DNA from: Nocardioides sp. JQ2195
Lineage (GTDB): Bacteria > Actinomycetota > Actinomycetes > Propionibacteriales > Nocardioidaceae
Direction of reading: 5' to 3'
Length of the DNA: 64,000 nt
NCBI RefSeq assembly: GCF_012272695.1
Contig: NZ_CP050902.1
Coordinates: 1,178,001 to 1,242,000 of the forward strand
Shown here piece by piece: positions 1-64,000 of the stretch. The notes below the pieces were generated by a model that saw only the letters and a list, made by a program, of their open reading frames with translations, was not told the DNA's origin and did no database searches. The translations under genes were made by a program, and so were the position numbers. The stretch's first letter is position 1, and each line of letters begins with the position of its first letter.

Positions 1-500
1 TCGTCCGTCAGCCACTGCTCGCGCAGGGTGTCGACCCGGCCGCCGGTGATCGGCGGCCACATCTCGCACGGCACGAAGTCGTCGAGCACGACGATCCCGC
101 CCTGCTCGACGAGCTCCACGATGGAGTCGACGCCGACCGCGGAGGGCGTGCCGGAGTCGAGGAACAGCAGGGAGAAGGGGCCCTTGTCGCGCAGCGTCGA
201 CCAGTCCGCGGCCAGCACCTCGACCGAGTCGTCGTCCTCGAAGATCTCCGCAGCCGCGCCAGCCAGCTTGGCGTCGAGCTCGGCGGAGATGATCCGAGCC
301 CCGGGCTGTACGCCGGAGCGCAGCCACGCCGTGCCGACGCCGCAGCCGGTGCCGAACTCGGCCAGCGTGCCCGTGCGGGTGGCGGCCAGGGTGGCCAGCA
401 GGCGGCCGGTCTCGTTGCGGCAGAACGACACGTAGCCGGACTTGCGTGAGACGTCGAAGGCGCGGGAGACGATGGAGGGGAGCTCGGGCGGGGCACTCAT
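1..500 (-). CDS. Class I SAM-dependent O-methyltransferase-like protein (C-terminus cut by window edge)
   Basis: The reverse strand reads open from an ATG at 498-500 to the window edge, about 166 residues, so the C-terminus is missing. It contains a glycine-rich motif I (AEFGTGCGVGTAWL), an acidic motif after strand beta-2 (ISAELD), and a later LLFLDSG and GGIVVLDDF segment, as in class I SAM methyltransferases of the O-methyltransferase group. Substrate cannot be told. It is divergent from the leucine leader and leuB, so the 98 nt between 501 and 598 must hold both promoters. Confidence 0.75.
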   Translation of the reverse strand, partial: MSAPPELPSIVSRAFDVSRKSGYVSFCRNETGRLLATLAATRTGTLAEFGTGCGVGTAWLRSGVQPGARIISAELDAKLAGAAAEIFEDDDSVEVLAADWSTLRDKGPFSLLFLDSGTPSAVGVDSIVELVEQGGIVVLDDFVPCEMWPPITGGRVDTLREQWLTD

Positions 501-583
501 GGGCCGAGTCTCTCATCATGGGAAAGGTGTCTCGCATCGTGAACAGTTTGTGAAACGCGGCTGCGCGGCGCCCGGAGGCGGCG

Positions 584-589
584 TACATT
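584..589 (+). promoter_or_regulatory. Candidate -10 element of the leuB leader transcript
   Basis: TACATT fits the actinobacterial TAnnnT -10 pattern and ends 9 nt before the ATG of the leader peptide at 599. Transcription would then begin within a few nt of that ATG. This would explain why the leader peptide has no well-placed ribosome binding site (the nearest GGAGG, 574-578, is 20 nt away). No clear -35 was found. Inferred from position only. Confidence 0.4.
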
Positions 590-598
590 CCTTCCATC

Positions 599-643
599 AT
601 GCGGAACGTGCTCGTACTCATTCACTGCCGCGGCGAGGCCTGA
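599..643 (+). CDS. Putative branched-chain amino-acid leader peptide upstream of leuB
   Basis: A 14-codon frame, MRNVLVLIHCRGEA, ends in TGA at 641-643. Five consecutive codons are GTG CTC GTA CTC ATT (Val-Leu-Val-Leu-Ile), the signature of attenuation leader peptides. Hairpins that overlap the end of the frame and the sequence after it could be switched by ribosome position. Leader peptides with branched-chain codons are known before ilvB and leuA in Actinobacteria. Here the next large gene is leuB, about 360 nt downstream, with one more small frame between. The role is inferred from codon content and context. Confidence 0.6.
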   Translation: MRNVLVLIHCRGEA

Positions 644-688
644 CAGAAGGCCACCTCGCCGTGGCGAGTGGTGGTTGTACGGGCCTTC
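632..688 (+). promoter_or_regulatory. Candidate attenuator: mutually exclusive hairpins after the leader peptide
   Basis: GGCGAGG (632-638, the last leader codons) pairs with CCTCGCC (654-660). GAAGGCC (646-652) pairs with GGCCTTC (682-688). An inner CTCG/CGAG pair (655-658 with 665-668) competes with the first stem. A ribosome stalled on the Val-Leu-Ile codons and one reaching the stop codon would leave different strands free. The downstream stem is followed by TTCC rather than a clean T-run, so termination versus occlusion of translation is unclear. Further hairpins lie at 749-762 (GGTCC/GGACC) and 803-815 (CCCCG/CGGGG). Confidence 0.45.
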
Positions 689-867
689 TTCCATCTGAAG
701 ACGTCCCGCGGCGGAATCGACTGCAGCTCAGCGCGATCCGCAATCTCTGGTCCTGACGGACCTTCCCGTGGCCCCGTGATCCGTGTGTCCCGGTCTCCGT
801 CTCCCCGTCGCGGGGCGTTGTCTGCCCATTCACCAACGCACCCGCACCAGACCGAACGGAGAAACCG

Positions 868-993
868 ATGTATGACATGTACCCCGAGTGGGGACCGGCC
901 AGCCACAACCCCGAGAACCCGCGCAGCCCGGAAGCGGTCCAAGCCGCTCTTGACCTGCGAGACAACGGCGGACCCCGCCCCGACGACAACTAG
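868..993 (+). CDS. Small acidic protein (41 aa) immediately upstream of leuB
   Basis: An ATG at 868 follows a good ribosome binding site (GGAG at 858-861) and opens a 41-codon frame beginning MYDMYPEWGPASHNPENP and ending with RDNGGPRPDDN before TAG at 991-993. The stop lies 9 nt before the leuB ATG, so the two are probably co-transcribed and perhaps translationally coupled. It has no transmembrane segment, no cysteines and no leucine-rich run, so it does not look like an attenuation leader. Function unknown. It could be a genuine microprotein or a coupling frame for leuB. Confidence 0.55.
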   Translation: MYDMYPEWGPASHNPENPRSPEAVQAALDLRDNGGPRPDDN

Positions 994-1002
994 ATTTCAC
1001 TC

Positions 1003-2085
1003 ATGACCAACACCTCCTCCCTCTCCGGTTGCAAGCTCGCCGTCATCCCTGGCGACGGCATCGGACCCGAAGTCACCGCCGAAGCCCTCAAGGTCCTCGA
1101 GGTGGCGGCGCCCGCCAGCGTGAAGTTCGAGCAGACCCGGTACGACCTGGGCGCCGAGCGCTACCTCACCACCGGTGAGGTCCTTCCCGACGGTGTGCTG
1201 GAGGAGATCCGCGACCACGACGCGATCCTGCTCGGGGCCGTGGGTGGCAAGCCGAACGACCCGAACCTGCCGCCCGGCATCCTCGAGCGTGGGCTCCTGC
1301 TCAAGCTCCGCTTCGAGCTCGACCACTACGTCAACCTCCGCCCGTCCCGGATCTTCCCCGGCGTCACCTCGCCGTTGTCGGAAGCGGTCATCGGGGGCGG
1401 TGAGGTCGACTTCGTCGTCGTCCGCGAAGGCACTGAAGGCCCCTACACCGGCAACGGCGGCGCCCTGCGCGTCGGTACGCCGGCAGAGGTGGCCACCGAG
1501 GTCAGCGTGAACACTGCCTTCGGTGTGGAGCGCGTCATCCGTGACGCGTTCGCCCGGGCCCAGCGCCGCCCGCGCCGGAAGCTGACCCTGGTCCACAAGA
1601 CCAACGTGCTGGTCAACGCCGGCTCCGTGTGGTGGCGCCTGTTCGAGACCGTGGGCGCCGAGTTCCCCGACGTCACCACCGACTACATGCACATCGACGC
1701 GGCGATGATCCACATGACCACGGATCCCACCCGCTTCGACGTGATCGTCACCGACAACCTCTTCGGCGACATCATCACCGACCTGGCCGCTGCCATCACC
1801 GGCGGCATCGGGCTCGCGGCGTCCGGAAACATCAACCCGGACCGCACCGCGCCCTCCATGTTCGAGCCCGTCCACGGCTCCGCGCCCGACATCGCCGGCC
1901 AGCAGGTGGCCGACCCGACCGCAGCGATCCTGTCGGCGTCCCTCCTGCTCGACCACCTCGGCCTCGCCGACGCCGCCGCTGCGATCGAGACCGCGGTGCT
2001 CGCCGACCTGTCCGAGCGCGCCCCGGGCACCTCGCGTCGTACGTCGGAAGTCGGCGACGCGATCGCCGCGCGAGTAGCCGGCTGA
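1003..2085 (+). CDS. leuB: 3-Isopropylmalate dehydrogenase
   Basis: Oxidatively decarboxylates 3-isopropylmalate to 2-oxoisocaproate with NAD+ in leucine synthesis; LeuB-type enzymes can also process the citramalate-pathway intermediate. The 360-residue protein opens with the nucleotide-fold start [13 protein letters not shown], has the substrate loop [15 protein letters not shown], the catalytic lysine segment LVHKTNVL, the metal-binding aspartates in [14 protein letters not shown] and the cofactor region [13 protein letters not shown]. Length and motifs match the short actinobacterial LeuB class. It follows a leader peptide and a 41-aa frame and is followed by a strong hairpin before ilvE. 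Confidence 0.95.
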
Positions 2086-2109
2086 CCGCTCGACTCCACC
2101 AGCACTGGT

Positions 2110-2137
2110 GCCGGGCACGTTCTTCGACGTGCCCGGC
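2110..2137 (+). terminator. Perfect 11-bp hairpin between leuB and ilvE
   Basis: GCCGGGCACGT (2110-2120) and ACGTGCCCGGC (2127-2137) pair perfectly around the loop TCTTCG. No U-run follows (ATCACTCATTTC), so this is either a T-less actinobacterial terminator or an mRNA processing or stabilising stem that sets the leuB:ilvE ratio. Confidence 0.55.
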
Positions 2138-2169
2138 ATCACTCATTTCACAGAAGGTCAGATAGTTTG

Positions 2170-3258
2170 ATGTCCATGGAGATCAGCACCACCCTGAGCG
2201 AGCAGCCCGTCGACGATGCCCGGCTGGCAGAGATCTTGGCCAACCCCGGCTTCGGCACGCACTTCACCGACCACATGTTCACCGTCGAGTGGACCCCGGA
2301 GAAGGGATGGCACGACGCCCGCATCACGCCGTACGGCCCGTTGAGCATGGATCCGGCGACCGCCGTCCTGCACTACGCGCAGGAGACCTTCGAGGGCATG
2401 AAAGCCTACCGCCAGCCGGACGGCTCCGTGGCCACGTTCCGCCCCGAGGCGAACGCCCAGCGGATGGTGCTCTCCTCGCAGCGACTCGCGTTCCCGGAGC
2501 TGCCGGTCGAGGACTTCGTGCAGGCGGTCGACGCCCTGGTGGAGGTCGACCAGCGCTGGGTGCCCGAAGCAGCGGGGGAGAAGAGCCTCTACCTGCGCCC
2601 GTTCATGATCGCCACCGAGGTGTTCCTCGGTGTGCGCCCCAGCCAGCACGTCACCTTCATGGTCATCGCCTCGCCGGCCGGCGCCTACTTCAAGGGCGGC
2701 ATCAAGCCGGTCAGCCTCTGGCTCACCGAGGAGTACACCCGCGCCGGTCGCGGCGGCATGGGTGCGGCCAAGACCGGCGGCAACTACGCCAGCTCCCTCG
2801 TGGCCCAGCAGGAGGCCACCGCCCACGGCTGCGACCAGGTGGTCTTCCTCGACGGCCAGGAGGGCACCTACATCGAAGAGCTCGGCGGCATGAACATGTA
2901 CTTCGTCTACGAGGACGGTCGCATCGTCACCCCCGAGACCGGCACCATCCTCGAGGGCATCACCCGCTCCAGCGTCATCGAGCTGGCCGAGGGACTGGGC
3001 CACAAGGTCGAGGAGCGCAAGATCTCCATCGACGAGTGGCGCGAGGGCGTGGCCAGCGGTGCGATCACCGAGATCTTCGCGTGTGGCACCGCCGCGGTGA
3101 TCACCCCGGTCGGCAGTCTCAAGTGGGACGGCGGCGAGGCGGACTCCGTGACCGGCGACGAGGGCGGAGAGCTGACGATGAGGATCCGCCAGGCACTGGT
3201 CGACATCCAGTACGGCCGCGCGGAGGACACTCACGGCTGGATGCACCGCATCGGCTGA
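2170..3258 (+). CDS. ilvE: Branched-chain amino-acid aminotransferase
   Basis: PLP enzyme that transfers the amino group between glutamate and the 2-oxo acids of leucine, isoleucine and valine. The 362-residue product has fold-type IV features: HYAQETFEGMKAYR near the start, the PLP lysine segment AAKTGGNYASSL, EELGGMNMYFV, and GTAAVITPVGS near the C-terminus. Start choice: AGAAGG at 2152-2157 precedes TTG 2167 by 9 nt and ATG 2170 by 12 nt; the ATG is used here. The next in-frame ATG (2176) is too far from the site. Same strand as leuB, 84 nt away across a hairpin. Confidence 0.94.
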   Translation: MSMEISTTLSEQPVDDARLAEILANPGFGTHFTDHMFTVEWTPEKGWHDARITPYGPLSMDPATAVLHYAQETFEGMKAYRQPDGSVATFRPEANAQRMVLSSQRLAFPELPVEDFVQAVDALVEVDQRWVPEAAGEKSLYLRPFMIATEVFLGVRPSQHVTFMVIASPAGAYFKGGIKPVSLWLTEEYTRAGRGGMGAAKTGGNYASSLVAQQEATAHGCDQVVFLDGQEGTYIEELGGMNMYFVYEDGRIVTPETGTILEGITRSSVIELAEGLGHKVEERKISIDEWREGVASGAITEIFACGTAAVITPVGSLKWDGGEADSVTGDEGGELTMRIRQALVDIQYGRAEDTHGWMHRIG

Positions 3259-3370
3259 CAGACCGCCGGTCGCGCCCGGTCGTCGTGCGCACGGTGTCGC
3301 CGTACGCCGGGACCGGTGCGGCGCGCGGGTTGGCAGGGTTGGTCGGCCCAGTTGCGGGTAATCTCGCGAT

Positions 3371-4984
3371 GTGACGACGACCGCTGGCGACACCCCCGGG
3401 CAGCAGGCTCCACCCGGGATGCGTGTGGGTGACTACACCCTGCTGGCGCGCATCGGCGAAGGTGGGATGGGCGTGGTCCACCTCGCCCAGAAGCCTGGTG
3501 GCGAGCGGGTGGCGCTCAAGGTCCTGCGCCCCCACGTGGTCAGCGACGACGAGGCGCGTGCCCGGCTGGCGCGCGAGGTCAGCTCGCTGTCCCGGGTGCG
3601 CAGCGCCCGGGTCGGGGAGATCGTCGACGCCGACCCCTGGGGCCCGATCCCGTTCGTGGCCACACGCTACGTCCCCGGCCTCGCCCTCAACGCCCACGTC
3701 CGCGAGGAGGGCGCGTTGCGTGGGGACGACCTGGTCTGGTTCGCGAAGGGTCTCCTCGAGGCGCTGCGGGCGGTGCACCGGGTCGGCGTGCTCCATCGCG
3801 ACGTCAAGCCGTCCAACGTGTTGATGGAAGGACGCAACCCCGTCCTGATCGACTTCGGCCTGGCCCGGTCCGCCGAGGACGCGAGCATCACGCGCACCGG
3901 CTGGTTGCTGGGCACGCCCGGCTACCTGGCACCCGAGATCCTCTACGGCCACACACCGACAGAAGCCGCCGACCTCCACTCGTGGGCCGCGACCGTGGCC
4001 TTCGCCGGCACCGGGCGGCCGCCGTTCGGCAGCGGCCCCTCGGTCGCGGTCATGGACCGGGTCAGGCGCGGCGAGCACGACCTCAGTGGCCTCGACCCGG
4101 AGCTGGTGCGGCTGATCGCGGCAGCACTCGCGCCCGAGCCGTCCGAGCGCCCACGGCTCGAGGAGCTCCTCGACGCCCTCGACGGATCGGCGACCCGGGA
4201 GAGACCGCGGGGCGCGGTGCAGGAACCGGCGACCTTGCCGCTCGCCGGCCTTGATGCCCAGAGCCGACTCGACGGGGACGCCCCGCGCACCCTCCGGTTC
4301 GACGACGAGACGCCCCGGGGTCGTTCGCCGCACACGGACCGCCCGGTGCCGATGCGTGAGCCCTACCAGCAGCCCCCACCCCTGGCCCCGCCCGTGCGGA
4401 CCGGGTGGACCGAGCGCCTGCGCCGGTGGGTCCTGGGCGCGGCTCTCCTCGCAGCAGTCGCCGCCGGGGTCGTGCTGGCGCCCGCCGTGACGTGCGCGGT
4501 CGTCGCCGCCGCGACCGTTGTCCTGCGCAGCCTGTCCCTCTCGAGCAGCGCCGCGCGGGCACGCCGTGAGGCACGAGGTGCCAAGTGGTACGACGGAGTG
4601 CTCGCCGTCGGCTCGGCTCCCTGGCACTTCCTCGTCTCGCTGCCGGGAACCCTCATGCTCCTGGTGTGGACCGCGCTCATCGTCGCGTGCGTGGGGCTGG
4701 TCCTGGTCGCGCTCCGGCTCGATGACCTCGTCGTCCTCGGCGTGAGCGGGTTGGCCCTCGGGGTCTTCCACTGGACCGGCCCCGGCAGCTCACGGCTGCG
4801 TTCGCCGACCTCTGGGGTCGGCAGGGCGCTGGCCCGGGCCACTATGCCGTGGGCGCTCAGCACGCTCCTCCTGCTCGCGTCGGCGGCAGCCATGCTCTGG
4901 GTGGCCGAGGGAGGGGGCACGTCGTGGTTCCCCCTCGACGCCTCCCCCTGGGGCGCGGGCACGTGGCTGGGACGCCACGTCTGA
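3371..4984 (+). CDS. Membrane-anchored Ser/Thr protein kinase (PknB/PknD-like, no PASTA)
   Basis: Hanks-type kinase that phosphorylates proteins on Ser/Thr. Residues 20-270 carry the full set: glycine loop IGEGGMGVVHLA (28-39), ATP lysine K50 in VALKVL, catalytic LHRDVKPSNV (D144), DFG at 161-163 and GYLAPEIL. A proline-rich linker follows, then a C-terminal part with about four hydrophobic helices (from roughly residue 355), so it is a polytopic rather than single-pass receptor and has no extracellular PASTA domains. The GTG start has TAATCT 6 nt upstream (3359-3364), consistent with a leaderless transcript. Signal and substrates unknown. Confidence 0.9.
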   Translation: MTTTAGDTPGQQAPPGMRVGDYTLLARIGEGGMGVVHLAQKPGGERVALKVLRPHVVSDDEARARLAREVSSLSRVRSARVGEIVDADPWGPIPFVATRYVPGLALNAHVREEGALRGDDLVWFAKGLLEALRAVHRVGVLHRDVKPSNVLMEGRNPVLIDFGLARSAEDASITRTGWLLGTPGYLAPEILYGHTPTEAADLHSWAATVAFAGTGRPPFGSGPSVAVMDRVRRGEHDLSGLDPELVRLIAAALAPEPSERPRLEELLDALDGSATRERPRGAVQEPATLPLAGLDAQSRLDGDAPRTLRFDDETPRGRSPHTDRPVPMREPYQQPPPLAPPVRTGWTERLRRWVLGAALLAAVAAGVVLAPAVTCAVVAAATVVLRSLSLSSSAARARREARGAKWYDGVLAVGSAPWHFLVSLPGTLMLLVWTALIVACVGLVLVALRLDDLVVLGVSGLALGVFHWTGPGSSRLRSPTSGVGRALARATMPWALSTLLLLASAAAMLWVAEGGGTSWFPLDASPWGAGTWLGRHV

Positions 4985-5030
4985 TCCGAGCGTCGCGAAG
5001 CTGTGGCCCGCGGCTGGCCGGGGGCAGCGA

Positions 5031-5666
5031 TCAGGCGTTGGAGACCCGAGGGCCGGGAACCCTGCCCCGGTTGACGGCGGCCATGTGCTCGCCGGCCAGT
5101 CGGCGCAGAGCCGAGAAGATCGGATCGAGCAGCACCAGCGAGGCCGCCAGGGCCTGGGGACGCTCGGCGTCGGGCAGGGAGTCGAGCTCGGCCTGGTCGC
5201 TGCGTGCGACGTGGGCGGCGGCCTCGGCGCAGACCCGGAGCCGGTCCTGGTCGACGTCCAGGCCCACGGAACGGGCCGCCTCGAGGGCGTTCCGGAGCGC
5301 GGGGAGGTGCGGGGAGTCGGGGGCGATGTGCCAGCCCATCTCACGCAGCACGTCGGCATCGGCGGTCCGGTCGTCGAACCGGGTGTCGGCCGGACCGGCA
5401 ATGGCGGCCTGGACCAGCGACACCCTCACGTCAGGGTCTCCGACCGGCAGGTCGATGGCGTCCAGGATCCGTTGGATCTCGGCCAGCGACAGGCGCCCGG
5501 CACCGAGCATCGCGCGAATCAGGCGGAGCCGGGCCAGGTGGGTCTCGTCGTACAACGCCTGGGTGGCGCTGGTGGCGAACCCGGGGTGCAGCAGGCCGGA
5601 GCGGAGATAGAACTTCACGGTACCGACGGGCAACCCGGCGCGCTCACTGAGCTTGCTGATGCGCAT
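5031..5666 (-). CDS. MerR-family transcriptional regulator
   Basis: A 211-residue DNA-binding protein. The N-terminus MRISKLSERAGLPVGTVKFYLRSGLLHPG is a MerR winged helix-turn-helix in which the usual YYE motif reads FYLRSGLL, followed by the Y-DE-HLARLRLIRAML dimerisation helix. The C-terminal ~110 residues form an unassigned effector domain with only one cysteine and no obvious metal motif. It is convergent with the kinase and divergent from the cimA leader; the 138 nt between 5667 and 5804 would contain its promoter and possible operator. Target not evident. Confidence 0.85.
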   Translation of the reverse strand: MRISKLSERAGLPVGTVKFYLRSGLLHPGFATSATQALYDETHLARLRLIRAMLGAGRLSLAEIQRILDAIDLPVGDPDVRVSLVQAAIAGPADTRFDDRTADADVLREMGWHIAPDSPHLPALRNALEAARSVGLDVDQDRLRVCAEAAAHVARSDQAELDSLPDAERPQALAASLVLLDPIFSALRRLAGEHMAAVNRGRVPGPRVSNA

Positions 5667-5804
5667 GGTGGACTTCCTTCACGATGTTGCTGTCGATCGA
5701 CTGATCAAGCCTAGGTCGCAGAACCCGGGTTCCGCAGGCAAATGGGCAGGGTCGCATCGCGAGACACCGGCCACAGGTCGAGGAGTCCGTGTCACACTGG
5801 CGCG

Positions 5805-5834
5805 GTGAGCCACAGCACGATCATCATTGCCTAG
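5805..5834 (+). CDS. Putative isoleucine leader peptide of cimA
   Basis: A nine-codon frame GTG AGC CAC AGC ACG ATC ATC ATT GCC TAG encodes MSHSTIIIA, with three consecutive isoleucine codons just before the end. The -10-like CACACT (5793-5798) lies 6 nt before the GTG and no ribosome binding site is seen, so the transcript may be leaderless. The stop codon runs directly into the first of two perfect hairpins, the second a typical intrinsic terminator. cimA, which makes an isoleucine precursor, follows 83 nt later. This is the classic layout of translation-coupled attenuation; the role is inferred. Confidence 0.7.
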   Translation: MSHSTIIIA

Positions 5835-5885
5835 CGCGTCAGGGTTTCCTGACGCGCAACCTCTCGTTCCTCGAGAGGTTTTTTT
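5834..5885 (+). terminator. Attenuator of cimA: pause-type hairpin plus intrinsic terminator
   Basis: Stem 1 is GCGCGTCAGG (5834-5843) with CCTGACGCGC (5848-5857), 10 perfect pairs around GTTT, beginning at the last base of the leader stop codon. Stem 2 is AACCTCTCG (5858-5866) with CGAGAGGTT (5872-5880), 9 perfect pairs, followed by an unbroken run of T to 5885. That is an intrinsic terminator placed before cimA, so it must be bypassed for expression. A strong antiterminator partner is not obvious; GGTT (5843-5846) can pair with AACC (5858-5861) but weakly. Confidence 0.8.
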
Positions 5886-5917
5886 GTTGCCCGAGCCGAC
5901 CGACGAAGTGAGCTGAG

Positions 5918-7498
5918 ATGGACCTCCAGGGGCCGTTCCACGTCTACGACACCACGATGCGCGACGGCGCGCAGCAGGAGGGGCTGAACCTCTCCGTCGC
6001 CGACAAGCTCACCATTGCCGGCCTGCTCGACGAGCTCGGTGTCGGCTTCATCGAGGGCGGCTGGCCGGGCGCGAACCCGAAGGACACCGAGTTCTTCCGC
6101 CGTGCCGCCGATGAGCTCAGCCTGCAGAACGCCGAGCTGGTCGCCTTCGGCGCGACGCGCAAGGCGGGGGCGGCTGCGGCTGACGACCCCCAGGTCGCCG
6201 CACTGCGGGAGAGCCGCGCGCCCTACGTCACCCTGGTCGCCAAGTCGCACACGCGCCACGTCGAGCTGGCGCTGCGCACCACCCTCGCGGAGAACCTGGC
6301 CATGGTGCGCGACACGGTGGCCCACCTGCGCTCCGAGGGTCAGACGGTGTTCCTCGATGCCGAGCACTTCTTCGACGGCTTCCGCCTCGACCGGTCCTAC
6401 GCGCTGGAGGTGCTGCGCACGGCGTACGACGCCGGTGCCGAGGTGGTCGCGCTGTGCGACACCAACGGCGGGATGCTGCCCCACTGGGTCGGTGAGATCG
6501 TCGCCGACGTGATCGCCGAGACCGGCGGACGGGTCGGCATCCACGCCCACAACGACACGGGTTGCGCGGTCGCGAACTCGGTCGCGGCCGTGCAGGCCGG
6601 GGCCACCCACGTGCAGGGCTGCATGAACGGGTACGGCGAGCGCACCGGCAACGCCGACCTGGTCACCGTGGTCGCGAACCTCGAGCTCAAGCTGGGCCGG
6701 CGGGTGCTCCCGGAGGGTGCGCTGGCCGAGTCCACCCGGATCGCCCACGCGGTCGCCGACATCACCAACTTCCCGCCCGCCTCCCGCCAGCCGTACGTCG
6801 GCACCTCCGCGTTCGCGCACAAGGCCGGCCTGCACGCCTCCGCGATCAAGGTGGACCCGAACCTCTACCAGCACCTCGACCCGGTCGAGGTCGGCAACGA
6901 CATGCGGCTGCTGGTCTCCGACATGGCCGGGCGGGCCTCGATCGAGCTGAAGGGCAAGCAGCTCGGCTACGACCTGTCCGGTGACAAGGACCTCGTCACC
7001 CGCCTGACCAACAAGGTCAAGGACCTGGAGTCGCGCGGCTTCACCTTCGAGGCCGCCGATGCGTCCTTCGAGCTGTTGCTGGTGGAGGAGGCCGAGGGCG
7101 CGCGGCCGTCGTACTTCGACGTCGAGTCGTGGCGGGTCATCACCGAGACGACGCCCGACGACGAGGCAGCCTCCGAGGCGACGGTGAAGCTGCGGGCCGG
7201 GGGAGAGCGGTTCGTGGTGACCGGAGAGGGCAACGGCCCGGTGAACGCGCTCGACCACGCGTTGCGGCAGGCCATCGGCCAGGCGTATCCGGAGGTCGCG
7301 AAGTTCGAGCTGATCGACTACAAGGTGCGGATCTTCGACCAGGGGCACGGCACCGACGCGACCACGCGTGTGCTGATCGAGACGAGTGACGGTGAGTCCT
7401 CGTGGGTGACGGTCGGCGTCGGCCACAACGTGATCGAGGCGTCGTGGGGTGCGCTGGTCGACGGCCTGACGTTCGGCCTGCGGCGTCACCACGTCTGA
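5918..7498 (+). CDS. cimA: (R)-citramalate synthase
   Basis: Condenses pyruvate with acetyl-CoA to citramalate, opening a threonine-independent route to 2-oxobutyrate and isoleucine; LeuCD and LeuB carry out the next steps. The 526-residue protein has the DRE-TIM fold signature YDTTMRDGAQQEGL and the segment FIEGGWPGANPKD that is typical of the CimA branch rather than LeuA, then the metal-binding HAHNDTGCAVANS, and HVQGCMNGYGERTGNADL. The C-terminal ~130 residues form a LeuA-type regulatory domain. An isoleucine-coding leader and terminator precede it, which fits feedback by isoleucine. Confidence 0.93.
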   Translation: MDLQGPFHVYDTTMRDGAQQEGLNLSVADKLTIAGLLDELGVGFIEGGWPGANPKDTEFFRRAADELSLQNAELVAFGATRKAGAAAADDPQVAALRESRAPYVTLVAKSHTRHVELALRTTLAENLAMVRDTVAHLRSEGQTVFLDAEHFFDGFRLDRSYALEVLRTAYDAGAEVVALCDTNGGMLPHWVGEIVADVIAETGGRVGIHAHNDTGCAVANSVAAVQAGATHVQGCMNGYGERTGNADLVTVVANLELKLGRRVLPEGALAESTRIAHAVADITNFPPASRQPYVGTSAFAHKAGLHASAIKVDPNLYQHLDPVEVGNDMRLLVSDMAGRASIELKGKQLGYDLSGDKDLVTRLTNKVKDLESRGFTFEAADASFELLLVEEAEGARPSYFDVESWRVITETTPDDEAASEATVKLRAGGERFVVTGEGNGPVNALDHALRQAIGQAYPEVAKFELIDYKVRIFDQGHGTDATTRVLIETSDGESSWVTVGVGHNVIEASWGALVDGLTFGLRRHHV

Positions 7499-7604
7499 CC
7501 GTCGGCGACGCACGTGGGCTGGCTCACGGCTGGCACCGGAATTCCGCTCAGGCAACACGGGTTGGGGAAGACAGCTGAAGTCCCCATGACCCAGGAGCTC
7601 CTCC

Positions 7605-8132
7605 ATGTCCGACACCCGTGTCCTCGTCCTCGTCGGCAGCCTTCGCGCCGACTCCCTGAACCGTCGCATCGCCGAGACCCTGCGCGACCGCGCGCCCGAG
7701 GGCATCGACATCGAGATCGCGGAGGGCCTGGGCGAGCTGCCCTTCTACAACGAGGACCTCGACGGCGACACCGTTCCCGAGCCCGCGTCGCTGCTGCGCA
7801 AGACCGTGGCCGAGGCCGACCGGGTCCTGGTCGTCACCCCCGAGTACAACGGCACGATGCCGGCCGTCCTCAACAACGCCATCGACTGGCTCTCCCGGCC
7901 CTACGGCCAGGGTGCGCTGGTCGGCAAGCCGTTCGCGGTCATCGGCGCCACCCCCACGCCGTACGGCGGTCAGTGGGCGCACGAGCACACCCGCAAGTCG
8001 GCGACCATCGCCGGGGCGAGGGTGGTCGAGGACATCGTCGTCTCCCAGTCGGCGATGGAGGGTGACATCCTCGCCGACGAGGCGATCGTCGCGACGCTGG
8101 TCGACGCCGTGCAGGCCCTCGTCGACGCCTGA
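7605..8132 (+). CDS. NAD(P)H-dependent FMN reductase
   Basis: A 175-residue flavodoxin-fold protein of the NADPH-dependent FMN reductase family. LVGSLRADSLNRRIAETL is the phosphate-binding loop for FMN and TPEYNGTMPAVLNNAIDWLSR is the family's second signature. Such enzymes reduce free flavins, quinones or chromate; the physiological substrate cannot be read from sequence. The ATG is chosen because AGGAG lies 8 nt upstream. It is convergent with bioD and shares a terminator with it. Confidence 0.87.
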   Translation: MSDTRVLVLVGSLRADSLNRRIAETLRDRAPEGIDIEIAEGLGELPFYNEDLDGDTVPEPASLLRKTVAEADRVLVVTPEYNGTMPAVLNNAIDWLSRPYGQGALVGKPFAVIGATPTPYGGQWAHEHTRKSATIAGARVVEDIVVSQSAMEGDILADEAIVATLVDAVQALVDA

Positions 8133-8146
8133 TCCGTCCGCAGCCC

Positions 8147-8893
8147 CTAACGAACGGCAGGTAGAACCGATCGGTTCGCCTGCCGTTCGTCGTGCAGTGC
8201 CCAGGACCTGGCGGCCCGCTGGAACGCATTGCCGTCGAGCATCCCGGCCCCGCTGGGGATCACCGAGTCCATGCGTACGCCGGTCACCCGGGGCAGGTCG
8301 GCACGGTTGCAGGTCTCTGCCAGCCCGGGGGTCGCGGGCCAGGCGCCGATGATCAACCCGGCCGGCTCGATGCCCCGCCCGCGCAGTGCGCCGACGGTGA
8401 GCTCGGTGTGGTTGAGCGTGCCGAGCCCGGCCCGGCACACGACGTACACCTCGGCGCCCAGCTCGACGGCCAGGTCGAGGATCGTGCCGCCCTCGGTGTC
8501 GAGCCGGACCAGCAGCCCACCGGCGCCCTCGACGAGGACGGTGTCAGCGGTGATCGTGCGCACCCGCTCGGCGTGCTCGCCCACGGTGGGGATGCGTACG
8601 TCGCGCAACCGGGCCGCGCTGTCCGGCGCCAGTGGATCGGGCAGCCGGGTGAACTCCCGCACCGCACAGCCGGACAGCCGGTGGATCTCGTCGGCATCGC
8701 TCGGCTCCGCCGGAGACCACGCCTCGGGCGGTGGGCCCGTGTCGCGCGACGCGGTGGTGTCACCGACGCCGGTCTGCGTCGGCTTCACGACGGTCACGGT
8801 GCCCCGATCGGTGGCCCGGACCGCGAGGGCCGCAGTGGCGATCGTCTTGCCGACACCGGTGTCGGTGCCGGTCACCACGATGACGCGACTCAT
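8147..8893 (-). CDS. bioD: Dethiobiotin synthetase
   Basis: ATP-dependent carboxylation of 7,8-diaminopelargonate to dethiobiotin, the penultimate biotin step. 248 residues: the P-loop VTGTDTGVGKTIATAAL at the N-terminus, the substrate lysine in VVKPTQTG, and VEGAGGLLVRLD are diagnostic. The ATG (8891-8893) overlaps the bioF stop in a TCAT/ATGA overlap, so translation is coupled. It is the last gene of bioB-bioA-bioF-bioD. Its final codons are part of a long perfect hairpin that probably serves as terminator. Confidence 0.94.
   Translation of the reverse strand: MSRVIVVTGTDTGVGKTIATAALAVRATDRGTVTVVKPTQTGVGDTTASRDTGPPPEAWSPAEPSDADEIHRLSGCAVREFTRLPDPLAPDSAARLRDVRIPTVGEHAERVRTITADTVLVEGAGGLLVRLDTEGGTILDLAVELGAEVYVVCRAGLGTLNHTELTVGALRGRGIEPAGLIIGAWPATPGLAETCNRADLPRVTGVRMDSVIPSGAGMLDGNAFQRAARSWALHDERQANRSVLPAVR
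8150..8190. terminator. Bidirectional terminator embedded in the 3' end of bioD
   Basis: ACGAACGGCAGG (8150-8161) pairs perfectly over 12 bp with CCTGCCGTTCGT (8179-8190). The loop itself contains the palindrome GAACCGATCGGTTC (8164-8177), so nearly the whole 41 nt is self-complementary. It lies 18 nt past the FMN reductase stop and encodes the last residues of BioD (ERQANRSVLPAVR). Placement between convergent genes fits termination in both directions. Confidence 0.7.
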
Positions 8894-10014
8894 CCACGCA
8901 CCACCTTCACGATGGCTTCGACGGCGCGCTCCCAGTCGGCCTCGGCCAGACCTGCGTTGCAGGTGATGCGCAGCCGGGAGACCCCGTCGGGGACCGACGG
9001 CGGACGGAAGCAGCCGACGCGGATGCCCTCGGCCAGGAGCGCTGCCTGGTGGGAGAGGCCGGTCGTGGGAGAGGTCATCGGGACGGACAGCACGGCGCCG
9101 ACGGGCAGCGTCACACCCAGCGAGCTGCCGAGTGCGGCGACCCTTCGTCGGATCACCTCGGGCAGACCGGGCCCCGAGCGCAGCAGCCCGAGGGCGGCCA
9201 GGGCGCCTGCAGCGGGAGCGGGGGCCAGTGCGGTGTCGAAGATGAACGGACGAGCCCGGTTGACCAGGTGGTCGCGCAGCTCCGCGGGGCCGAGCACCAC
9301 ACCACCCTGGGCGGCGAGAGCCTTGGACAAGGTGGCAGTGACGACGACGTTCGGATGCCCCGCAAGCCCGAGCTCGTGCACCAGTCCGCGGCCGCCGGAG
9401 CCGACGACGCCCAGCCCGTGGGCCTCGTCGACCACGAGCAGTGCATCGTGGTCGGCACACGTGGCCGCGAGCTCGGCCAGAGGGGCCGCGTCACCGAGCA
9501 CGGAGTAGACCGACTCGGCAAGCACGAGGCAGCGTCGGTCGCCGGCCCCGGCCAACGCTTGCTGCACGGTGGCCACGTCGTTGTGCGCCGTCACCCGGAA
9601 GGCCGCGCGCGAGAGGCGGGTGGCGTCGATGAGGGATGCGTGGACGTGGGCATCCGAGACCACGAGGGCCTCACGGTCGGCCAACGCGGTGACCACCGAG
9701 AGGTTCGCGTGGTAGCCGGTGGAGAACACCAGGGCGGACTCGTGTCCGGTGAAGGCGGCCAGCTCGCGCTCGAGCTCGTCGTGCAGCGACAGGGTGCCGG
9801 TGACGAGCCGCGAGGCGCCCGACCCGGCGCCCCAGGTGAGCGTCGCGTGGGCCGCGGCTCGCGTGACGACCGGGTCCCGCGAGAGACCGAGGTAGTCGTT
9901 GCCGGCCAGGTCGAGCGTGTCGTCGTCCACCCTGCGTGGGTTGAGGGTCCTGGTGAGGCCCAGGGCGTCGCGGTCGCTGGCCTGTGTCCCCAACCACGCA
10001 CTCCAGCGGCTCAT
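8890..10014 (-). CDS. bioF: 8-Amino-7-oxononanoate synthase
   Basis: PLP enzyme that condenses pimeloyl thioester with alanine to form 8-amino-7-oxononanoate. The 374-residue protein shows [14 protein letters not shown] near the start, [12 protein letters not shown], the PLP-contacting [12 protein letters not shown] and the Schiff-base lysine in [15 protein letters not shown]. All are standard for the alpha-oxoamine synthase family. It overlaps bioA upstream and bioD downstream by 4 nt each. No bioC or bioH is seen nearby, so the source of the pimeloyl chain is not in this window. Confidence 0.93.
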
Positions 10015-11282
10015 CCGGCACGCACCGCCGCACCGATCGCCCTGCAGATGCTGGCCAGGTCGTCGTCGGTCGCGACGTAGGGCGGCATCGTGTAGATCAG
10101 GTCGCGGAACGGGCGCACCCACACGCCGTTCGCGAGAGCGGTCGCCGTGGCCGCCTCCACGTCGACGTCGTGGTCCAGCTGGACCACCCCGATCGCACCG
10201 ATCGTGCGTACGTCGTGCACGCCGCTGGTGTCCCGCAGGGGTGACAGTCCGCGTTCCAGCGCAGTGTTGATGCGGGCGGTGTTCGCCGACCAGTCGCCGG
10301 CGAGGAGCAGGTCGATCGAGGCGGACGCAACCGCGCAGGCCAACGGGTTGCCCATGAAGGTGGGACCGTGCATGAGCACGCCGGACTCGCTCGTCGAGAT
10401 GCCGGCGGCGATCTCCGACGTGCACAGTGTGGCGGCCAGCGTGAGGTAGCCGCCGGTGAGTGCCTTGCCCACGCACAGGATGTCGGGGGTGACCAGCTCG
10501 CTGACGAACAGCGGGCCGGTGCGGCCGAAGCCGGTGGCGATCTCGTCGAAGACGAGCACCAGTCCGTGCTCGTCGGCGACCTCGCGCATCACCTGCAGAC
10601 AGGCCGTGTCGTAGGCATGCATCCCACCGGCACCCTGCAGCACGGGCTCGACGATGATCCCGGCCAGGTCGGGTGCGTGGGCGTCGGCCAGCGCGGAGAA
10701 GCCGGCGGCCCAGGTCGCGACGTCGCCGCCCGGCGGGGGCGGCGTGTCGCCGAAGACGTGCTGGGGCAGGAGGCCGGTGAACATGGAGTGCATGCCGCCG
10801 ACCGGGTCGCACACGCCCATGCAGCCGGAGGTGTCGCCGTGGTAGCCGCCACGCACGGTCAGGAACCGCGTGCGCTCGGGCCGACCGATGCCACGCTGGT
10901 GCTGCAACGCCATCTTCAGCGCCACCTCCACGCTGACCGATCCGGAGTCGGCCAGGAACACGTGGTGCAAGGCATCCGGAGTGACGTCGACGAGGCGGCG
11001 AGCCAGCTCCACGGCCGGGCGGTGGGTCAGGCCACCGAACATGACGTGTGCGAATTCCCTTGTCTGGTTGACGATTGCCTCATCGAGGACCGGGTGGCGG
11101 TAGCCGTGGATCGCTGACCACCAGGAGCTCATCGCGTCGACGACGTCGGCGCCGTCGACCGTGAGACGAACGCCGCTCGCGCCCGTCACCACTCGGGCCC
11201 GGGTGGGCTCCGTCATCGACGTGTAGGGATGCCAGAGGTGCTCGCGGTCGAGGGCGAGCAGCTCGTCGGTGGCGAGGCTCAC
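10011..11282 (-). CDS. bioA: Adenosylmethionine-8-amino-7-oxononanoate aminotransferase
   Basis: Transfers the amino group of SAM to 8-amino-7-oxononanoate to give 7,8-diaminopelargonate. 423 residues from GTG 11280-11282, whose bases overlap the bioB stop (GTGA). Class-III aminotransferase motifs: [52 protein letters not shown] and the PLP lysine in [11 protein letters not shown]. The codons for NQTREFA (11050-11070) contain a 21-nt stretch that recurs, in the opposite sense, in the leuD terminator. Confidence 0.95.
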
Positions 11283-12337
11283 GCGTTCGCCGGTGCTCGG
11301 GTGCCCGCTCCGCGTCGGCGGATCTCCGGGTTCTGTCCACCGCCTGCGGTCGTGGCCTCGGCGCCGAGGATCACGAAGCCGCCGTCGCGGAGCATCTCGA
11401 GGTCGGCCTCGGCGTTCTGGCCCTCGGAGGTGAGGTAGTCGCCGAGGAAGATCGAGTTGGCCACCTGCAGCGCCACCGCCTGCAGCGAGCGGAGGTGCAT
11501 CTCGCGGCCGGCTGCGATCCGGATCTCCTTGTCGGGGCACACGAAACGCGCCATGGTCAGGATCCGTAGGCACCGCATCGGCGAGAGCTCCCACGTGTTC
11601 TCGTAGGGCGTGCCGTCGAAGGGCATCAGGAAGTTCACGGGGATGGAGTCGGCATCGAGCGCCTTGAGCGCGAAGAGTGCTTCGACCAGTTGCTCGTCGC
11701 TCTCGCCGAGCCCGGCGATCAGCCCGGAGCAGGGGGAGAGACCAGCCGACTTCGCCTTGCCGATCGTGTCGATCCGGTCGTCGTAGGTGTGGGTCGAGAC
11801 GATGTTGTCGTGGTTGCTCTCCGCGGTGTTGATGTTGTGGTTGTAGGCATCGACACCAGCGGCCTTGAGCCGGTCGGCCTGCCCGTCCTTGAGCAGCCCG
11901 AGACAGGCACACACCTCGACCCCGTCGTACTCGCCCTTGATGGCCTCGGTCATCTCCACGACCCGGTCGACGTCACGGTCTGAGGGTCCGCGTCCCGACG
12001 ACACCATGCAGACCCGGGTGGCTCCGCCACGCAGTCCGGCCGACGCCTGCTCGAGGGTCTCCTCGGTGGTCAGCCAGGAGTACTTCAGGATGGGGGCCCG
12101 CGACCCGAGTGCCTGCGAGCAGTAGTTGCAGTTCTCCGGACACAGGCCGGACTTCAGGTTCACCAGGTAGTTGACCTTGACCGTGTTGGCGAAGTGCTCG
12201 CGGCGCAGCCGGCCGGCCGCGGCGACCGCAGGCAGCAGCTCCGCATCGGTCGTGCGCAGCACGGCCAGGGCGTCGGCCTCGGTCGCGTCGTCCCCGTCGA
12301 GGATGCGCTGGGCGAGTTGGTCGAACGGGAACGACAT
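11279..12337 (-). CDS. bioB: Biotin synthase
   Basis: Radical-SAM enzyme that inserts sulfur into dethiobiotin. 352 residues with the [4Fe-4S] motif CPENCNYC (C66, C70, C73), [16 protein letters not shown] in the barrel, and [15 protein letters not shown]. The arginine-rich C-terminal tail ([16 protein letters not shown]) extends past the barrel. First gene of bioB-bioA-bioF-bioD; the BioQ-type palindrome at 12406-12426 lies about 70 nt upstream of the start, so repression by biotin sufficiency is likely. Confidence 0.95.
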
Positions 12338-12405
12338 CTGCGGATCTCCTGGGTGGTCGCGAGGGGGCGGGTGGTGCCCGGCTCACGGTGCTGGTCGAAG
12401 GGTCA

Positions 12406-12426
12406 AACCTGAACGGTGTTCAGGTT
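12406..12426. promoter_or_regulatory. BioQ-type operator upstream of bioB
   Basis: AACCTGAAC-GGT-GTTCAGGTT is a perfect 9-bp inverted repeat with a 3-nt spacer. The core TGAAC-N3-GTTCA and its flank recur between bioY and bioQ. Read on the bioB strand it contains TAACCT, a possible -10, so bound repressor would block RNA polymerase. TetR-type BioQ repressors of Actinobacteria bind TGAAC/GTTCA-type sites; assignment by motif and context. Confidence 0.75.
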
Positions 12427-12461
12427 ACCCCACGAACCGCGGGTCCCTGACGCGCGAGCGG

Positions 12462-13076
12462 TCAGTCGTCGTCACCGATGCCGCGCGCGGCCAGGGCATC
12501 GCCGGTCTCCATCGCCCGAGCGACCACCCGGATCACGAACGGCGACAGGTAGGCGCGCGGGTGGTGGCCGAGCCCCCGGGCTCGAGCTGCGTCGCGGGTC
12601 TCGAGCGCCAGGGTGACGGTGCCGGGGAGCGCTCCGATCGCGAGGGCGAACGCCAGTGCCACGCGATCCGGGTTCACGCCGATCCGGCGGAACGGGCCGA
12701 GCCAGCGCACGATCGCGTCCAGCATCGCGTTCACCGAGGTCGTCGAGGTGACCACGACGGCCGCCAGCGCCAGCGTGACCAGGTCGACGAACGTCTCGAC
12801 CGCCTTGGCCCCGCCGTACCACCACCACTGGAGGAGCGACACGAAGGCGGCCAGGACCAGGATGCTCCGTGACGCGCGCAGCAGGGTGCCCACCCGAACC
12901 CGCGCCACCAGGACGAGTGCCAGCGCCACGCCCAGGAACGCGAAGGCCGCGGGCATGCTGCGAGTCAGCACGATGGCGAGGCTGAACCCACCCAGCGCGA
13001 GCACCTTTGAACCCACCGGCAACCGGTGCAGGAACGTGGTGCCGGGCTGGTAGATCCCGACGAGGAACTGGCTCAC
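12462..13076 (-). CDS. bioN: ECF transporter T component for biotin uptake
   Basis: Transmembrane coupling protein of an energy-coupling-factor importer. 204 residues with about five hydrophobic segments, and two cytoplasmic Ala-Arg-Gly motifs (DAARARGLG and GDALAARGIG near the C-terminus) that dock onto the ATPases. Encoded directly after the ATPase gene with a 4-nt overlap and after bioY, which identifies it as the BioN-type T protein. Ends 36 nt from the bioB operator, so this operon converges on the bioB promoter region. Confidence 0.87.
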   Translation of the reverse strand: MSQFLVGIYQPGTTFLHRLPVGSKVLALGGFSLAIVLTRSMPAAFAFLGVALALVLVARVRVGTLLRASRSILVLAAFVSLLQWWWYGGAKAVETFVDLVTLALAAVVVTSTTSVNAMLDAIVRWLGPFRRIGVNPDRVALAFALAIGALPGTVTLALETRDAARARGLGHHPRAYLSPFVIRVVARAMETGDALAARGIGDDD

Positions 13077-13774
13077 GTCGTCACCGAGGCGACGTAGTGG
13101 TCCACGGCAGCAGCAGGGTCGCCGTCGAAGACAACCGCAGCGTCATCGACCACCAGGACCCGGTCGCAGCGCGCGGCCAGGTCGAGGTCGTGGGTGACCA
13201 GCACCAGCTGCTGGGGGATCGACAGGAGGAGGTCGCCGATGCGCCGGGTGTTGGCGAGGTCGAGCAGAGTCGTGGGCTCGTCGGCCACGACGATCGTGGG
13301 CTGCACCGCGAGCACGCCGGCCAGAGCCAGCATCTGCTTCTGCCCGCCCGAGAGGGAGTGCACCGAGTCGTTGGCGTGGTCGAGGAGCCCGTGCTCCCGC
13401 AGCACGCCCATGGCCAGCTCGCGACGACGTGAGGACGACCGTTCCCGGCGGCGCAGCGACAGCTCCACGTCTTCCACGCAGGTCGGCATGACCAGCTGCG
13501 CTGCCGGGTCGGTGAAGCAGAACCCGACCGTACGCCGCACTGCCGCGGCGTCACGGCGTACGTCGAGATCGTCGATGCGCACGGTTCCGGAGGTGGCGTG
13601 GACCAAGCCGTTCAGCATGCGGGCGAGCGTCGACTTGCCCGAGCCGTTCGCGCCGATCACCCCGATCCGGTGCTCTGTCAGGGTCAGCGTGGTGGGCGCC
13701 AGGACCGTGCGGTCACCGCCGTCACCGGGCAGCCTGACGACCACCCCGGCCTCGTCGAGCTGGATCCGTGGCAC
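13073..13774 (-). CDS. bioM: ECF transporter ATPase for biotin uptake
   Basis: ABC ATPase that powers BioY-mediated biotin import. 233 residues with Walker A GANGSGKST, Q-loop region FTDPAAQLVMPTCVEDVE, signature LSGGQ, Walker B TIVVADEP and the switch histidine in LVTHDLDL. A single A subunit is present, as in BioMNY systems. Located between bioY (4 nt upstream) and bioN (4-nt overlap). Confidence 0.92.
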   Translation of the reverse strand: MPRIQLDEAGVVVRLPGDGGDRTVLAPTTLTLTEHRIGVIGANGSGKSTLARMLNGLVHATSGTVRIDDLDVRRDAAAVRRTVGFCFTDPAAQLVMPTCVEDVELSLRRRERSSSRRRELAMGVLREHGLLDHANDSVHSLSGGQKQMLALAGVLAVQPTIVVADEPTTLLDLANTRRIGDLLLSIPQQLVLVTHDLDLAARCDRVLVVDDAAVVFDGDPAAAVDHYVASVTT

Positions 13775-13778
13775 TTCC

Positions 13779-14378
13779 TCAACCGCGTTCGAGCAGGCGC
13801 GGGAAGGCGCGGTGCACCTCGGCCGCGATCAGTGCCACCAGCGTCGTCTTCACGAAGTCGCCGAGCCAGAACGGCAGGTCGTAGGTCATCGCTTCGTGCC
13901 ACGTGATGTCGAAGTAGAGCTTCATGCCGGCGATGCCCATCGGGTGGATCACCAGGACGCTGGCCGCGGCCGAGCACAGGAACACCAGCAGGGCGCGGGT
14001 GCGTCGCTGTCGGGCGACGTACTTCACCAGGAAGCCGCCGACCAGGGCGGCGATCGGGAAGGACCACAGGTAGCCCGCACTGGCGCCGGTGAAGGAGCCC
14101 AGGCCGCCGGAGTGCTCGGCGAAGACCGGCAGGCCGATGGCGCCGAGGCCGAGGTAGAGCGCCACCGACAGGAAGCCTCGGACCGGTCCGAGCAGGCAGC
14201 CGGTCAGCATCACCGCGAACGTCTGGAGGGTGATCGGCACGCCGGCCGCGCCGACGGGGATCGCGCCGATGTAGGCGCACGCGGAGATCAGCGCGGCGAA
14301 TGCGGCGATCAGGGCGATGTCGGTGGTGGGCGCGGTGGTGCGCGCGCGGCCCTCACGGGGCAGGGACTGCGTGGTCAA
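13779..14378 (-). CDS. bioY: Biotin ECF transporter substrate-binding subunit
   Basis: BioY binds biotin in the membrane and, with the A and T components, imports it. 199 residues with six hydrophobic segments; AYIGAIPVGAAGVPITLQTF and the GASAGYLWSFPIAALVGG segment are BioY signatures. The start is TTG at 14376-14378 with AGGAAAG about 11 nt upstream. The promoter region is shared with divergent bioQ and holds the BioQ-type palindrome. Confidence 0.93.
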   Translation of the reverse strand: MTTQSLPREGRARTTAPTTDIALIAAFAALISACAYIGAIPVGAAGVPITLQTFAVMLTGCLLGPVRGFLSVALYLGLGAIGLPVFAEHSGGLGSFTGASAGYLWSFPIAALVGGFLVKYVARQRRTRALLVFLCSAAASVLVIHPMGIAGMKLYFDITWHEAMTYDLPFWLGDFVKTTLVALIAAEVHRAFPRLLERG

Positions 14379-14423
14379 GGCTATGGTCTTTCCTGCTGGT
14401 GGAATTCCGATGGTGTGGCCGGG

Positions 14424-14440
14424 TGAACAGTGTTCAGGTT
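14424..14440. promoter_or_regulatory. BioQ-type operator between bioY and bioQ
   Basis: TGAAC-AGT-GTTCA followed by GGTT matches the site in front of bioB (TGAAC-GGT-GTTCAGGTT). On the bioY strand the flank reads TAACCT, a candidate -10; on the bioQ strand TAGGGT (14440-14445) is a candidate -10 just downstream. One bound dimer could therefore repress both bioY and bioQ itself. Confidence 0.75.
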
Positions 14441-14484
14441 AGGGTCGCTCCTGAGCATCGTCAACGCGGAGGGACCTGCATCAC

Positions 14485-15048
14485 ATGCGCTATCGCCGCA
14501 ACGACATCGTCGAGCACGCGCTCGTCGTGCTCGACGCCTACGGACTGGCCGACCTCTCGATGCGGCGCCTGGCCGGTGAGCTCGGGCTGCAGCCCAGCGC
14601 GCTCTACCACCACGTCGCCAACAAGCAGGCCCTGCTGGCCCTGGTCGCCGACGAGATCCTGCGGCGCGGGGCCCGTCCGCGCCCCGAAGGTCCTTGGGCC
14701 GATCAGGTCGCCGCGATCGCACGCGAGCTGCGCGACGCCATGCTCGCCTATCGCGACGGGGCCGAGCTGGTCGCCACGGTGCACGCCTTCGGCCTCGGCG
14801 CGGCGGCACCGGCCGTCGACCTCGCTGCGGCGTACGACGACGCGGGGCTGCCCGCGGAGCTGGTCCCGGTCGCGGTCAGCACGGTCCTGCACTTCGTGTT
14901 CGGCGACGCCATCCAGGAGCAGACCCACCTCCAGGCCAGCAGCGTCGGAGCGATCGCGGACCAGCCCAGGGAGGGCTCCGACTTCGAGCTCGGGCTGGCG
15001 TTGATCCTCGACGGCATCCGGGTGCAGGCAGGGGAGACCGTGCGATGA
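14485..15048 (+). CDS. bioQ: TetR-family biotin regulator
   Basis: A 187-residue repressor. The N-terminal helix-turn-helix is DLSMRRLAGELGLQPSALYHHVANKQALLALVADEIL; the C-terminal domain is the TetR ligand/dimerisation type. It is divergent from bioY across a palindrome identical in core to one before bioB, which supports the BioQ assignment rather than a generic TetR. In Actinobacteria BioQ represses bio genes; the way biotin status is sensed is not visible here. Overlaps the following RidA-family gene by 4 nt. Confidence 0.87.
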   Translation: MRYRRNDIVEHALVVLDAYGLADLSMRRLAGELGLQPSALYHHVANKQALLALVADEILRRGARPRPEGPWADQVAAIARELRDAMLAYRDGAELVATVHAFGLGAAAPAVDLAAAYDDAGLPAELVPVAVSTVLHFVFGDAIQEQTHLQASSVGAIADQPREGSDFELGLALILDGIRVQAGETVR

Positions 15049-15446
15049 GCGCGGTTCGCCTGATCCGGGCGCCGGGGCTGGCCGACACGCCCTATGCCTA
15101 CGCGGCCACGGCTCCTGCCGGTGCGCGGTTGGTCTTCCTGGCCGGCAGCTGCCCGATCGACGAGGAGGGGGCCACGGTCGGCGTCGGTGACGTGGCCGCC
15201 CAGGCCACGCGCTGCGTGGACAACCTGGTCACTGCGCTCTCGGTCGCCGGTGCCGGGCTCGACGACGTGATCAGCACCCGTGTCCTGGTCGCCACGACGA
15301 GTCGGGACGACCTGGTCGCCGCGTGGGAGGTCGTCGCAGCGGCCTTCGGTGACCACGACGTGCCGAGCACGCTGCTGGGAGTGACCGTGCTGGGCTACGC
15401 CGACCAGCTCGTCGAGATCGAGGCCGTGGCGGCCGTCGGCGACTGA
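15045..15446 (+). CDS. RidA/YjgF-family protein
   Basis: 133 residues starting at the ATG that overlaps the bioQ stop (ATGA). It resembles the RidA family, which hydrolyses reactive enamine/imine intermediates from PLP enzymes: VFLAGSCPIDEEG, a run of DVAAQATRCVDNLVTALSVAGAGLDDV, and the C-terminal DQLVEIEAVA. The canonical catalytic arginine of RidA (in an R-x-x-V context near residue 105) is not clearly preserved, so it may be one of the non-deaminase subfamilies. Coupling to bioQ may be incidental or may link imine disposal to PLP-dependent biotin enzymes. Confidence 0.8.
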   Translation: MSAVRLIRAPGLADTPYAYAATAPAGARLVFLAGSCPIDEEGATVGVGDVAAQATRCVDNLVTALSVAGAGLDDVISTRVLVATTSRDDLVAAWEVVAAAFGDHDVPSTLLGVTVLGYADQLVEIEAVAAVGD

Positions 15447-15525
15447 GCTCGTCCCGGTCCCGGTGGTGGTGGTCGTCGTCGCCCGTCGTCCTGGTGAGCG
15501 CCCCTCGGGCGTTACGGTGGCCCCC

Positions 15526-16131
15526 GTGAGCGAGACCATCGAGAACACCAGCGTCCACTACCGCGACGAGGACTGGTATGCCGAGGACCTCGAAGCCGCA
15601 CGCTTCGTGCAGTGCACGTTCACCGACATGGACCTCAGCGAGGTGAAGACCTCGGGGGCGACCTTCGACCAGTGCACGTTCGTGAACTCCCGATTCAACG
15701 CCAGCACTCATCGGCACACGGCGTTCGTCGCCTGCGACTTCCAACGCACCAGCTTCTTCGACGCCGAGCTCGAGGGCTGCAAGATGATCGGCTCCGTCTT
15801 CGCGGAGTGCACGATGCGCCCGATCAAGGTGACCGGTGGCCAGTGGCGCGGCGTGACCATGCGGGGGATCAACCTGAGCAAGCTCGACCTCTCCGGCCTC
15901 GACCTGCGCGAGGCAGACCTCTCCCAGAGTGACCTCTCCGGGTCGTTGCTGCGCGGCACCCGGCTCGACGGCGCGAACCTGCGCGAGACGAAGCTGTCCG
16001 GCGCCGACCTGCGGGGCGCCGTGCTCGAGCAGGTCGACCTCGCTGCCGCTCAGCTGCGGCGTACCAAGCTGGACCTGGCCGGAGCGATCCTGCTCGCCGA
16101 GCTGCACGGCGCGGTCGTCGAAGCCGGCTGA
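15526..16131 (+). CDS. Pentapeptide-repeat protein
   Basis: About 201 residues built of pentapeptide repeats, pattern A(D/N)LXX: LDLSGLDLREADLSQSDLSG, then further repeats through SGADLRGAVLEQVDL. Such proteins form right-handed quadrilateral beta-helices; some (Qnr, MfpA) mimic DNA and protect gyrase, but the family is broad and no function is claimed. The start GTG has TACGGT 7 nt upstream (15513-15518), suggesting a leaderless message. Confidence 0.82.
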   Translation: MSETIENTSVHYRDEDWYAEDLEAARFVQCTFTDMDLSEVKTSGATFDQCTFVNSRFNASTHRHTAFVACDFQRTSFFDAELEGCKMIGSVFAECTMRPIKVTGGQWRGVTMRGINLSKLDLSGLDLREADLSQSDLSGSLLRGTRLDGANLRETKLSGADLRGAVLEQVDLAAAQLRRTKLDLAGAILLAELHGAVVEAG

Positions 16132-16181
16132 CCGCGCCTGCCCACTGCCACAGGCACCGCGCGGACCACACGGGTCTCCGG

Positions 16182-17426
16182 TCAGGCCGGCTCGGAGGCG
16201 TACGCCGGCTGCGATGCGCGAGTGTCTGCGGCGCCCCTGAGCAACGGTCCGCCACCCCAGGACACGAGCACGGCGACGACACCGGCCGCCACGGTCACCG
16301 CGAACGCCGGTGTCTGGCCACCCCAGTCGGCGAGCTGTCCGGCAATGGCAGCACCGATCGCGTAGCCGAGCCCGGTCGCCGCGGCCAGCAACGTCATCGC
16401 GGCACCGATCCGGGAGCGGTGCGTGATCCGCTCACCGATCGTGAACGTGGTGATCATGTAGGGCGCGATGCACAGGCCCAGCACCAGCAGCACCGGTGAC
16501 AGGGCGAGCAACGAGTCCACCAGGAGCAGCGGAGTGGCCAGCAGGAACAGGCCGATCGCGAACCAGCGCAGGCGCGCCGGCAACCCGAAGGAGGCCGGCA
16601 GCGCAGCGATCGCGAGCCCGGCGATGACGCTGCCGACACCCAGCAGGGCGTGGAAGTAGCCGGTCAGTCCCGGCTGGCCGACGTCGGTCGCCAGCACCGA
16701 CGTGCCGGTCTGGACCGAGCCGAAGACGGTTCCGATCAGCAGCTGGGAGACGCACAGCAGGAGCAGCGCCGGGGTGAGCAGGCGCACCACGTCCTCGGTG
16801 GTGCTCTGGTGCGCGACGTGGGCCTGCCCGGCGGTGGGGTGCAGGGCGAACCGGGCGCCGAAGACGGCGAGGACGACGGCAGCCGAGGCCAGGGCGAAGG
16901 TCGGGCTGGCCAGCGAGACACCGAGGCCGACCAGGGCCGGGCCGAGCACGAACGAGGCCTCGTCGGCCGCGCCCTCGTAGGAGAACGCGACGTCGACGAG
17001 CTCGTCCTGGTGCTCGCTGCCGGAGGTGATGGGTCGCCAACGGACCCGGGACATCGGGCCCACCTGGGGCAGCAGCAGCCCGGTCAGGCCACTGGCGACA
17101 GCGGCCCAGCCCCAGTGCAGGTCGGTGTGGGAGACGACGAGGAGGGCGACCAAGCCGGTGGCGCCGGCCAACGACTGCACCAGCACGATCGGGCGTTGCC
17201 CGATCCGGTCGGCCCAGGTGCCCCACAGGGGCGCGCCGACCGCGTTGGCGATGGCGAGGGCTCCGGCACAAGCGCCACCGGCGCCGTACGAACCGGTGGT
17301 GCCGGCGATCAGCAGCAGGACGCCGAGCTGGCTCATCGCCAGCGGGATGCGGGCCAGGAAGCCGACCAGGACATAGACGGGGCCGGTCAGGCCGAAGAGA
17401 TGTCGATAACCGGTGAGGGCTGACAA
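16182..17426 (-). CDS. Major facilitator superfamily transporter
   Basis: 414 residues with about twelve hydrophobic segments and the MFS loop GTWADRIGQRPIVL between helices 2 and 3. Resembles drug/proton antiporters of unknown substrate. The TTG start at 17424-17426 has GGAG about 7 nt upstream. Convergent with the pentapeptide gene. Followed upstream by 260 nt without a convincing gene, containing only a terminator (17642-17680). Confidence 0.85.
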   Translation of the reverse strand: MSALTGYRHLFGLTGPVYVLVGFLARIPLAMSQLGVLLLIAGTTGSYGAGGACAGALAIANAVGAPLWGTWADRIGQRPIVLVQSLAGATGLVALLVVSHTDLHWGWAAVASGLTGLLLPQVGPMSRVRWRPITSGSEHQDELVDVAFSYEGAADEASFVLGPALVGLGVSLASPTFALASAAVVLAVFGARFALHPTAGQAHVAHQSTTEDVVRLLTPALLLLCVSQLLIGTVFGSVQTGTSVLATDVGQPGLTGYFHALLGVGSVIAGLAIAALPASFGLPARLRWFAIGLFLLATPLLLVDSLLALSPVLLVLGLCIAPYMITTFTIGERITHRSRIGAAMTLLAAATGLGYAIGAAIAGQLADWGGQTPAFAVTVAAGVVAVLVSWGGGPLLRGAADTRASQPAYASEPA

Positions 17427-17641
17427 GGGCTACTCCAGGGTGCGTGGAACGGGTGCGTACCTTCCCGCCCAACAGGTACGCCAGAGCCCTGTGCAGCGCC
17501 GATTCTACCGGTCCGAGCGCGCGCGAGCGATTCCGCGAAACGGTGGCGCCGAGGGCCACGAGCGGCAGGGCGGAGTGCGCCCGCGTCGGAGACGAGCGCG
17601 AACCGCTGACCGGAGCGTCGAAGGGCGCCGACGGCTCGACA

Positions 17642-17680
17642 GTGGAGGATCTCACGCACCATCTGCGCGAGATCCTCCAC
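17642..17680 (-). terminator. Strong hairpin downstream of the 17687-18544 gene
   Basis: GTGGAGGATCTC (17642-17653) and GAGATCCTCCAC (17669-17680) form a perfect 12-bp stem with a 15-nt loop that has its own GCGC pairs. It lies 6 nt past the stop of the reverse-strand gene, so it is a likely terminator without a T-run. Confidence 0.65.
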
Positions 17681-17686
17681 CGTCGC

Positions 17687-18544
17687 TCACCCGGACACCT
17701 CCAGCAGGCGGGCACACTCCTCGATCAGGCGCTGCCGCAAGGGTGCTCCGCGCTCGGCGAACCCGCGCTGCGCTGCGGCGTACTCCTTCTTGCCCTCGGG
17801 GGTCTCGATGCGCACCGGCTCGAAGCCGAGGTTGGCGAGGTCGTAGGGCGCGGCCTTCATGTCGAGGACCCGGATGTCACGCGCCAGCTCGAAGCAGTCG
17901 GCAACGAGGTCGGAGCAGATCATCGGGGTGAGCCGGAACGCGTGCTTGTAGAGATCCATGCCGGCGTGCAGGCATCCCGGCTGCTCGAACGCCGACCGGT
18001 CGTCGCGCCCGGGCTGCAGTGTGTTGAGCGGCCTGGCCGCGGGAGTGAAGAAGCGGAACGCATCGAAGTGGGAGCAGGCGATCCGGTGAGACTCCACCAC
18101 GGTGTCCGTGCCCGGCCCGCCGAGCCGCAGCGGCCAGTCGGCGTGCCGCGTCTCGTCGTCGTCGAGCTGGTAGACCATCGCCCACTCGTGCAGCCCGAAG
18201 CATCCGACGTGGGCCGGCCGCGAGGCGGTGGCCTCGAGGAGCCGGTGGATCGAGGTGATCAGCGGCCGCTGCGAGACCACGTGCTCAACCGACACCGTGC
18301 CGTCGGCGTATCCCTTCAACCCGTCGTACGCCGAGGCCTCGCCGCCGAGCGCCAGCCCGAAGCCGGGGTGCCAGCGCCGGAGCTGGGCCGGGCGCTGGGA
18401 GTAGTAGGTGAACAGGAAGTCGTGGACCGGGTGCTTGACGCTCGACTCGCGTCGGGCCAAGTGCGGATCGATGAACCGGTCGACGCGTTCGGCGTGTGCG
18501 GCGGCCCGCGCGCGCCACGTCGCCTCGTCCAGGACCTCGGTCAT
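17687..18544 (-). CDS. Conserved actinobacterial protein, often annotated 3-methyladenine DNA glycosylase
   Basis: 285 residues, start ATG 18542-18544. Recognisable features are TWRARAAAHAERVDRFIDPHLARR, KHPVHDFLFTYYSQRPAQLRRWHPG, and several histidines and cysteines (HVGCFGLHEWAMVYQ; HRIACSHFDAFRFF; PGCLHAGMDLYKHAFR). Proteins of this type are commonly labelled 3-methyladenine DNA glycosylase in actinobacterial genomes, but I see no helix-hairpin-helix-GPD motif and no AAG fold signature, so that function is unproven. Confidence 0.7.
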   Translation of the reverse strand: MTEVLDEATWRARAAAHAERVDRFIDPHLARRESSVKHPVHDFLFTYYSQRPAQLRRWHPGFGLALGGEASAYDGLKGYADGTVSVEHVVSQRPLITSIHRLLEATASRPAHVGCFGLHEWAMVYQLDDDETRHADWPLRLGGPGTDTVVESHRIACSHFDAFRFFTPAARPLNTLQPGRDDRSAFEQPGCLHAGMDLYKHAFRLTPMICSDLVADCFELARDIRVLDMKAAPYDLANLGFEPVRIETPEGKKEYAAAQRGFAERGAPLRQRLIEECARLLEVSG

Positions 18545-18661
18545 GGGAGGAAGCCTAGGAGTGACCCCGACCAAAGTCGTAGTCGAACAATCCCCTGGGT
18601 GGATGCAACCAAATCGGTTCCCGGGGAGTCTGTAGGGGTGAGACGAGGATCGGAGAAGCGC

Positions 18662-18799
18662 ATGGCACCCGCACGACGCATCAGCCCTGAAGAGGCTGCA
18701 CGCCGGCTGACCCTGCAGCTCGAGGCCGCCCGTCGGCGCAGGCGAGCCGAGAGCAGCGCCGGTTCGCGGGTGCTGCGGAGTCGCCTCATGCGTTCCTGA
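18662..18799 (+). CDS. Small basic protein (45 aa) ending inside a tandem repeat
   Basis: ATG 18662 is preceded by GGAGAAG with good spacing and opens a 45-codon frame beginning MAPARRISPEEAARRLTLQL and ending RVLRSRLMRS. It is very arginine-rich and probably helical. Its stop TGA (18797-18799) is within the first unit of the 54-nt repeat array. The frame could be a genuine small protein or the shortened remainder of a longer one. Function unknown. Confidence 0.45.
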   Translation: MAPARRISPEEAARRLTLQLEAARRRRRAESSAGSRVLRSRLMRS

Positions 18800-18994
18800 G
18801 TGGTTTCGAGACGCTCGTGCCTCGCTCCTCAACCACCGGCGCCGCGTTCCTGAGTGGTTTCGAGACGCTCGTGCCTCGCTCCTCAACCACCGGCGCCGCG
18901 TTCCTGAGTGGTTTCGAGACGCTCGTGCCTCGCTCCTCAACCACCGGCGCGACGCTCGTGCCTCGCTCCTCAACCACCGGCGCCGCGTTCCTGA
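18790..18994. repeat. 54-nt tandem repeat with an imperfect palindromic core
   Basis: Three consecutive near-identical 54-nt units (18790-18843, 18844-18897, 18898-18950) are followed by a 34-nt partial unit (18951-18984) and the first ten bases of another. Each unit has GTGGTT ... AACCAC arms enclosing TCGAGACGCTCG and CTCGCTCCTC, so each can fold. The pattern, TGGTTTCGAGACGCTCG facing GAGCGAGG, looks like the dispersed intergenic palindromes that are common in Nocardioides-type genomes. No interspersed unique spacers, so not CRISPR. Confidence 0.85.
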
Positions 18995-19032
18995 TTCAGC
19001 TGCCTTGACGGGCGCCAGATAGGCTCGGGTCC

Positions 19033-19842
19033 GTGCGCATCTGCAGATTCACCACCGGAGAAGACCCGCTCTACGGCGTGCTGACCGGAGAGCTCGACGA
19101 GTTCGGCCAGCCTGAGGACGACGCGGTCATCGTCGGCCTGGCCGGCGACCCGCTCTACGTCGGAGTCAAGCTGCTCCAACAGGAGTACAAGCTCGAGGAC
19201 GTCCGCCTGCTCGCGCCGGTCCTCCCGCGCAGCAAGGTGGTCGCGATCGGCAGGAACTACGCCGCCCACGCCGCCGAGATGGACAGCCAGGTCCCCGACG
19301 AGCCGCTGATGTTCCTCAAGCCGAACACCAGTGTCACCGGGCCCGGCGACCCGATCTTCTACCCCCGCCAGAGCGAGAACGTCCACTACGAGGGCGAGCT
19401 CGCCGTCGTGATCGGCAGGATCTGTCGCGACGTCCCGGTCGAGAAGGCCACCGACGTCATCCACGGCTACACGATCGCCAACGACGTCACCGCCCGTGAC
19501 CTGCAGAAGAAGGACGTGCAGTTCACCCGCGGCAAGGGCTTCGACTCGTTCTGCCCGCTCGGCCCGTGGATCGAGACCGACCTCGACCCGCAGACCTTCA
19601 TCGACGGCGTCACCATCCAGACCCACCTCAACGGCGACCTGGTGCAGGACGGCTCGACCAAGGACATGATCTTCGACATCCCGACGCTGATCGCGCACAT
19701 CACCAGCGTCATGACGCTGCTGCCCGGCGACGTCGTCCTCACCGGCACCCCCGAAGGTGTCGGTCCCATGAACGTCGGCGACGAGGTCGAGGTCTCGGTC
19801 GCCGGCATCGGCACTCTCACGAACAAGGTGGCACAGCGTTGA
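19033..19842 (+). CDS. Fumarylacetoacetate hydrolase-family protein
   Basis: 269 residues. Family members are metal-dependent C-C hydrolases, isomerases or oxaloacetate decarboxylases. [11 protein letters not shown], the metal-site glutamates in [11 protein letters not shown], the [10 protein letters not shown] motif and [13 protein letters not shown] are diagnostic. GTG start with TAGGCT 7 nt upstream (19020-19025) suggests a leaderless mRNA. Its TGA overlaps the gltX start, so the two are co-translated. Exact substrate not assignable. Confidence 0.88.
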
Positions 19843-21353
19843 ACCCGAAGACTGGCTTGAACGACGCGAACGTCCTGGGTGACCTCGAGCCCCAGCAGGT
19901 CCGGGTCCGGATGGCGCCGTCGCCCACCGGCAGCCCCCACGTCGGCCTGGCTCGAACGGCGCTCTACAACTGGGCCTTTGCCCGCCACTTCGGCGGCACG
20001 TTCGTCTTCCGCATCGAGGACACCGACAAGGCCCGCAACACCGTCGAGTCCTACGAGTCGCTGCTCGACCTGATGCAGTGGCTCGGCCTCGACTGGGACG
20101 AGGGCCCGCTCAAGGGTGGCGACTTCGGCCCCTACCGCCAGTCCGAGCGCAGCGACATCTACACCGACGTCCTCGCCAAGCTGCGCGAGCACGGGTCGAC
20201 GTACGACTGCTACTGCACCAACGACGAGGTCGAGGCGCGGCGCAAGGCGAGCGGCTCCAAGGTCATGGGGTACGACGGGTTCTGCCGCGAGCTGACCGAC
20301 CAGGAGGTCGCCGTCTTCCGTGAGGAGGACCGCAGGTCCGTGGTCCGGTTCCGGATGCCCAAGGGCGAGATCACCTTCGACGACCTGGTCCGGGGTGAGA
20401 TCACCTTCGACACCCAGTTCGTCTCCGACTACGCGCTGGCCCGTGCCAACGGCGACCCGCTCTACACGCTGGTGGCGCCGGTGGACGACGCGTTGATGCA
20501 GATCACCCACGTGCTCCGTGGTGAGGACCTGCTCTCGAGCACGCCACGCCAGATCGCGCTCTACGACGCGCTGAAGGAGATCGGTGTCGCCGAGAGGACG
20601 CCGCGCTTCGGCCACCTGCCCTACGTCATGGGCCAGGGCAACAAGAAGCTCTCCAAGCGTGATCCCGAGGCGCACATGGAGCTCTACCGCGACCAGGGCT
20701 TCCTGCCCGAGGGCCTGCTCAACTACCTGGCCCTGCTCGGTTGGGCGATCGCCGCAGACCGCGACATCTTCACCCTCGACGAGATGGTCGAGGCGTTCGA
20801 CATCGGCGACGTCAACCCGAACCCGGCACGCTTCGACCTGAAGAAGTGCGAGGCGATCAACGGCTCCCACATGCGCCTGCTCACCGTGGAGGACATCACC
20901 CACCGCTCGATCCCGTTCCTGCAGGAGCAAGGCGTCATCAGCGACCCGGTCAACGACGCCGACGCGCAGCTGCTCGAGCTGGCCATGCCGCTGGTGGCCG
21001 AGCGCATCAACAAGCTGGCCGAGGTCCCCGACATGCTGGGCTTCCTCTTCGCCGACGAGGCTGACTTCAGCCGGGACGAGGCCGACGTCGCCAAGCTGCT
21101 CAACGACGACGGCAAGGCAGTCGTCCGGGCGTCGTACGACGCGTTGTCCGGGCTGTCCGAGTGGAGCACGGCAGCGATCGAGGAGGCCCTGCGTGCCAAG
21201 CTGATCGACGAGCTCGGCCTCAAGCCGCGCAACGCGTTCGGCCCCGTGCGAGTCGCCGCCACCGGCCGTCGCATCTCGCCGCCGCTGTTCGAGTCGCTCG
21301 AGCTGCTCGGTCGTGAGCGCGGTCTCGGTCGGCTGCAGAGCGCCCTGGCCTGA
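19839..21353 (+). CDS. gltX: Glutamyl-tRNA synthetase
   Basis: Charges tRNA-Glu with glutamate. Class I synthetase with the HIGH-type motif in [20 protein letters not shown] and the KMSKS-type motif [10 protein letters not shown], plus [12 protein letters not shown]. About 504 residues from a TTG that overlaps the upstream stop (TTGA); a second in-frame TTG at 19857 is possible. Tellingly, tRNA-Gln and tRNA-Glu genes follow about 1.1-1.3 kb downstream on the same strand. Whether it also charges tRNA-Gln (with GatCAB) cannot be judged here. Confidence 0.95.
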
Positions 21354-21362
21354 CGCGCACCC

Positions 21363-22448
21363 GTGACCGACGACGTACCTGCGCAGCAGCCCGGCCCGCC
21401 GAGCCGGCCCGGCCAACCCACCCCGCCGAGCCAACCCGGCCCGCCGAGCCAGTTCAGTCAGCCGAGCCCGCCCGGCCAACCCGCCCCGCCGAGCCAACCC
21501 GGGACGGTGCCGGCCGGCGCGCTCGGGTACCACCAGCTCCACCGTGCTGGGGCGAGCAGCTGGTGGCGGTCGGTGCTGGGCGTCCTGCTGCTCGTGGTGA
21601 TCGCCCTGCTGGTGGTGCCCGGCACCCTCCAGGTGATCACCCTGGTGTGGCTGGCGGCGAACGGCAGTTCCGACATGACCGCTGACTACACCCGGCTGCT
21701 CGACCTCGGTGACGTCACGCCCTACGGCCTGGCCTACCTGAACCTCACCCTGGCCGGGCTGATCCCCACGGTGCTGCTGGTCACCTGGTGGCTGCACCGA
21801 CTGCGCCCCGGGTGGGTGACCTCGGTCGTCGGGAGGATGCGGTGGAAGTTCTTCGTGGCCTGCCTCGGACTCTCCGTGCTCGCCCTGGTGGCCACCCTGT
21901 TGGTGGGGTCGGTGGTGCCGTCGAGCGCCTCGGGCGGTGACATCTCCGCGACGCCGAACCCCTTCGACAGCAAGGCCATGCAGTTCCTCCTCGTCGTGAT
22001 CCTGTTGACGCCCTTGCAGGCGGCGGGGGAGGAGTTCGCGTTCCGCGGCTACCTCACCCAGATGTTCGGCGGGCACTTCCCGACGTACGTCGCGATCATC
22101 GGGCCGGCCGTGCTCTTCGCGTTGGCGCACGGGGTGCAGGACCCGCCGATCTTCGTCGACCGGCTCGCCTTCGGACTGGTCGCCGGGATCCTGGTGGTGC
22201 GCACCGGTGGGCTCGAGGCGTCGATCGCGATGCACGTGCTCAACAACTGGCTGGCCTTCGGGCTGGCGATCGTCTTCGGCGACATGAGCGACACGTTGAG
22301 CCCGTCGGGCGGCACCTGGTGGAGCCTGCCGGTGACGCTCACCCAGTCGCTGGTCTACCTCGCGCTGGCCCTGTGGGCGGCCAAGCAGATGGGGTTGTCG
22401 AGGTCGACCCAGCGGTCCGTTTTGGCGGCGTCGCGGGGTCGCGTGTAA
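21363..22448 (+). CDS. CPBP-family intramembrane metalloprotease
   Basis: 361 residues from GTG. The first ~45 residues are a low-complexity Pro/Gln/Ser linker with repeated PGPPSQP-like units, then about eight hydrophobic segments. The CPBP (Abi, CAAX-protease-like) motifs are present in order: AAGEEFAFRGYL (glutamates and arginine), ALAHG, and HVLNNWLAF with the metal histidines. Substrate unknown. Nine nt after gltX, so likely the same operon. Confidence 0.87.
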   Translation: MTDDVPAQQPGPPSRPGQPTPPSQPGPPSQFSQPSPPGQPAPPSQPGTVPAGALGYHQLHRAGASSWWRSVLGVLLLVVIALLVVPGTLQVITLVWLAANGSSDMTADYTRLLDLGDVTPYGLAYLNLTLAGLIPTVLLVTWWLHRLRPGWVTSVVGRMRWKFFVACLGLSVLALVATLLVGSVVPSSASGGDISATPNPFDSKAMQFLLVVILLTPLQAAGEEFAFRGYLTQMFGGHFPTYVAIIGPAVLFALAHGVQDPPIFVDRLAFGLVAGILVVRTGGLEASIAMHVLNNWLAFGLAIVFGDMSDTLSPSGGTWWSLPVTLTQSLVYLALALWAAKQMGLSRSTQRSVLAASRGRV

Positions 22449-22482
22449 GGTTTCCTTTCGGTTCCTCGGGAGCCGAAACCAT

Positions 22483-22554
22483 TGGGATATGGTGTAATTG
22501 GCAACACGACTGGTTCTGGTCCAGTTATTCTAGGTTCGAGTCCTAGTATCCCAG
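22483..22554 (+). tRNA. tRNA-Gln (CUG)
   Basis: Acceptor TGGGATA pairs with TATCCCA; anticodon stem ACTGG/CCAGT closes a 7-nt loop TTCTGGT with anticodon CTG; T-arm CTAGG-TTCGAGT-CCTAG. Discriminator G and no encoded CCA. Starts 34 nt after the protease gene. Confidence 0.95.
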
Positions 22555-22559
22555 CGAAG

Positions 22560-22577
22560 TCGCAGCCCCGGCTGCGA
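22560..22577 (+). terminator. Short hairpin after tRNA-Gln
   Basis: TCGCAGC (22560-22566) pairs with GCTGCGA (22571-22577) and is followed by TTT. It may terminate or trim the tRNA-Gln transcript, or mark the processing boundary before tRNA-Glu. Confidence 0.4.
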
Positions 22578-22634
22578 TTTGGAGCGAGAACAAGGCTTCG
22601 GCTAAGGTTTCGCTCGGCTTCGAGAGAAGCAGTT

Positions 22635-22707
22635 GCCCCCGTCGTCTAGCGGCCTAGGACGTCGCCCTCTCACGGCGGTAACGCCGGTTCAAATCCGGTC
22701 GGGGGTA
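22635..22707 (+). tRNA. tRNA-Glu (CUC)
   Basis: Acceptor GCCCCCG pairs with CGGGGGT; anticodon stem CGCC/GGCG closes CTCTCAC with anticodon CTC; T-arm GCCGG-TTCAAAT-CCGGT. Discriminator A, no encoded CCA. A strong terminator follows 9 nt later. Confidence 0.95.
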
Positions 22708-22715
22708 CAAAACCC

Positions 22716-22750
22716 CAGCAGGGCCCGGTCATCACGACCGGGCCCTGCTG
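22716..22750 (+). terminator. Intrinsic terminator after tRNA-Glu
   Basis: CAGCAGGGCCCGGTC (22716-22730) and GACCGGGCCCTGCTG (22736-22750) pair perfectly over 15 bp with loop ATCAC, followed by CTTTG. Confidence 0.85.
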
Positions 22751-22783
22751 CTTTGTGCGCGTCCCTGCATCAACCTTCTGCAT

Positions 22784-22875
22784 CAACGTCATACGCCCCG
22801 GTCGCGATGACAACCGGAGCGTATGACGTTGCGCGGGGCGTATGACGTTGCGCGGAGCGTATGACGTTGCCCGGG
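22784..22875. repeat. Three 19-bp direct repeats plus one inverted copy
   Basis: GCGTATGACGTTGC-CGG units occur head to tail at 22819-22837, 22838-22856 and 22857-22875. The complement of the core, CAACGTCATACGC, lies upstream at 22784-22796, so it can pair with 22819-22831 in a hairpin extended by CCGG. The set sits between the tRNA-Glu terminator and the 3' end of the reverse-strand usp gene. It may be a terminator-like repeat or a protein-binding array. Confidence 0.8.
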
Positions 22876-22885
22876 GCGGGTGCCG

Positions 22886-23284
22886 TCAGCGCGGGGGCTT
22901 CACCAGCAGCACCGCACACTCGGCGCCCAGCAACACCCTCTGTGCGACGCTGCCCATCAGCAGCTTTCCGACCGGGGAACGCCGCCGGATGCCGAGGACG
23001 ACCAGGATCGCCTCGGTCTCCTCGATCGTCTGCAGCAGCTGCTCGGCGACGTCGTGGCCGAAGCTCTGCCGCACCTCACAGTCGACCCCCGAAGAGCTCA
23101 GCTGCTCCTCCAGGGAGGCCAGCTGGGCAGTCGAGGCGAAGTGCTCGTCCACGTAGGCATCGCCCCGGCTGGCGTTGGCGACCAGCACCCGGGCCCCACG
23201 CAGGCGGGCCTCCTCGAGGGCACGTTCGACACCTGTGGCGCCGTACTCGTCAGGGCTGTAGCCGACCACGATCGTTGGCTTCAT
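22886..23284 (-). CDS. Universal stress protein (single UspA domain)
   Basis: 132 residues. UspA fold with the start TIVVGYSPDEYGATGVERAL and the ATP-loop-like segment LGIRRRSPVGKLLMGSVAQRVL, matching the G-2X-G-9X-G(S/T) pattern loosely. Its start overlaps the tctA stop, so it is the last gene of the tripartite tricarboxylate transporter operon, a coupling seen in other tct-type operons. Confidence 0.87.
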   Translation of the reverse strand: MKPTIVVGYSPDEYGATGVERALEEARLRGARVLVANASRGDAYVDEHFASTAQLASLEEQLSSSGVDCEVRQSFGHDVAEQLLQTIEETEAILVVLGIRRRSPVGKLLMGSVAQRVLLGAECAVLLVKPPR

Positions 23285-24849
23285 CAGTGCACCAGCTCCT
23301 TCTCGTTGTCGAACCCGTCCGAGCCCCGGGGTCCGGCGGGACCGTCGATGTCGTCGGGGTCACTCGGATTGTTGCGCCCCCGCGCCTTGAGCACCAGGGG
23401 TACGACGATCACCAGCGCAGCGATCACGTAGAGCGCGATCCCCAGCTTCTCGCTCCACAGGGCCGACAGGTCGCCACCGGAGATCGCCAGGGCCTCACGG
23501 AACCGGGTCTCCATCAGCGGCCCGAGGATCACCCCGATGATCAGCGGCAGCACCGGCAGTGCGAAGCGTCGCATCATGAAGCCGACGAGTCCGAAGACCA
23601 GCAGCAGGAAGATGTCGAACGCACGCTGGCTCGCGGCATAGGCGCCGAGTGAGGCGAAGAACAGGATCCCCGAGTAGAGGTAGGGCCGAGGGATCGAGAG
23701 CAGCTTGGCCCACAGCGGCGCCAACGGCAGGTTCAGCACCAGCAGCAGGGCGTTCCCGATCAGCAGGCTGGCCAGCAGGGTCCACACCAGGTCCGAGTGG
23801 TCCGTCATCAGCTGGGGACCGGGCTGGATGCCGTAGGAGGTGAGAGCGGCCAGCATCACCGCTGACGTGGCGGTGACCGGGATGCCCATCGCCAGCAGGG
23901 GCACGAAGGTGCCGGCGGCCGACGCGTTGTTGGCTGCCTCGGGGCCGGCGACCCCCTCGATGGCGCCGTTGCCGAACTCGTCCTTGTTTCGCGCCAGCTT
24001 TCGCTCCAGCAGGTAGGAGAGGAACGTCGGGGTCTCCGCGCCACCGGCGGGGACGGCACCGAAGGGGAACCCGAGCGCGGTCCCACGAAGCCACGGCTTC
24101 CAGGAGCGGCCCCAGTCGTCCTTGCCCATCCACGGCTGCCCGACGGGGATGATCTCCAAGGGCTTGCGGCGCAGGTGCGCCGCCACCCAGAGTGCCTCGC
24201 CGAGGGCGAAGATGCCGACCGCGACGATCACGATGTCGAGACGTCCACCGAGCTCGGGCCGACCGAAGTCGAGTCGCGGCTGGCCGGTGTTGAGGTCCAT
24301 CCCGATCAGGCCGAAGGTGAGGCCGAGGAACAGGGAGATCCACCCGCGCAGCTTGGATTCACCGAGCAGGCTGGTCACCAGGACCATGGCCAGCACGATG
24401 ATCGCGAAGAACGACGGAGCGCCGATGGTGACCGCGAAGTCGGCCAGGACCGGGGCGAAGAAGACCACCAGCAGGGTGCCGATGGTGCCGGCGATGAAGG
24501 AGCCGATCGCGGCAGTGGCCAGGGCCTGCGCGGCCCGGCCCTTCTTGGCCATCTTGTTGCCCTCGATCGCGGTCATCACCGACGCCGACTCGCCGGGTGT
24601 GTTCAGCAGGATCGAGGTCGTCGACCCGCCGTACATCCCGCCGTAGTAGATCCCGGCGAACATGATGAAGGCCTGCGTCGGCTCGAGGCCGAACGTGACC
24701 GGCAGGAGCAGCGCCACGGCCATCGCGGGGCCGATGCCGGGTAGGACACCGACGAAGGTGCCCAGCAGGACGCCGATCGCGGCGTACATGAGGTTCTCAG
24801 GGGTCAGCGCGGCGCCGAGGCCGTCTGCGAGGAGTCCGAGGTTGTCCAT
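23284..24849 (-). CDS. tctA: Tripartite tricarboxylate transporter large membrane subunit
   Basis: 521 residues with about 11-12 hydrophobic segments. The TctA hallmarks are present: [38 protein letters not shown], and [19 protein letters not shown] in the second half. With TctB and TctC it takes up a carboxylate (citrate or another di/tricarboxylate) using an ion gradient. Translation is coupled by a shared base with tctB upstream and usp downstream. Confidence 0.93.
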
Positions 24850-25415
24850 CAGAGGATCCCGTCCAGGATGCCGGGCGTGAGCGGGATGCCCAGGCCGACG
24901 TAGAAGCCGTACCAGCTGCCGACCGACATCACCGCGCCGACGATCACGTCGCGGATCAGGGTGCGGCTGCCGAGCGACCAGGCCGCTCCGGCGAAGAGGA
25001 ACGCGCCCACGATCGCCCAGCCGAGCCAGTTGACGGTGGCGACGGTGATCAGCAGGACGGCGACCAGCTTGGCCACGGTGACCCAGTCGGCCGGCACGGT
25101 GAGGTCGACGTCCTCGCCCGCCTCGGCCTGGGGAGTGTCACCACGCAACGTGGCCAGCACGAGCAGCGCGGCGAGCACGAGCATCACCGAGCCGATCACG
25201 TAGAGGAACATCTTCGGCCCGACCGGGTCGGCGAAGCCGACGGTCAGCGTGGTGGCGTCGTAGAGCGTGTAGGCCCCGATCGCGGCGAGCAGCGCGGCGA
25301 CGCCGAGCTGTGCCCGATCCTGTCTCCTGGCCGGCGACGTGGTCGGTGACGCGTCCGGCGACGTGGCCGGCGACGTGCCCGGCGACGTGCCCGGGGTGGT
25401 TGCGTGTGAGCTCAC
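24849..25415 (-). CDS. tctB: Tripartite tricarboxylate transporter small membrane subunit
   Basis: 188 residues with four hydrophobic segments, the TctB arrangement. The GTG start overlaps the tctC stop (GTGA). The first ~28 residues are an unusual low-complexity tail of Thr-Ser-Pro repeats ([19 protein letters not shown]), encoded by a 12-nt microrepeat at about 25325-25400, probably a recent expansion. Confidence 0.85.
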
Positions 25416-26410
25416 AGTCCCAACTCCTTCATGGTGTCCTCGACCCGGGCGTTCTGCTCCTCGAGGAAGCTCTTGAAGTCGTCACCGGTCTTGAACTCGT
25501 CGATCCACTTGTTGTCCTTGAGCGCCTTCTGCCACTCGGGCGACGCGTGCATCTCCTTGAGGTAGTCGATCATCGCGTCGCGACGCTCCTCGGAGATTCC
25601 GGGCGGGGCGAGCACGCCACGCCAGTTCGTGAAGACCAGGTCGACGCCGGACTCCTTCAGCGTGGGGAACTTGCTGAACATCTCGCCCTCGAGGCGCTTC
25701 TCACCGGAGACGGCCAGCACCCGCAGCTCACCCTCCTTGATCTGGCCCTCGAACTCGCCGAGCCCGGAGAAGCCGACCTTGATCTTCTCGCCGAGCAGGG
25801 CGCTCGTGAGCGGGCCGCCACCGTCGTAGGGGACGTAGCGGACCTCGCGTGGTGCGATGCCGACGGTCCTGGCCAGCTGCATCGGGAAGAGGTGGTCGGG
25901 TCCGCCGGGGGACGAGCCGCCACCGACGGCGATCTGGTCCGGGCGCTTCTTCCAGTCCTCGAGGAAGTCGTCGACCGTCTTGTACGGCGAGTCGGCCGGC
26001 ACCAGGATCCCCTCCTGGTCCTCGATCAGCTGGGCCAGGGGCGTGGCGTCCTGGAGCTTGTCGTCCAGCCCGAAGGAGTACGCCGACCCGACGACGCCGA
26101 GACCGACGGTGAGCATGGTGTGCTCGTCGTCGGAGCGCATCAGCTCGGAGAAGGCGATGGTCCCACCTGCGCCGGTGATGTTGTGCACCTCGAACGTGCC
26201 ACCGGTGATGTCGCCTGCCTCCATCGCGGCGACGGCGGCGCGGCCGGTCTGGTCGTACCCACCGCCCGGGCTGTTGGGGATCAACATGGTCATGTCCTTG
26301 GACGGGTCACCTCGGGTGACGCCGCACCCGGCGCCGGCCAGGGCGACCAGTGCCAGCACGAGCAGGGGCGCCCAGCGGGCCCTGCCGCGGGGTCTCGTGG
26401 TGCGGGGCAT
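25412..26410 (-). CDS. tctC: Tripartite tricarboxylate transporter substrate-binding lipoprotein
   Basis: 332 residues. Lipoprotein signal: basic start, hydrophobic core and lipobox VALAGAGC. The mature part matches the Bug/TctC family (IPNSPGGGYDQTGRA, NITGAGGTIAF, PYDGGGPLTSALLG). It captures the solute for TctAB. ATG 26408-26410 is preferred over GTG 26411-26413 because AAGGAG is 5 nt upstream of the ATG. Divergent from a CitA/DcuS-like sensor kinase. Confidence 0.92.
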   Translation of the reverse strand: MPRTTRPRGRARWAPLLVLALVALAGAGCGVTRGDPSKDMTMLIPNSPGGGYDQTGRAAVAAMEAGDITGGTFEVHNITGAGGTIAFSELMRSDDEHTMLTVGLGVVGSAYSFGLDDKLQDATPLAQLIEDQEGILVPADSPYKTVDDFLEDWKKRPDQIAVGGGSSPGGPDHLFPMQLARTVGIAPREVRYVPYDGGGPLTSALLGEKIKVGFSGLGEFEGQIKEGELRVLAVSGEKRLEGEMFSKFPTLKESGVDLVFTNWRGVLAPPGISEERRDAMIDYLKEMHASPEWQKALKDNKWIDEFKTGDDFKSFLEEQNARVEDTMKELGL

Positions 26411-26507
26411 CACGGCTCCTTCGAATCGGGGGATGGAACGTTCACACCGATCGTGGGGAATGATGTGGCGGGCGTCACCCTTGCGGAACCAAAGGAGGTT
26501 GTGGAAC

Positions 26508-28139
26508 TTGTGGTCATCGGTGCGAAGTGGCCGGTTCCGGCTGAGCCTGGCCGGTCAGTTCCTGGCCCTCCAGCTGATCGTCCTGCTCGTCGTGCTGGCG
26601 TTCGCTGCCGTGATCTCGGTGCGCCAGAGCTCCGCCGAGTTCCGCGACGACCGCGGCACGACGCTGCGCGCAGCCGCCCAGCAGCTGGCCAACCTGGAAC
26701 CGATCCGCAGCAGTCTGGCCAGCGGTGACATCTTCGACTCCCTCAACGGCTACCTCGCCACGACGCAGTCGCGCAGCGCGTCGACGTACGTCGCGTTGGC
26801 GGATGCCGAGGGAGACATCGTGCTCTCGCTCGATCCCGACGACGTCGGAGGACGGCTGGACCTCGGTGGCTCCGACGTCCAGCAGATGCGGATGTGGACC
26901 GGCGACGTGACCGTCGACGGGAAGCGTTCCATCGCCGCCCAGGTGCCGGTCGTGGTGATCCCTCAGTCGAAGGGGGATCCGCAGCCACCACGCCTGGTCG
27001 GCATCGTGATGGTCTCCGAGCCCTACCCGACCCTTGGTGACCGGATCGACCGTTGGCTGCCCGACCTCGCCCGCTTCCTGGGCATCGGCCTGGCCGTCGG
27101 CCTGGTCGGCTCGTGGTTGCTCTCCCGGCTGATCAAGCGCCGGACGAGGGGGCTGGAGCCGGCCGAGATCGCGGCCCTGGCCGACCAGCGCGAGGCCGTC
27201 CTGCACTCCATCCGTGAGGGCGTGGTCGCCGTGTCCGACGACGGGCGCGTCACGGTGATCAGTGACAGCGCACTGGAGCTCCTCGAGCTCGCGCAGGTGC
27301 GCGAGGGAGCGTCCGTCCGTGAGCTCGACCTCGAGGAGCCGGTGCGTGAGGCCCTGCTCGCCACCGAGGACGTGCACGACCAGGTGCTGGTCGTGGCGGG
27401 CCGGGTGATGGTGCTGAACCGCAACCGGGTGCTCGACCGAGGGCGCCAGGTCGGCACCGTCACCACGTTGCGCGACCGCACCGAGCTGTTGGCCATGCAG
27501 AGCGAGCTCAGTGCCCGCGAGTCGATCACCGAGACGCTGCGTGCCCAGACCCACGAGTTCAACAACCAGTTGCACACCATCTCCGGGCTGCTCCAGCTGG
27601 AGGAGTACGACGAGGTGTCGATGCTGATCGGTTCGCTGGCTCGCCAGCGAGCCGAGATCAGTCAGCACGTGCTGGTGCACGTCGACGACCCAGCCGTCGC
27701 GGCCCTGCTGATCGCCAAGGTCAGCCTGGCCGCTGAGCGTGGGGTCTCCATCGTCCTGACCGACGACTCCGACCTGCCGCGCCTGGACCCGGACCTGTCC
27801 GCCGACGTCGGCACGGTGCTCGGCAACCTCGTCGACAACGCGGTCGACGCCACTGTCGCGGCCGGCGGCCCCCGCATCGACGTACGTCTCCTGCGTGACG
27901 ACACCGAGGTGGTGGTCCAGGTGGTCGACACCGGCCCGGGGGTGGCCGACACGGAGGAGATCTTCCGGCGTGGCTACTCGACGAAGCCGAGCGACGCGAG
28001 CGGCCGCGGCGTGGGACTGGCGCTGGTGCAGGTGGTGTGCGAGCGGCGCAGCGGTGTGGTCTCGGTGCACAATGACGCGGGCGCGGTGTTCACCGCGCGG
28101 TTGCCCCTGAAGGGAGGCACGACATCGACACGGAGCTGA
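26508..28139 (+). CDS. CitA/DcuS-like sensor histidine kinase
   Basis: About 543 residues. Two transmembrane helices flank a ~140-residue extracytoplasmic PAS-like sensor (QSSAEFRDDRGTTLR ... LVGIVMVSEPY), followed by a cytoplasmic PAS and a kinase with the phospho-acceptor segment QTHEFNNQLHTISGLLQL, N-box NLVDNAVDAT, and GRGVGLALVQ. This is the citrate/C4-dicarboxylate sensor type. Start: AAAGGAGG (26491-26498) is 9 nt before TTG 26508; GTG 26520 is the alternative. It faces tctCBA, so a carboxylate ligand is likely. Confidence 0.88.
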   Translation: MWSSVRSGRFRLSLAGQFLALQLIVLLVVLAFAAVISVRQSSAEFRDDRGTTLRAAAQQLANLEPIRSSLASGDIFDSLNGYLATTQSRSASTYVALADAEGDIVLSLDPDDVGGRLDLGGSDVQQMRMWTGDVTVDGKRSIAAQVPVVVIPQSKGDPQPPRLVGIVMVSEPYPTLGDRIDRWLPDLARFLGIGLAVGLVGSWLLSRLIKRRTRGLEPAEIAALADQREAVLHSIREGVVAVSDDGRVTVISDSALELLELAQVREGASVRELDLEEPVREALLATEDVHDQVLVVAGRVMVLNRNRVLDRGRQVGTVTTLRDRTELLAMQSELSARESITETLRAQTHEFNNQLHTISGLLQLEEYDEVSMLIGSLARQRAEISQHVLVHVDDPAVAALLIAKVSLAAERGVSIVLTDDSDLPRLDPDLSADVGTVLGNLVDNAVDATVAAGGPRIDVRLLRDDTEVVVQVVDTGPGVADTEEIFRRGYSTKPSDASGRGVGLALVQVVCERRSGVVSVHNDAGAVFTARLPLKGGTTSTRS

Positions 28140-28141
28140 GC

Positions 28142-28810
28142 GTGCTGGTCGTCGACGACGACTTCATGGTGGCCTCCATCCACACCCGCTTCGTGGAGCG
28201 GACCGAGGGCTTCCGTGTGGTCGGCGTGGCCGCGACCGCGGCCGCTGCGCTGGACGAGATCGACCGGTTGCACCCCGATCTCGTGCTGCTCGACGTGCAC
28301 CTGCCCGACCGCACCGGCATCGACGTGCTCCGCACGCTGCGTGGGGGTGGCAACGACGTCGGGGTGGTGATGGTGACGGCCGCCCGTGAGTCGGACACCG
28401 TCCGTGCTGCGGCGGCGAACGGTGCCGCGCACTACCTGGTGAAGCCCTTCGAGTACGACGACCTGCGGGTCCGGCTGGAGGCGTTCCGGGCGACGCACCG
28501 GGCGCTGGCCACGGAGGGGGCGGCCGGGCAGGAAGACATCGACGCGGTCTTCGCGCCGGTGGTGGGTGGGCGCCCCGTGGCCCTGCCCAAGGGACTCAGC
28601 CCGGAGACCGCCGAGAGCGTCCGCCTCGCTCTCGAGGAGCACGACGAGATGTCGGCCGGGGAGTGCTCCGAAGCGGTCGGCGTCTCCCGGGTGTCGGCTC
28701 GTCGGTACCTCGAGCACTTCGTGGAGACCGGCGTGCTCGACGTGAGACTCAAGTACGGCGGCGCAGGTCGCCCGGAGCGTCGCTACCGTCGCCGCGCGGG
28801 CGTCTCCTAG
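28142..28810 (+). CDS. CitB/DcuR-like response regulator
   Basis: 222 residues: receiver domain VLVVDDDFMVASIH with phospho-acceptor aspartate in LVLLDVHLPDRTG and the switch lysine in YLVKPFEYDD, then a C-terminal helix-turn-helix ending SAGECSEAVGVSRVSARRYLEHFV of the CitT/DcuR group. GTG 28142 is 2 nt past the kinase stop. Presumably controls the divergent tct operon. Its stop codon overlaps that of the convergent hydrolase-glycosyltransferase gene. Confidence 0.88.
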   Translation: MLVVDDDFMVASIHTRFVERTEGFRVVGVAATAAAALDEIDRLHPDLVLLDVHLPDRTGIDVLRTLRGGGNDVGVVMVTAARESDTVRAAAANGAAHYLVKPFEYDDLRVRLEAFRATHRALATEGAAGQEDIDAVFAPVVGGRPVALPKGLSPETAESVRLALEEHDEMSAGECSEAVGVSRVSARRYLEHFVETGVLDVRLKYGGAGRPERRYRRRAGVS

Positions 28811-30951
28811 AGCAGCGCGGCGATCAGGGCGGCGGCGTGGGCCGCGCCGTCGGACTCGACGGGGAGTCCGCCGGGCTCGACGTGCAGCTCGGCGACGACG
28901 TTCTCGGCGAGGACCTCGGGCTGTGCCGCGTCCGCCCACGCCAGGTGCCGGCCCACTCCGTATCTCTCGAGCCGGTGCCGGACGTGGAAGTTCTGCTCGA
29001 AGTGATGCTCCAGGGGCACGTAGAGGAACGGCGTGCGGGTGGCCGCCAGCTCCATGCAGGTGGTGAGGCCACCCTGGACCACGGCGACGTCGGCAGCCGC
29101 GAGGTAGCGGTGCAGGCCGGGCAGGTAGCCGCGGATCTCGGCACCGCGGCGGTGGGGGAGGGACGCGGGGTCTATCCGTGGCCCGCAGACGACCAGGAAG
29201 CGCAGCTCCGGGACCAGGCGCCGCACCTCGGGAACCGCGTCGAGGACCGCACGCAGCAACGTGGACCCGACGCCGGAGCCGCCGACGCTGACCACGCACA
29301 GGAGCTCCTCCGGTCGGAGTCCCAGCTGGTGACGGAGCCGTCGGGTCGCCCGCGGTCCGGGTGTGGCCGAACCCGTCACGTAGCCGGAGAACTCGAAGTT
29401 CTGCTCGGTCCACTCACGGATGGAGGGGAGCCCCGGCCCGAAGGAGTCCGCGACCACGTCGTCCGGGTGGCCCACGAAGACCGATCTGTCACGAAGCCCG
29501 GGGTGTCGGGACCGGTGCTCGATCATCTCTGCGTTGTAGTCGGCGGTCAGTCGTGCCTCGTTGTCGCCGCCGTCGGGCATCGGGAGCCAGCCGACGAAGT
29601 CGGTCAGCCAGGCGAAGGCACAACGCTTGCGCTCCGGGCACTCGTGCAGGAAGTGGTCGATGTCCCACGCCTCGTCGGCGACCACCAGGTCGTGGTCGCC
29701 CTCGGCGACCAGCTCGTCGAAGACCATGAAGTTGTTGACCATGATCTCGTCCATCCGCCGGATCGCGTCGAAGACGTGCAGGTCGTGCTCGCCCGACTCC
29801 GCCTCGATGTGCGCGGACTCGTTGGCCAACCAGTGCGACGCGGGGTGGACCCGCTCACCGGCCTCGTCGAGGACCGCTGCAACCGGGGACTGGGTCAGCC
29901 AGTCGACCTGCAGACCGGGATGCAGCAGGCGCATCTGGTCGGCGATGGCCAGGTCGCGCAGGGCGTGACCGAGCCCGATCGGCGACGAGGCGAACAGCAC
30001 CCGCTTGGCCCGGGTGCGAGGACCGGGCGGCCGGTGGTTCGGCTTCCGGGCAGTCCCCTCGGTGAACTCCCGGATCGCAGCGTTCACCCGCACGGGGTGT
30101 CGTGTCGGCAGGCCGTGGCCGGCACCCTCGAGGAGGACCAGCGAACCGTGGGTCAGCTCGGCGAGGCGTTCGCCGATGCGGTGCGTCCGGATCCGGTCCT
30201 CCGTGCCGTGCATGACCAGGACCGGGCAGCGGACCCGCGTGCAGAACGGCTCCATCGGGTCCGTCCGGGCCCCCTCGAGCCCCAACCTCCCTGCCTCGGT
30301 GTCGGCCAGGGTTCCCGGCTCGACGTCGGCCGACCAGGCCAGGGCGTCCTCGATCTGCCGGGTGGAGTGCGGGTCGTTGAACATCTGGTCGAAGAAGAAG
30401 CCCCGGAAGTCGTCGTAGCCTCCCTCGAGCCAGTAGTGCTTGTTGTGCTTCGCCCATCCGTCGGTCGTGGTGAGGTGGTCGTCCCAGCGGAACTGGTCGC
30501 GAGGGGCAGCCCCCACGTCCAGGCGACAGGCGGGGGCTATCGCGACGACCCCGCGGACGCGTTCCGGGTGGGTGGCAGCGACCCTCACGGCCCACGTCGC
30601 ACCACATGAAAGGCCGACCAGGACGGCCGTGCGGGTGCCGCTCGCGTCCAGGACGGCGATGAGGTCCTCGGCGTGCTCCGCGTCGGAGTACGCCGAGGCC
30701 CCCACCGGCCTGCTCGACCGTCCGGAGCCGCGTCCGTCGAAGGTGACCACCCGGAAGTGTCGGGCCAGGAACGGCACCTGGAGCTTCCACGAGCGGGAGT
30801 CGACGATGGCCCAGGGTGGGACCAGCACCACGGTGGTCCCGCCCTCGCCGTACACGTCGTAGGCGATCCTCACGCCGGCGCGCTCCGCCGTCCCGCTCTG
30901 GTCAGGTCGTCGGACGCGCCGCTGCTGCGTGGTCACTTCTCCATGGTGCAC
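28807..30951 (-). CDS. Fusion protein: alpha/beta-hydrolase plus GT-B glycosyltransferase
   Basis: 714 residues in two parts. Residues ~25-300 are an alpha/beta-hydrolase: nucleophile elbow GLSCG (S115), acid D252 in HGTEDRI, and H279 in EGAGHGLP. From ~317 the protein reads as a GT-B glycosyltransferase: KRVLFASSPIGLGHALRD (like MurG and GT28) and the donor-binding C-terminus VVQGGLTTCMELAATRTPF then EHHFEQNFHV. A Pro/Arg linker (about 300-316) separates them and no frameshift is needed. Donor, acceptor and hydrolase substrate unknown. The GTG start is uncertain; an in-frame GTG lies 15 nt downstream. Confidence 0.82.
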   Translation of the reverse strand: MHHGEVTTQQRRVRRPDQSGTAERAGVRIAYDVYGEGGTTVVLVPPWAIVDSRSWKLQVPFLARHFRVVTFDGRGSGRSSRPVGASAYSDAEHAEDLIAVLDASGTRTAVLVGLSCGATWAVRVAATHPERVRGVVAIAPACRLDVGAAPRDQFRWDDHLTTTDGWAKHNKHYWLEGGYDDFRGFFFDQMFNDPHSTRQIEDALAWSADVEPGTLADTEAGRLGLEGARTDPMEPFCTRVRCPVLVMHGTEDRIRTHRIGERLAELTHGSLVLLEGAGHGLPTRHPVRVNAAIREFTEGTARKPNHRPPGPRTRAKRVLFASSPIGLGHALRDLAIADQMRLLHPGLQVDWLTQSPVAAVLDEAGERVHPASHWLANESAHIEAESGEHDLHVFDAIRRMDEIMVNNFMVFDELVAEGDHDLVVADEAWDIDHFLHECPERKRCAFAWLTDFVGWLPMPDGGDNEARLTADYNAEMIEHRSRHPGLRDRSVFVGHPDDVVADSFGPGLPSIREWTEQNFEFSGYVTGSATPGPRATRRLRHQLGLRPEELLCVVSVGGSGVGSTLLRAVLDAVPEVRRLVPELRFLVVCGPRIDPASLPHRRGAEIRGYLPGLHRYLAAADVAVVQGGLTTCMELAATRTPFLYVPLEHHFEQNFHVRHRLERYGVGRHLAWADAAQPEVLAENVVAELHVEPGGLPVESDGAAHAAALIAALL

Positions 30952-30959
30952 CCACGGCG

Positions 30960-32051
30960 TCAGGGCCGCACCTCGTAGACCTTGTTGAACGGGGTCTCCG
31001 CGGCAACCCGGAACCGGCTGAACCCTGCGGCGGTGACGACGTCACGGATCCGGGCGGGACCGGCCTGCGCGCCGAGGCCGAGGCCGACGTCCTGGGACAG
31101 CGAGGCAGGAGTGCACAGCAGGGTGGAGAAGCCGTAGTAGGCCCTGCCCACGGGATTGAAGTTGTCCTCGGGACGGTCGCCGGCGGTCGGCTCGACGATC
31201 ATCCACGTGCCGTCGTCGGCGATCGAGTCCCGGATGTTGCGGGCGGCGCCGACCGGGTCTCCCATGTCGTGCAGGCAGTCGAAGGTGGTGACCAGGTCGA
31301 AGTCGGTCCCGGCCACGCTCTGTGCATAGTCGGTGACGAAGGTGATGCGGTCCGCCACACCGGCTTCCTCGGCCCGTGTCCGAGCGGTCTCGATCGAGGC
31401 CTGGTGGTAGTCCGAGCCGATGATCCGGGACTGCGGGAAGGCGGTGGCCATCAGGATGGCCGAGGCGCCGTGCCCGCAGCCGACGTCGGCGATCGTGCCG
31501 CCGGCCTCGAGCTTCGCCACGACACCGTCGAGCGCCGGCAACCACGCATCGACCAGGTTGGCCACGTACCCCGGACGGAAGAAGCGTTCGCAGCCGACGT
31601 GGACGTCCGCGTTGTGCTCACCCCAGCCGAATCCGTCACCGCGACGGGCGGCCTCGATGATCTCGTGGGTGTCGGTGATCGAACCCACCGCGGTCTGGAA
31701 CAGCCCGGGCAGGTAGGCCGGGCAGTCGGGTTCGGTGAGGGCCAGTGCGTGCTCGGGAGGAAGGGTGTAACGACCTGTCTCGGGGTCGTAGGAGACGTAG
31801 CCGCCGGCCGCCTGGGCATTGAGCCACTCGCGTGCGTAGTGCGGCTCGGTCCCGGTGTGCTGGGCCAGCTCCGCTGACGTGCTGGGACCCTGCTCAACGA
31901 GCGAGCGGTAGTAGCCCAGCTCGTCGCCCAGGACGACGAGCGCCGCATTCAGGCTGGCGCCCACCTCGTCCACGGCGCGGAAGACGAAGGCCATCAGCTT
32001 GTCGTGGTCGATCTCGGTGGTTGCTGGTGCGGGATGGTCGATGGTGGTCAT
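30960..32051 (-). CDS. SAM-dependent methyltransferase with N-terminal winged helix (Rv2258c-like)
   Basis: 363 residues from ATG 32049-32051 (AGGAG 7 nt upstream). Residues ~15-110 form a winged-helix/dimerisation domain (STSAELAQHTGTEPHYAREWLNAQ), and 150 onward the Rossmann-fold methyltransferase: IADVGCGHGASAILMA (motif I), IGSDYHQASI (motif II), FDLVTTFDCLHDMGDPVGAA. The layout resembles mycobacterial Rv2258c and small-molecule O-methyltransferases. It is 9 nt upstream of the hydrolase-glycosyltransferase and divergent from the LuxR regulator, suggesting a joint product. Confidence 0.87.
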   Translation of the reverse strand: MTTIDHPAPATTEIDHDKLMAFVFRAVDEVGASLNAALVVLGDELGYYRSLVEQGPSTSAELAQHTGTEPHYAREWLNAQAAGGYVSYDPETGRYTLPPEHALALTEPDCPAYLPGLFQTAVGSITDTHEIIEAARRGDGFGWGEHNADVHVGCERFFRPGYVANLVDAWLPALDGVVAKLEAGGTIADVGCGHGASAILMATAFPQSRIIGSDYHQASIETARTRAEEAGVADRITFVTDYAQSVAGTDFDLVTTFDCLHDMGDPVGAARNIRDSIADDGTWMIVEPTAGDRPEDNFNPVGRAYYGFSTLLCTPASLSQDVGLGLGAQAGPARIRDVVTAAGFSRFRVAAETPFNKVYEVRP

Positions 32052-32149
32052 GGCAGCTCCTCGGGTGGTGGTGGGTCGTGCCACCGTGACATCGCCGTGC
32101 GGTCCTCCGAATCAGGTGCCCCACCTGGTCCTTCGCCTACCATCGACTC

Positions 32150-34876
32150 ATGATCATCGGCCGCGATGCCGAGATCCTGGCGATGGAACGGCTCGTCGGC
32201 GGCGCCCGGATTGCCCGGAGCGGTGTCCTGGTCGTCACGGGTGAGGCCGGCATCGGCAAGACCTCCCTGCTCGACCACGTCGCCGGCACGGCGGAGTCCG
32301 TGCGGGTGCTGCGTTCCCGGGGCAGTGAGTCCGAGCAGGACCTGCCGTTCTCCGGGCTGCACGCCCTGCTGCGGCCGGTCCTCGGCCTCGTCGAGGCCAT
32401 TCCCGCACCCCAGGCCGACGCCCTGGGAGTCGCCCTGGCCCTGCGTGAGGGCACCGCCGCGGATCGCTTCGCCGTGTCGGCCGCGACGCTCAGCCTGCTG
32501 AGCAGGTGCGCCGAGGACCAACCCCTGCTGCTCGTCGTCGACGACGCCCAGTGGTTGGACCGGCCGTCCGCGGAGGCCCTCGTCTTCGCGTGCAGGCGCC
32601 TGATGGCCGACCCGGTTGCCGTGCTGGTGGCGACACGGCCGGCGCCCGGCAGCCCTCTTCACGACGCACCACTCCCGCAGCTGCCGCTCCGGGGACTCAC
32701 CGTCGAGCACGTCGCACAGCTGCTGCGCGCCCGGACGGGCGCCTCGGTGCCCGGTGACCTCGCCGACCGGATCCGGCGGGCCACCGGAGGAAACCCGCTG
32801 GCGGTGGCCGAGCTGGCCGCAAGCCTCGACAGTGTCGCGTCCCTGGCCCCGCCCAGTCCCGTGCAGGTGTCCGACCGGGTCCTGGGGGAGTTCGCCCGAC
32901 GTGTGTCCGGCCTGGCAGCCGACGCCCGGACCGCGCTGCTCGTGGCCTCGATCTCCGAGGGAGACGTGACGGTCGCCGATCGGGCACTCGCCGGCATGGG
33001 CATCCACGTCGGCGTCCTCGACGAGGCGGAACGCGTCGGCCTGGTCCGGCTCAGTGCCGGCCACCTCGAGTTCCGTCACCCGTTGGCCCGGGCCAGTGCC
33101 TATGCCTGCGCACCTGCGGACGAACGTCGGCGGGCGCACCGGGCCGTGGCCCTGGTCCAGCCGGCGTCCGCACCGGATCGGCGGGCGTGGCACCTGAGCG
33201 AGGCGACGATCGGTCCTGACGACGACCTCGCCGTCGCGATGACCGAGGTCGCGGAGCGGGCGGAGAACCGGGGAGCGCACTCGGTCGCGGCGACCGCATT
33301 CGAGCGCGCCGCGTCGTTGTCCTCCCAGGAGGCGAGGCGTGCCGTCCTGCTGCGCGGCGCCGGTGAGGCCGCTTCGTTGGCCGGACAGGTCGTGCGGGCG
33401 CTCGGCCTCCTCGACCGCGCCGCCACGTCGGCGCCCGACCTCCGTCTGCGCGCCGAGGTCGAGGGCACGCGCGGCCAGCTCGAGATGCGAACGGGGTCCC
33501 TGAGGAAGGCCCGGGTGCTGCTGCGGCGGGCGGTGGCCGGGCTGGCGTCGGCCGATCCCGACACCGCGGCCATCTTCGCCGCAGACCTCGTGCAGACCTG
33601 TTTCCTGCTCGGTGCGACGACCGATGCGTCGGAAGCCGCGACGCTGCTGGAGGAGCTGCTGCCCGGCACGACGACGCCGTACGCCGACGTGCGGGGACGG
33701 GTCTGGATCGGTGTGGCCCGTGTGCTGGCCGGTCAGCCGGGGATCGAGCTGATCCGCTCGGCACTGGAGGAGCTGGCCGCGGGGACGTGGTGGCGCGACG
33801 ACCTGCGGCATCCGTCCTGGATCGTGGCTGGGGTGCTGTTCCTGCGCGAGTCGTCCACGGCACACGAGTTCCTCGAGACCGTCGTGCAGGAGATCCGCGA
33901 CCGATGTGCGCTGGGGATGCTGCCGGACCTGCTGTTCCACACCGCGCGCGATGACGCGACCACGGATCGGTGGGCGGCGGCCAGGGCCGGCTACGACGAG
34001 GGCATCGACCTCGCGCGCGAGTGCGGGCTCTCCACGGACCGGGCGATGCTGCTCGCCGGGCGGGCCTGGTTGCGGGCCCGCACGGGCGACTCGGACGGTG
34101 CCCGGGCTGACGCAGCGGAAGCCTCCGCGCTCGCCGCGGAGAACCGGGTGCACCTGGCGCGGGCCTGGTCGCTGTTCGCCCTGGGTGACCTCGACCTGGG
34201 ACGTGGCCTCCCCGAGCAGGCCCTGGCCCACCACGCCGGGCTCGACTCCTACCTGGAGCGCATCGGGCTGCTCGATGTCGACCTGTCTCCCGGGCCGGAG
34301 ATGGTCGAGGCGCTGGTCCGGTGCGGACGTCGGCCCGAGGCCGTGGCTCGCGCCGACGACTACCACCGGAGGGCCATCGCCAAGGGTCAGCCCTGGGCGA
34401 TCGCGCGCGCGGAGCGAGCCCTGGCCGCCGTGACACCGGGGGAAGCAGCGGCCGTCCACTTCGAGCGTGCCCTGGTCCTGCACCGCGACAGCCCCGACGC
34501 CTTCGAGGACGCCCGGAGCCGGCTGGCCTACGGGGCCTGGTTGCGACGGTCACGACGACGCGTCGCGGCTCGGACGCTCCTGCGGGAGGCACTCGCCACG
34601 TTCGACCGGTTGGGTGCCGAGCCCTGGGTCCAGCAGGCCGCCCTCGAGCTGGAGGCCACTGGTGAGCACCCGCACCGACGCGGCGATCGGAGCATCGACC
34701 TGCTGACACCACAAGAAGTCCGCATCGCGGCGATGCTGGGCAGTGGCCGGACCACTCGGGAGGCTGCGGCGGCGCTGTTCCTCAGCCCGAAGACGGTGGA
34801 GTACCACCTCCGTCACATCTACACGAAGCTGGGAGTCCACTCGCGCGACGAGCTCAGCCGGTCACTCGACCAGTGA
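32150..34876 (+). CDS. Large ATP-binding LuxR-family (LAL) transcriptional activator
   Basis: 908 residues. N-terminal ATPase with Walker A VTGEAGIGKTSLL (residues ~26-38) and Walker B LLLVVDDAQWLDR, then TPR-like helical repeats, and a C-terminal LuxR helix-turn-helix (LTPQEVRIAAMLGSGRTTREAAAALFLSPKTVEYHLRHIYTKLG in outline, positions ~840-890). LAL/MalT-type proteins activate specialised metabolite or sugar genes on ligand binding. ATG at 32150 has TACCAT 6 nt upstream (leaderless). Divergent from the methyltransferase-glycosyltransferase pair, its likely target. Confidence 0.9.
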   Translation: MIIGRDAEILAMERLVGGARIARSGVLVVTGEAGIGKTSLLDHVAGTAESVRVLRSRGSESEQDLPFSGLHALLRPVLGLVEAIPAPQADALGVALALREGTAADRFAVSAATLSLLSRCAEDQPLLLVVDDAQWLDRPSAEALVFACRRLMADPVAVLVATRPAPGSPLHDAPLPQLPLRGLTVEHVAQLLRARTGASVPGDLADRIRRATGGNPLAVAELAASLDSVASLAPPSPVQVSDRVLGEFARRVSGLAADARTALLVASISEGDVTVADRALAGMGIHVGVLDEAERVGLVRLSAGHLEFRHPLARASAYACAPADERRRAHRAVALVQPASAPDRRAWHLSEATIGPDDDLAVAMTEVAERAENRGAHSVAATAFERAASLSSQEARRAVLLRGAGEAASLAGQVVRALGLLDRAATSAPDLRLRAEVEGTRGQLEMRTGSLRKARVLLRRAVAGLASADPDTAAIFAADLVQTCFLLGATTDASEAATLLEELLPGTTTPYADVRGRVWIGVARVLAGQPGIELIRSALEELAAGTWWRDDLRHPSWIVAGVLFLRESSTAHEFLETVVQEIRDRCALGMLPDLLFHTARDDATTDRWAAARAGYDEGIDLARECGLSTDRAMLLAGRAWLRARTGDSDGARADAAEASALAAENRVHLARAWSLFALGDLDLGRGLPEQALAHHAGLDSYLERIGLLDVDLSPGPEMVEALVRCGRRPEAVARADDYHRRAIAKGQPWAIARAERALAAVTPGEAAAVHFERALVLHRDSPDAFEDARSRLAYGAWLRRSRRRVAARTLLREALATFDRLGAEPWVQQAALELEATGEHPHRRGDRSIDLLTPQEVRIAAMLGSGRTTREAAAALFLSPKTVEYHLRHIYTKLGVHSRDELSRSLDQ

Positions 34877-34931
34877 CGGTGGGGTCTGATTTCCGCCAGA
34901 TGGGCAGTCGCCCATGGGGCAGGATGGAGAC

Positions 34932-36410
34932 ATGTTCACCGACACGGAGGCCTGCTACCGGGCCGTGAAGAGCAAGGACCGTCGCTTCGACGGGGTGTTC
35001 TACACAGCGGTGCGCACCACCGGGATCTACTGCCGGCCGTCCTGCCCGGCACGCACTCCCGCCTTCCGCAACGTCAGCTTCTTCCCGACGGCTGCGGCCG
35101 CACAGACCGCCGGCTTCCGGGCCTGCAAGCGGTGCCTTCCCGACGCCACTCCCGGCAGCCCCGACTGGGACGTGGCCGCCGACGTGGCGGGCCGGGCGAT
35201 GCGCCTGATCGCCGACGGTGTCGTCGACCGCGACGGGGTCGAGGGCCTGGCCACCCGGCTGGGCTACACCTCACGGCACCTGACCCGGCTGCTCGGTTCC
35301 GAGCTCGGCGCCGGCCCACTGGCGTTGGCCAGGGCCCGTCGCGCACAGACCGCACGGATCCTGATCGAGACCACCACGATGTCCTTCGCCGATGTCGCCT
35401 TCGCCGCAGGGTTCTCCAGCATCCGCCAGTTCAACGACACGATCCGCGAGGTCTATGCGTCGTCGCCGACCGAGCTGCGCGGACGCAGGAGGAGCGCGCC
35501 CTCCACACCCGGAGCGCTGACCATGCGGTTGGCCGTGCGCACGCCGTTCGCCGGCCGCGCGCTGCTGGACTTCCTGGCCCTGCGCGCGGTGCCGGGGGTC
35601 GAGGCTGCCGGCGACGGGTGGTACGCCCGATCACTGGCCCTGCCGCACGGACCCGGAACAGTCCGGATCGAGCTGGACGACGCGCTCGAGGTCGGCGGCA
35701 TCGCCCTGGCGGCGGCCACATTCCGGCTCACGGACCTGCGCGACACGGCGGCCGCTGTCGAGCGCGTACGCCGACTCCTCGACGCCGACTGCGACCCGGT
35801 CGCGGTCACCGACCAGCTGGCCGACGATCCGCTGGTCGGTGCGCAGGCGCGTGCCCTGCCGGGGCTCCGCGTCCCGGGCCACGTCGACGGCAACGAGATC
35901 GCCGTGCGTGCCGTCCTCGGCCAACAGGTGAGTGTCGCGGGGGCGCGCACCGTTGCTGGACGCCTGGCGGCTGCCCACGGTGTCGAGCTGCCTGACGAGC
36001 TGGTCGGCGAGGGCCTGACCACGTTGTTCCCCACGGTGTCGGCCATCGCGGAACTCGACCCCGAGGAGCTGCCGATGCCGCGGGCTCGCGGGCGAGCCCT
36101 GACGGGGCTCTGTGCCAGGTTGGCCGACGGCGACGTCAACCTCGACCGGGGCGCCGACCGGGTCGACGTACGACAGTCCCTGGTGGCACTGCCCGGCATC
36201 GGGCCGTGGACCGCTGACTACCTGGCGATGCGTGCGCTGGGTGACCCCGACGTGTTCCTCCCGACCGACGTCGCCGTGCGCCACGCGCTGGCCGGGCTCG
36301 GCGCGGATCCCAAGGGGGCCGAGGAGATCTCCGAGGCCTGGCGCCCGTGGCGCTCGTATGCACTGATGTACCTGTGGCGATCACTTGCCCACCCCGAGGA
36401 GATGAGCTGA
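34932..36410 (+). CDS. Ada-AlkA fusion: methyl-phosphotriester sensor, AraC HTH and 3-methyladenine glycosylase
   Basis: 492 residues, three parts. The N-terminal Ada metal domain has the zinc/methyl-acceptor cysteines C34, C38, C65 and C68 (GIYCRPSC ... ACKRC). An AraC-type DNA-binding region (~85-180, with [16 protein letters not shown] and [17 protein letters not shown]) follows. The C-terminal half is an AlkA-type helix-hairpin-helix glycosylase ([37 protein letters not shown]; catalytic Asp in FLPTDVAV). It senses alkylation and excises 3-methyladenine. ATG 34932 fits family length better than ATG 34914. Ogt follows. Confidence 0.93.
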
Positions 36411-36411
36411 C

Positions 36412-36894
36412 ATGTGGACCGTGATGGATTCGCCGGTGGACGAGCTGCGGATCGTCGAGCGTGAGGGCTCGATCGCTGCGATCGAGTTCAGCCCGTTCCG
36501 GGCGCCGATGGTCGGGCGTCCGATGGGGGAGCGCCGGGACGACCATCCCCTGCTGGTCGAGACGGTGCGCCAGCTGGCGGCCTACTTCCACGGGCAGCTG
36601 ACCGAGTTCGACCTGCCACTGGCGCCGGTCGGCACCGAGTTCCAGCAACGGGTCTGGAAGGAGCTCCTCGAGATCCCGCACGGCTGGACCGCATCCTACG
36701 GCGAGATCGCCCACCGTCTCGGACACACCAGTGCCGCGTCGCGTGCCGTCGGCACCGCCAACGGCCGGAACCCGATCCCGATCGTGATCCCGTGCCACCG
36801 GGTGATCGGCGCCAACGGGACCCTCACCGGCTACGCCGGCGGGATGCAGCGCAAGCAGACGCTGCTCGACCTCGAGCAGGACTCGCTCTTCTGA
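36412..36894 (+). CDS. ogt: O6-methylguanine-DNA methyltransferase
   Basis: 160 residues; a suicide enzyme that takes the methyl group of O6-methylguanine onto a cysteine. [18 protein letters not shown] contains the acceptor C128 (VIPCHRV), and [10 protein letters not shown] with [15 protein letters not shown] form the DNA-binding part. One nt after the Ada-AlkA stop, so co-transcribed. This organism therefore splits the Ada function: sensing is fused to the glycosylase, repair of O6 lesions stays separate. Confidence 0.95.
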
Positions 36895-37646
36895 TGCGCG
36901 CCGAGCGCCTCCTGCTCGGGGCTCCCGTGCTGGCCCTCGGTGCCGTGGGCGTCCTCGCCTGGCAGGGCATCACGGCGCGGCGAACGATCGAGCGCCTGCC
37001 GGAGGCCGACGGGCTGCTCGGTGAGCACGCCGGGTCCGGCGAGGCGCTCCACCTCGTGGTCCTGGGTGACTCGGTGGCTGCCGGGGTGGGCATTGCCCAC
37101 CACGACGAGACCCTCGCCGGCAGGCTCGCGGTGCTGCTCTCGGGGGACCGTGCGGTCCGCCGGACGGTGGTCGCACGCTCGGGCCTGACCGCTGCTGGCG
37201 TCCTCCACCTGGTGGAGTCGCGTGCCGCCGACCTGGCGGACGCCGACGTGGTCGTCCTGTCGGTGGGGGTCAACGACGCCAAGGGAATGCACTCCCTCCG
37301 ACGCTGGCGCCGCGAGCTCGACGTGTTGCTGGCCTCGGTGACGACATCTGCACCGAGCGCCCGAGTCGTGCTGCTGGGTGTGCCGGACATGGGTGCGTTC
37401 GTGCGGCTTCCCCGGCCGCTGCGCTCCGTCCTCGGGCTGCGCTCCCGGTCCCTGGACCGTGTCGGTCGCGCCCTGGTCGCGACGTACCCGCAGGTGGACC
37501 ATCTCGCCCTGGACCCCGGCATGGCGGGTGGGGCGGCCGACCTCTTCGCGGACGACGGGTTCCGTCCCTCGGCGACACTCCACGCCGCGATCGCCCGCGA
37601 CGTCCACGCTCTGGTCGCTGGCGTGCCGGTGCCCCAAATCTGGTGA
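36894..37646 (+). CDS. SGNH/GDSL hydrolase-like protein with altered catalytic histidine
   Basis: 250 residues; its ATG shares the last base of the ogt stop. An N-terminal hydrophobic helix (residues ~6-24) anchors or exports it. Block I VVLGDSVAAG carries the nucleophile S60 and VLSVGVND provides block III Asn. In the final block the usual D-G-F-H reads D221-G-F-R224, so the catalytic histidine appears replaced; nearby H229 in ATLHAAI could substitute. Function as esterase or lipase is therefore uncertain. Confidence 0.75.
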   Translation: MRAERLLLGAPVLALGAVGVLAWQGITARRTIERLPEADGLLGEHAGSGEALHLVVLGDSVAAGVGIAHHDETLAGRLAVLLSGDRAVRRTVVARSGLTAAGVLHLVESRAADLADADVVVLSVGVNDAKGMHSLRRWRRELDVLLASVTTSAPSARVVLLGVPDMGAFVRLPRPLRSVLGLRSRSLDRVGRALVATYPQVDHLALDPGMAGGAADLFADDGFRPSATLHAAIARDVHALVAGVPVPQIW

Positions 37647-37677
37647 TGCGTTCGTGGGGAGCGATTCCTGGCGTGGA

Positions 37678-37707
37678 CAGGCGGGGCGCCCCCCGACGCC
37701 CCGCCTG
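37678..37707 (+). terminator. Hairpin between the SGNH gene and the secreted-protein gene
   Basis: CAGGCGGGGCG (37678-37688) pairs with CGCCCCGCCTG (37697-37707), 11 perfect pairs, loop CCCCCCGA. No T-run follows. It may end the ada-alkA/ogt/SGNH transcript. Confidence 0.6.
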
Positions 37708-37729
37708 ACCTCCCCCGAAGGGCACTCCC

Positions 37730-38635
37730 ATGACCAGAAAGCTGCGCATCCTGCCTGCCTTGCTCCTGCCCCTGGCGTTCCTCGTCGGCCTTCCGCCGTC
37801 GACGGCCGCGCCGGGTGGCAACCTCTCCGGCGCCATCTTCACCTCGGACGGCACCGGAGTCCCCGTCAACCTCAACCACTACGCGGCCAAGACGGACGTC
37901 CACCTCAACGGCGGCCCCGGACTCAACGCGCCCGACTCGGCGGCCGGGCTGCCGGCAGGCACCTACTCCTTCCAGGTCACCGACCCCAATGGCAAGACCC
38001 TGCTCTCCGAGGACAACGTGTCCTGTCGGCAGGTGGTCGTGGACGCCTCGGGTGTCTTCACGGCGGTCCTGGCCGGACCGGAGTGCACGACAGGTGCCCA
38101 CGCCCTCGGCGCGGACGGTGAGGACGGTGGCATCACGGTCCAGCTCTTCCCCTTCGCCGACACTCCCAACAACGGAGGGGAGTACAAGGTGTGGCTCACG
38201 CCCACCTCCAGCCTGAACTGCAGCTCCGGTGGCAACCGCCACTGCTTCGTGCCGCGCTACAGCAAGACGGACAACTTCAAGGTGCGGGCCAACGCGATCG
38301 TGGAGATCGACACGCGTTTCTGGAAGGACGGCTCGAGCACACCGCTCCTCGGCATGGAGGCTGGCTGGACCGACACCAACGGCGCCTCCAACGTGAAGTT
38401 CTCCGAGTACGACCCCAGCCTCCTGGCCTACTGGGAGGCACACGTCGAAGCAGCCGAGGCCGGCTCCCACCGCATCACGGTGGAGGACCAACCGGGCTGC
38501 ACGATCGACCACGTGACCGGCCCGCGGGGTGAGAACTACCGCTCCGGCAGCGGCAGGTACAACATCAGGGTCGACGTCGCTGACTCACGTCCCGGTGACA
38601 ACACCACCTACCGGGTGGAGGTCTTCTGCAAGTGA
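37730..38635 (+). CDS. Secreted protein of unknown function
   Basis: 301 residues. A Sec signal peptide (MTRKLRILPALLLPLAFLVG, cleavage likely near residue 27, PSTAA-PGG) precedes a mature protein of beta-sandwich character, with seven cysteines (for example NVSCRQ, PECTTG, LNCSSGGNRHC, PGCTID, VFCK) that suggest disulfides. Segments such as GTYSFQVTDPNGKTLLSEDN and YRVEVFCK resemble repeated Ig-like domains, but I do not recognise a family. Asn- and Thr-rich, acidic; probably cell-envelope or exported. Confidence 0.65.
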   Translation: MTRKLRILPALLLPLAFLVGLPPSTAAPGGNLSGAIFTSDGTGVPVNLNHYAAKTDVHLNGGPGLNAPDSAAGLPAGTYSFQVTDPNGKTLLSEDNVSCRQVVVDASGVFTAVLAGPECTTGAHALGADGEDGGITVQLFPFADTPNNGGEYKVWLTPTSSLNCSSGGNRHCFVPRYSKTDNFKVRANAIVEIDTRFWKDGSSTPLLGMEAGWTDTNGASNVKFSEYDPSLLAYWEAHVEAAEAGSHRITVEDQPGCTIDHVTGPRGENYRSGSGRYNIRVDVADSRPGDNTTYRVEVFCK

Positions 38636-38643
38636 GGTGAACG

Positions 38644-38679
38644 CGCGTGGCGCCGCCGCAACAGCGACGGCGCCACGCG
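38644..38679. terminator. Terminator between the secreted protein and the IclR regulator
   Basis: CGCGTGGCGCCG (38644-38655) and CGGCGCCACGCG (38668-38679) pair perfectly over 12 bp. It lies 8 nt past the secreted-protein stop and 18 nt past the 3' end of the reverse-strand regulator, so it can serve both. Confidence 0.7.
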
Positions 38680-38697
38680 TGCACGTGCGTCCTCGGG

Positions 38698-39420
38698 CTA
38701 CTCGGCGGCGGCGCGCCGCAGTGACTCCGAGAGTCGCTCTGCCGCAGCGATGACGGCCGGTGCGTGCATACGCCCGGGCTGGCGTGAGAGTCGCTCGAGG
38801 GGCCCCGAGACCGAGACCGCGGCGATGATCTTTCCGCTGGGGGAGCGCACCGGAGCAGAGACCGAGGCGACTCCCTGCTCGCGCTCGCCGACCGACTGGG
38901 CCCAGCCACGACGCCGGATGCCGGAGAGCGCGGTGGCTGAGTACGCCGCGTTCTGCAGGCCGCGGTGCATCCGCTCGGGGTCCTCCCAGGCCAGCAGGAC
39001 CTGGGCCGCGGAGCCGGCCCGCATGGTCAGCTGGGAGCCGACCGGGATGGTGTCCCGCAGGCCGCTCGGGCGCTCTGCGGCGGCGACACAGACGCGGTGC
39101 TCCCCCTGACGGCGCCACAGCTGGGCGGACTCGCCGGTGATGTCGCGCAGCCGGGCCAGCACCGGGCCGGCCGCGGCCAGCAGGCGGTCCTCGCCGGCTG
39201 CTGCCGAGAGCTCTGACAGGCGGGGGCCGAGGACGAAGCGTCCCTGCATGTCGCGAGCCACCAGGCGATGGTGCTCGAGGGCCACGGCCAGTCGGTGAGC
39301 CGTGGGTCGGGCCAGGCCGGTGCCTGCCACGAGCCCGGCGAGGGTTGCCGGTCCAGCCTCGAGTGCGGCGAGCACCAGGGCGGCTTTGTCGAGAACGCCG
39401 ACTCCGCTAGAGTTGTCCAT
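38698..39420 (-). CDS. ndgR: IclR-family regulator of leucine genes (NdgR/LtbR type)
   Basis: 240 residues. N-terminal winged helix (LDKAALVLAALEAGPATLAGLV, ARPTAHRLAVALEHH) and a C-terminal IclR effector domain (GPRLSELSAAAG, RQGEHRVCVAAAERPSG, GSAAQVLLAW, ASVSAPVRSPSGKIIAAVSVSGP). Divergent from leuC with 89 nt between starts; in Streptomyces and Corynebacterium the gene at this position (NdgR/LtbR) controls leuCD. Name assigned on that context. Confidence 0.87.
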   Translation of the reverse strand: MDNSSGVGVLDKAALVLAALEAGPATLAGLVAGTGLARPTAHRLAVALEHHRLVARDMQGRFVLGPRLSELSAAAGEDRLLAAAGPVLARLRDITGESAQLWRRQGEHRVCVAAAERPSGLRDTIPVGSQLTMRAGSAAQVLLAWEDPERMHRGLQNAAYSATALSGIRRRGWAQSVGEREQGVASVSAPVRSPSGKIIAAVSVSGPLERLSRQPGRMHAPAVIAAAERLSESLRRAAAE

Positions 39421-39465
39421 ATGGCAATACTGCCGTCTCGGATCGTGGGATGCAAGCGCTACGCT
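39411..39465. promoter_or_regulatory. ndgR-leuC intergenic control region
   Basis: Within the 89-nt divergent region lie an 8-bp palindrome CCATATGG (39417-39424) at the regulator start and the near-palindrome GGCAATACTGCC (39423-39434). TACGCT (39460-39465) is a candidate leuC -10. Either palindrome is a candidate operator for NdgR. Positions only; no binding data. Confidence 0.5.
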
Positions 39466-39509
39466 CTGTGATCTGAAGAACGTCGTTCGAGAAAGTCGTG
39501 GAGGAAGTC

Positions 39510-40931
39510 ATGGGCAAGACCCTGTCGGAGAAGGTGTGGGACGAGCACGTCGTGCGCAGTGCTGAGGGAGAGCCCGACCTCCTCTTCATCGATCTCCATC
39601 TCATCCACGAAGTCACGTCGCCGCAGGCCTTCGACGGACTGCGCCTGGCCGGTCGCAAGGTGCGCCGCCCTGACCTGACGCTGGCCACCGAGGACCACAA
39701 CGTCCCGACCCTCGACTGGGACAAGCCGATCGCTGACCCGGTCTCGAAGACCCAGGTCGACACCCTGCGCAAGAACGCCGAGGAGTTCGGCGTACGCCTG
39801 CACCCGCTCGGCGACGTCGAGCAGGGCATCGTGCACGTGGTCGGCCCGCAGCTCGGGCTCACCCAGCCCGGCATGACGATCGTCTGCGGCGACTCCCACA
39901 CCAGCACCCACGGTGCCTTCGGTGCGATCGCCTTCGGCATCGGCACCTCCGAGGTCGAGCACGTGCTGGCCACCCAGACCCTGATGCAGGCCAAGCCGAA
40001 GACGATGGCCGTCACCATCAACGGCTCGTTGCCCGAAGGCGTCACCGCCAAGGACATGGTGCTGACCCTGATCACCCACACCGGCACCGGTGGCGGCCAG
40101 GGCTACATCGTCGAGTACCGCGGCCAGGCCATCGAGGAGCTCTCCATGGAGGGGCGGATGACGGTCTGCAACATGTCGATCGAGTGGGGTGCCAAGGCCG
40201 GTCTGATCGCCCCCGACCAGACCACCTTCGACTACATCGAGGGCAAGCCCGAGGCGCCCAAGGGCGCCGACTGGGACGCCGCGGTCGAGCACTGGAGGAC
40301 CCTCGTCACCGACGACGACGCCGTCTTCGACAAGGAGATCGTCCTCGACGCCTCCGAGATGACGCCGTTCGTGACCTGGGGCACCAACCCCGGCCAGGGC
40401 GTGCCGCTCGGCGGCAACGTGCCCGACCCGGCCTCGTTCGAGGATGAGCAGGACCGCATCGGCGCCGAGAACGCCCTGAAGTACATGGGCCTCGAAGCCG
40501 GCACGCCGATGCGTGACGTCAAGGTCGACACGGTCTTCGTCGGTTCGTGCACCAACGGACGCATCGAGGACCTGCGCCTGGCTGCCGACATCATCAAGGG
40601 CCACAAGGTCGCCGACGGCACCCGTCTGCTCGTCGTGCCCGGTTCGGTCCGGGTCCGTCTGCAGGCGCAGGAGGAGGGCCTCGACCAGGTCTTCATCGAG
40701 GCGGGCGCCGAATGGCGTGGCGCCGGCTGCTCGATGTGCCTGGGCATGAACCCCGACCAGCTGACCCCGGGTGAGCGCAGCGCGTCGACGTCCAACCGCA
40801 ACTTCGAGGGACGACAGGGCAAGGGCGGCCGCACGCACCTCGTCTCGGTCCCGGTTGCGGCCGCAACCGCCGTGCGCGGCACGCTCTCCTCGCCTGCTGA
40901 CCTGTCCGAGCTCGCCGGCGCGGACGCCTGA
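39510..40931 (+). CDS. leuC: 3-Isopropylmalate dehydratase large subunit
   Basis: Isomerises 2- to 3-isopropylmalate (and citramalate to 3-methylmalate) with LeuD. 473 residues; ATG 39510 is 5 nt after GGAGG. Aconitase-family [4Fe-4S] cysteines lie in VGSCTNGR and [29 protein letters not shown] and [11 protein letters not shown]-type [16 protein letters not shown] are also diagnostic. Under NdgR-type control by position. Together with cimA and leuB it completes the citramalate route. Confidence 0.96.
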
Positions 40932-40985
40932 GCCTCGACACACCGCCTCGCACCTCGGCGTCACCCGCCCACCGAAAGGTTTCCC

Positions 40986-41585
40986 ATGGACAAGTTCACC
41001 ACCCACACCGGCGTGGCAGCTCCGCTCAAGCGCAGCAATGTCGACACCGACCAGATCATTCCCGCCGTCTACCTCAAGAGGGTCACGCGCACCGGCTTCG
41101 AGGACGGTCTCTTCGCAGCGTGGCGCAATGACGAGAGCTTCGTGCTGAACAAGCCCGAGTACGCCGAAGCCTCCGTGCTGGTCGCGGGCCCCGACTTCGG
41201 CACGGGATCGTCGCGCGAGCACGCGGTGTGGGCCCTGCAGAACTACGGGTTCAAGGTCGTGATCTCGTCGCGCTTCGCCGACATCTTCCGCGGCAACTCG
41301 GGCAAGGCCGGGCTGCTGGCAGCACAGGTCGACGAGAAGGTCGTGCAGAAGATCTGGGACCACCTCGACGACCACCCGGGAGCGACGGTCACGGTCGACC
41401 TCGAGAGCCGCACGGTCCGGGCCGGTGAAGGTCCCGACGCGATCGAGGACTCCTTCGACATCGACGACTACACGCGATACCGCCTGCTCAACGGCCTCGA
41501 CGACATCGGCATCACGCTGGCCAACGAGGCTGACATTGCTGCCTACGAATCCGCACGACCGAGCTGGAAGCCGGCCACTCTCTGA
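40986..41585 (+). CDS. leuD: 3-Isopropylmalate dehydratase small subunit
   Basis: 199 residues; the swivelling domain that shapes the LeuC active site. Signatures: [33 protein letters not shown] and [25 protein letters not shown] site precedes ATG 40986, 54 nt after leuC. Followed by a clear intrinsic terminator that contains a segment antisense to bioA. Confidence 0.95.
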
Positions 41586-41608
41586 ACTGGTCGCAGCCCT
41601 TCGAGAAG

Positions 41609-41646
41609 CGCGAATTCCCTTGTCTGGTTGGGGATTCGCGTTTTTT
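41609..41646 (+). terminator. Intrinsic terminator of leuCD
   Basis: CGCGAATTCCC (41609-41619) pairs with GGGGATTCGCG (41630-41640) with one T-G wobble, followed by TTTTTT (41641-41646). The left arm and loop (41610-41630) are identical over 21 nt to 11050-11070 inside bioA, where the transcribed strand is opposite. Confidence 0.85.
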
Positions 41647-41748
41647 GATTGACCATCAATTGGCCAATCCGTTGTTGTGCAAGGGAATACGGCGCTTGTG
41701 CCGACGCGCGGAATTCAAAAATAGTCGCTCGAAATGACGGCTTGGTCA

Positions 41749-41777
41749 TTGTGACAAGGGCCACGAATACCTAGCGT
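41749..41777 (+). promoter_or_regulatory. Candidate hupB promoter
   Basis: TTGTGA (41749-41754) and TAGCGT (41772-41777) are separated by 17 nt and lie 58 nt before the hupB start, in a locally AT-rich tract (41641-41740). Reasonable sigma-A-type promoter by pattern. Confidence 0.5.
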
Positions 41778-41834
41778 GCATGGGAGATGTCGAGCATGGG
41801 CTCGGCCGCATTGGGTTCATTGGAAGGGAAGCTA

Positions 41835-42626
41835 GTGAACAAGACTCAGCTCATCGAAGCTCTGGCAACGCGATACGAAGGCAACAAGAAGGCTGCCGCC
41901 CACGCCCTCGAGTCCGTCCTGGACACGATCACCCGAGAGGTGGCGAAGGGGGAGAAGGTCGCCATCACGGGATTCGGCTCGTTCGAGAAGAAGATCCGCG
42001 AGGCTCGCACCGTTCGCAACCCGCGCACCGGCGAGACCATGCGCGCCAAGAAGAAGGCGATCCCCAAGTTCACCCCGGGTGCCGACCTGAAGGCCGTCAT
42101 CTCGGGCGCCAAGAAGCTGCCCAAGCTGACCTTGGCCAAGGCCACGGCTCCCGCGAAGGCGGCAGCCTCGGCCACGTCGAAGGCCGCCGGCGCCGCCAAG
42201 AAGACCGCCACGAAGTCGGCGGCCAAGAAGGCGCCTGCGAAGGCGGCGGCGAGGAAGGCTCCTGCCAAGGCAGCGGCGAAGAAGTCGACGGCAAAGGCTG
42301 CTGCTCCGGCGAAGAAGACGGCCACCAAGAGCGCCGCCGCCACCAAGTCGGCCGCCAGGAAGGCGCCCGCGAAGGCGGCGGCGAAGAAGGCTCCTGCCAA
42401 GGCAGCGGCGAAGAAGTCGACGACGAAGGCTGCTGCTCCGGCGAAGAAGACCGCCACCAAGTCGGCCGCCAAGAAGGCGCCCGCGAAGGCGGCGGCGAAG
42501 AAGGCTCCTGCCAAGGCAGCGGCGAAGAAGTCGACGACGAAGGCTGCTGCTCCGGCGAAGAAGACGGCCACCAAGAGCGCCGCCACCAAGTCGGCGGCCA
42601 AGAAGACGCCCGCCAAGAAGGCCTGA
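41835..42626 (+). CDS. hupB: HU-family DNA-binding protein with histone H1-like tail
   Basis: 263 residues: an N-terminal HU domain (residues 1-~93; NKTQLIEALATRY, FGSFEKKIREARTVRNPRTG) then a ~160-residue tail of Lys/Ala/Pro repeats of the PAKKTATKSAAKKAPAKAA kind. This is the actinobacterial HupB/HupS architecture, a nucleoid organiser. GTG 41835 is chosen because GGAAGGGAA is just upstream and HU proteins begin VNKxxLI. The tail is encoded by near-exact DNA repeats, so its length is likely variable between strains. Confidence 0.93.
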   Translation: MNKTQLIEALATRYEGNKKAAAHALESVLDTITREVAKGEKVAITGFGSFEKKIREARTVRNPRTGETMRAKKKAIPKFTPGADLKAVISGAKKLPKLTLAKATAPAKAAASATSKAAGAAKKTATKSAAKKAPAKAAARKAPAKAAAKKSTAKAAAPAKKTATKSAAATKSAARKAPAKAAAKKAPAKAAAKKSTTKAAAPAKKTATKSAAKKAPAKAAAKKAPAKAAAKKSTTKAAAPAKKTATKSAATKSAAKKTPAKKA

Positions 42627-42644
42627 CCCAACGGCTAGACCCGG

Positions 42645-42674
42645 CGCCGTCTCCCGTCACCACGGGAGGCGGCG
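42645..42674. terminator. Bidirectional terminator between hupB and cofC
   Basis: A 13-bp stem (42645-42657 with 42662-42674, one G-T wobble, core CTCCCGT/ACGGGAG) with loop CACC lies 18 nt after hupB and 25 nt from the cofC 3' end. Suitable for both convergent genes. Confidence 0.7.
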
Positions 42675-42699
42675 TCGGTGCGTGCGGCGACGTCTCGGG

Positions 42700-43344
42700 T
42701 CACCCGACCTCTGGGCGCCACACATGGATCGCCGCTGCTGTGTGCACTCCCACACCCAGCACCATGGCCCGACCGAGGTCGCCTGCCTCGTCGACGTCGT
42801 GCCGGAGGCTGGCGAGGTCCTCACCGATCAGCCGTGCTCCGTCAGACCGGTGTCGTTGCGCGGAGGCGAGTCCGAAGCCCGGTTTGAAGTCGCGCAGGGA
42901 CCGGGCGGCATACATCGTCGTCCCGGTGCCGGCGGCGTCGGCGACGAATGCCGCGCCCTCGAGCGGCACGTCGGCGAGGGCGGCGCTCAGCTCGGTCGGG
43001 TGCAACGCCGGGAGGTCGGCGCAGAGGGCGACCAGTCCATGGGCCGGCCACCGTCGCGTGCACTCATGGGCGGCCTGCTCGAGGGTGGCGTTCAGGTCGC
43101 CGTTCACCCCGTCGGGCAGCACCGAGCACCCGGCCTCCCGTGCCATCGAGGCGAAGCGGAAGTCGTCCGTCACCACCATCACGTCCGCCACGCGCTCCGC
43201 GGCGAGGGCAGCCGCGATGGTGTCGAGGGCAAAGGCCGTGGCGAGTCGGATCCGATCCGGATCCGGCATCGTGCCGAGCCGCGACTTGCCCACGGCCGGC
43301 GGTTTCACCGGGACCAGGGCGACGAAGGAAGACGGAGAGGACAT
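42700..43344 (-). CDS. cofC: 2-Phospho-L-lactate (phosphoenolpyruvate) guanylyltransferase
   Basis: Activates 2-phospholactate or PEP with GTP for coenzyme F420 synthesis (CofC/FbiD). 214 residues; nucleotidyltransferase start FVALVPVKPPAVGKSRLG, then MVVTDDFRFASMAREAG, GDLNATLEQA and LVALCADLPALHP. ATG 43342-43344 has GGAGG 9 nt upstream. No cofD/fbiB neighbours in the window, but the gene implies an F420-using actinobacterium. Confidence 0.9.
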   Translation of the reverse strand: MSSPSSFVALVPVKPPAVGKSRLGTMPDPDRIRLATAFALDTIAAALAAERVADVMVVTDDFRFASMAREAGCSVLPDGVNGDLNATLEQAAHECTRRWPAHGLVALCADLPALHPTELSAALADVPLEGAAFVADAAGTGTTMYAARSLRDFKPGFGLASAQRHRSDGARLIGEDLASLRHDVDEAGDLGRAMVLGVGVHTAAAIHVWRPEVG

Positions 43345-43475
43345 CGCCACGATCCTCCCACCCGCGCACCCGACCGCGTGCCCGAGGGTCACCAGCGCCC
43401 TCACCGAGTAGCCTGCTGACACGTCGCAGCGTGGTCCGGGCAGAGGGACCGCACCGGAAGGATGAGAAGAGCACC

Positions 43476-44252
43476 TTGAGCGTTCGAGAACTCGACCAAC
43501 CCCGTGGCTGGGCATGGACCGTGGCGGTCGCCATCCTGAAGCCGATCCTCCTGGCCGTGTCGAAGCGGGTCTGGATCGACGGCGAGAAGATCCCGGCCAC
43601 CGGCGGCTGCGTCATCGCGCTCAACCACGTGTCCCACCTTGATCCGCTGATGGCCGCGCACGTCCTGCACGACCACGGACGACTGGCGCGCTACCTGGCC
43701 AAGGACGGGCTGTTCCGGAACAAGTTCCTCGGCTTCTTCCTGACCGCGGCTGGCCAGATCCCCGTCAAGCGGCAGAGCACCGATGCCGCGGGCGCCTTCG
43801 ATGCGGCCGTCCAGGCGGTGCGCAGGGGAGAGTGCGTGGTCGTCTACCCGGAGGGCACGATCACGCGTGACCCCGGGCTCTGGCCGATGACCGGCAAGTC
43901 CGGTGCGGCGCGGATTGCCCTCGAGACCGGTGCCCCGGTGATCCCGGTCGCCAACTGGGGTGTGCAGGACATCCTCGCGCCCTACACGACGAAGCCACGC
44001 CTGCTGCCTCGCAAGACGGTCACGATCAAGGTCGGTGATCCGGTGCGGCTCGACGACCTCCGTGCTCTCCCCGATCACGAACGCGCCTCCGCCGCCACCA
44101 CGAAGGTGGCGATGGCTCGCATCATGGATGCGATCACCGGCCTCCTGGAGGACATCCGCGGGGAGAAGGCGCCGGCGGAGCGGTTCGATCCACGCAAGGC
44201 CGGAGTCAGCATGACTGGCAATCCCCGCAAGAAGGGCAAGGACAAGCGATGA
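43476..44252 (+). CDS. plsC: 1-Acyl-sn-glycerol-3-phosphate acyltransferase
   Basis: 258 residues. PlsC-family motifs NHVSHLDPLM (HX4D), the FLTAAGQIPVKRQ region, VVYPEGTITRD and PVIPVANWG. Acylates lysophosphatidic acid in membrane phospholipid synthesis. The start is TTG 43476; no in-frame ATG or GTG fits as well. Its 3' end overlaps gpsA by 4 nt, so the G3P supply and acylation steps are encoded together. Confidence 0.9.
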   Translation: MSVRELDQPRGWAWTVAVAILKPILLAVSKRVWIDGEKIPATGGCVIALNHVSHLDPLMAAHVLHDHGRLARYLAKDGLFRNKFLGFFLTAAGQIPVKRQSTDAAGAFDAAVQAVRRGECVVVYPEGTITRDPGLWPMTGKSGAARIALETGAPVIPVANWGVQDILAPYTTKPRLLPRKTVTIKVGDPVRLDDLRALPDHERASAATTKVAMARIMDAITGLLEDIRGEKAPAERFDPRKAGVSMTGNPRKKGKDKR

Positions 44253-45250
44253 GCAAGGTGGCAGTCTTCAGCGCGGGCTCATGGGGGACTGCGTTCTCGA
44301 TGATCCTGGCCGACGCCGGCAACGACGTCACGGTGTGGGCTCGGCGAGAGGAGGTGTGTGAGTCGATCAACGGCAAGCACGAGAACTCCGACTACATGCC
44401 CGGCATCGAGCTGCCGCACAGCATCTCCGCCACCACGGATCCCGAGCGGGCGCTGGCCGGCGCCGAGATCGTCGTGCTCACGGTGCCGTCGCAGTCGCTC
44501 CGCGAGAACCTGACCACCTGGGCGCCGTTCATCCCGCGCGAGGCCGTGATGGTCTCCCTGATGAAGGGCGTCGAGCTCGGCACGGTCAAGCGGATGAGCG
44601 AAGTGATCGCCGAGGTGACCGGCGCCGGTTCCGAGCGGATCGGGGTGGTCAGCGGCCCCAACCTCGCGCGTGAGATCGCCCGGCGTGAACCGGCCGCCTC
44701 CGTGGTGGCCTGTGAGGACGAGGAGGTCGCCAAGCGGTTGCAGTCGCTGTGCCACTCCAAGGCGTTCCGGCCCTACACCTCTGTCGACGTCGTCGGCTGC
44801 GAGCTCGGTGGGGCCTACAAGAACGTGGTCGGTCTCGGTGTCGGGATGGCGATCGGCCTCGGCTTCGGTGACAACACCACCGCCTCCGTGATCACTCGTG
44901 GCCTGGCGGAGACGGCTCGCCTCGGAGAGAAGCTCGGGGCGAACCCGCTCACGATGATGGGCCTGGCCGGCCTGGGCGACCTCGTCGCCACCTGCTCCTC
45001 CCCGCTGTCGCGCAACCGCACGTTCGGTGAGAAGCTCGGGCAGGGCATGACCACCGAGGAGATCTACGCCAGCACCAACCAGGTCGCCGAGGGCGCGAAG
45101 TCGTGCGCCTCGATCCTCGACCTGGCCCGGCGCAACGGGGTCGATGCGCCCTTGGCCGAGGCCGTCACCGAGGTCGTCGCCGGGCGCCTCACCGTCGGCG
45201 GGATGATGGACGGCTTCATCGCCCGCGACATCAAGCCCGAGCGCTACTGA
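44249..45250 (+). CDS. gpsA: NAD(P)-dependent glycerol-3-phosphate dehydrogenase
   Basis: 333 residues; makes sn-glycerol-3-phosphate from DHAP for phospholipids. Rossmann start VAVFSAGSWGTAFSMILADAG, LKGVELGT-like MKGVELGTVKRMSE, SGPNLAREI, GGAYKNVVGLGVGMA and catalytic-lysine region, and GLGDLVATCSSPLSRNRTFG. Notably the first loop reads SAGSWGT where most GpsA have GAGSWGT. Operon with plsC. Confidence 0.95.
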   Translation: MSKVAVFSAGSWGTAFSMILADAGNDVTVWARREEVCESINGKHENSDYMPGIELPHSISATTDPERALAGAEIVVLTVPSQSLRENLTTWAPFIPREAVMVSLMKGVELGTVKRMSEVIAEVTGAGSERIGVVSGPNLAREIARREPAASVVACEDEEVAKRLQSLCHSKAFRPYTSVDVVGCELGGAYKNVVGLGVGMAIGLGFGDNTTASVITRGLAETARLGEKLGANPLTMMGLAGLGDLVATCSSPLSRNRTFGEKLGQGMTTEEIYASTNQVAEGAKSCASILDLARRNGVDAPLAEAVTEVVAGRLTVGGMMDGFIARDIKPERY

Positions 45251-45270
45251 CGCGACAGGCAGGGTGGGCC

Positions 45271-45304
45271 GTGGAGCGAGGTCGCGACGGAGCGTGTCGA
45301 GACC
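45271..45304. repeat. Degenerate copy of the 54-nt-type palindromic element
   Basis: GTGGAGCGAGG ... GAGCGTGTCGAGACC resembles the inverse of the repeat unit at 18790-18994 (GAGCGAGG facing GCGTCTCGAAACC). It lies between the convergent gpsA and PLP-enzyme genes. One diverged copy suggests the family is dispersed across the chromosome. Confidence 0.5.
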
Positions 45305-45336
45305 GGGTGACCCGGGAGACGAGTGGCAACTGAGGC

Positions 45337-46404
45337 TCAGACCAGGTCGTCGAGCGCCCTGCGCAGGTCGTCCCACAGGTCATCGACGTCCTCGACGCCG
45401 ACCGACATCCGCACGAGGGCGTCAGGGATGGTTGCCGGTTCGCTGCTCCACCGCCGGCGGCGTTCGAAGGTCGACTCGACGCCACCCAGGCTGGTGGCGT
45501 GGATCCACAGCGACGTCTTGCGGGTCAACAGGTCCGCCGCCATCGCGCCCTGCCCGAGCACGACCGAGATGATGCCGCCGAAGCCCGGGTAGCGGACCTC
45601 GTCGACCGCCGGGTGCTCCTCGAGCCGGCGGACCAGCTCCTTGGCGTTCTCCTCCGCACGCTCCACGCGCAGGTGCAGGGTGCGGATGCCGCGCAGCGCC
45701 AGGTAGGCCTCGAGGGTGCCGGGCACGGCGCCGATCAGGTCGCGACGCTTCTTGAGCACGTCGAACAGCTCGGCGTCGCGCGTGATGACGGCACCCATCA
45801 GTGCGTCGCTGTGGCCGGCGATGTACTTGGTGGCCGAGTGCACGACGATGTCGACGTCCATGTCGAGCGGCTGCTGGCGAAGGGGAGTGGCGAAGGTGTT
45901 GTCGACCACCACGTAGGCGCCGGCCTCGTGGGCGGCAGCCCGGACGGCCGGGATGTCGGCGATCTCCAGCGCCGGGTTGGTCGGGGACTCGAGCCACACG
46001 AGGGAGGCGTCGGCACAGGCCGCGACGACCTCATCGGTGTTCGTGATGTCGACCAGGTGCGCGACGATGCGACCGCGCGACTCCAGGTCGGCCAGCTGCA
46101 TGACCGTGCCGTTGTAGGAGTGCCGCGGAGCGACCACCTTCTGGCCCTGCCCGACGAGGTCGAGGATGGTGGCGACCGCGGCAAGCCCGGAGGCGAACGA
46201 GATGCACCGACCACCCTCGAGCGAACCGAGTGCGTCCTCGAAGGCCTGCCACGTGGGGTTGCCGTAGCGACCGTACTCGGTGTCGCCTCCGGCGACGTAG
46301 GTCGAGGCCATCGTGATCGGCACGTTCAGCGGGGCGTCCGGCTCGGCGTCGGGGCGGCCGACGGTGACGGCAAGGGTGGCGGGGCGCAACGACTTCTCAG
46401 GCAT
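45337..46404 (-). CDS. Trans-sulfuration-type PLP enzyme (cystathionine gamma-synthase/lyase family)
   Basis: 355 residues. Motifs: GRYGNPTWQAFEDALGSLEGG, SGLAAVATILDL, VWLESPTNPALEIAD, VVVDNTFATPL, PLP lysine in HSATKYIAGHSDAL, and ATSLGGVESTFERRRRW. Members act as MetB, MetC or MetZ; no specificity assigned. ATG 46402-46404 has a TAGTGT 7 nt upstream on its strand, so the message is probably leaderless. Divergent from the pyrE-like gene. Confidence 0.85.
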   Translation of the reverse strand: MPEKSLRPATLAVTVGRPDAEPDAPLNVPITMASTYVAGGDTEYGRYGNPTWQAFEDALGSLEGGRCISFASGLAAVATILDLVGQGQKVVAPRHSYNGTVMQLADLESRGRIVAHLVDITNTDEVVAACADASLVWLESPTNPALEIADIPAVRAAAHEAGAYVVVDNTFATPLRQQPLDMDVDIVVHSATKYIAGHSDALMGAVITRDAELFDVLKKRRDLIGAVPGTLEAYLALRGIRTLHLRVERAEENAKELVRRLEEHPAVDEVRYPGFGGIISVVLGQGAMAADLLTRKTSLWIHATSLGGVESTFERRRRWSSEPATIPDALVRMSVGVEDVDDLWDDLRRALDDLV

Positions 46405-46448
46405 GGCACCCACACTAGGACTTCCGCGGGTACGACATGATGGAGCCC

Positions 46449-46985
46449 GTGACTGACGAGACGAAGACCACCTTGGCCCGCGACATCGACGCCTGCTGCC
46501 GCCTCAGCGGAGAGTTCACCCTCCGCTCCGGTCAGGTGTCGAACGAGTACTTCGACAAGTACCTCTTCGAGTCCGACCCGGCGCTGCTGGCCCGGGTCGC
46601 CGACCAGATGGTCGACCTGGTCCCCGAAGGAACCGAGCTGCTGGGCGGGCTCGAGCTGGGTGGCATCCCCATCGTCACCGCGCTGAGCATGCGGGTGGAC
46701 CTGCCGGCGCTGTTCGTGCGCAAGAAGGCCAAGGAGTACGGCACCTGCAAGCTGGCCGAGGGGCCCGGCATCGAAGGCCGTCGCATCACCTTGGTCGAGG
46801 ACGTGATCACCACGGGTGGCGCGGTCCGTGATGCCACGAACGCGTTGCGTGCGGCCGGGGCGATCGTGGAGGTGGTCGTCTGCGCGATCGACCGCAGTCC
46901 TGAGGGAGAGAACCCGCTGGCCGACGTCGAGCTCGAGGTCCGCCCAGTTCTCACCAAGGCCGAGTTGGACGCCGTCCACGCCTGA
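46449..46985 (+). CDS. pyrE: Orotate phosphoribosyltransferase (PyrE-like)
   Basis: 178 residues. OPRTase: RSGQVSNEYFDKYLF (orotate-binding), LVRKKAKEYGT-type FVRKKAKEYGTCK, and the PRPP loop LVEDVITTGGAVRDA. Start uncertain: ATG 46437, ATG 46440 or GTG 46449; GTG is chosen because CATGAT (46436-46441) is 7 nt before it and the family N-terminus fits. The shorter-than-usual length (about 213 in E. coli) is normal for this class. Confidence 0.87.
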   Translation: MTDETKTTLARDIDACCRLSGEFTLRSGQVSNEYFDKYLFESDPALLARVADQMVDLVPEGTELLGGLELGGIPIVTALSMRVDLPALFVRKKAKEYGTCKLAEGPGIEGRRITLVEDVITTGGAVRDATNALRAAGAIVEVVVCAIDRSPEGENPLADVELEVRPVLTKAELDAVHA

Positions 46986-47008
46986 CCCATGCCCTAGGGT
47001 TCTCGCCA

Positions 47009-48133
47009 ATGACCTCCTCGAACCGCAAGCCCCGTGTCGCCGTCGTGTTCGGCGGCGTCTCCAGCGAGCACTCCATCTCCTGCATCTCTGCCGGCAGCGT
47101 GCTGAAGGCGATCGACCCCGAGAAGTACGACGTGGTCCCGATCGGCATCAGCACCACCGGTGAGTGGGTGCTGGAGAACCCCGAGACCAACCAGCTCGCG
47201 CTCGGCCCCGCCGGCGAGATGCCGAACGTGGTCGGTGACCGCGAGGTCACCCTCACGCACGGCGAGCGCACCAGCCTCGAGCTCCGCGACGGGGGTGGGG
47301 CCGCCCCGGGCGAGGGACTGGGTGACATCGACGTGGTGTTCCCGGTGATGCACGGTCCCTTCGGGCAGGACGGCACCCTGCAGGGGCTGCTCGAGATGGT
47401 GGGCGTGCGCTACGTCGGCGCCGGGGTGCTGTCGAGTGCGGTGGGCACCGACAAGGCATTCATGAAGCTGCTCTTCGAGGCGCAGGACCTTCCCGTGCTG
47501 CCGTACGTCGTGGTGACGCCGCGGGAGTGGGCGCGCGACGAGACCGGAGCGCGTGACCGGATCGCCGAGCTCGGTTTCCCGGTCTTCGTGAAGCCGGCGC
47601 GAGCCGGATCCAGCTTCGGGATCAGCCGGGTCAACTCGGCCGACGACCTCGACGCGGCGCTCGAGGAAGCGCGCCGCTTCGACCCGAAGGTGATCGTCGA
47701 GGCTGCCGCGATCGGGGCCCGCGAGGTCGAGTGCGGGGTCCTGCAGGGCGAGGGCAACGAGCCGCACCTGACCAGTGAGCTCGGTGAGATCCGCATCGAT
47801 GCCCACCACCAGTTCTACGACCTCGAGGCCAAGTACCTCCCCGAGGAGAACACCGCCCTCGACGTGCCTGCCGAGATGGAGCCCGAGCTCGCCGACCGCA
47901 TCAAGTCGTATGCCGTTCGTGCCTTCGAGGCCCTCGGTGTGGAGGGTCTGGCCCGGGTCGACTTCTTCGTCTTCGACGACGGCCGGATCGTGCTCAACGA
48001 GGTCGAGACCATGCCCGGGTTCACGAACCTGTCGATGTTCCCGCGGATGTGGGCAGCCAGTGGGGTGGACTACCCCGAGCTCGTGGACCGCCTGATCCGA
48101 CTGGCCCTCGACCGCCCCCTCGGACTTCGCTGA
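47009..48133 (+). CDS. ddl: D-alanine-D-alanine ligase
   Basis: 374 residues; makes the D-Ala-D-Ala dipeptide of peptidoglycan. VAVVFGGVSSEHSISCISAGSV, FPVMHGPFGQDGTLQG, FPVFVKPARAGSSFGISRV and FDDGRIVLNEVETMPGFTNLSMFP are diagnostic ATP-grasp motifs. ATG 47009 has TAGGGT 8 nt upstream (46995-47000), leaderless. Immediately after the pyrE-like gene. Confidence 0.96.
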   Translation: MTSSNRKPRVAVVFGGVSSEHSISCISAGSVLKAIDPEKYDVVPIGISTTGEWVLENPETNQLALGPAGEMPNVVGDREVTLTHGERTSLELRDGGGAAPGEGLGDIDVVFPVMHGPFGQDGTLQGLLEMVGVRYVGAGVLSSAVGTDKAFMKLLFEAQDLPVLPYVVVTPREWARDETGARDRIAELGFPVFVKPARAGSSFGISRVNSADDLDAALEEARRFDPKVIVEAAAIGAREVECGVLQGEGNEPHLTSELGEIRIDAHHQFYDLEAKYLPEENTALDVPAEMEPELADRIKSYAVRAFEALGVEGLARVDFFVFDDGRIVLNEVETMPGFTNLSMFPRMWAASGVDYPELVDRLIRLALDRPLGLR

Positions 48134-48150
48134 CCCCCCGCGAGGTGCGG

Positions 48151-48630
48151 TCAGACGCAGCCCCTGCCTGATCGCTGGAGAGTCTCCTTCACGACGGCGC
48201 CCACCTCGACGGTGACAGCGTCCGGTGGTCGGAGCTCGCCGGGGAGGTGGATCTGCACGTTGGGGGCGTAGCCGATCGTGGTCAGCGTGACGTCGGCGGC
48301 GGGGTCCTCGACCTGGCCGTCGGGAACGAACCAACCCACACCGTCCGTCTCCCAGCAGGCCGAGAACTTGTCGAACTCCTCGGGCATCGGCACACCGCAG
48401 GTGACCACGATGGCCGGATCGCCCCAGGCCCGGCCGAGGGCTCCGTCGGGAGAGACCTCGACGGACTCCTGGTCGGCGAGCTCCGAGGGCAGGGCGTCGA
48501 GGAAGGAGCGGCAGGTGGCCTCGGTGCTGTCGTCGACGTCGGGGGAGTCGATCTCCACGGCCCCCGAGCATCCGGCGAGGACGGTCGACAGGAGGGTGCA
48601 CGCGACGGCGCCCCGGGTCCGGAGGGACAC
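48151..48630 (-). CDS. DUF3515-family lipoprotein
   Basis: 159 residues from GTG 48628-48630. Signal with lipobox STVLAGC; the mature part has ATCRSFLDALPSELADQ, AWGDPAIVVTCGVP and SACWETDGVGWFVPD, the DUF3515 pattern. A longer TTG start (48664-48666) adds a basic Arg-rich tail before the signal and seems less likely. Function unknown; membrane-anchored outside the cell. Confidence 0.8.
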   Translation of the reverse strand: MSLRTRGAVACTLLSTVLAGCSGAVEIDSPDVDDSTEATCRSFLDALPSELADQESVEVSPDGALGRAWGDPAIVVTCGVPMPEEFDKFSACWETDGVGWFVPDGQVEDPAADVTLTTIGYAPNVQIHLPGELRPPDAVTVEVGAVVKETLQRSGRGCV

Positions 48631-48677
48631 GGGGCGCCGACGACCAGGGCGTGGAGCAGGGTGCAAGGGCGCGCTGC

Positions 48678-48914
48678 TCAGATGTGGACGACCGGGCAGG
48701 TGAGCGTGCGGGTGATGCCCTCGAGGTTCTGCACCTTCGAGACGACCAGCTTGCCGAGCTCGTCGACGTTGCGTGCCTCGGCACGAACGATCACGTCGTA
48801 GGGGCCGGTGACGTCCTCGGCGACGTTGACGCCGGAGATCTGGGCGATGGAAGCGGCAACCTCAGCGGCCTTGCCGACATCGGTCTGGATCAGGATGTAG
48901 GCCTGGACGACCAT
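48678..48914 (-). CDS. Stand-alone Lrp/AsnC ligand-binding (RAM) domain protein
   Basis: 78 residues: VVQAYILIQTDVGKAAEVAASIAQISGVNVAEDVTGPYDVIVRAEARNVDEL in outline, positions 1-55, is a RAM (regulation of amino-acid metabolism) domain without the helix-turn-helix. ATG 48912-48914 has AGGAG 6 nt upstream. Probably forms oligomeric rings that bind amino acids. Adjacent to the DUF3515 lipoprotein. Confidence 0.8.
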   Translation of the reverse strand: MVVQAYILIQTDVGKAAEVAASIAQISGVNVAEDVTGPYDVIVRAEARNVDELGKLVVSKVQNLEGITRTLTCPVVHI

Positions 48915-49018
48915 GGGTGCTCCTCGGTCTGCGTGTGTGGACATTGCCACGCCAACCTACCGCCTCGGGCCCGCGTGTCGAAAGGTGGTGGCCATTGCAG
49001 TCCTGATGGGATGTGGCC

Positions 49019-49990
49019 ATGCCTGCCGCCCCGTTCCCACCTGACAGCACCTTGGCCGATGCCGGCGAGTTCGGACTCATCTCAGCGCTCAGGGAGATCT
49101 TCGACCAAGGGGAACACGTCCTCATCGGCCCGGGCGACGATGCCGCCGTGCTGCGCGTCAGGTCCGGGCACGTCGTGGTGTCCACGGACATGATGGTCGA
49201 GGGCCGTCACTTCCGCCGGGACTGGGCCTCGGCCGCCGACGTGGGTGCCCGAGCCGCGGCCCAGAACCTCTCCGACATCAATGCGATGGGCGGTCGCGCT
49301 TCGTCACTGACCATCGGGCTGGCCGCACCCGCAGACCTCCCGGTGGCCTGGGCGCTCGACTTCGCCCGCGGGTTCGCCGACGAGTGCGCGAAGGTCGGCG
49401 CCAGCGTGGTCGGTGGCGATGTGACGCGCTCCGAGAGCCTGGTCATCTCGGTCACCGTCATCGGTGCCTGCACCGTCGCCCCCGTCGTCCGCTCCGGTGC
49501 CACTGTCGGGGACGTGGTCGCGCTGTGCGGTCGCCAGGGCTGGGCCGCGGGAGGCCTGGCCGTCCTGGGGCGCGGGTTCCGCTCGCCGCGGGTGCTGGTC
49601 GAGGCCTACCGGCGACCCGCACCGCCGTACGACGCGGGCCAGGTCGCGGCGGATGCCGGCGCGACGTCGATGATCGACGTGTCAGACGGCCTCCTCGCCG
49701 ACGCCGCGCACATCGCGGAGGACTCCCAGGTCGCGATCGACATCACCACCGAGAGCTTCGAGATCGCGGAGCCGTTGCACGCCATCGCTGCCGCCCTCGG
49801 GGCCGATCCCATGCAGTTCATCCTCGGTGGGGGAGACGACCACCCGTTGCTGGCGACCTTCAGTGACGTCGAGGCCGTCCCAGAGGGCTGGCAGGTGATC
49901 GGCTCGGTCAACGAGCCCGACCACGACGGGGCCACGGTCACCGTCGACGGCGCACCCTACGAGGGCGAGACCGGCTGGACCCACTTCTGA
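49019..49990 (+). CDS. thiL: Thiamine-monophosphate kinase
   Basis: 323 residues; phosphorylates thiamine-phosphate to thiamine diphosphate. ThiL motifs: GEFGLISALREIF, GPGDDAAVL, TDMMVEGRHFRRDW, AQNLSDINAMGG and GGDVTRSESLVISVTVIG. Alternative start GTG 49013. Convergent with the lipoprotein at 50006-50617. Confidence 0.93.
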   Translation: MPAAPFPPDSTLADAGEFGLISALREIFDQGEHVLIGPGDDAAVLRVRSGHVVVSTDMMVEGRHFRRDWASAADVGARAAAQNLSDINAMGGRASSLTIGLAAPADLPVAWALDFARGFADECAKVGASVVGGDVTRSESLVISVTVIGACTVAPVVRSGATVGDVVALCGRQGWAAGGLAVLGRGFRSPRVLVEAYRRPAPPYDAGQVAADAGATSMIDVSDGLLADAAHIAEDSQVAIDITTESFEIAEPLHAIAAALGADPMQFILGGGDDHPLLATFSDVEAVPEGWQVIGSVNEPDHDGATVTVDGAPYEGETGWTHF

Positions 49991-50005
49991 CCCGGCTCGG
50001 GCCCG

Positions 50006-50617
50006 CTACTTCCAGGTCCAGCTGGAGCGGAGCGCATCGACGGCGGCCTCGTTCTGCGCCTGGCTGCCGGGGGTCTGCACACAGATGATGTAGGCGGTGT
50101 TCTCATGGCGGAAGTAGAAGACCTGGGCGCGGGTCCCGCTCGCCTGCCCGCTCCCTTGCACATGGGTGGCGGCCTCGCCGGCCCAGGTCGTGTCGGCCAG
50201 CTGCTTCCCGTTGCTGGCGTAGAGGCGCTTCATGTTCCCGACCATCTCCTTGAGGCCGTGGTCGAAGAGCTCCTGGGAGACATCGGGCTCGGCATCGACG
50301 GTCACCCGGTGATCGGCGCCGACGGCGACGCTGCCGTAGGCGTCCTCGGGGCCGGCCAGGGCCTGGTCGTCGGTGGAGTCGATCCAGTCCTTCGGCAGGT
50401 TGAAGGTGTAGTCAGAACGCGCGACCTCGACCCCTCGGTCTGCCTCGGCAGAGACCGATGGCGAGACCGATGGCGAGGCCGACGGCGAGGCGGAGGCACT
50501 GGTGGCTCCTGAGGACTCCTGCGAAGGCCCGTTGCCGTTCGCGTCGTCGTTGTCGCCGCAACCAGCGAGCAGGCTCACGGCCAGCAGCAGGCTGACTGTG
50601 GTGATGGTGATGCGCAT
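50006..50617 (-). CDS. Lipoprotein of unknown function
   Basis: 203 residues. Lipobox VSLLAGC after a short signal; then a Ser/Ala-rich linker (GATSASASPSASPSVSPSVSA) and a folded C-terminal domain (TFNLPKDWIDSTDD, ... QVFYFRHENTAYIICVQTPG). It resembles small extracytoplasmic domains found in Actinobacteria; no family recognised with confidence. Divergent from the type-VII-like gene pair. Confidence 0.7.
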   Translation of the reverse strand: MRITITTVSLLLAVSLLAGCGDNDDANGNGPSQESSGATSASASPSASPSVSPSVSAEADRGVEVARSDYTFNLPKDWIDSTDDQALAGPEDAYGSVAVGADHRVTVDAEPDVSQELFDHGLKEMVGNMKRLYASNGKQLADTTWAGEAATHVQGSGQASGTRAQVFYFRHENTAYIICVQTPGSQAQNEAAVDALRSSWTWK

Positions 50618-50776
50618 GTGACTCCCGAGGTCGGAACAGGCGATGCGAACACCCTAGTCACACAGTGCATCCAAGGTGAAGATGAACTTCCCACGTCATG
50701 GTTGGTTTGTATTCTCGTCCCACTGGGCAGAAGGCGGATCGTCAGAGGAAACGTGGAGCTCGGGAGGAGATGTTCT

Positions 50777-51223
50777 GTGGTCAAGATAGACCCGGACGAG
50801 GTCGATGCACTGGGACAGGACACGATCAAGTTCGCGAACAAGTACCTGAAGGAGTCGGAGCCGCTCTCCAGCGTCTCCGTCAACGAGGCCACCTTCGGTG
50901 ACTTCGACACGGCTGCACAGTTCGTCCTGGTCCACGGCACCGCGGAGAACGTCGTGAAGACCACGCTCGAGGGTGTGCACGACGACCTGGTCACCTTCGG
51001 TGGCGGGCTGAGGAAGGCCGTGGCCACCCTGCTCGAGGCCGAGGACGACACCGTGCGCGCGTTCGAGCTCTTCGGTGGCTACATGCCGGGGATGTCGGTG
51101 GACCCGACGACCACCCTCGACGAGAACTCTCTCAACGACATCGGCGACATCGACGTCAACGCGGCAGAGGACCGACGCGAGGCTGCCCTCGCGGAAGGTG
51201 CGGACGGAGGTGACACCGCATGA
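50777..51223 (+). CDS. Small protein of a type VII secretion-like gene pair
   Basis: 148 residues from GTG 50777 with GGAGGAG 7 nt upstream. The N-terminal part (IDPDEVDALGQDTIKFANKYLKE) looks like the alpha-helical EspC/DUF2580-type start of ESX-secreted helical partners; the rest is acidic and helical with a short C-terminal Asp/Asn/Glu-rich end. Its stop overlaps the next gene by 4 nt. Assignment to type VII is by resemblance, not by motif proof. Confidence 0.5.
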   Translation: MVKIDPDEVDALGQDTIKFANKYLKESEPLSSVSVNEATFGDFDTAAQFVLVHGTAENVVKTTLEGVHDDLVTFGGGLRKAVATLLEAEDDTVRAFELFGGYMPGMSVDPTTTLDENSLNDIGDIDVNAAEDRREAALAEGADGGDTA

Positions 51224-52590
51224 TTCCCAAGGGCGGTGGGGACGGGAGTGGATTCACTCCGCGCAACAACCCCTACGCGGGTCCCCATGAGCTGAAGCTC
51301 AAGCAGATCCTGAAGACCAACTTCGGCAACCTCAGCGACGCGGAGAAGTCCTGGGCCGACGGTGCAGCAGACCTGGCCAGCCTGGTCGTGACACTCACCA
51401 AGCAGAGGGACCGGATGGAGGACGAGTACGTCTCCTCGGGCGAGCACGACCCGGGGCGTGCTGCGGTGAACACCTACCAGAAGCTCATCGACATGGTGAA
51501 CAAGCGCCACACCGAGATGACCGACGTGGCCGACGCCGTCAAGAAGGCGCGGGAGGCCTCGTCCACCGCGTGGACCGAGTACAACACGCTTCCCGTGGTC
51601 ACCGAACCGGCTGCCGACAATCCGACGGCGGGCATCACCGGCCACTCGAAGGAAGCCATCAGGAAGCGCACGGAGGCGCTGAACGACGCCGAGAGGGTCA
51701 ACACCACCCACGCCAACTCCGTGAATGCTGCGGAGGCCAAGGCGCGTCAGGTCCTAGCCACCTACGACTCCGAGATGGAGCAGGCCACGTCGAAGATGCG
51801 CAAGGTGGCCGGCATGGAGCAGCCGGGCAGCGTGACCAACTCCACCACCAACGCCGACATCAGCCCCTCCTCCGGTCGGCCGACCAGCAGCAACCCGGGT
51901 GTGATCCGGCAGCCGCAGATCGAGAGCACCTCGACGGCCACTCCGACGACGCACACGGTCAACACGGGCACGCAGACACCGACCCAGGAACCGCCGCACC
52001 TGACCACCGAGCCGCCGACCGTCCACCACACCCCGAACACCACACCCGTCAACAATCCCGACCACAACGGGTTGCTCCAGTCGGCACCCACGGCACCCCC
52101 GTCGACAGGTCCCTCGCCGACGACGTCGATCGGCCCGACGACGAGCCCCACACCCACCAGCGCGAGCCCGGTGGTCGCGCCGACCCTGTCGAGCGCCGCG
52201 GTCAGTCGCACTGCTGGCACGGCGATCCCCGGGTCGACCCCGGCGCGCAGTGCGGCGCTCGGCCGGTCCAGCTCATCGACGCCGGCACGCGGAGTGCTCG
52301 GGCGCAACACGATGATGCCCGGCCAGTCGGCGGCAGGCCGTTCGAGCGCGACGGCCGGACGCCCCGGGTCGCGCGGCATGGTGCCCGGCCAGTCCGGCAC
52401 GAGGGGCACCAGCGGAACAGCCGGCTCGCGCGGCTCGCGCGGATCGGGCCGCGGCGCGATGGCCCCCGGCACAGGGGGACGAGGCACCGGCAAGGACCGT
52501 GATCGCCAGGGTGACTCCGTCGACCTCCTCTGGGACGACGGCCAGGAGTGGCTCGGCGACGACGAGCTCAGCCCCGAGGTGCTCGACTGA
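51220..52590 (+). CDS. Long helical protein with low-complexity tail, possible type VII substrate
   Basis: 456 residues. Residues 30-205 are helical (LSDAEKSWADGAADLASLVVTLTKQRDRMEDE ... NDAERVNTTHANS), similar to WXG100/PPE-type four-helix starts, although no WXG is present. A ~200-residue Pro/Thr/Ser- then Gly/Arg-rich tail follows, and the C-terminus DLLWDDGQEWLGDDELSPEVLD is reminiscent of the acidic W...PxVID ends of actinobacterial ESX-associated proteins. Overlaps the preceding gene. Confidence 0.5.
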   Translation: MIPKGGGDGSGFTPRNNPYAGPHELKLKQILKTNFGNLSDAEKSWADGAADLASLVVTLTKQRDRMEDEYVSSGEHDPGRAAVNTYQKLIDMVNKRHTEMTDVADAVKKAREASSTAWTEYNTLPVVTEPAADNPTAGITGHSKEAIRKRTEALNDAERVNTTHANSVNAAEAKARQVLATYDSEMEQATSKMRKVAGMEQPGSVTNSTTNADISPSSGRPTSSNPGVIRQPQIESTSTATPTTHTVNTGTQTPTQEPPHLTTEPPTVHHTPNTTPVNNPDHNGLLQSAPTAPPSTGPSPTTSIGPTTSPTPTSASPVVAPTLSSAAVSRTAGTAIPGSTPARSAALGRSSSSTPARGVLGRNTMMPGQSAAGRSSATAGRPGSRGMVPGQSGTRGTSGTAGSRGSRGSGRGAMAPGTGGRGTGKDRDRQGDSVDLLWDDGQEWLGDDELSPEVLD

Positions 52591-52614
52591 GAGCTCCACG
52601 ACCAGCAACGTCAG

Positions 52615-52639
52615 GACCCCCGTCACGATGGCGGGGGTC
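52615..52639 (+). terminator. Terminator after the type-VII-like pair
   Basis: GACCCCCG (52615-52622) pairs with CGGGGGTC (52632-52639), followed by TTGTG. Confidence 0.75.
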
Positions 52640-52689
52640 TTGTGCTGTCCGGGGGACGCGACGCGGCGGTCGCTCGCGGGGACGCGAAA

Positions 52690-52719
52690 GAGCCCCCGGA
52701 CCCACAGGTCCGGGGGCTC
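52690..52719 (-). terminator. Terminator of rpmB
   Basis: GAGCCCCCGGACC (52690-52702) and GGTCCGGGGGCTC (52707-52719) pair perfectly over 13 bp with loop CACA; on the rpmB strand TTTCG follows. Confidence 0.85.
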
Positions 52720-52730
52720 CTCGGCTCAGG

Positions 52731-52916
52731 TCAGCGGGAGACCTTGCCGGCCTTGAGGCAGCCGGTGCAGACGTTCATGCGCTTCGGGGCACCGTTGACG
52801 GTGGCGCGGACACGCTGAATGTTCGGGTTGAAGCGACGCTTCGTAATCTTGCGCGACCAAGGACGGTTGTTACCGAAGCCTGGCTTCTTGGCGCAGATGT
52901 CACAGACGGCAGCCAC
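52731..52916 (-). CDS. rpmB: 50S ribosomal protein L28
   Basis: 61 residues; L28 of the large subunit. AAVCDICAKKPGFGNNRPWS, KITKRRFNPNIQ and MNVCTGCLKAGKV show a four-cysteine zinc-binding (C+) form. The start is GTG 52914-52916 with GGAG ~7 nt upstream. Divergent from the DAK2-domain gene. Confidence 0.96.
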   Translation of the reverse strand: MAAVCDICAKKPGFGNNRPWSRKITKRRFNPNIQRVRATVNGAPKRMNVCTGCLKAGKVSR

Positions 52917-53154
52917 CGTGAACTCCTGGAAAGATCGAGGTTGGAACGAGAGGGCCCGGAGCAGGTCGGCTCGCGGGCAACCGAACAAGAGTATCTGATC
53001 GGTGGCCGAACACGGAAATCGATCGCGAGCGGACTCCGGATCCGCAACGTGGGCACGAGCCCGCGAGCCCGACGGCGGTTCCACTAACCTGACCTCCACG
53101 CACGTACGACGAGCGTGCGCGCGGCGATCGCGCACCACGACGAGGGGAGGACGG

Positions 53155-54789
53155 ATGGGCGACAAGCGGGACCAGCGCTTCGACCTGGCCGCCATCCTCA
53201 AGTTCGTCGACATCGCCACCTCCGCGCTGGGCGAGGCGCGGGAGGAGATCGACGCGCTCAACGTCTACCCCGTCCCGGACGGCGACACCGGCACCAACAT
53301 GTTCCTCACCGTGTCCGCGGCCCGTGAAGCGCTGATGGAGGCGACCGGAGGAGACCCCACGGCCGACCTGGCCGTCGCGATGGCCACGTTCTCCCGCGGC
53401 GCGCTCCTGGGCGCTCGCGGCAACTCTGGCGTGATCCTGTCGCAGATGCTCGGAGCAGTGGCGTCGCGGATCGCCGACCCCGACCCCGCTGCCCGTCATG
53501 CGCAGATCTTCGGGCAGGCACTGCACGAGGCGACGGTGGCGAGCTACGCAGCCGTCGGGACACCGGTCGAGGGCACCATGCTCACCGTGTCCCGCGCTGC
53601 CGCCGACGCTGCGATCGAGGCGGCGGCCCAGTCCGGGAATCGCACCACAGCCGTGCTCGGTGCCGCTGCGCAGGCTGCCCGGGAGGCGCTGGAGAAGACC
53701 CCCACCCAGCTGAAGGCGTTGGCCGATGCGGGCGTCGTCGACGCCGGTGGCCGTGGCCTCTGCGTGATCCTCGACGCAGCGGAGACCGCGTTGACGGGGC
53801 GGCGTCCGATCGATCGGCCGCGCACGAGCCGGCAGATCCCCGTCCCGATGCCGACCAACGACCTGCAGCCCGGAGGCCCGTCCTACGAAGTGATGTATCT
53901 CCTCGACGCCGACGACGAAGGCATCAGCGGCCTCAAGGAGACACTCGCGGGTCTCGGTGACTCGCTGGTCGTCGTCGGGGGAGAGGGCCTGTGGAACGTC
54001 CACGTCCACGTCGACGACGTCGGTGCCGCCATCGAGGCCGGCATCGTCGCCGGTCGCCCGCACCGGGTCCGGGTCACGCACTTCGCCGAACAGGTCGAGG
54101 AGGCGCAGCAGAATGCCTCGTCGCGCACGGGTCGTCGCATCGTCGCCGTGGCTGCCGGAGCGGGACTGCGCGAGCTCTTCGAGGAGGCGGGCGCCGTGGT
54201 GGTCACCGGAGGGCCCGGGCAACGGCCCAGCACCGGAATGCTGCTCGAGGCGATCGAGGACTGCGCGGCCGCCGAGGTCGTCGTCCTGCCCAACGACTCC
54301 GACTCCGTGCGCGTCGCCGAGATTGCCGCACGCACCGCCGAGGAGTCCGGTGACGTCCGAGTGGCGGTGATCCCCACCCAGGCCCAGGTCCAAGGACTCG
54401 CCGCGATCGCGGTCCACGAACCCGGCCGGTCGTTCGACCAGGACCTCCTCCACATGACGGCGACCGCGCGGCACGCGCGCCACGGTGGCGTCACCGTCGC
54501 GGCCAAGCAGGCGATCACGATGGCGGGTCCGTGCGAGCCCGGTGACGTCCTCGGCGTGATCGAGGGCGACTTCGCGCTGGTCGGCCAAGACCTCTTCGAG
54601 GTGGCCGCCGGCATCATCGACAAGCTGATCGGCGGTGGTGGTGAGCTGATCACGCTGGTGGCCGGCGTCGACGGGACGGACCTGGCCGCCCGGTGCGAGC
54701 AGTACGTCGAGTCGGCGTACCCGATTGTGGATGTCGTGGTGTACGACGGTGGTCAGGAGCGCTACCCGCTGCTCCTCGCCGTCGAATGA
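53155..54789 (+). CDS. DAK2/FakA-like kinase-domain protein
   Basis: 544 residues. The N-terminal DAK2 domain (DALNVYPVPDGDTGTNMFLTV, GARGNSGVILSQ) carries metal-binding aspartates as in the Dak/FakA kinases; the C-terminal part corresponds to the YloV/FakA second domain. In Gram-positive bacteria FakA, with FakB, phosphorylates fatty acids. ATG 53155 is preceded by GGGGAGG. Located before recG, the usual neighbour in actinobacteria. Confidence 0.87.
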   Translation: MGDKRDQRFDLAAILKFVDIATSALGEAREEIDALNVYPVPDGDTGTNMFLTVSAAREALMEATGGDPTADLAVAMATFSRGALLGARGNSGVILSQMLGAVASRIADPDPAARHAQIFGQALHEATVASYAAVGTPVEGTMLTVSRAAADAAIEAAAQSGNRTTAVLGAAAQAAREALEKTPTQLKALADAGVVDAGGRGLCVILDAAETALTGRRPIDRPRTSRQIPVPMPTNDLQPGGPSYEVMYLLDADDEGISGLKETLAGLGDSLVVVGGEGLWNVHVHVDDVGAAIEAGIVAGRPHRVRVTHFAEQVEEAQQNASSRTGRRIVAVAAGAGLRELFEEAGAVVVTGGPGQRPSTGMLLEAIEDCAAAEVVVLPNDSDSVRVAEIAARTAEESGDVRVAVIPTQAQVQGLAAIAVHEPGRSFDQDLLHMTATARHARHGGVTVAAKQAITMAGPCEPGDVLGVIEGDFALVGQDLFEVAAGIIDKLIGGGGELITLVAGVDGTDLAARCEQYVESAYPIVDVVVYDGGQERYPLLLAVE

Positions 54790-54823
54790 GCGGCGACCTG
54801 ACTGACGGAGTTCTTCGACACCC

Positions 54824-57082
54824 ATGACCGGAATCACCCTCGAGTCCCCGATCGCGACCGTCCTCGGTGGCGGCAAGAAGGACGCCACCAAGGCGAAGGC
54901 GCTGCAGGAGAACCTCGGCATGCGCACCGTCGGCGACCTCCTCTGGCACTTCCCCCGCACCTACCTCAGGACTGGAGAGGCCAGCGAGGTCGGCAACCTG
55001 GTCGAGGGCCAACCCCTGACCGTGGTGGCGGACGTGCTCAGCAGCCGACAGGCCTCCTATCGCGACCGCCGGACCGGGCGTACGGCGTTCCGGGTCGAGG
55101 CGGTCATCAAGACCGACGGGCCAGCGTTGAAGCTGACCCTCTTCGCGCGCAGCAAGGGCATTGCCGACTGGCACGAGCGCCGCCTCCGTCCCGGAGCCAA
55201 GGGCGTCTTCACCGGCAAGGTGAGCCAGTTCAACAGCCAGTGGCAGCTGGCCCACCCGCAGATGGTGATGCTCACCGACGACCCCGATGACGCCCAGGCC
55301 GAGTCGGCACTGGCGATGGCGGAGGGTCTGAAGGCACTCTTCCCGATCTATCGGACCACGGGCTCCGTCGAGACCTGGGACATCCAGCGGGTGGTCAGCT
55401 TCGCGCTCACGGTGGTCGACGACCTGCCCGAGGTCCTGCCCGAGTCGGTGCGCCACGACCACGGCCTGGTCGACGTCCACACCGCCCTCCGGTGGATGCA
55501 CTCGCCCGACGACCACGGCCAGCTCGGTGCGGCCCGCAAACGCTTCCGCTTCGAGGAGGCGTTGGTCACCCAGATCGTGCTCGCTCGTCGCCGGGCCGCG
55601 GTCCGAGCCCTCGGCGCCGAGCCACGGGAGGGGGGCGGGGGACTGCTCGCGGAGTTCGACGCCCGCCTGCCGTTCACCCTGACCGAGGGGCAGCAGCAGA
55701 TCGGTGCACAGGTCGAGGCCGACCTGGCCCAGTCGCACCCGATGAACCGCCTGCTCCAGGGAGAGGTCGGCTCCGGCAAGACACTGGTGGCCCTGCGCGC
55801 CATGCTGCGCGTAGTCGACTCGGGCGGACAGGCGGCTCTCCTCGCGCCGACCGAGGTGCTCGCCCAGCAGCACCACCGGTCGATCACCGCCATGCTCGGC
55901 GACCTCGCGGCCGGCGGCATGCTGGGTGGCGCGGCCGACGCCACCACGGTGGCCCTGCTGACCGGTTCGATGAACAAGGCGGCCCGCCAGGAGGCGATGC
56001 TGCGGATGGCCAGTGGGGAAGCGGGCCTGGTGATCGGCACCCACGCCCTGCTCGAGGACAACGTCCAGTTCGCCGACCTCGGCCTCGTCGTGGTCGACGA
56101 GCAGCACCGGTTCGGCGTCGAGCAGCGTGCCGCGCTGACCGACAAGGCCGGAGCTCCACCGCACCTGCTGGTGATGACCGCGACGCCGATCCCACGCACC
56201 GTCGCGATGACGGTCTTCGGAGACCTCGAGGTCTCCACGCTCCGTGAGCTGCCGGCCGGCCGGGCCCCGATCCAGTCGAACGTCGTCCCCCTCAAGGACC
56301 AGCCGACTTGGATCGAGCGGGTCTGGGCCCGGGTCCGCGAGGAGGTCGAGAAGGGACACCAGGTCTATGTCGTGTGCCCGCGCATCGGTGGTGACGAGGC
56401 CGAGGAGGGCCAGGTCGACCAGCGTGACACCGACGAGGAAGGTGCCCTCATCCCCTCCATCCGCGAGGGCAACCTGGCGGCCGTCGAGGAGCTCGCTCCC
56501 GAGCTGGCCGAGGGTGCTCTGTCGGGGCTGAGGGTCGAGAAGCTGCACGGCAAGATGCCGCCGGACGACAAGGATCGCGTCATGCGGGCCTTCGCAGGAG
56601 GTGAGATCGACGTGCTGGTCTCCACCACGGTGATCGAGGTCGGTGTCGACGTGGCGAACGCCACCACCATGGTGCTCCTCGACGCCGACAGGTTCGGCGT
56701 CTCGCAGCTCCACCAGCTGCGGGGTCGCGTCGGACGCGGTGGGCTGCCGGGCCTGTGCCTGTTGGTCACCCACAGTGAGGCGGAGTCACCGGCGCGCGAA
56801 CGACTCGACGCGGTGGCTGCCTCGACCGACGGCTTCGAGCTGTCCCGCATCGACCTGGAGCAGCGCCACGAGGGCGACGTCCTCGGTGCCGGACAGTCCG
56901 GGTTCAAGTCCAGCCTCACGCACCTCAAGGTGGTGCGTGACGAGAAGACCATCGTCACCGCACGTGCCGCGGCGGAGGCGCTGCTCGTTGCCGACCCCGA
57001 CCTCCGTGCGGCGCCGTTGCTCGCCGAGCGGGTGGACGAGCTCGAGCACTCCAGCCAGAGTGCTTTCATGGAGCGATCATGA
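54824..57082 (+). CDS. recG: ATP-dependent DNA helicase RecG
   Basis: 752 residues; remodels stalled forks and Holliday-like junctions. N-terminal wedge/OB region (WHFPRTYLRTGE), helicase motif I GEVGSGKTLVALRA, motif II VVVDEQHRFG, TATPIPRT and motif VI region QLRGRVGRGG. All expected motifs are in order. 34 nt after the DAK2 gene. Confidence 0.96.
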   Translation: MTGITLESPIATVLGGGKKDATKAKALQENLGMRTVGDLLWHFPRTYLRTGEASEVGNLVEGQPLTVVADVLSSRQASYRDRRTGRTAFRVEAVIKTDGPALKLTLFARSKGIADWHERRLRPGAKGVFTGKVSQFNSQWQLAHPQMVMLTDDPDDAQAESALAMAEGLKALFPIYRTTGSVETWDIQRVVSFALTVVDDLPEVLPESVRHDHGLVDVHTALRWMHSPDDHGQLGAARKRFRFEEALVTQIVLARRRAAVRALGAEPREGGGGLLAEFDARLPFTLTEGQQQIGAQVEADLAQSHPMNRLLQGEVGSGKTLVALRAMLRVVDSGGQAALLAPTEVLAQQHHRSITAMLGDLAAGGMLGGAADATTVALLTGSMNKAARQEAMLRMASGEAGLVIGTHALLEDNVQFADLGLVVVDEQHRFGVEQRAALTDKAGAPPHLLVMTATPIPRTVAMTVFGDLEVSTLRELPAGRAPIQSNVVPLKDQPTWIERVWARVREEVEKGHQVYVVCPRIGGDEAEEGQVDQRDTDEEGALIPSIREGNLAAVEELAPELAEGALSGLRVEKLHGKMPPDDKDRVMRAFAGGEIDVLVSTTVIEVGVDVANATTMVLLDADRFGVSQLHQLRGRVGRGGLPGLCLLVTHSEAESPARERLDAVAASTDGFELSRIDLEQRHEGDVLGAGQSGFKSSLTHLKVVRDEKTIVTARAAAEALLVADPDLRAAPLLAERVDELEHSSQSAFMERS

Positions 57083-57140
57083 GCACCCCACGACGCTCGA
57101 CGCGACGAGACGCCCACGCCAGCTGCCCGGGGAGGTCCGC

Positions 57141-57755
57141 GTGACGCGCATCATCGGCGGCACCGCCGGTGGGCGGCGCATCGAGACCCCCGACGGCGAG
57201 CAGACCCGGCCCACCAGCGACCGGGTGCGGGAAGCACTGTTCTCCGCGCTCGAGTCCTGGGCCGGCACCTGGGCCGACCTCCGCTTCCTCGACCTCTACG
57301 CCGGCTCCGGAGCCATCGGGCTCGAGGCCAGGTCGCGTGGCGCCGGGTCCGTCACCCTCGTCGAGCGCGACCGGCGTACTGCCGCGTTGATCTCCGCCAA
57401 CGCGCGCTCGCTGGGTTTCGCCGGTGTCGAGGTGCTGGCCCAATCGGTCGACACGACCCTGCAGAGGTCACCGCAGTCGCCCTACGACGTGGTGTTCCTC
57501 GACCCGCCCTACCCCCTGCCGGACAGCGACGTCGAGCACGCCCTCGAGCTGCTCGTGGCCAACAACTGGTTGGCCTCCGACGCGCTGGTCGTGGTGGAGC
57601 GCGGAACGAGGGCTTCGTCACATCGCTGGCCCGAGGGAATGGATCCGTGGCGCGACAAGCGTTACGGAGAGACCGTGCTGAGATATGGTCACGCGGCGCA
57701 GCACGACCACGAACAACACGAGTCCACGTCAACCGGCGTGGCGACCGAGGAGTAG
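57141..57755 (+). CDS. rsmD: 16S rRNA (guanine(966)-N2)-methyltransferase
   Basis: 204 residues. TRIIGGTAGGRRIETPDGE, motif I LDLYAGSGAIGLEARSRGA, TLVERDRRT and the catalytic DPPY in VVFLDPPYPLPDS. GTG 57141 with GGAGG 5 nt upstream. The C-terminus carries a short His/Asp/Glu tail beyond the usual end. Between recG and coaD, its normal place. Confidence 0.92.
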   Translation: MTRIIGGTAGGRRIETPDGEQTRPTSDRVREALFSALESWAGTWADLRFLDLYAGSGAIGLEARSRGAGSVTLVERDRRTAALISANARSLGFAGVEVLAQSVDTTLQRSPQSPYDVVFLDPPYPLPDSDVEHALELLVANNWLASDALVVVERGTRASSHRWPEGMDPWRDKRYGETVLRYGHAAQHDHEQHESTSTGVATEE

Positions 57756-57762
57756 GAGTCCC

Positions 57763-58260
57763 GTGCGCAGAGCGGTCTGTCCAGGATCATTCGATCCGGT
57801 GACGAACGGTCACCTCGACATCATCTCGAGGGCGTCGTTCCTCTTCGATGAGGTCGTGGTGGCGGTCGGTGTCAACAAGTCCAAGAACCGGCTCTTCAGT
57901 GCCGATGAGCGGATGGACATGCTCACCGAGGCGTGCCGGGAGTTCCACAACGTCAAGGTCGACGGGTTCTCCGGTCTCCTCACGTCCTACTGCCAGGAGC
58001 GCGACGTGCAGGCCATCGTCAAGGGCCTGCGTGCGGTGAGCGACTTCGACTACGAGCTGCAGATGGCGCAGATGAACTCCAGCCTCGCCGACATCGAGAC
58101 CGTCTTCGTGCCGACCAGCCCCGAGTACTCCTTCCTCGCCTCGAGCCTGGTCAAGGAGGTGGCCACCTTCGGGGGTGACGTCTCCGGGCTGGTGCCCGAG
58201 TTCGTGCGCGAACGCCTTGCCCACCGCATCGACGAGAACCGCAGGCTCTCCGGTGAATGA
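57763..58260 (+). CDS. coaD: Phosphopantetheine adenylyltransferase
   Basis: 165 residues; coenzyme A pathway step four. Nucleotidyltransferase motif CPGSFDPVTNGHLDII (HxGH type) and FVPTSPEYSFLASSLVKEVATFGGDVS. GTG 57763 with TAGGAG upstream, 7 nt after rsmD. Confidence 0.95.
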   Translation: MRRAVCPGSFDPVTNGHLDIISRASFLFDEVVVAVGVNKSKNRLFSADERMDMLTEACREFHNVKVDGFSGLLTSYCQERDVQAIVKGLRAVSDFDYELQMAQMNSSLADIETVFVPTSPEYSFLASSLVKEVATFGGDVSGLVPEFVRERLAHRIDENRRLSGE

Positions 58261-58774
58261 CGTCCACCACGAGATCGCTGCGCTCCGCGACCTGATCCAG
58301 AGCGCCCGCTCGATGCCGATGTCAGCCTCGGCGGTGATCAACCGACAGGAGTTCCTCGACGCAGCTGCGCGGCTCGAAGCCGCCCTGGAGAAGTCCTCCT
58401 CGGAGTCACGGGCCGTGCTCGCCGATCGCGACGCGGTCGTGGCCGAGGGCGAGCAGATCGCCATCGAGGTGGTCCGCCAGGCCGAGCTCAAGCGTGACGA
58501 GCTGGTCTCCGACACGGAGGTCTTCCGGCTCGCCACCCGCGAGGCCGACCAGATCCGGACCGAGGCCGCCGCGGACGCCGCCCAGATGAAGAAGGACACG
58601 GACGCCTACATCGAGCAGCGGTTCGCCAACTTCGAGCATGCCCTCGAACGGACCCTGGCCGAGGTGCGCCGTGGCATCGAGAACCTGGCCGGCAGCAGCT
58701 CCTTCGCCGACCCCACGGAGAAGGCCCTGCCGCCATCCGATGACGTTTTGCTGACTGGCCCCGACGCCGGGTAG
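58253..58774 (+). CDS. DivIVA/SepIVA-like coiled-coil protein
   Basis: 173 residues, almost entirely predicted helix with coiled-coil heptads (INRQEFLDAAARLEAALEKSSSESR; RQAELKRDELVSDTEVFRLATREADQIRTEAAADAAQMKKDTDAY in outline). The GTG start overlaps the coaD stop. The gene between coaD and DUF177 in mycobacteria encodes SepIVA, a septal/envelope growth factor; position and architecture match, sequence identity not tested. Confidence 0.75.
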   Translation: MNDVHHEIAALRDLIQSARSMPMSASAVINRQEFLDAAARLEAALEKSSSESRAVLADRDAVVAEGEQIAIEVVRQAELKRDELVSDTEVFRLATREADQIRTEAAADAAQMKKDTDAYIEQRFANFEHALERTLAEVRRGIENLAGSSSFADPTEKALPPSDDVLLTGPDAG

Positions 58775-58809
58775 CCTTGACCCGGTTTGTTGTGTCTGGA
58801 CAGGGAGTT

Positions 58810-59379
58810 GTGAACACCGCGCATTTGGACCCGAGAGCGCCGCTCGTGCTCGATACACGCGAGCTCGGCCGCCGCCCGGGGTCCCAACGTGAGTTCACTC
58901 GAACTGTCCCGGCACCAGCAGAACTGGGCATCGAAGTCCTCGGTGTCGCCGAAGGTACGCCGGTCGAGCTCGACCTGCGTCTGGAAGCGGTCATGGAGGG
59001 TGTCCTCGTCACGGGCTCGGCACATGCCGAGCTCACCGGCGAGTGCGTGCGCTGCCTGGACCCGATCTCCGACGAGCTCGAAGCGCGGTTCCAGGAGCTC
59101 TTCGTCTACGACGACGGTCACCACGACGTCGACGAGGACGAGGAGAATGAAGTCAGAAGGCTCGAGAAAGACCTGCTTGATCTCGAGCCCGTGCTGCGGG
59201 ATGCGGTGGTGCTTGCACTACCGTTCCAGCCTCTGTGTGATGAAGACTGTCCCGGGCTGTGCACCGAATGTGGTGCCCACCTGGCCGACGATCCTGGTCA
59301 CAGCCATGAGGCGCCGATCGACCCTCGGTGGGCCGGCCTCGCAACACTCAAGCAAGACGACAGCAAGACGACAGACTGA
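58810..59379 (+). CDS. yceD: DUF177 (YceD-like) rRNA accumulation protein
   Basis: 189 residues from GTG 58810 (an in-frame TTG at 58777 is possible). LDPRAPLVLDTRELGRRPGS at the start, a CVRC pair (LTGECVRCLDPIS) and a C-terminal CDEDCPGLCTECG cluster suggest a zinc site. Directly upstream of rpmF, as in most bacteria, where YceD supports 23S rRNA and L32 handling. Confidence 0.87.
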   Translation: MNTAHLDPRAPLVLDTRELGRRPGSQREFTRTVPAPAELGIEVLGVAEGTPVELDLRLEAVMEGVLVTGSAHAELTGECVRCLDPISDELEARFQELFVYDDGHHDVDEDEENEVRRLEKDLLDLEPVLRDAVVLALPFQPLCDEDCPGLCTECGAHLADDPGHSHEAPIDPRWAGLATLKQDDSKTTD

Positions 59380-59420
59380 GCCCGGGCTGACCAGCCCGAG
59401 CAAATCAAGAGGAGATCACA

Positions 59421-59606
59421 GTGGCAGTCCCGAAGCGGAAGATGTCGCGCAGCAACACGCGTCACCGTCGCTCGCAGTGGAAGGCCGTTGCGCCGTCCCT
59501 CGTGACGTGTGCCAACCCGGCGTGCGGTGCCAAGCACCTTCCGCACCGTGCGTGCGGCGAGTGCGGCCAGTACGGCGCCAAGGCCGAGCGTCGTCAGGTT
59601 CTCTGA
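59421..59606 (+). CDS. rpmF: 50S ribosomal protein L32
   Basis: 61 residues. [17 protein letters not shown] at the start, and zinc-binding pairs CANPAC and CGECG mark the C+ form. GTG 59421; GAGGAG is about 8 nt upstream. Co-transcribed with DUF177 and rnc. Confidence 0.96.
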
Positions 59607-59610
59607 ACCC

Positions 59611-60384
59611 TTGACCGAGGTTTCCGAGCACTCCGATCCGACTGACCCGTCCACGGAGCCGGAACTCGACTATGAGGAGCTGAGGTCGGCACTCGGTGAT
59701 CCAGTCCTGGACACCGAGCTGCTCGACCTTGCCCTCACCCACCGTTCCTTCGCGTACGAGAACGGTGGTCTGCCGACCAACGAGCGCCTGGAGTTCCTGG
59801 GTGACTCGGTGCTCGGTGTGGTCGTCACCGAGACGCTGTACCGCACCCACCCCGACCTGTCCGAGGGCAGGCTGGCCAAGTTGCGGGCTGCGGTGGTCAA
59901 CGCGCGTGCCTTGGCAGAGGTGGCGCGCACCGTCGGTCTCGGCGAGCACATCAAGCTGGGCCGCGGTGAGCAGTCGACCGGTGGCCGCGAGAAGGCCTCG
60001 ATCCTCTCCGACACCGTCGAGGCGGTGATCGGTGCGATCTACATCTCCGGTGGGTTCGAGAACGCGGTCGCCGTCGTGCACCTCCTGTTCGACCCGCTGC
60101 TCGAAGCAGCCGCCGGCCTGGGTGCCGGCCTGGACTGGAAGACCTCCCTGCAGGAGCTGTCGGCCGATCGTGCGCTGGGCGTTCCCGAATACGTCATCGA
60201 GGACTCCGGCCCCGACCACCTGAAGACCTTCACCGCCCAGGTCCGCGTCGGTGAGCAGCTGTACGGCCACGGCGTCGGCCGCTCCAAGAAGGAGGCCGAG
60301 CAGCAGGCCGCCGAGACGGCGTACGGCGAGATCTCGGCGACGCCGGTCGTCGAGGAGTCGGCTCCCGACTCCGACGCCTCCTGA
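59611..60384 (+). CDS. rnc: Ribonuclease III
   Basis: 257 residues; dsRNA endonuclease for rRNA and mRNA processing. The catalytic signature [36 protein letters not shown] and a C-terminal dsRNA-binding domain ([28 protein letters not shown]) are present. TTG start 4 nt after the rpmF stop. It could act on the many structured leaders in this window, which is speculation. Confidence 0.95.
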
Positions 60385-60387
60385 GCC

Positions 60388-61230
60388 ATGCCTGAGCTGC
60401 CCGAGGTCGAGGTGGTCCGCCGCGGACTCGACACCCACGCGGTCGGACGCACCATCACCTCCGTCGAGGTGCTCCACACCCGCCCGATCCGTCGTGATCC
60501 GGGCGGCCCCACCGGGTTCGTCGCCTCGCTGACCGGTCGCGAGATCACCGCGGCTCGCCGTCGCGGCAAGTACCTCTGGCTGCCCCTCGACTCGGGCGAC
60601 GCGATCCTGGGCCACCTCGGGATGAGCGGCCAGATGCTGGTCCAGCCGCCCGACGCCGCCGACGAGAAGCACCTCCGCGTGCGTCTCACCCTCTCCGACG
60701 GGCGGGAGCTCCGCTTCGTCGACCAGCGCATGTTCGGTGGCCTGGCCACCTCACCCGGTGGCGCGGAGCTCCCGCCCGAGATCGCCCACATCGCCCGTGA
60801 CCTGCTCGACGACGCGTTCGACGTCGACGACTTCGTGCGTCGCGTGCGCCGGCGTACGTCCGCGATCAAGCGGTTGCTGCTCGACCAGACGCTGGTCAGC
60901 GGCGTCGGCAACATCTATGCCGACGAGGCGCTGTGGCGGGCCCGGCTGCACGGCGAGCGGCGCGGAGACCGGCTGACCGCGACCAAGGTCCGCGAGCTGG
61001 CCGGCCACGCCACCGACGTGATGGTGCAGGCACTCGACGAGGGCGGCACGTCCTTCGACGCACTCTACGTCAACGTCAACGGCGAGAGCGGCTACTTCGA
61101 CCGCTCGCTCCACGCCTACGGGCGCGAGGGGGAGGCCTGCCACGTGTGCGGCACCCCGATTCGCCGGGTCGCCTTCATGAACCGGTCGTCCTACTTCTGT
61201 CCGACGTGCCAGCGCCGGCCCCGGGGCTGA
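60388..61230 (+). CDS. mutM: Formamidopyrimidine-DNA glycosylase
   Basis: 280 residues; excises 8-oxoguanine and formamidopyrimidines. N-terminal catalytic [13 protein letters not shown] (P2, E3), the lysine region [24 protein letters not shown] and the C-terminal zinc finger CHVCGT...CPTC. ATG 60388, 3 nt after rnc. Confidence 0.96.
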
Positions 61231-61302
61231 AGATGCGGGCGCACGATCCTCGTCGTTTGGTTCGACGAATCGGCGTGGCACAGGCTGAGCTGGCGCAGCG
61301 GC

Positions 61303-61653
61303 GTGCACCTGGGCTGGGTGTTGGCCGTCCACGTCGGTGCGGTCCTGCTCCTCTCCTCCGGCGCCCGTAACGCCCGGTGGAGCGACTCCACGTGCATCGG
61401 TTCCTGTCGCAGCAGGGACGGTGACGTGCTGGATCCGGACTTCTCCCACGGGGAGTGGTGGCTGTCGTGGTCGGTGAGGTTCGTGCTGATCACCGACCCG
61501 CGCCTCGCGCTCCTGACGGCGCACATCCTCGGCGTGAGGGCTGCCCTGGTGCGCCCCGAGCGCGTACCCGAGCGGGAGGCCCAGCCCGAGGCCCAGCCCG
61601 AGGCCCAGCCCGAAGCCCAGCCCGGGCACGGCGGGGGCTCGGCCCGGGTTTGA
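61303..61653 (+). CDS. Hypothetical small membrane-associated protein with a repeat tail
   Basis: 116 residues from GTG 61303. There is one hydrophobic segment (LGWVLAVHVGAVLLL), a cysteine-containing middle, and a C-terminal PEAQPEAQPEAQPEAQP tail encoded by four 12-nt repeats (61573-61626). The frame is open further upstream without a start. Codon third-position G/C is high, which supports coding, but no family is recognised. Confidence 0.35.
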   Translation: MHLGWVLAVHVGAVLLLSSGARNARWSDSTCIGSCRSRDGDVLDPDFSHGEWWLSWSVRFVLITDPRLALLTAHILGVRAALVRPERVPEREAQPEAQPEAQPEAQPGHGGGSARV

Positions 61654-61725
61654 CCATTGCCTCCCACGGTGGGATTCTTGAAGGCGGGTCATTCGACCCG
61701 CTGACCACTCTTTCGGAGGCTTTGC

Positions 61726-61938
61726 ATGGCCAAGGCGCTTCTCGGCTACATGAGCAGCGACCAGCTCCACCCCGCTCGGCAGATCGCGGCTCGCCTTGCC
61801 GCTGAGAACCGGGCGCTGCGTGAGCGCGTCGCCGATCTGGAGGCACTGATCGTGCGGTTGAGCGAGGAGAACGAGGCCCTCGAGTCCGCACGTCCCAGTG
61901 ATCTGGTCGAACCCATCGAAAACATGCAGCCGGTCTGA
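61726..61938 (+). CDS. Small coiled-coil protein
   Basis: 70 residues: MAKALLGYMSSDQLHPARQI then the heptad region ENRALRERVADLEALIVRLS followed by EENEALESARP. A good GGAGG lies 7 nt before ATG 61726. Short proteins beginning MAKALLG followed by a coiled coil are widespread in Actinobacteria, usually uncharacterised. Confidence 0.7.
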   Translation: MAKALLGYMSSDQLHPARQIAARLAAENRALRERVADLEALIVRLSEENEALESARPSDLVEPIENMQPV

Positions 61939-61989
61939 GCGACAAATGGATGTGACGCTGTGGCGCTGTGCCGCTAGCGTCCTGTCCTT

Positions 61990-63225
61990 GTGAGCCGAAT
62001 TCTCGAAGCAGCCGTCCCCCGGCGGCTCGGCACCAACTTCCGGTGGCTGCTCGGTTCCTCCTGGGTGAGCCAGGTCGGCGACGGCATCGCGCTGTCCGCC
62101 GGCCCGCTCCTGATCGCCTCCCAGACGCACGACCCGTTCCTGGTCGCGATGGGAGTCCTCCTCCAGCGGCTGCCATGGCTGCTCTTCGGTCTGTACGCCG
62201 GGGTGCTCGCCGACCGGCTGGACCGCAGGGTGGTGGTGGTGCTCGTCGACCTGATGCGGGCCGGCGTGCTGGCGGTGCTGGTCGCCACCATCGCCACCGG
62301 CGTGGTGAGCATCGGTGTCGTGCTGGTCGCGCTGTTCCTCCTCGGCACCGCCGAGGTCTTTGCCGACACCACCTCGTCGACCTTGCTGCCGATGGTGGTC
62401 GACAAGGCCGACCTCGGGGTCGCCAATGCCCGTCTGATGGCCGGGTTCGTGACGGTCAACCAGATGCTCGGGCCGCCGCTGGGTGCCGCACTCTTCGCCG
62501 CCGGCATGGTGTGGCCTTTCGTCACCCAAGGTGTCGTCGTGCTGCTGGGTGCTGCCCTGGTCGCGAAGATGCGCCTGCCGGTCGTGCCCGCAACCAAGGA
62601 GCACAAGCAGGTCCGCCAGGACATCCTCGAAGGCCTGCGCTGGACCTGGCAGCACGCTGCCGTGCGCACGTTGACGCTGACCATCGTCACCTTCAACATC
62701 ACCTTCGGCGCTGCCTGGTCCGTGCTGGTGCTCTACTCGCTCAAGACGCTCGACATGGGTGAGGTCGGCTACGGGCTGCTCGCCACGGCGGGCGCCGTCG
62801 GGGGTCTGGTCGGCATTGCCTGCTACGACTGGCTCGAGTCCCGCTTCTCCCTCGGCAACATCATGCGGGTCGGGCTGGTGATCGAGACCTTCACCCATCT
62901 CGCGCTGGCGCTGAACCGCAGCGGCATCGGCGCCATGGTCATCCTGTTCATCTTCGGCGCCCACGCCTTCGTCTGGGGAACCACGTCGCGCACGGTGCGG
63001 ATGCGTGCCGTGCCGACCGAGTTCCAGGGCCGCGTCGGCAGCGTCTACCTCGTCGGTGTCTTCGGCAGCATGGTGATCGGCACCGGGATCGGCGGACTCA
63101 TCGCGGGTGCCTGGGGCATCGTGGCGCCCTTCTGGTTCGCCTTCGTCGGGTCGGGGTTGCTGGTGGTCCTGATCTGGAAGCAGATGCCCCACATCGCCCA
63201 CGCCGACAGCGACGACGCGAACTGA
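61990..63225 (+). CDS. MFS transporter (Bcr/EmrB-unrelated, DHA-like)
   Basis: 411 residues, about ten to twelve hydrophobic segments, MFS loop GVLADRLDRRVVVVL after helix 2. Resembles the enterobactin-exporter-like MFS type. GTG 61990 with TAGCGT (61975-61980) 9 nt upstream, and a possible -35 TGTGAC at 61951-61956, so leaderless. Substrate unknown. Confidence 0.85.
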   Translation: MSRILEAAVPRRLGTNFRWLLGSSWVSQVGDGIALSAGPLLIASQTHDPFLVAMGVLLQRLPWLLFGLYAGVLADRLDRRVVVVLVDLMRAGVLAVLVATIATGVVSIGVVLVALFLLGTAEVFADTTSSTLLPMVVDKADLGVANARLMAGFVTVNQMLGPPLGAALFAAGMVWPFVTQGVVVLLGAALVAKMRLPVVPATKEHKQVRQDILEGLRWTWQHAAVRTLTLTIVTFNITFGAAWSVLVLYSLKTLDMGEVGYGLLATAGAVGGLVGIACYDWLESRFSLGNIMRVGLVIETFTHLALALNRSGIGAMVILFIFGAHAFVWGTTSRTVRMRAVPTEFQGRVGSVYLVGVFGSMVIGTGIGGLIAGAWGIVAPFWFAFVGSGLLVVLIWKQMPHIAHADSDDAN

Positions 63226-63229
63226 GCGG

Positions 63230-63252
63230 CCCGGCGACGCGGCCTCGCCGGG
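63230..63252 (+). terminator. Hairpin after the MFS transporter
   Basis: CCCGGCGA (63230-63237) pairs with TCGCCGGG (63245-63252), 5 nt beyond the stop; no T-run. Confidence 0.55.
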
Positions 63253-63368
63253 ATTCCCGGCACGACGGCGTACGCCGTGTAATCTCAGGCGTGCTGACCT
63301 TCCCCACGGCGCCCCTGCAATGATCGTCGTTCAGCTTGGAATTGACTGCCGCCCGTAGGGAGCACCCG

Positions 63369-64000
63369 TTGTACCTGAAGAGCCTGACGCTCAAGGGCTT
63401 CAAGTCCTTCGCGTCCTCCACGACGCTCCAGCTCGAACCAGGCATCACCTGCATCGTCGGCCCCAACGGCTCGGGCAAGTCCAACGTCGTCGACGCACTG
63501 GCCTGGGTGATGGGTGAGCAGGGTGCGAAGTCGCTGCGCGGCGGCAAGATGGAGGACGTCATCTTCGCCGGCACGTCCGGGCGCCCGCCCCTGGGTCGCG
63601 CCGAGGTGCAGCTGACCATCGACAACTCCGACGGTGCCCTCCCGATCGAGTACGCCGAGGTCACCATCAGCCGCACGATGTTCCGCAACGGCGGCTCCGA
63701 CTACGCGATCAACGGCAACTCCTGCCGCTTGCTCGACGTCCAGGAGCTGCTCAGTGACTCCGGCATCGGTCGTGAGATGCACGTCATCGTGGGCCAGGGC
63801 CAGCTCGACCAGATCCTGCACGCGACGCCGGAGGAACGGCGCGGCTTCATCGAGGAGGCCGCGGGTGTGCTCAAGCACCGCAAGCGCAAGGAGAAGGCGC
63901 TGCGCAAGCTCGACTCGACCGACGGCAACCTGAACCGCCTCGGTGACCTGCTCTCCGAGATCCGGCGCCAGCTGAAGCCGCTGGGCCGGCAGGCCGAGGT
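63369..64000 (+). CDS. smc: Chromosome segregation protein SMC (N-terminal part, cut by window edge)
   Basis: 210 residues are visible, about one sixth of the usual ~1,180. [20 protein letters not shown], Walker [16 protein letters not shown], and [26 protein letters not shown] are the SMC head. TTG 63369-63371 has AGGGAG 6 nt upstream. Condenses and segregates chromosomes with ScpAB. A possible promoter (TAATCT, 63280-63285, with TG extension) and tiny frame lie upstream. Confidence 0.96.

What the first reader, a model, noticed from the sequence alone, without database searches (positions are those of the whole stretch)
5793..5890. Isoleucine leader peptide MSHSTIIIA and a textbook terminator in front of cimA
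Nine codons with three isoleucine codons (5805-5834) run straight into a perfect 10-bp hairpin and then a 9-bp intrinsic terminator with a T-run. cimA makes an isoleucine precursor, so isoleucine starvation should relieve termination. The RNA lacks an obvious strong antiterminator, so the switch may be unusual, possibly based on the ribosome blocking stem 1 with GCAAC (5856-5860) then free to pair with GTTGC (5886-5890). cimA attenuation by an Ile leader is, to my knowledge, not a standard described element.
Basis: partly seen in the sequence, partly recalled or inferred. Interest (0 to 1): 0.8.

Follow-up and report, generated by a model that had tools for sequence, protein, structure and literature searches.

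The report
Isoleucine-codon attenuator in front of cimA
A nine-codon mini-gene with three isoleucine codons, a fixed RNA stem and a transcription terminator probably let these bacteria switch on an isoleucine-making gene only when isoleucine runs short, and the same scaffold, with other codons in the same slot, sits before leucine and valine genes in many actinobacteria.

Summary
A nine-codon ORF (MSHSTIIIA, 5805-5834), predicted leaderless, ends inside a 10-bp stem (5834-5857), followed at once by an intrinsic terminator (to 5885) and cimA (5918-7498). It is present in 122 of 129 testable cimA upstream regions of the genus (window included), degenerate in one, absent from six; outside the genus in 34 of 77 cimA loci (Kribbella, Nonomuraea, Amycolatopsis and others). 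Both stems covary. In 154 of 155 elements the last Ile codon lies 5 nt before stem 1; it is ATT in 112 of 121 genus elements, against 1 of 458 Ile codons in 28 cimA genes. A covariance model of the element finds the same scaffold before ilvB, leuA, leuB and leuS, with the matching amino acid in the codon slot. I found no antiterminator: no candidate pairing co-evolves, and a folding test that recovers the E. coli trp antiterminator finds none here. I read it as an Ile-tRNA-sensing ribosome-mediated attenuator, a variant without an antiterminator; how the stalled ribosome stops termination is unproven.

The parts
5793..5798 (+). predicted -10 hexamer CACACT, placing the transcript start at the GTG (leaderless)
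   Evidence: 121 of 121 script-found genus elements have an in-frame ATG/GTG with a [TCG]ANNNT hexamer at -12..-7 (+-1); other frames 5 and 2 of 121; with no tolerance 71 against 2 and 1. No start site was measured.
5805..5834 (+). leader ORF MSHSTIIIA, GTG start, TAG stop overlapping stem 1
5820..5828 (+). Ile codons ATC ATC ATT; the last ends 5 nt before stem 1
   Evidence: spacing 5 nt in 154 of 155 elements; last Ile codon ATT in 112 of 121 genus elements
5834..5857 (+). stem 1, 10 bp, loop 5844-5847
   Evidence: changes on both sides at 7 of 10 pairs among 96 aligned elements
5858..5885 (+). intrinsic terminator, 9-bp stem 5858-5880 and T-run to 5885
   Evidence: changes on both sides at 7 of 9 pairs
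5918..7498 (+). cimA, citramalate synthase, the gene taken to be regulated
   Evidence: TIGR00977 above cut-off

Best explanation
An isoleucyl-tRNA-sensing, ribosome-mediated transcription attenuator of cimA. Transcription starts at the leader's GTG and a ribosome translates the leaderless ORF (inferred from a conserved -10 box). With isoleucine plentiful it passes the Ile codons, opens stem 1 at the stop, leaves, and the terminator ends transcription before cimA. With charged tRNA-Ile scarce it stalls at the Ile run, whose last codon is usually the rare ATT, with its leading edge against stem 1; RNA polymerase then reads through. Because no alternative RNA pairing was found, I think the stalled ribosome acts directly: the folded stem 1 reels it up to the terminator (0-2 nt beyond the stem) so that the terminator hairpin cannot form at the RNA exit channel. 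Shown: anatomy, conservation, fixed geometry, covariation, codon-to-gene match, absence of an antiterminator signal. Inferred: start site, translation, stalling, read-through, the steric step. The confidence is for Ile-controlled attenuation; for the steric step alone I give 0.35-0.4.
For: Element in 122 of 129 testable genus upstream regions (121 by script; L111 by eye). 14 of 19 pairs have changes on both sides, 195 such cells against 36 in shuffles, 0 of 500. Last Ile codon 5 nt from stem 1 in 154 of 155, while stem 1 runs from 22 to 54 nt (sd 5.7) and stem end to terminator centre is 13.3, sd 0.69. A second search without any reward for Ile codons or short gaps (0-15 nt allowed) finds 152, all among the 155, with a gap of 0-2 nt in 148 and the 5-nt spacing in 141. 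Codon-to-gene match in TAG-anchored leaders: cimA Ile 34 of 40 slots, ilvB Val/Leu/Ile 180 of 184, leuA Leu 13 of 16, leuB Ile/Val 15 of 16. Last Ile codon ATT 112 of 121 against 1 of 458 in 28 cimA genes. Leaderless start. Precedent: in Mtb ilvB1, LVVI changed to AAAA left the reporter low and independent of the inducing drug (PMC13236596, passages).
Against: No expression data. The textbook part that links stalling to read-through, the antiterminator, is not found, so that link is unproven. The element is dispensable: six genus members lack it, and of the 77 GTDB loci 43 lack it by the script, 33 of them titled as actinobacterial. The 5-nt spacing is not universal: 8 nt by eye in one genus of 6-10-Mb genomes, about 7 nt by eye in this genome's ilvB and leuS leaders. 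By linear distance a ribosome on the ORF never reaches the terminator. PMC1262725 reports that substituting possible regulatory codons before the S. coelicolor ilv operon had no effect.
Confidence: 0.78

Rival explanations
1. Classical trp-type attenuator: ribosome stalling frees RNA that pairs with a terminator arm (antiterminator).
For: Supported for C. glutamicum ilvBNC (PMC11857589) and proposed for Mtb ilvB1 (PMC13236596). With 7 nt of stem 1 masked, 25 of 155 elements have the terminator 5' arm engaged elsewhere in more than half the ensemble. Kribbella L003 has a stem-1 loop CCCGCA complementary to its terminator arm TGCGGG (by eye).
Against: No candidate pairing co-evolves: z between -0.9 and +3.2 against -23.6 and -18.0 for the two stems; on 46 ilvB elements five pairings give -0.5 to +3.3 against about -11; no extra helix in covariation. 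The folding measure gives 0.62 (Trp stall) against 0.01-0.06 (stop) for E. coli trp, but medians of 0.06-0.31 (last-Ile stall) against 0.30-0.31 (stop) here, and 24-27 of 155 exceed half at the stop too.
Confidence: 0.15
2. Kinetic model: stem 1 is a polymerase pause hairpin that synchronises polymerase and ribosome; the ribosome's arrival or absence sets polymerase speed or factor binding at the terminator.
For: Stem 1 occupies the place of the trp 1:2 pause hairpin (recalled); PMC11857589 proposes a pausing role for the apex of its H1 hairpin (section read). The base GCGC of stem 1 is nearly invariant while the rest covaries, as if the sequence itself mattered.
Against: Does not predict the fixed 5-nt and 0-2-nt spacings. 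No pause site was tested.
Confidence: 0.2
3. Composite terminator: stem 1 is needed for termination, and the stalled ribosome simply prevents stem 1 from folding.
For: Stem 1 sits 0-2 nt from the terminator in 152 of 155 elements, 148 of 152 when up to 15 nt are allowed; a 26-nt footprint centred on the last Ile codon, the estimate used in PMC13236596, would cover about 7 nt of stem 1.
Against: The window's terminator alone is strong (-13.8 kcal/mol); a ribosome at the stop would open stem 1 too.
Confidence: 0.15
4. No amino-acid sensing: a chance short ORF in front of an ordinary terminator.
For: Terminator-like sites occur at about 0.7 per 3 kb by chance.
Against: Conservation, in-frame leaderless start, fixed spacing, codon-to-gene match; the last same-strand gene upstream, a kinase-like ORF, ends at 4984, and the ORF between (5031-5666) is on the other strand.
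Confidence: 0.03

Closest known systems
Leader peptides of actinobacterial ilvB operons (Seliverstov 2005, PMC1262725; S. lividans IlvL, PMC8079986; Mtb ilvB1, PMC13236596)
   Same: Short ORF, leaderless in S. lividans, with branched-chain codons and an intrinsic terminator. [quoted passage not shown] This genome's own ilvB leader has the same shape by eye.
   Different: Gene is cimA and the codons are isoleucine only. The ORF ends in stem 1; PMC1262725 has the ilvB ORFs overlapping the terminator. An antiterminator is proposed for Mtb ilvB1, none found here.
ilvB-II motif of Corynebacterium (PMC10272879)
   Same: Two stems P1 and P2, P2 a terminator, leader ORF, branched-chain codons.
   Different: There the ORF spans most of P1 and the P1 loop pairs with the right shoulder of P2; that pairing is not supported here (z -0.65).
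leuS leaders (PMC1262725, PMC8079986)
   Same: Leu codons, hairpin, terminator; this genome's leuS leader is found by the cimA model.
   Different: Different amino acid and gene; PMC1262725 marks antiterminator hairpins there.
E. coli trp attenuator
   Same: Ribosome senses tRNA charging upstream of a terminator.
   Different: Has a 2:3 antiterminator, seen by the test that finds none here; its leader ORF is not leaderless (recalled).

Membership tests
Ribosome-mediated (leader-peptide) transcription attenuators, broad sense | Short ORF with codons of the pathway's amino acid at the control position | tested here: met
Ribosome-mediated (leader-peptide) transcription attenuators, broad sense | Intrinsic terminator between the leader and the gene | tested here: met
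Ribosome-mediated (leader-peptide) transcription attenuators, broad sense | The leader is translated and read-through rises on starvation | not testable with these tools
   needs reporters or ribosome profiling; only the in-frame start and leaderless promoter were tested
Classical trp-type attenuator | Mutually exclusive antiterminator helix | tested here: not met
   the co-evolution test was not run on a set with a known antiterminator, so its power is unknown
ilvB-II motif | P1 loop pairs with the right shoulder of the terminator | tested here: not met
   z -0.65, z -0.48 for ilvB elements of this scaffold
ilvB-II motif | Leader ORF spans most of P1 | tested here: not met
   ORF ends at the first base of stem 1 in the window and in 138 of 155, at stem nt 11 in 13 others
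LEU element (leuA) | Leu-codon ORF with pseudoknot | tested here: not met
   the codons are Ile; the pseudoknot itself was not tested
T-box or other Rfam RNA | Match to a covariance model | tested here: not met
   no match up to E 5

The most novel reading that the evidence does not exclude
A phylum-wide modular attenuator without an antiterminator. One RNA scaffold (codon slot, NNN-TA, stem 1 beginning at the G of TAG, terminator 0-2 nt later) is reused before cimA, ilvB, leuA, leuB and leuS, with the slot codons exchanged to suit the gene. Stem 1 acts as a reel that brings the stalled ribosome against the terminator, so the ribosome itself, not an alternative RNA fold, prevents termination.
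Probability: 0.33. Interest if true: 0.78.

Novelty: new variant of a known kind. Interest (0 to 1): 0.6.

Why it matters
It would give cimA, the entry enzyme of the citramalate route to isoleucine, a control by isoleucyl-tRNA that I found in no held paper. It also suggests that many actinobacterial branched-chain leaders share one scaffold with interchangeable codons. The 2005 survey noted that components of attenuators are missing in many actinobacterial cases; this element, small, strictly spaced and conserved, makes the question of how such attenuators work testable with a few reporter mutants.

Tried and rejected
1. GCAAC/GTTGC switch: 11 of 155 elements. That is more than in swapped pairs (mean 5.1, 2 of 500 as high), but 5 of the 11 are Amycolatopsis and one (L011) is a different pairing. 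Rejected as the general switch.

2. Equilibrium terminator probability after masking stem 1 (0.92-0.97) looked like proof that no antiterminator exists. The E. coli trp control gives 0.84-0.86 in every state, so the measure is not diagnostic and I dropped it. The measure kept asks whether the terminator's 5' arm is engaged before its 3' arm is made.

3. By eye, CGAGA/TCTCG and CGGGA/TCCTG in Nocardioides suggested a pairing of stem 1's distal 5' half with the terminator 5' arm. The swap test gave z -0.17. Rejected.

4. The first element finder rewarded Ile codons, allowed only 0-5 nt between the stems, and its stem start was then set to the G of TAG where the stem had been extended. Repeated without these: 152 elements, same picture. 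The first alignment A1 misplaced terminator arms by one base; models were built from A2 and A3. Automatic anchoring failed for many loci and was replaced by TAG-anchoring.

5. Rows dropped: of the 134 genus genomes with CimA, four were not fetched (G030, G036, G082, G092; G016's second copy also not) and L110 has only 50 nt upstream. L111 was cut wrongly at first and added by eye, so it is not in the 155. L049, L052, L068 lack the gene start. Swap tests used 144 distinct of 155, covariation 151. Codon slots were counted for the 69 of 90 phylum hits with a TAG anchor; one, the leuS hit L311, is mis-anchored and its slot not meaningful. Of 123 phylum hits listed, the 31 weaker than E 2.3e-4 and one at a contig end were not fetched.

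6. Alternative helices: the ten best covarying column pairs lie in the two stems; the next are other pairs within the terminator arms or neighbouring columns, without the pairing excess of a helix except 4.8-4.2, both in one terminator arm.

Full report
OBSERVATION. The RNA from the GTG to 5890 folds far better than shuffles (z -5.5); its centroid is two adjacent hairpins, stem 1 (5834-5857) and a terminator (5858-5880, T to 5885). The gene behind it is cimA (TIGR00977). It lies near leuB and ilvE, with a MerR-like ORF on the other strand between (5031-5666). Rfam has nothing here.

CONSERVATION. In 147 genomes of the genus, 134 have a CimA match at E 1e-150. I had usable upstream DNA for 129, the window's own included. 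A script found the element in 121; L111 has it too, L122 has a degenerate form with one Ile codon and a broken T-run, and six lack it (L166, L173, L176, L177, L204, L211). Of 77 loci with usable upstream DNA from the GTDB collection the script found it in 34, among them Kribbella, Nonomuraea, Amycolatopsis, Kutzneria, Pseudonocardia, Cellulomonas, Demequina and two MAGs titled Acidimicrobiaceae and Ilumatobacteraceae. The other 43 lack it: 33 are titled as actinobacterial, 8 are other bacteria, 2 are untitled. A second search that gives no credit for Ile codons or short gaps finds 152, all among the 155. On 96 aligned elements, 14 of 19 pairs show changes on both sides, 195 such cells against 36 in shuffles, 0 of 500. 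The alignment was fitted to the model, but versions slid by 1-3 columns fall to 26-68% paired, against 97%. The base of stem 1 (GCGC with GCGC) is nearly invariant.

GEOMETRY. In 154 of 155 elements the last Ile codon ends 5 nt before stem 1 (the other, L003, is a one-base shift); without the anchor rule it is 141 of 152. Stem 1 varies from 22 to 54 nt (sd 5.7), yet its end lies 13.3 nt (sd 0.69) from the terminator centre; 0-2 nt separate the stems in 148 of 152 when 0-15 are allowed, and in 39 of 46 ilvB elements when 0-10 are allowed. So the distance through the folded stem is held, not the linear distance. The stop codon is less strictly placed: TAG overlapping stem 1 in 138 (TAGC in 137); in the 16 true exceptions it is at stem nt 11, about the end of the 5' arm, in 13. 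With the last Ile codon in the A site, stem 1 would begin at mRNA position +12 counted from the P site, next to the ribosome's helicase site (position recalled, not from a call).

LEADERLESS START. In 121 of 121 genus elements an in-frame ATG or GTG has a -10 hexamer [TCG]ANNNT at -12..-7 (+-1), against 5 and 2 of 121 in the other frames; without tolerance 71 against 2 and 1. Outside the genus it is 27 of 34 against 3 and 1. In the window this is CACACT 5793-5798 and GTG 5805. A start site was not measured. Leaderless leader peptides were reported in S. lividans (PMC8079986, passages).

CODONS. Within the genus the last Ile codon is ATT in 112 of 121 leaders, while 28 cimA genes of the genus have 1 ATT in 458 Ile codons and seven window ORFs taken as genes 3 in 95. 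Outside the genus the last is ATT in 14 and ATC in 19. In the phylum set, slot codons are ATT 44% of Ile (9% in the matched downstream genes), GTA 42% of Val (2%), CTT 40% of Leu (5%). The models were built on ATT-containing leaders, so the ATT figure there is biased; GTA and CTT are not.

ONE SCAFFOLD, SEVERAL GENES. Model R2, built from cimA leaders, was run on 396 genomes of the phylum with stricter filters: 107 have a hit at E 0.01, 123 hits in all. I fetched those down to E 2.3e-4 except one at a contig end, 91 with the window. By tblastn with this genome's proteins, the 90 others precede ilvB (52), cimA (22), leuB (4), leuA (2, plus L241 and L298, which match CimA at only 27-32% and carry Leu codons, so I count them as leuA), leuS (2) and none of these (6). 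Where a TAG anchor could be set (69 of 90), the slot of four codons fits the gene: cimA (n 10) Ile 34 of 40; ilvB (n 46) Val 87, Leu 64, Ile 29 of 184; leuA (n 4) Leu 13 of 16; leuB (n 4) Ile 10 and Val 5 of 16. A model trained on Ile codons thus finds Leu and Val leaders at the right genes. Of the 12 cimA hits without TAG, 11 come from one unnamed genus of 6-10-Mb genomes, perhaps Streptomyces, with a longer stem. In this genome the model also finds the leuS leader; the ilvB leader, MHKQLLVCTRRVS with CTT CTT GTA, has the same plan by eye but was not found by it.

NO ANTITERMINATOR. Swapping arms between elements, the real partners are far better than swapped ones for stem 1 (z -23.6) and for the terminator (z -18.0), but for none of nine other pairings among leader, stem 1 and terminator arms (z -0.9 to +3.2). 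The 46 ilvB elements give the same picture for five pairings. In column covariation the ten best pairs are all in the two stems. With ribosome masks that show the E. coli trp antiterminator (0.62 on the Trp codons, 0.01-0.06 at the stop), the cimA elements show no rise on the Ile codons over the stop (medians 0.06-0.31 against 0.30-0.31); individual elements exceed 0.5 in 2-25 of 155 on the last Ile codon and 24-27 at the stop. Against this reading: the power of the swap test on a known antiterminator was not tested, and relatedness affects it.

MECHANISM. Shown by sequence: leader, codons, geometry, terminator, gene match. Inferred: translation, stalling at low Ile-tRNA, read-through. For the last step I favour direct action of the ribosome. 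On the linear RNA no ribosome on this ORF can reach the terminator; with stem 1 folded, a ribosome halted on the last Ile codon stands against stem 1, and the terminator begins 0-2 nt behind that stem. This explains why the two short spacings are fixed and the stem length is free. That ribosomes can prevent terminator hairpins is stated in the abstract of PMC5021804 (seen in a search listing). The rivals (hidden antiterminator, pause hairpin, composite terminator) make different predictions for stem 1 deletion, start-codon loss and spacer length.

WHAT IS KNOWN. PMC1262725 (abstract and results section) describes ilvB, leuS, cys and trp leaders, the leuA LEU element and ileS T-boxes in actinobacteria, and no conserved structure for other pathways. 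PMC8079986 (passages) lists eight S. lividans leaders, none for cimA in what I saw. PMC10272879 (abstract and results) and PMC11857589 (abstract and two sections) treat Corynebacterium ilvB; PMC13236596 (passages) treats Mtb ilvB1; PMC2965389, PMC11109978, PMC8632094 and PMC4833913 were searched for terms. Searches naming cimA or citramalate and general ones listed nothing that I recognised as a cimA attenuator; some searches showed only part of their hits, and the library holds open-licence papers only. Verdict: real and conserved; new in gene and codon among leader-peptide attenuators, and a variant in that no antiterminator is found.

Noticed in passing
L213 (G000:C1:2705868-2705954, minus strand), outside the window: leuS leader MPQRFLLRQPR with CTT CTT, stop inside a stem, then a terminator: same plan as the cimA leader.
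   Followed up: partly
L245, about 200 nt upstream of ilvB, outside the window: ilvB leader MHKQLLVCTRRVS (CTT CTT GTA) with stem and terminator of the same plan, missed by the cimA model.
   Followed up: partly
L249, upstream of leuA, outside the window: Leader MKMRSLLLRCRSEA with Leu codons and no obvious terminator, as in the known LEU element (by eye).
   Followed up: no
L166, L173, L204, L211 (of six genus members without the element): The cimA start itself lies 9-10 nt behind a -10-like hexamer, as if cimA had become leaderless when the element was lost (by eye).
   Followed up: no
L028, L093, L101, L104: In some Nocardioides the terminator is CCTCCTG..CAGGAGG-TTTTTT-CATG, so its 3' arm reads as a Shine-Dalgarno sequence before an ATG; in L028 that ATG is out of frame with cimA (by eye).
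   Followed up: no
cimA leaders of Nonomuraea, Amycolatopsis, Kutzneria and others (among L006-L047): Second stop class: the leader runs four codons further and stops at stem nt 11, about the end of the 5' arm (13 elements).
   Followed up: partly
L050, L051 (Nitriliruptoria MAGs): Ile-codon leaders before cimA with a different stem and no clear terminator (by eye).
   Followed up: no
13 of 147 genus genomes: No CimA match at E 1e-150; how they make isoleucine was not examined.
   Followed up: no
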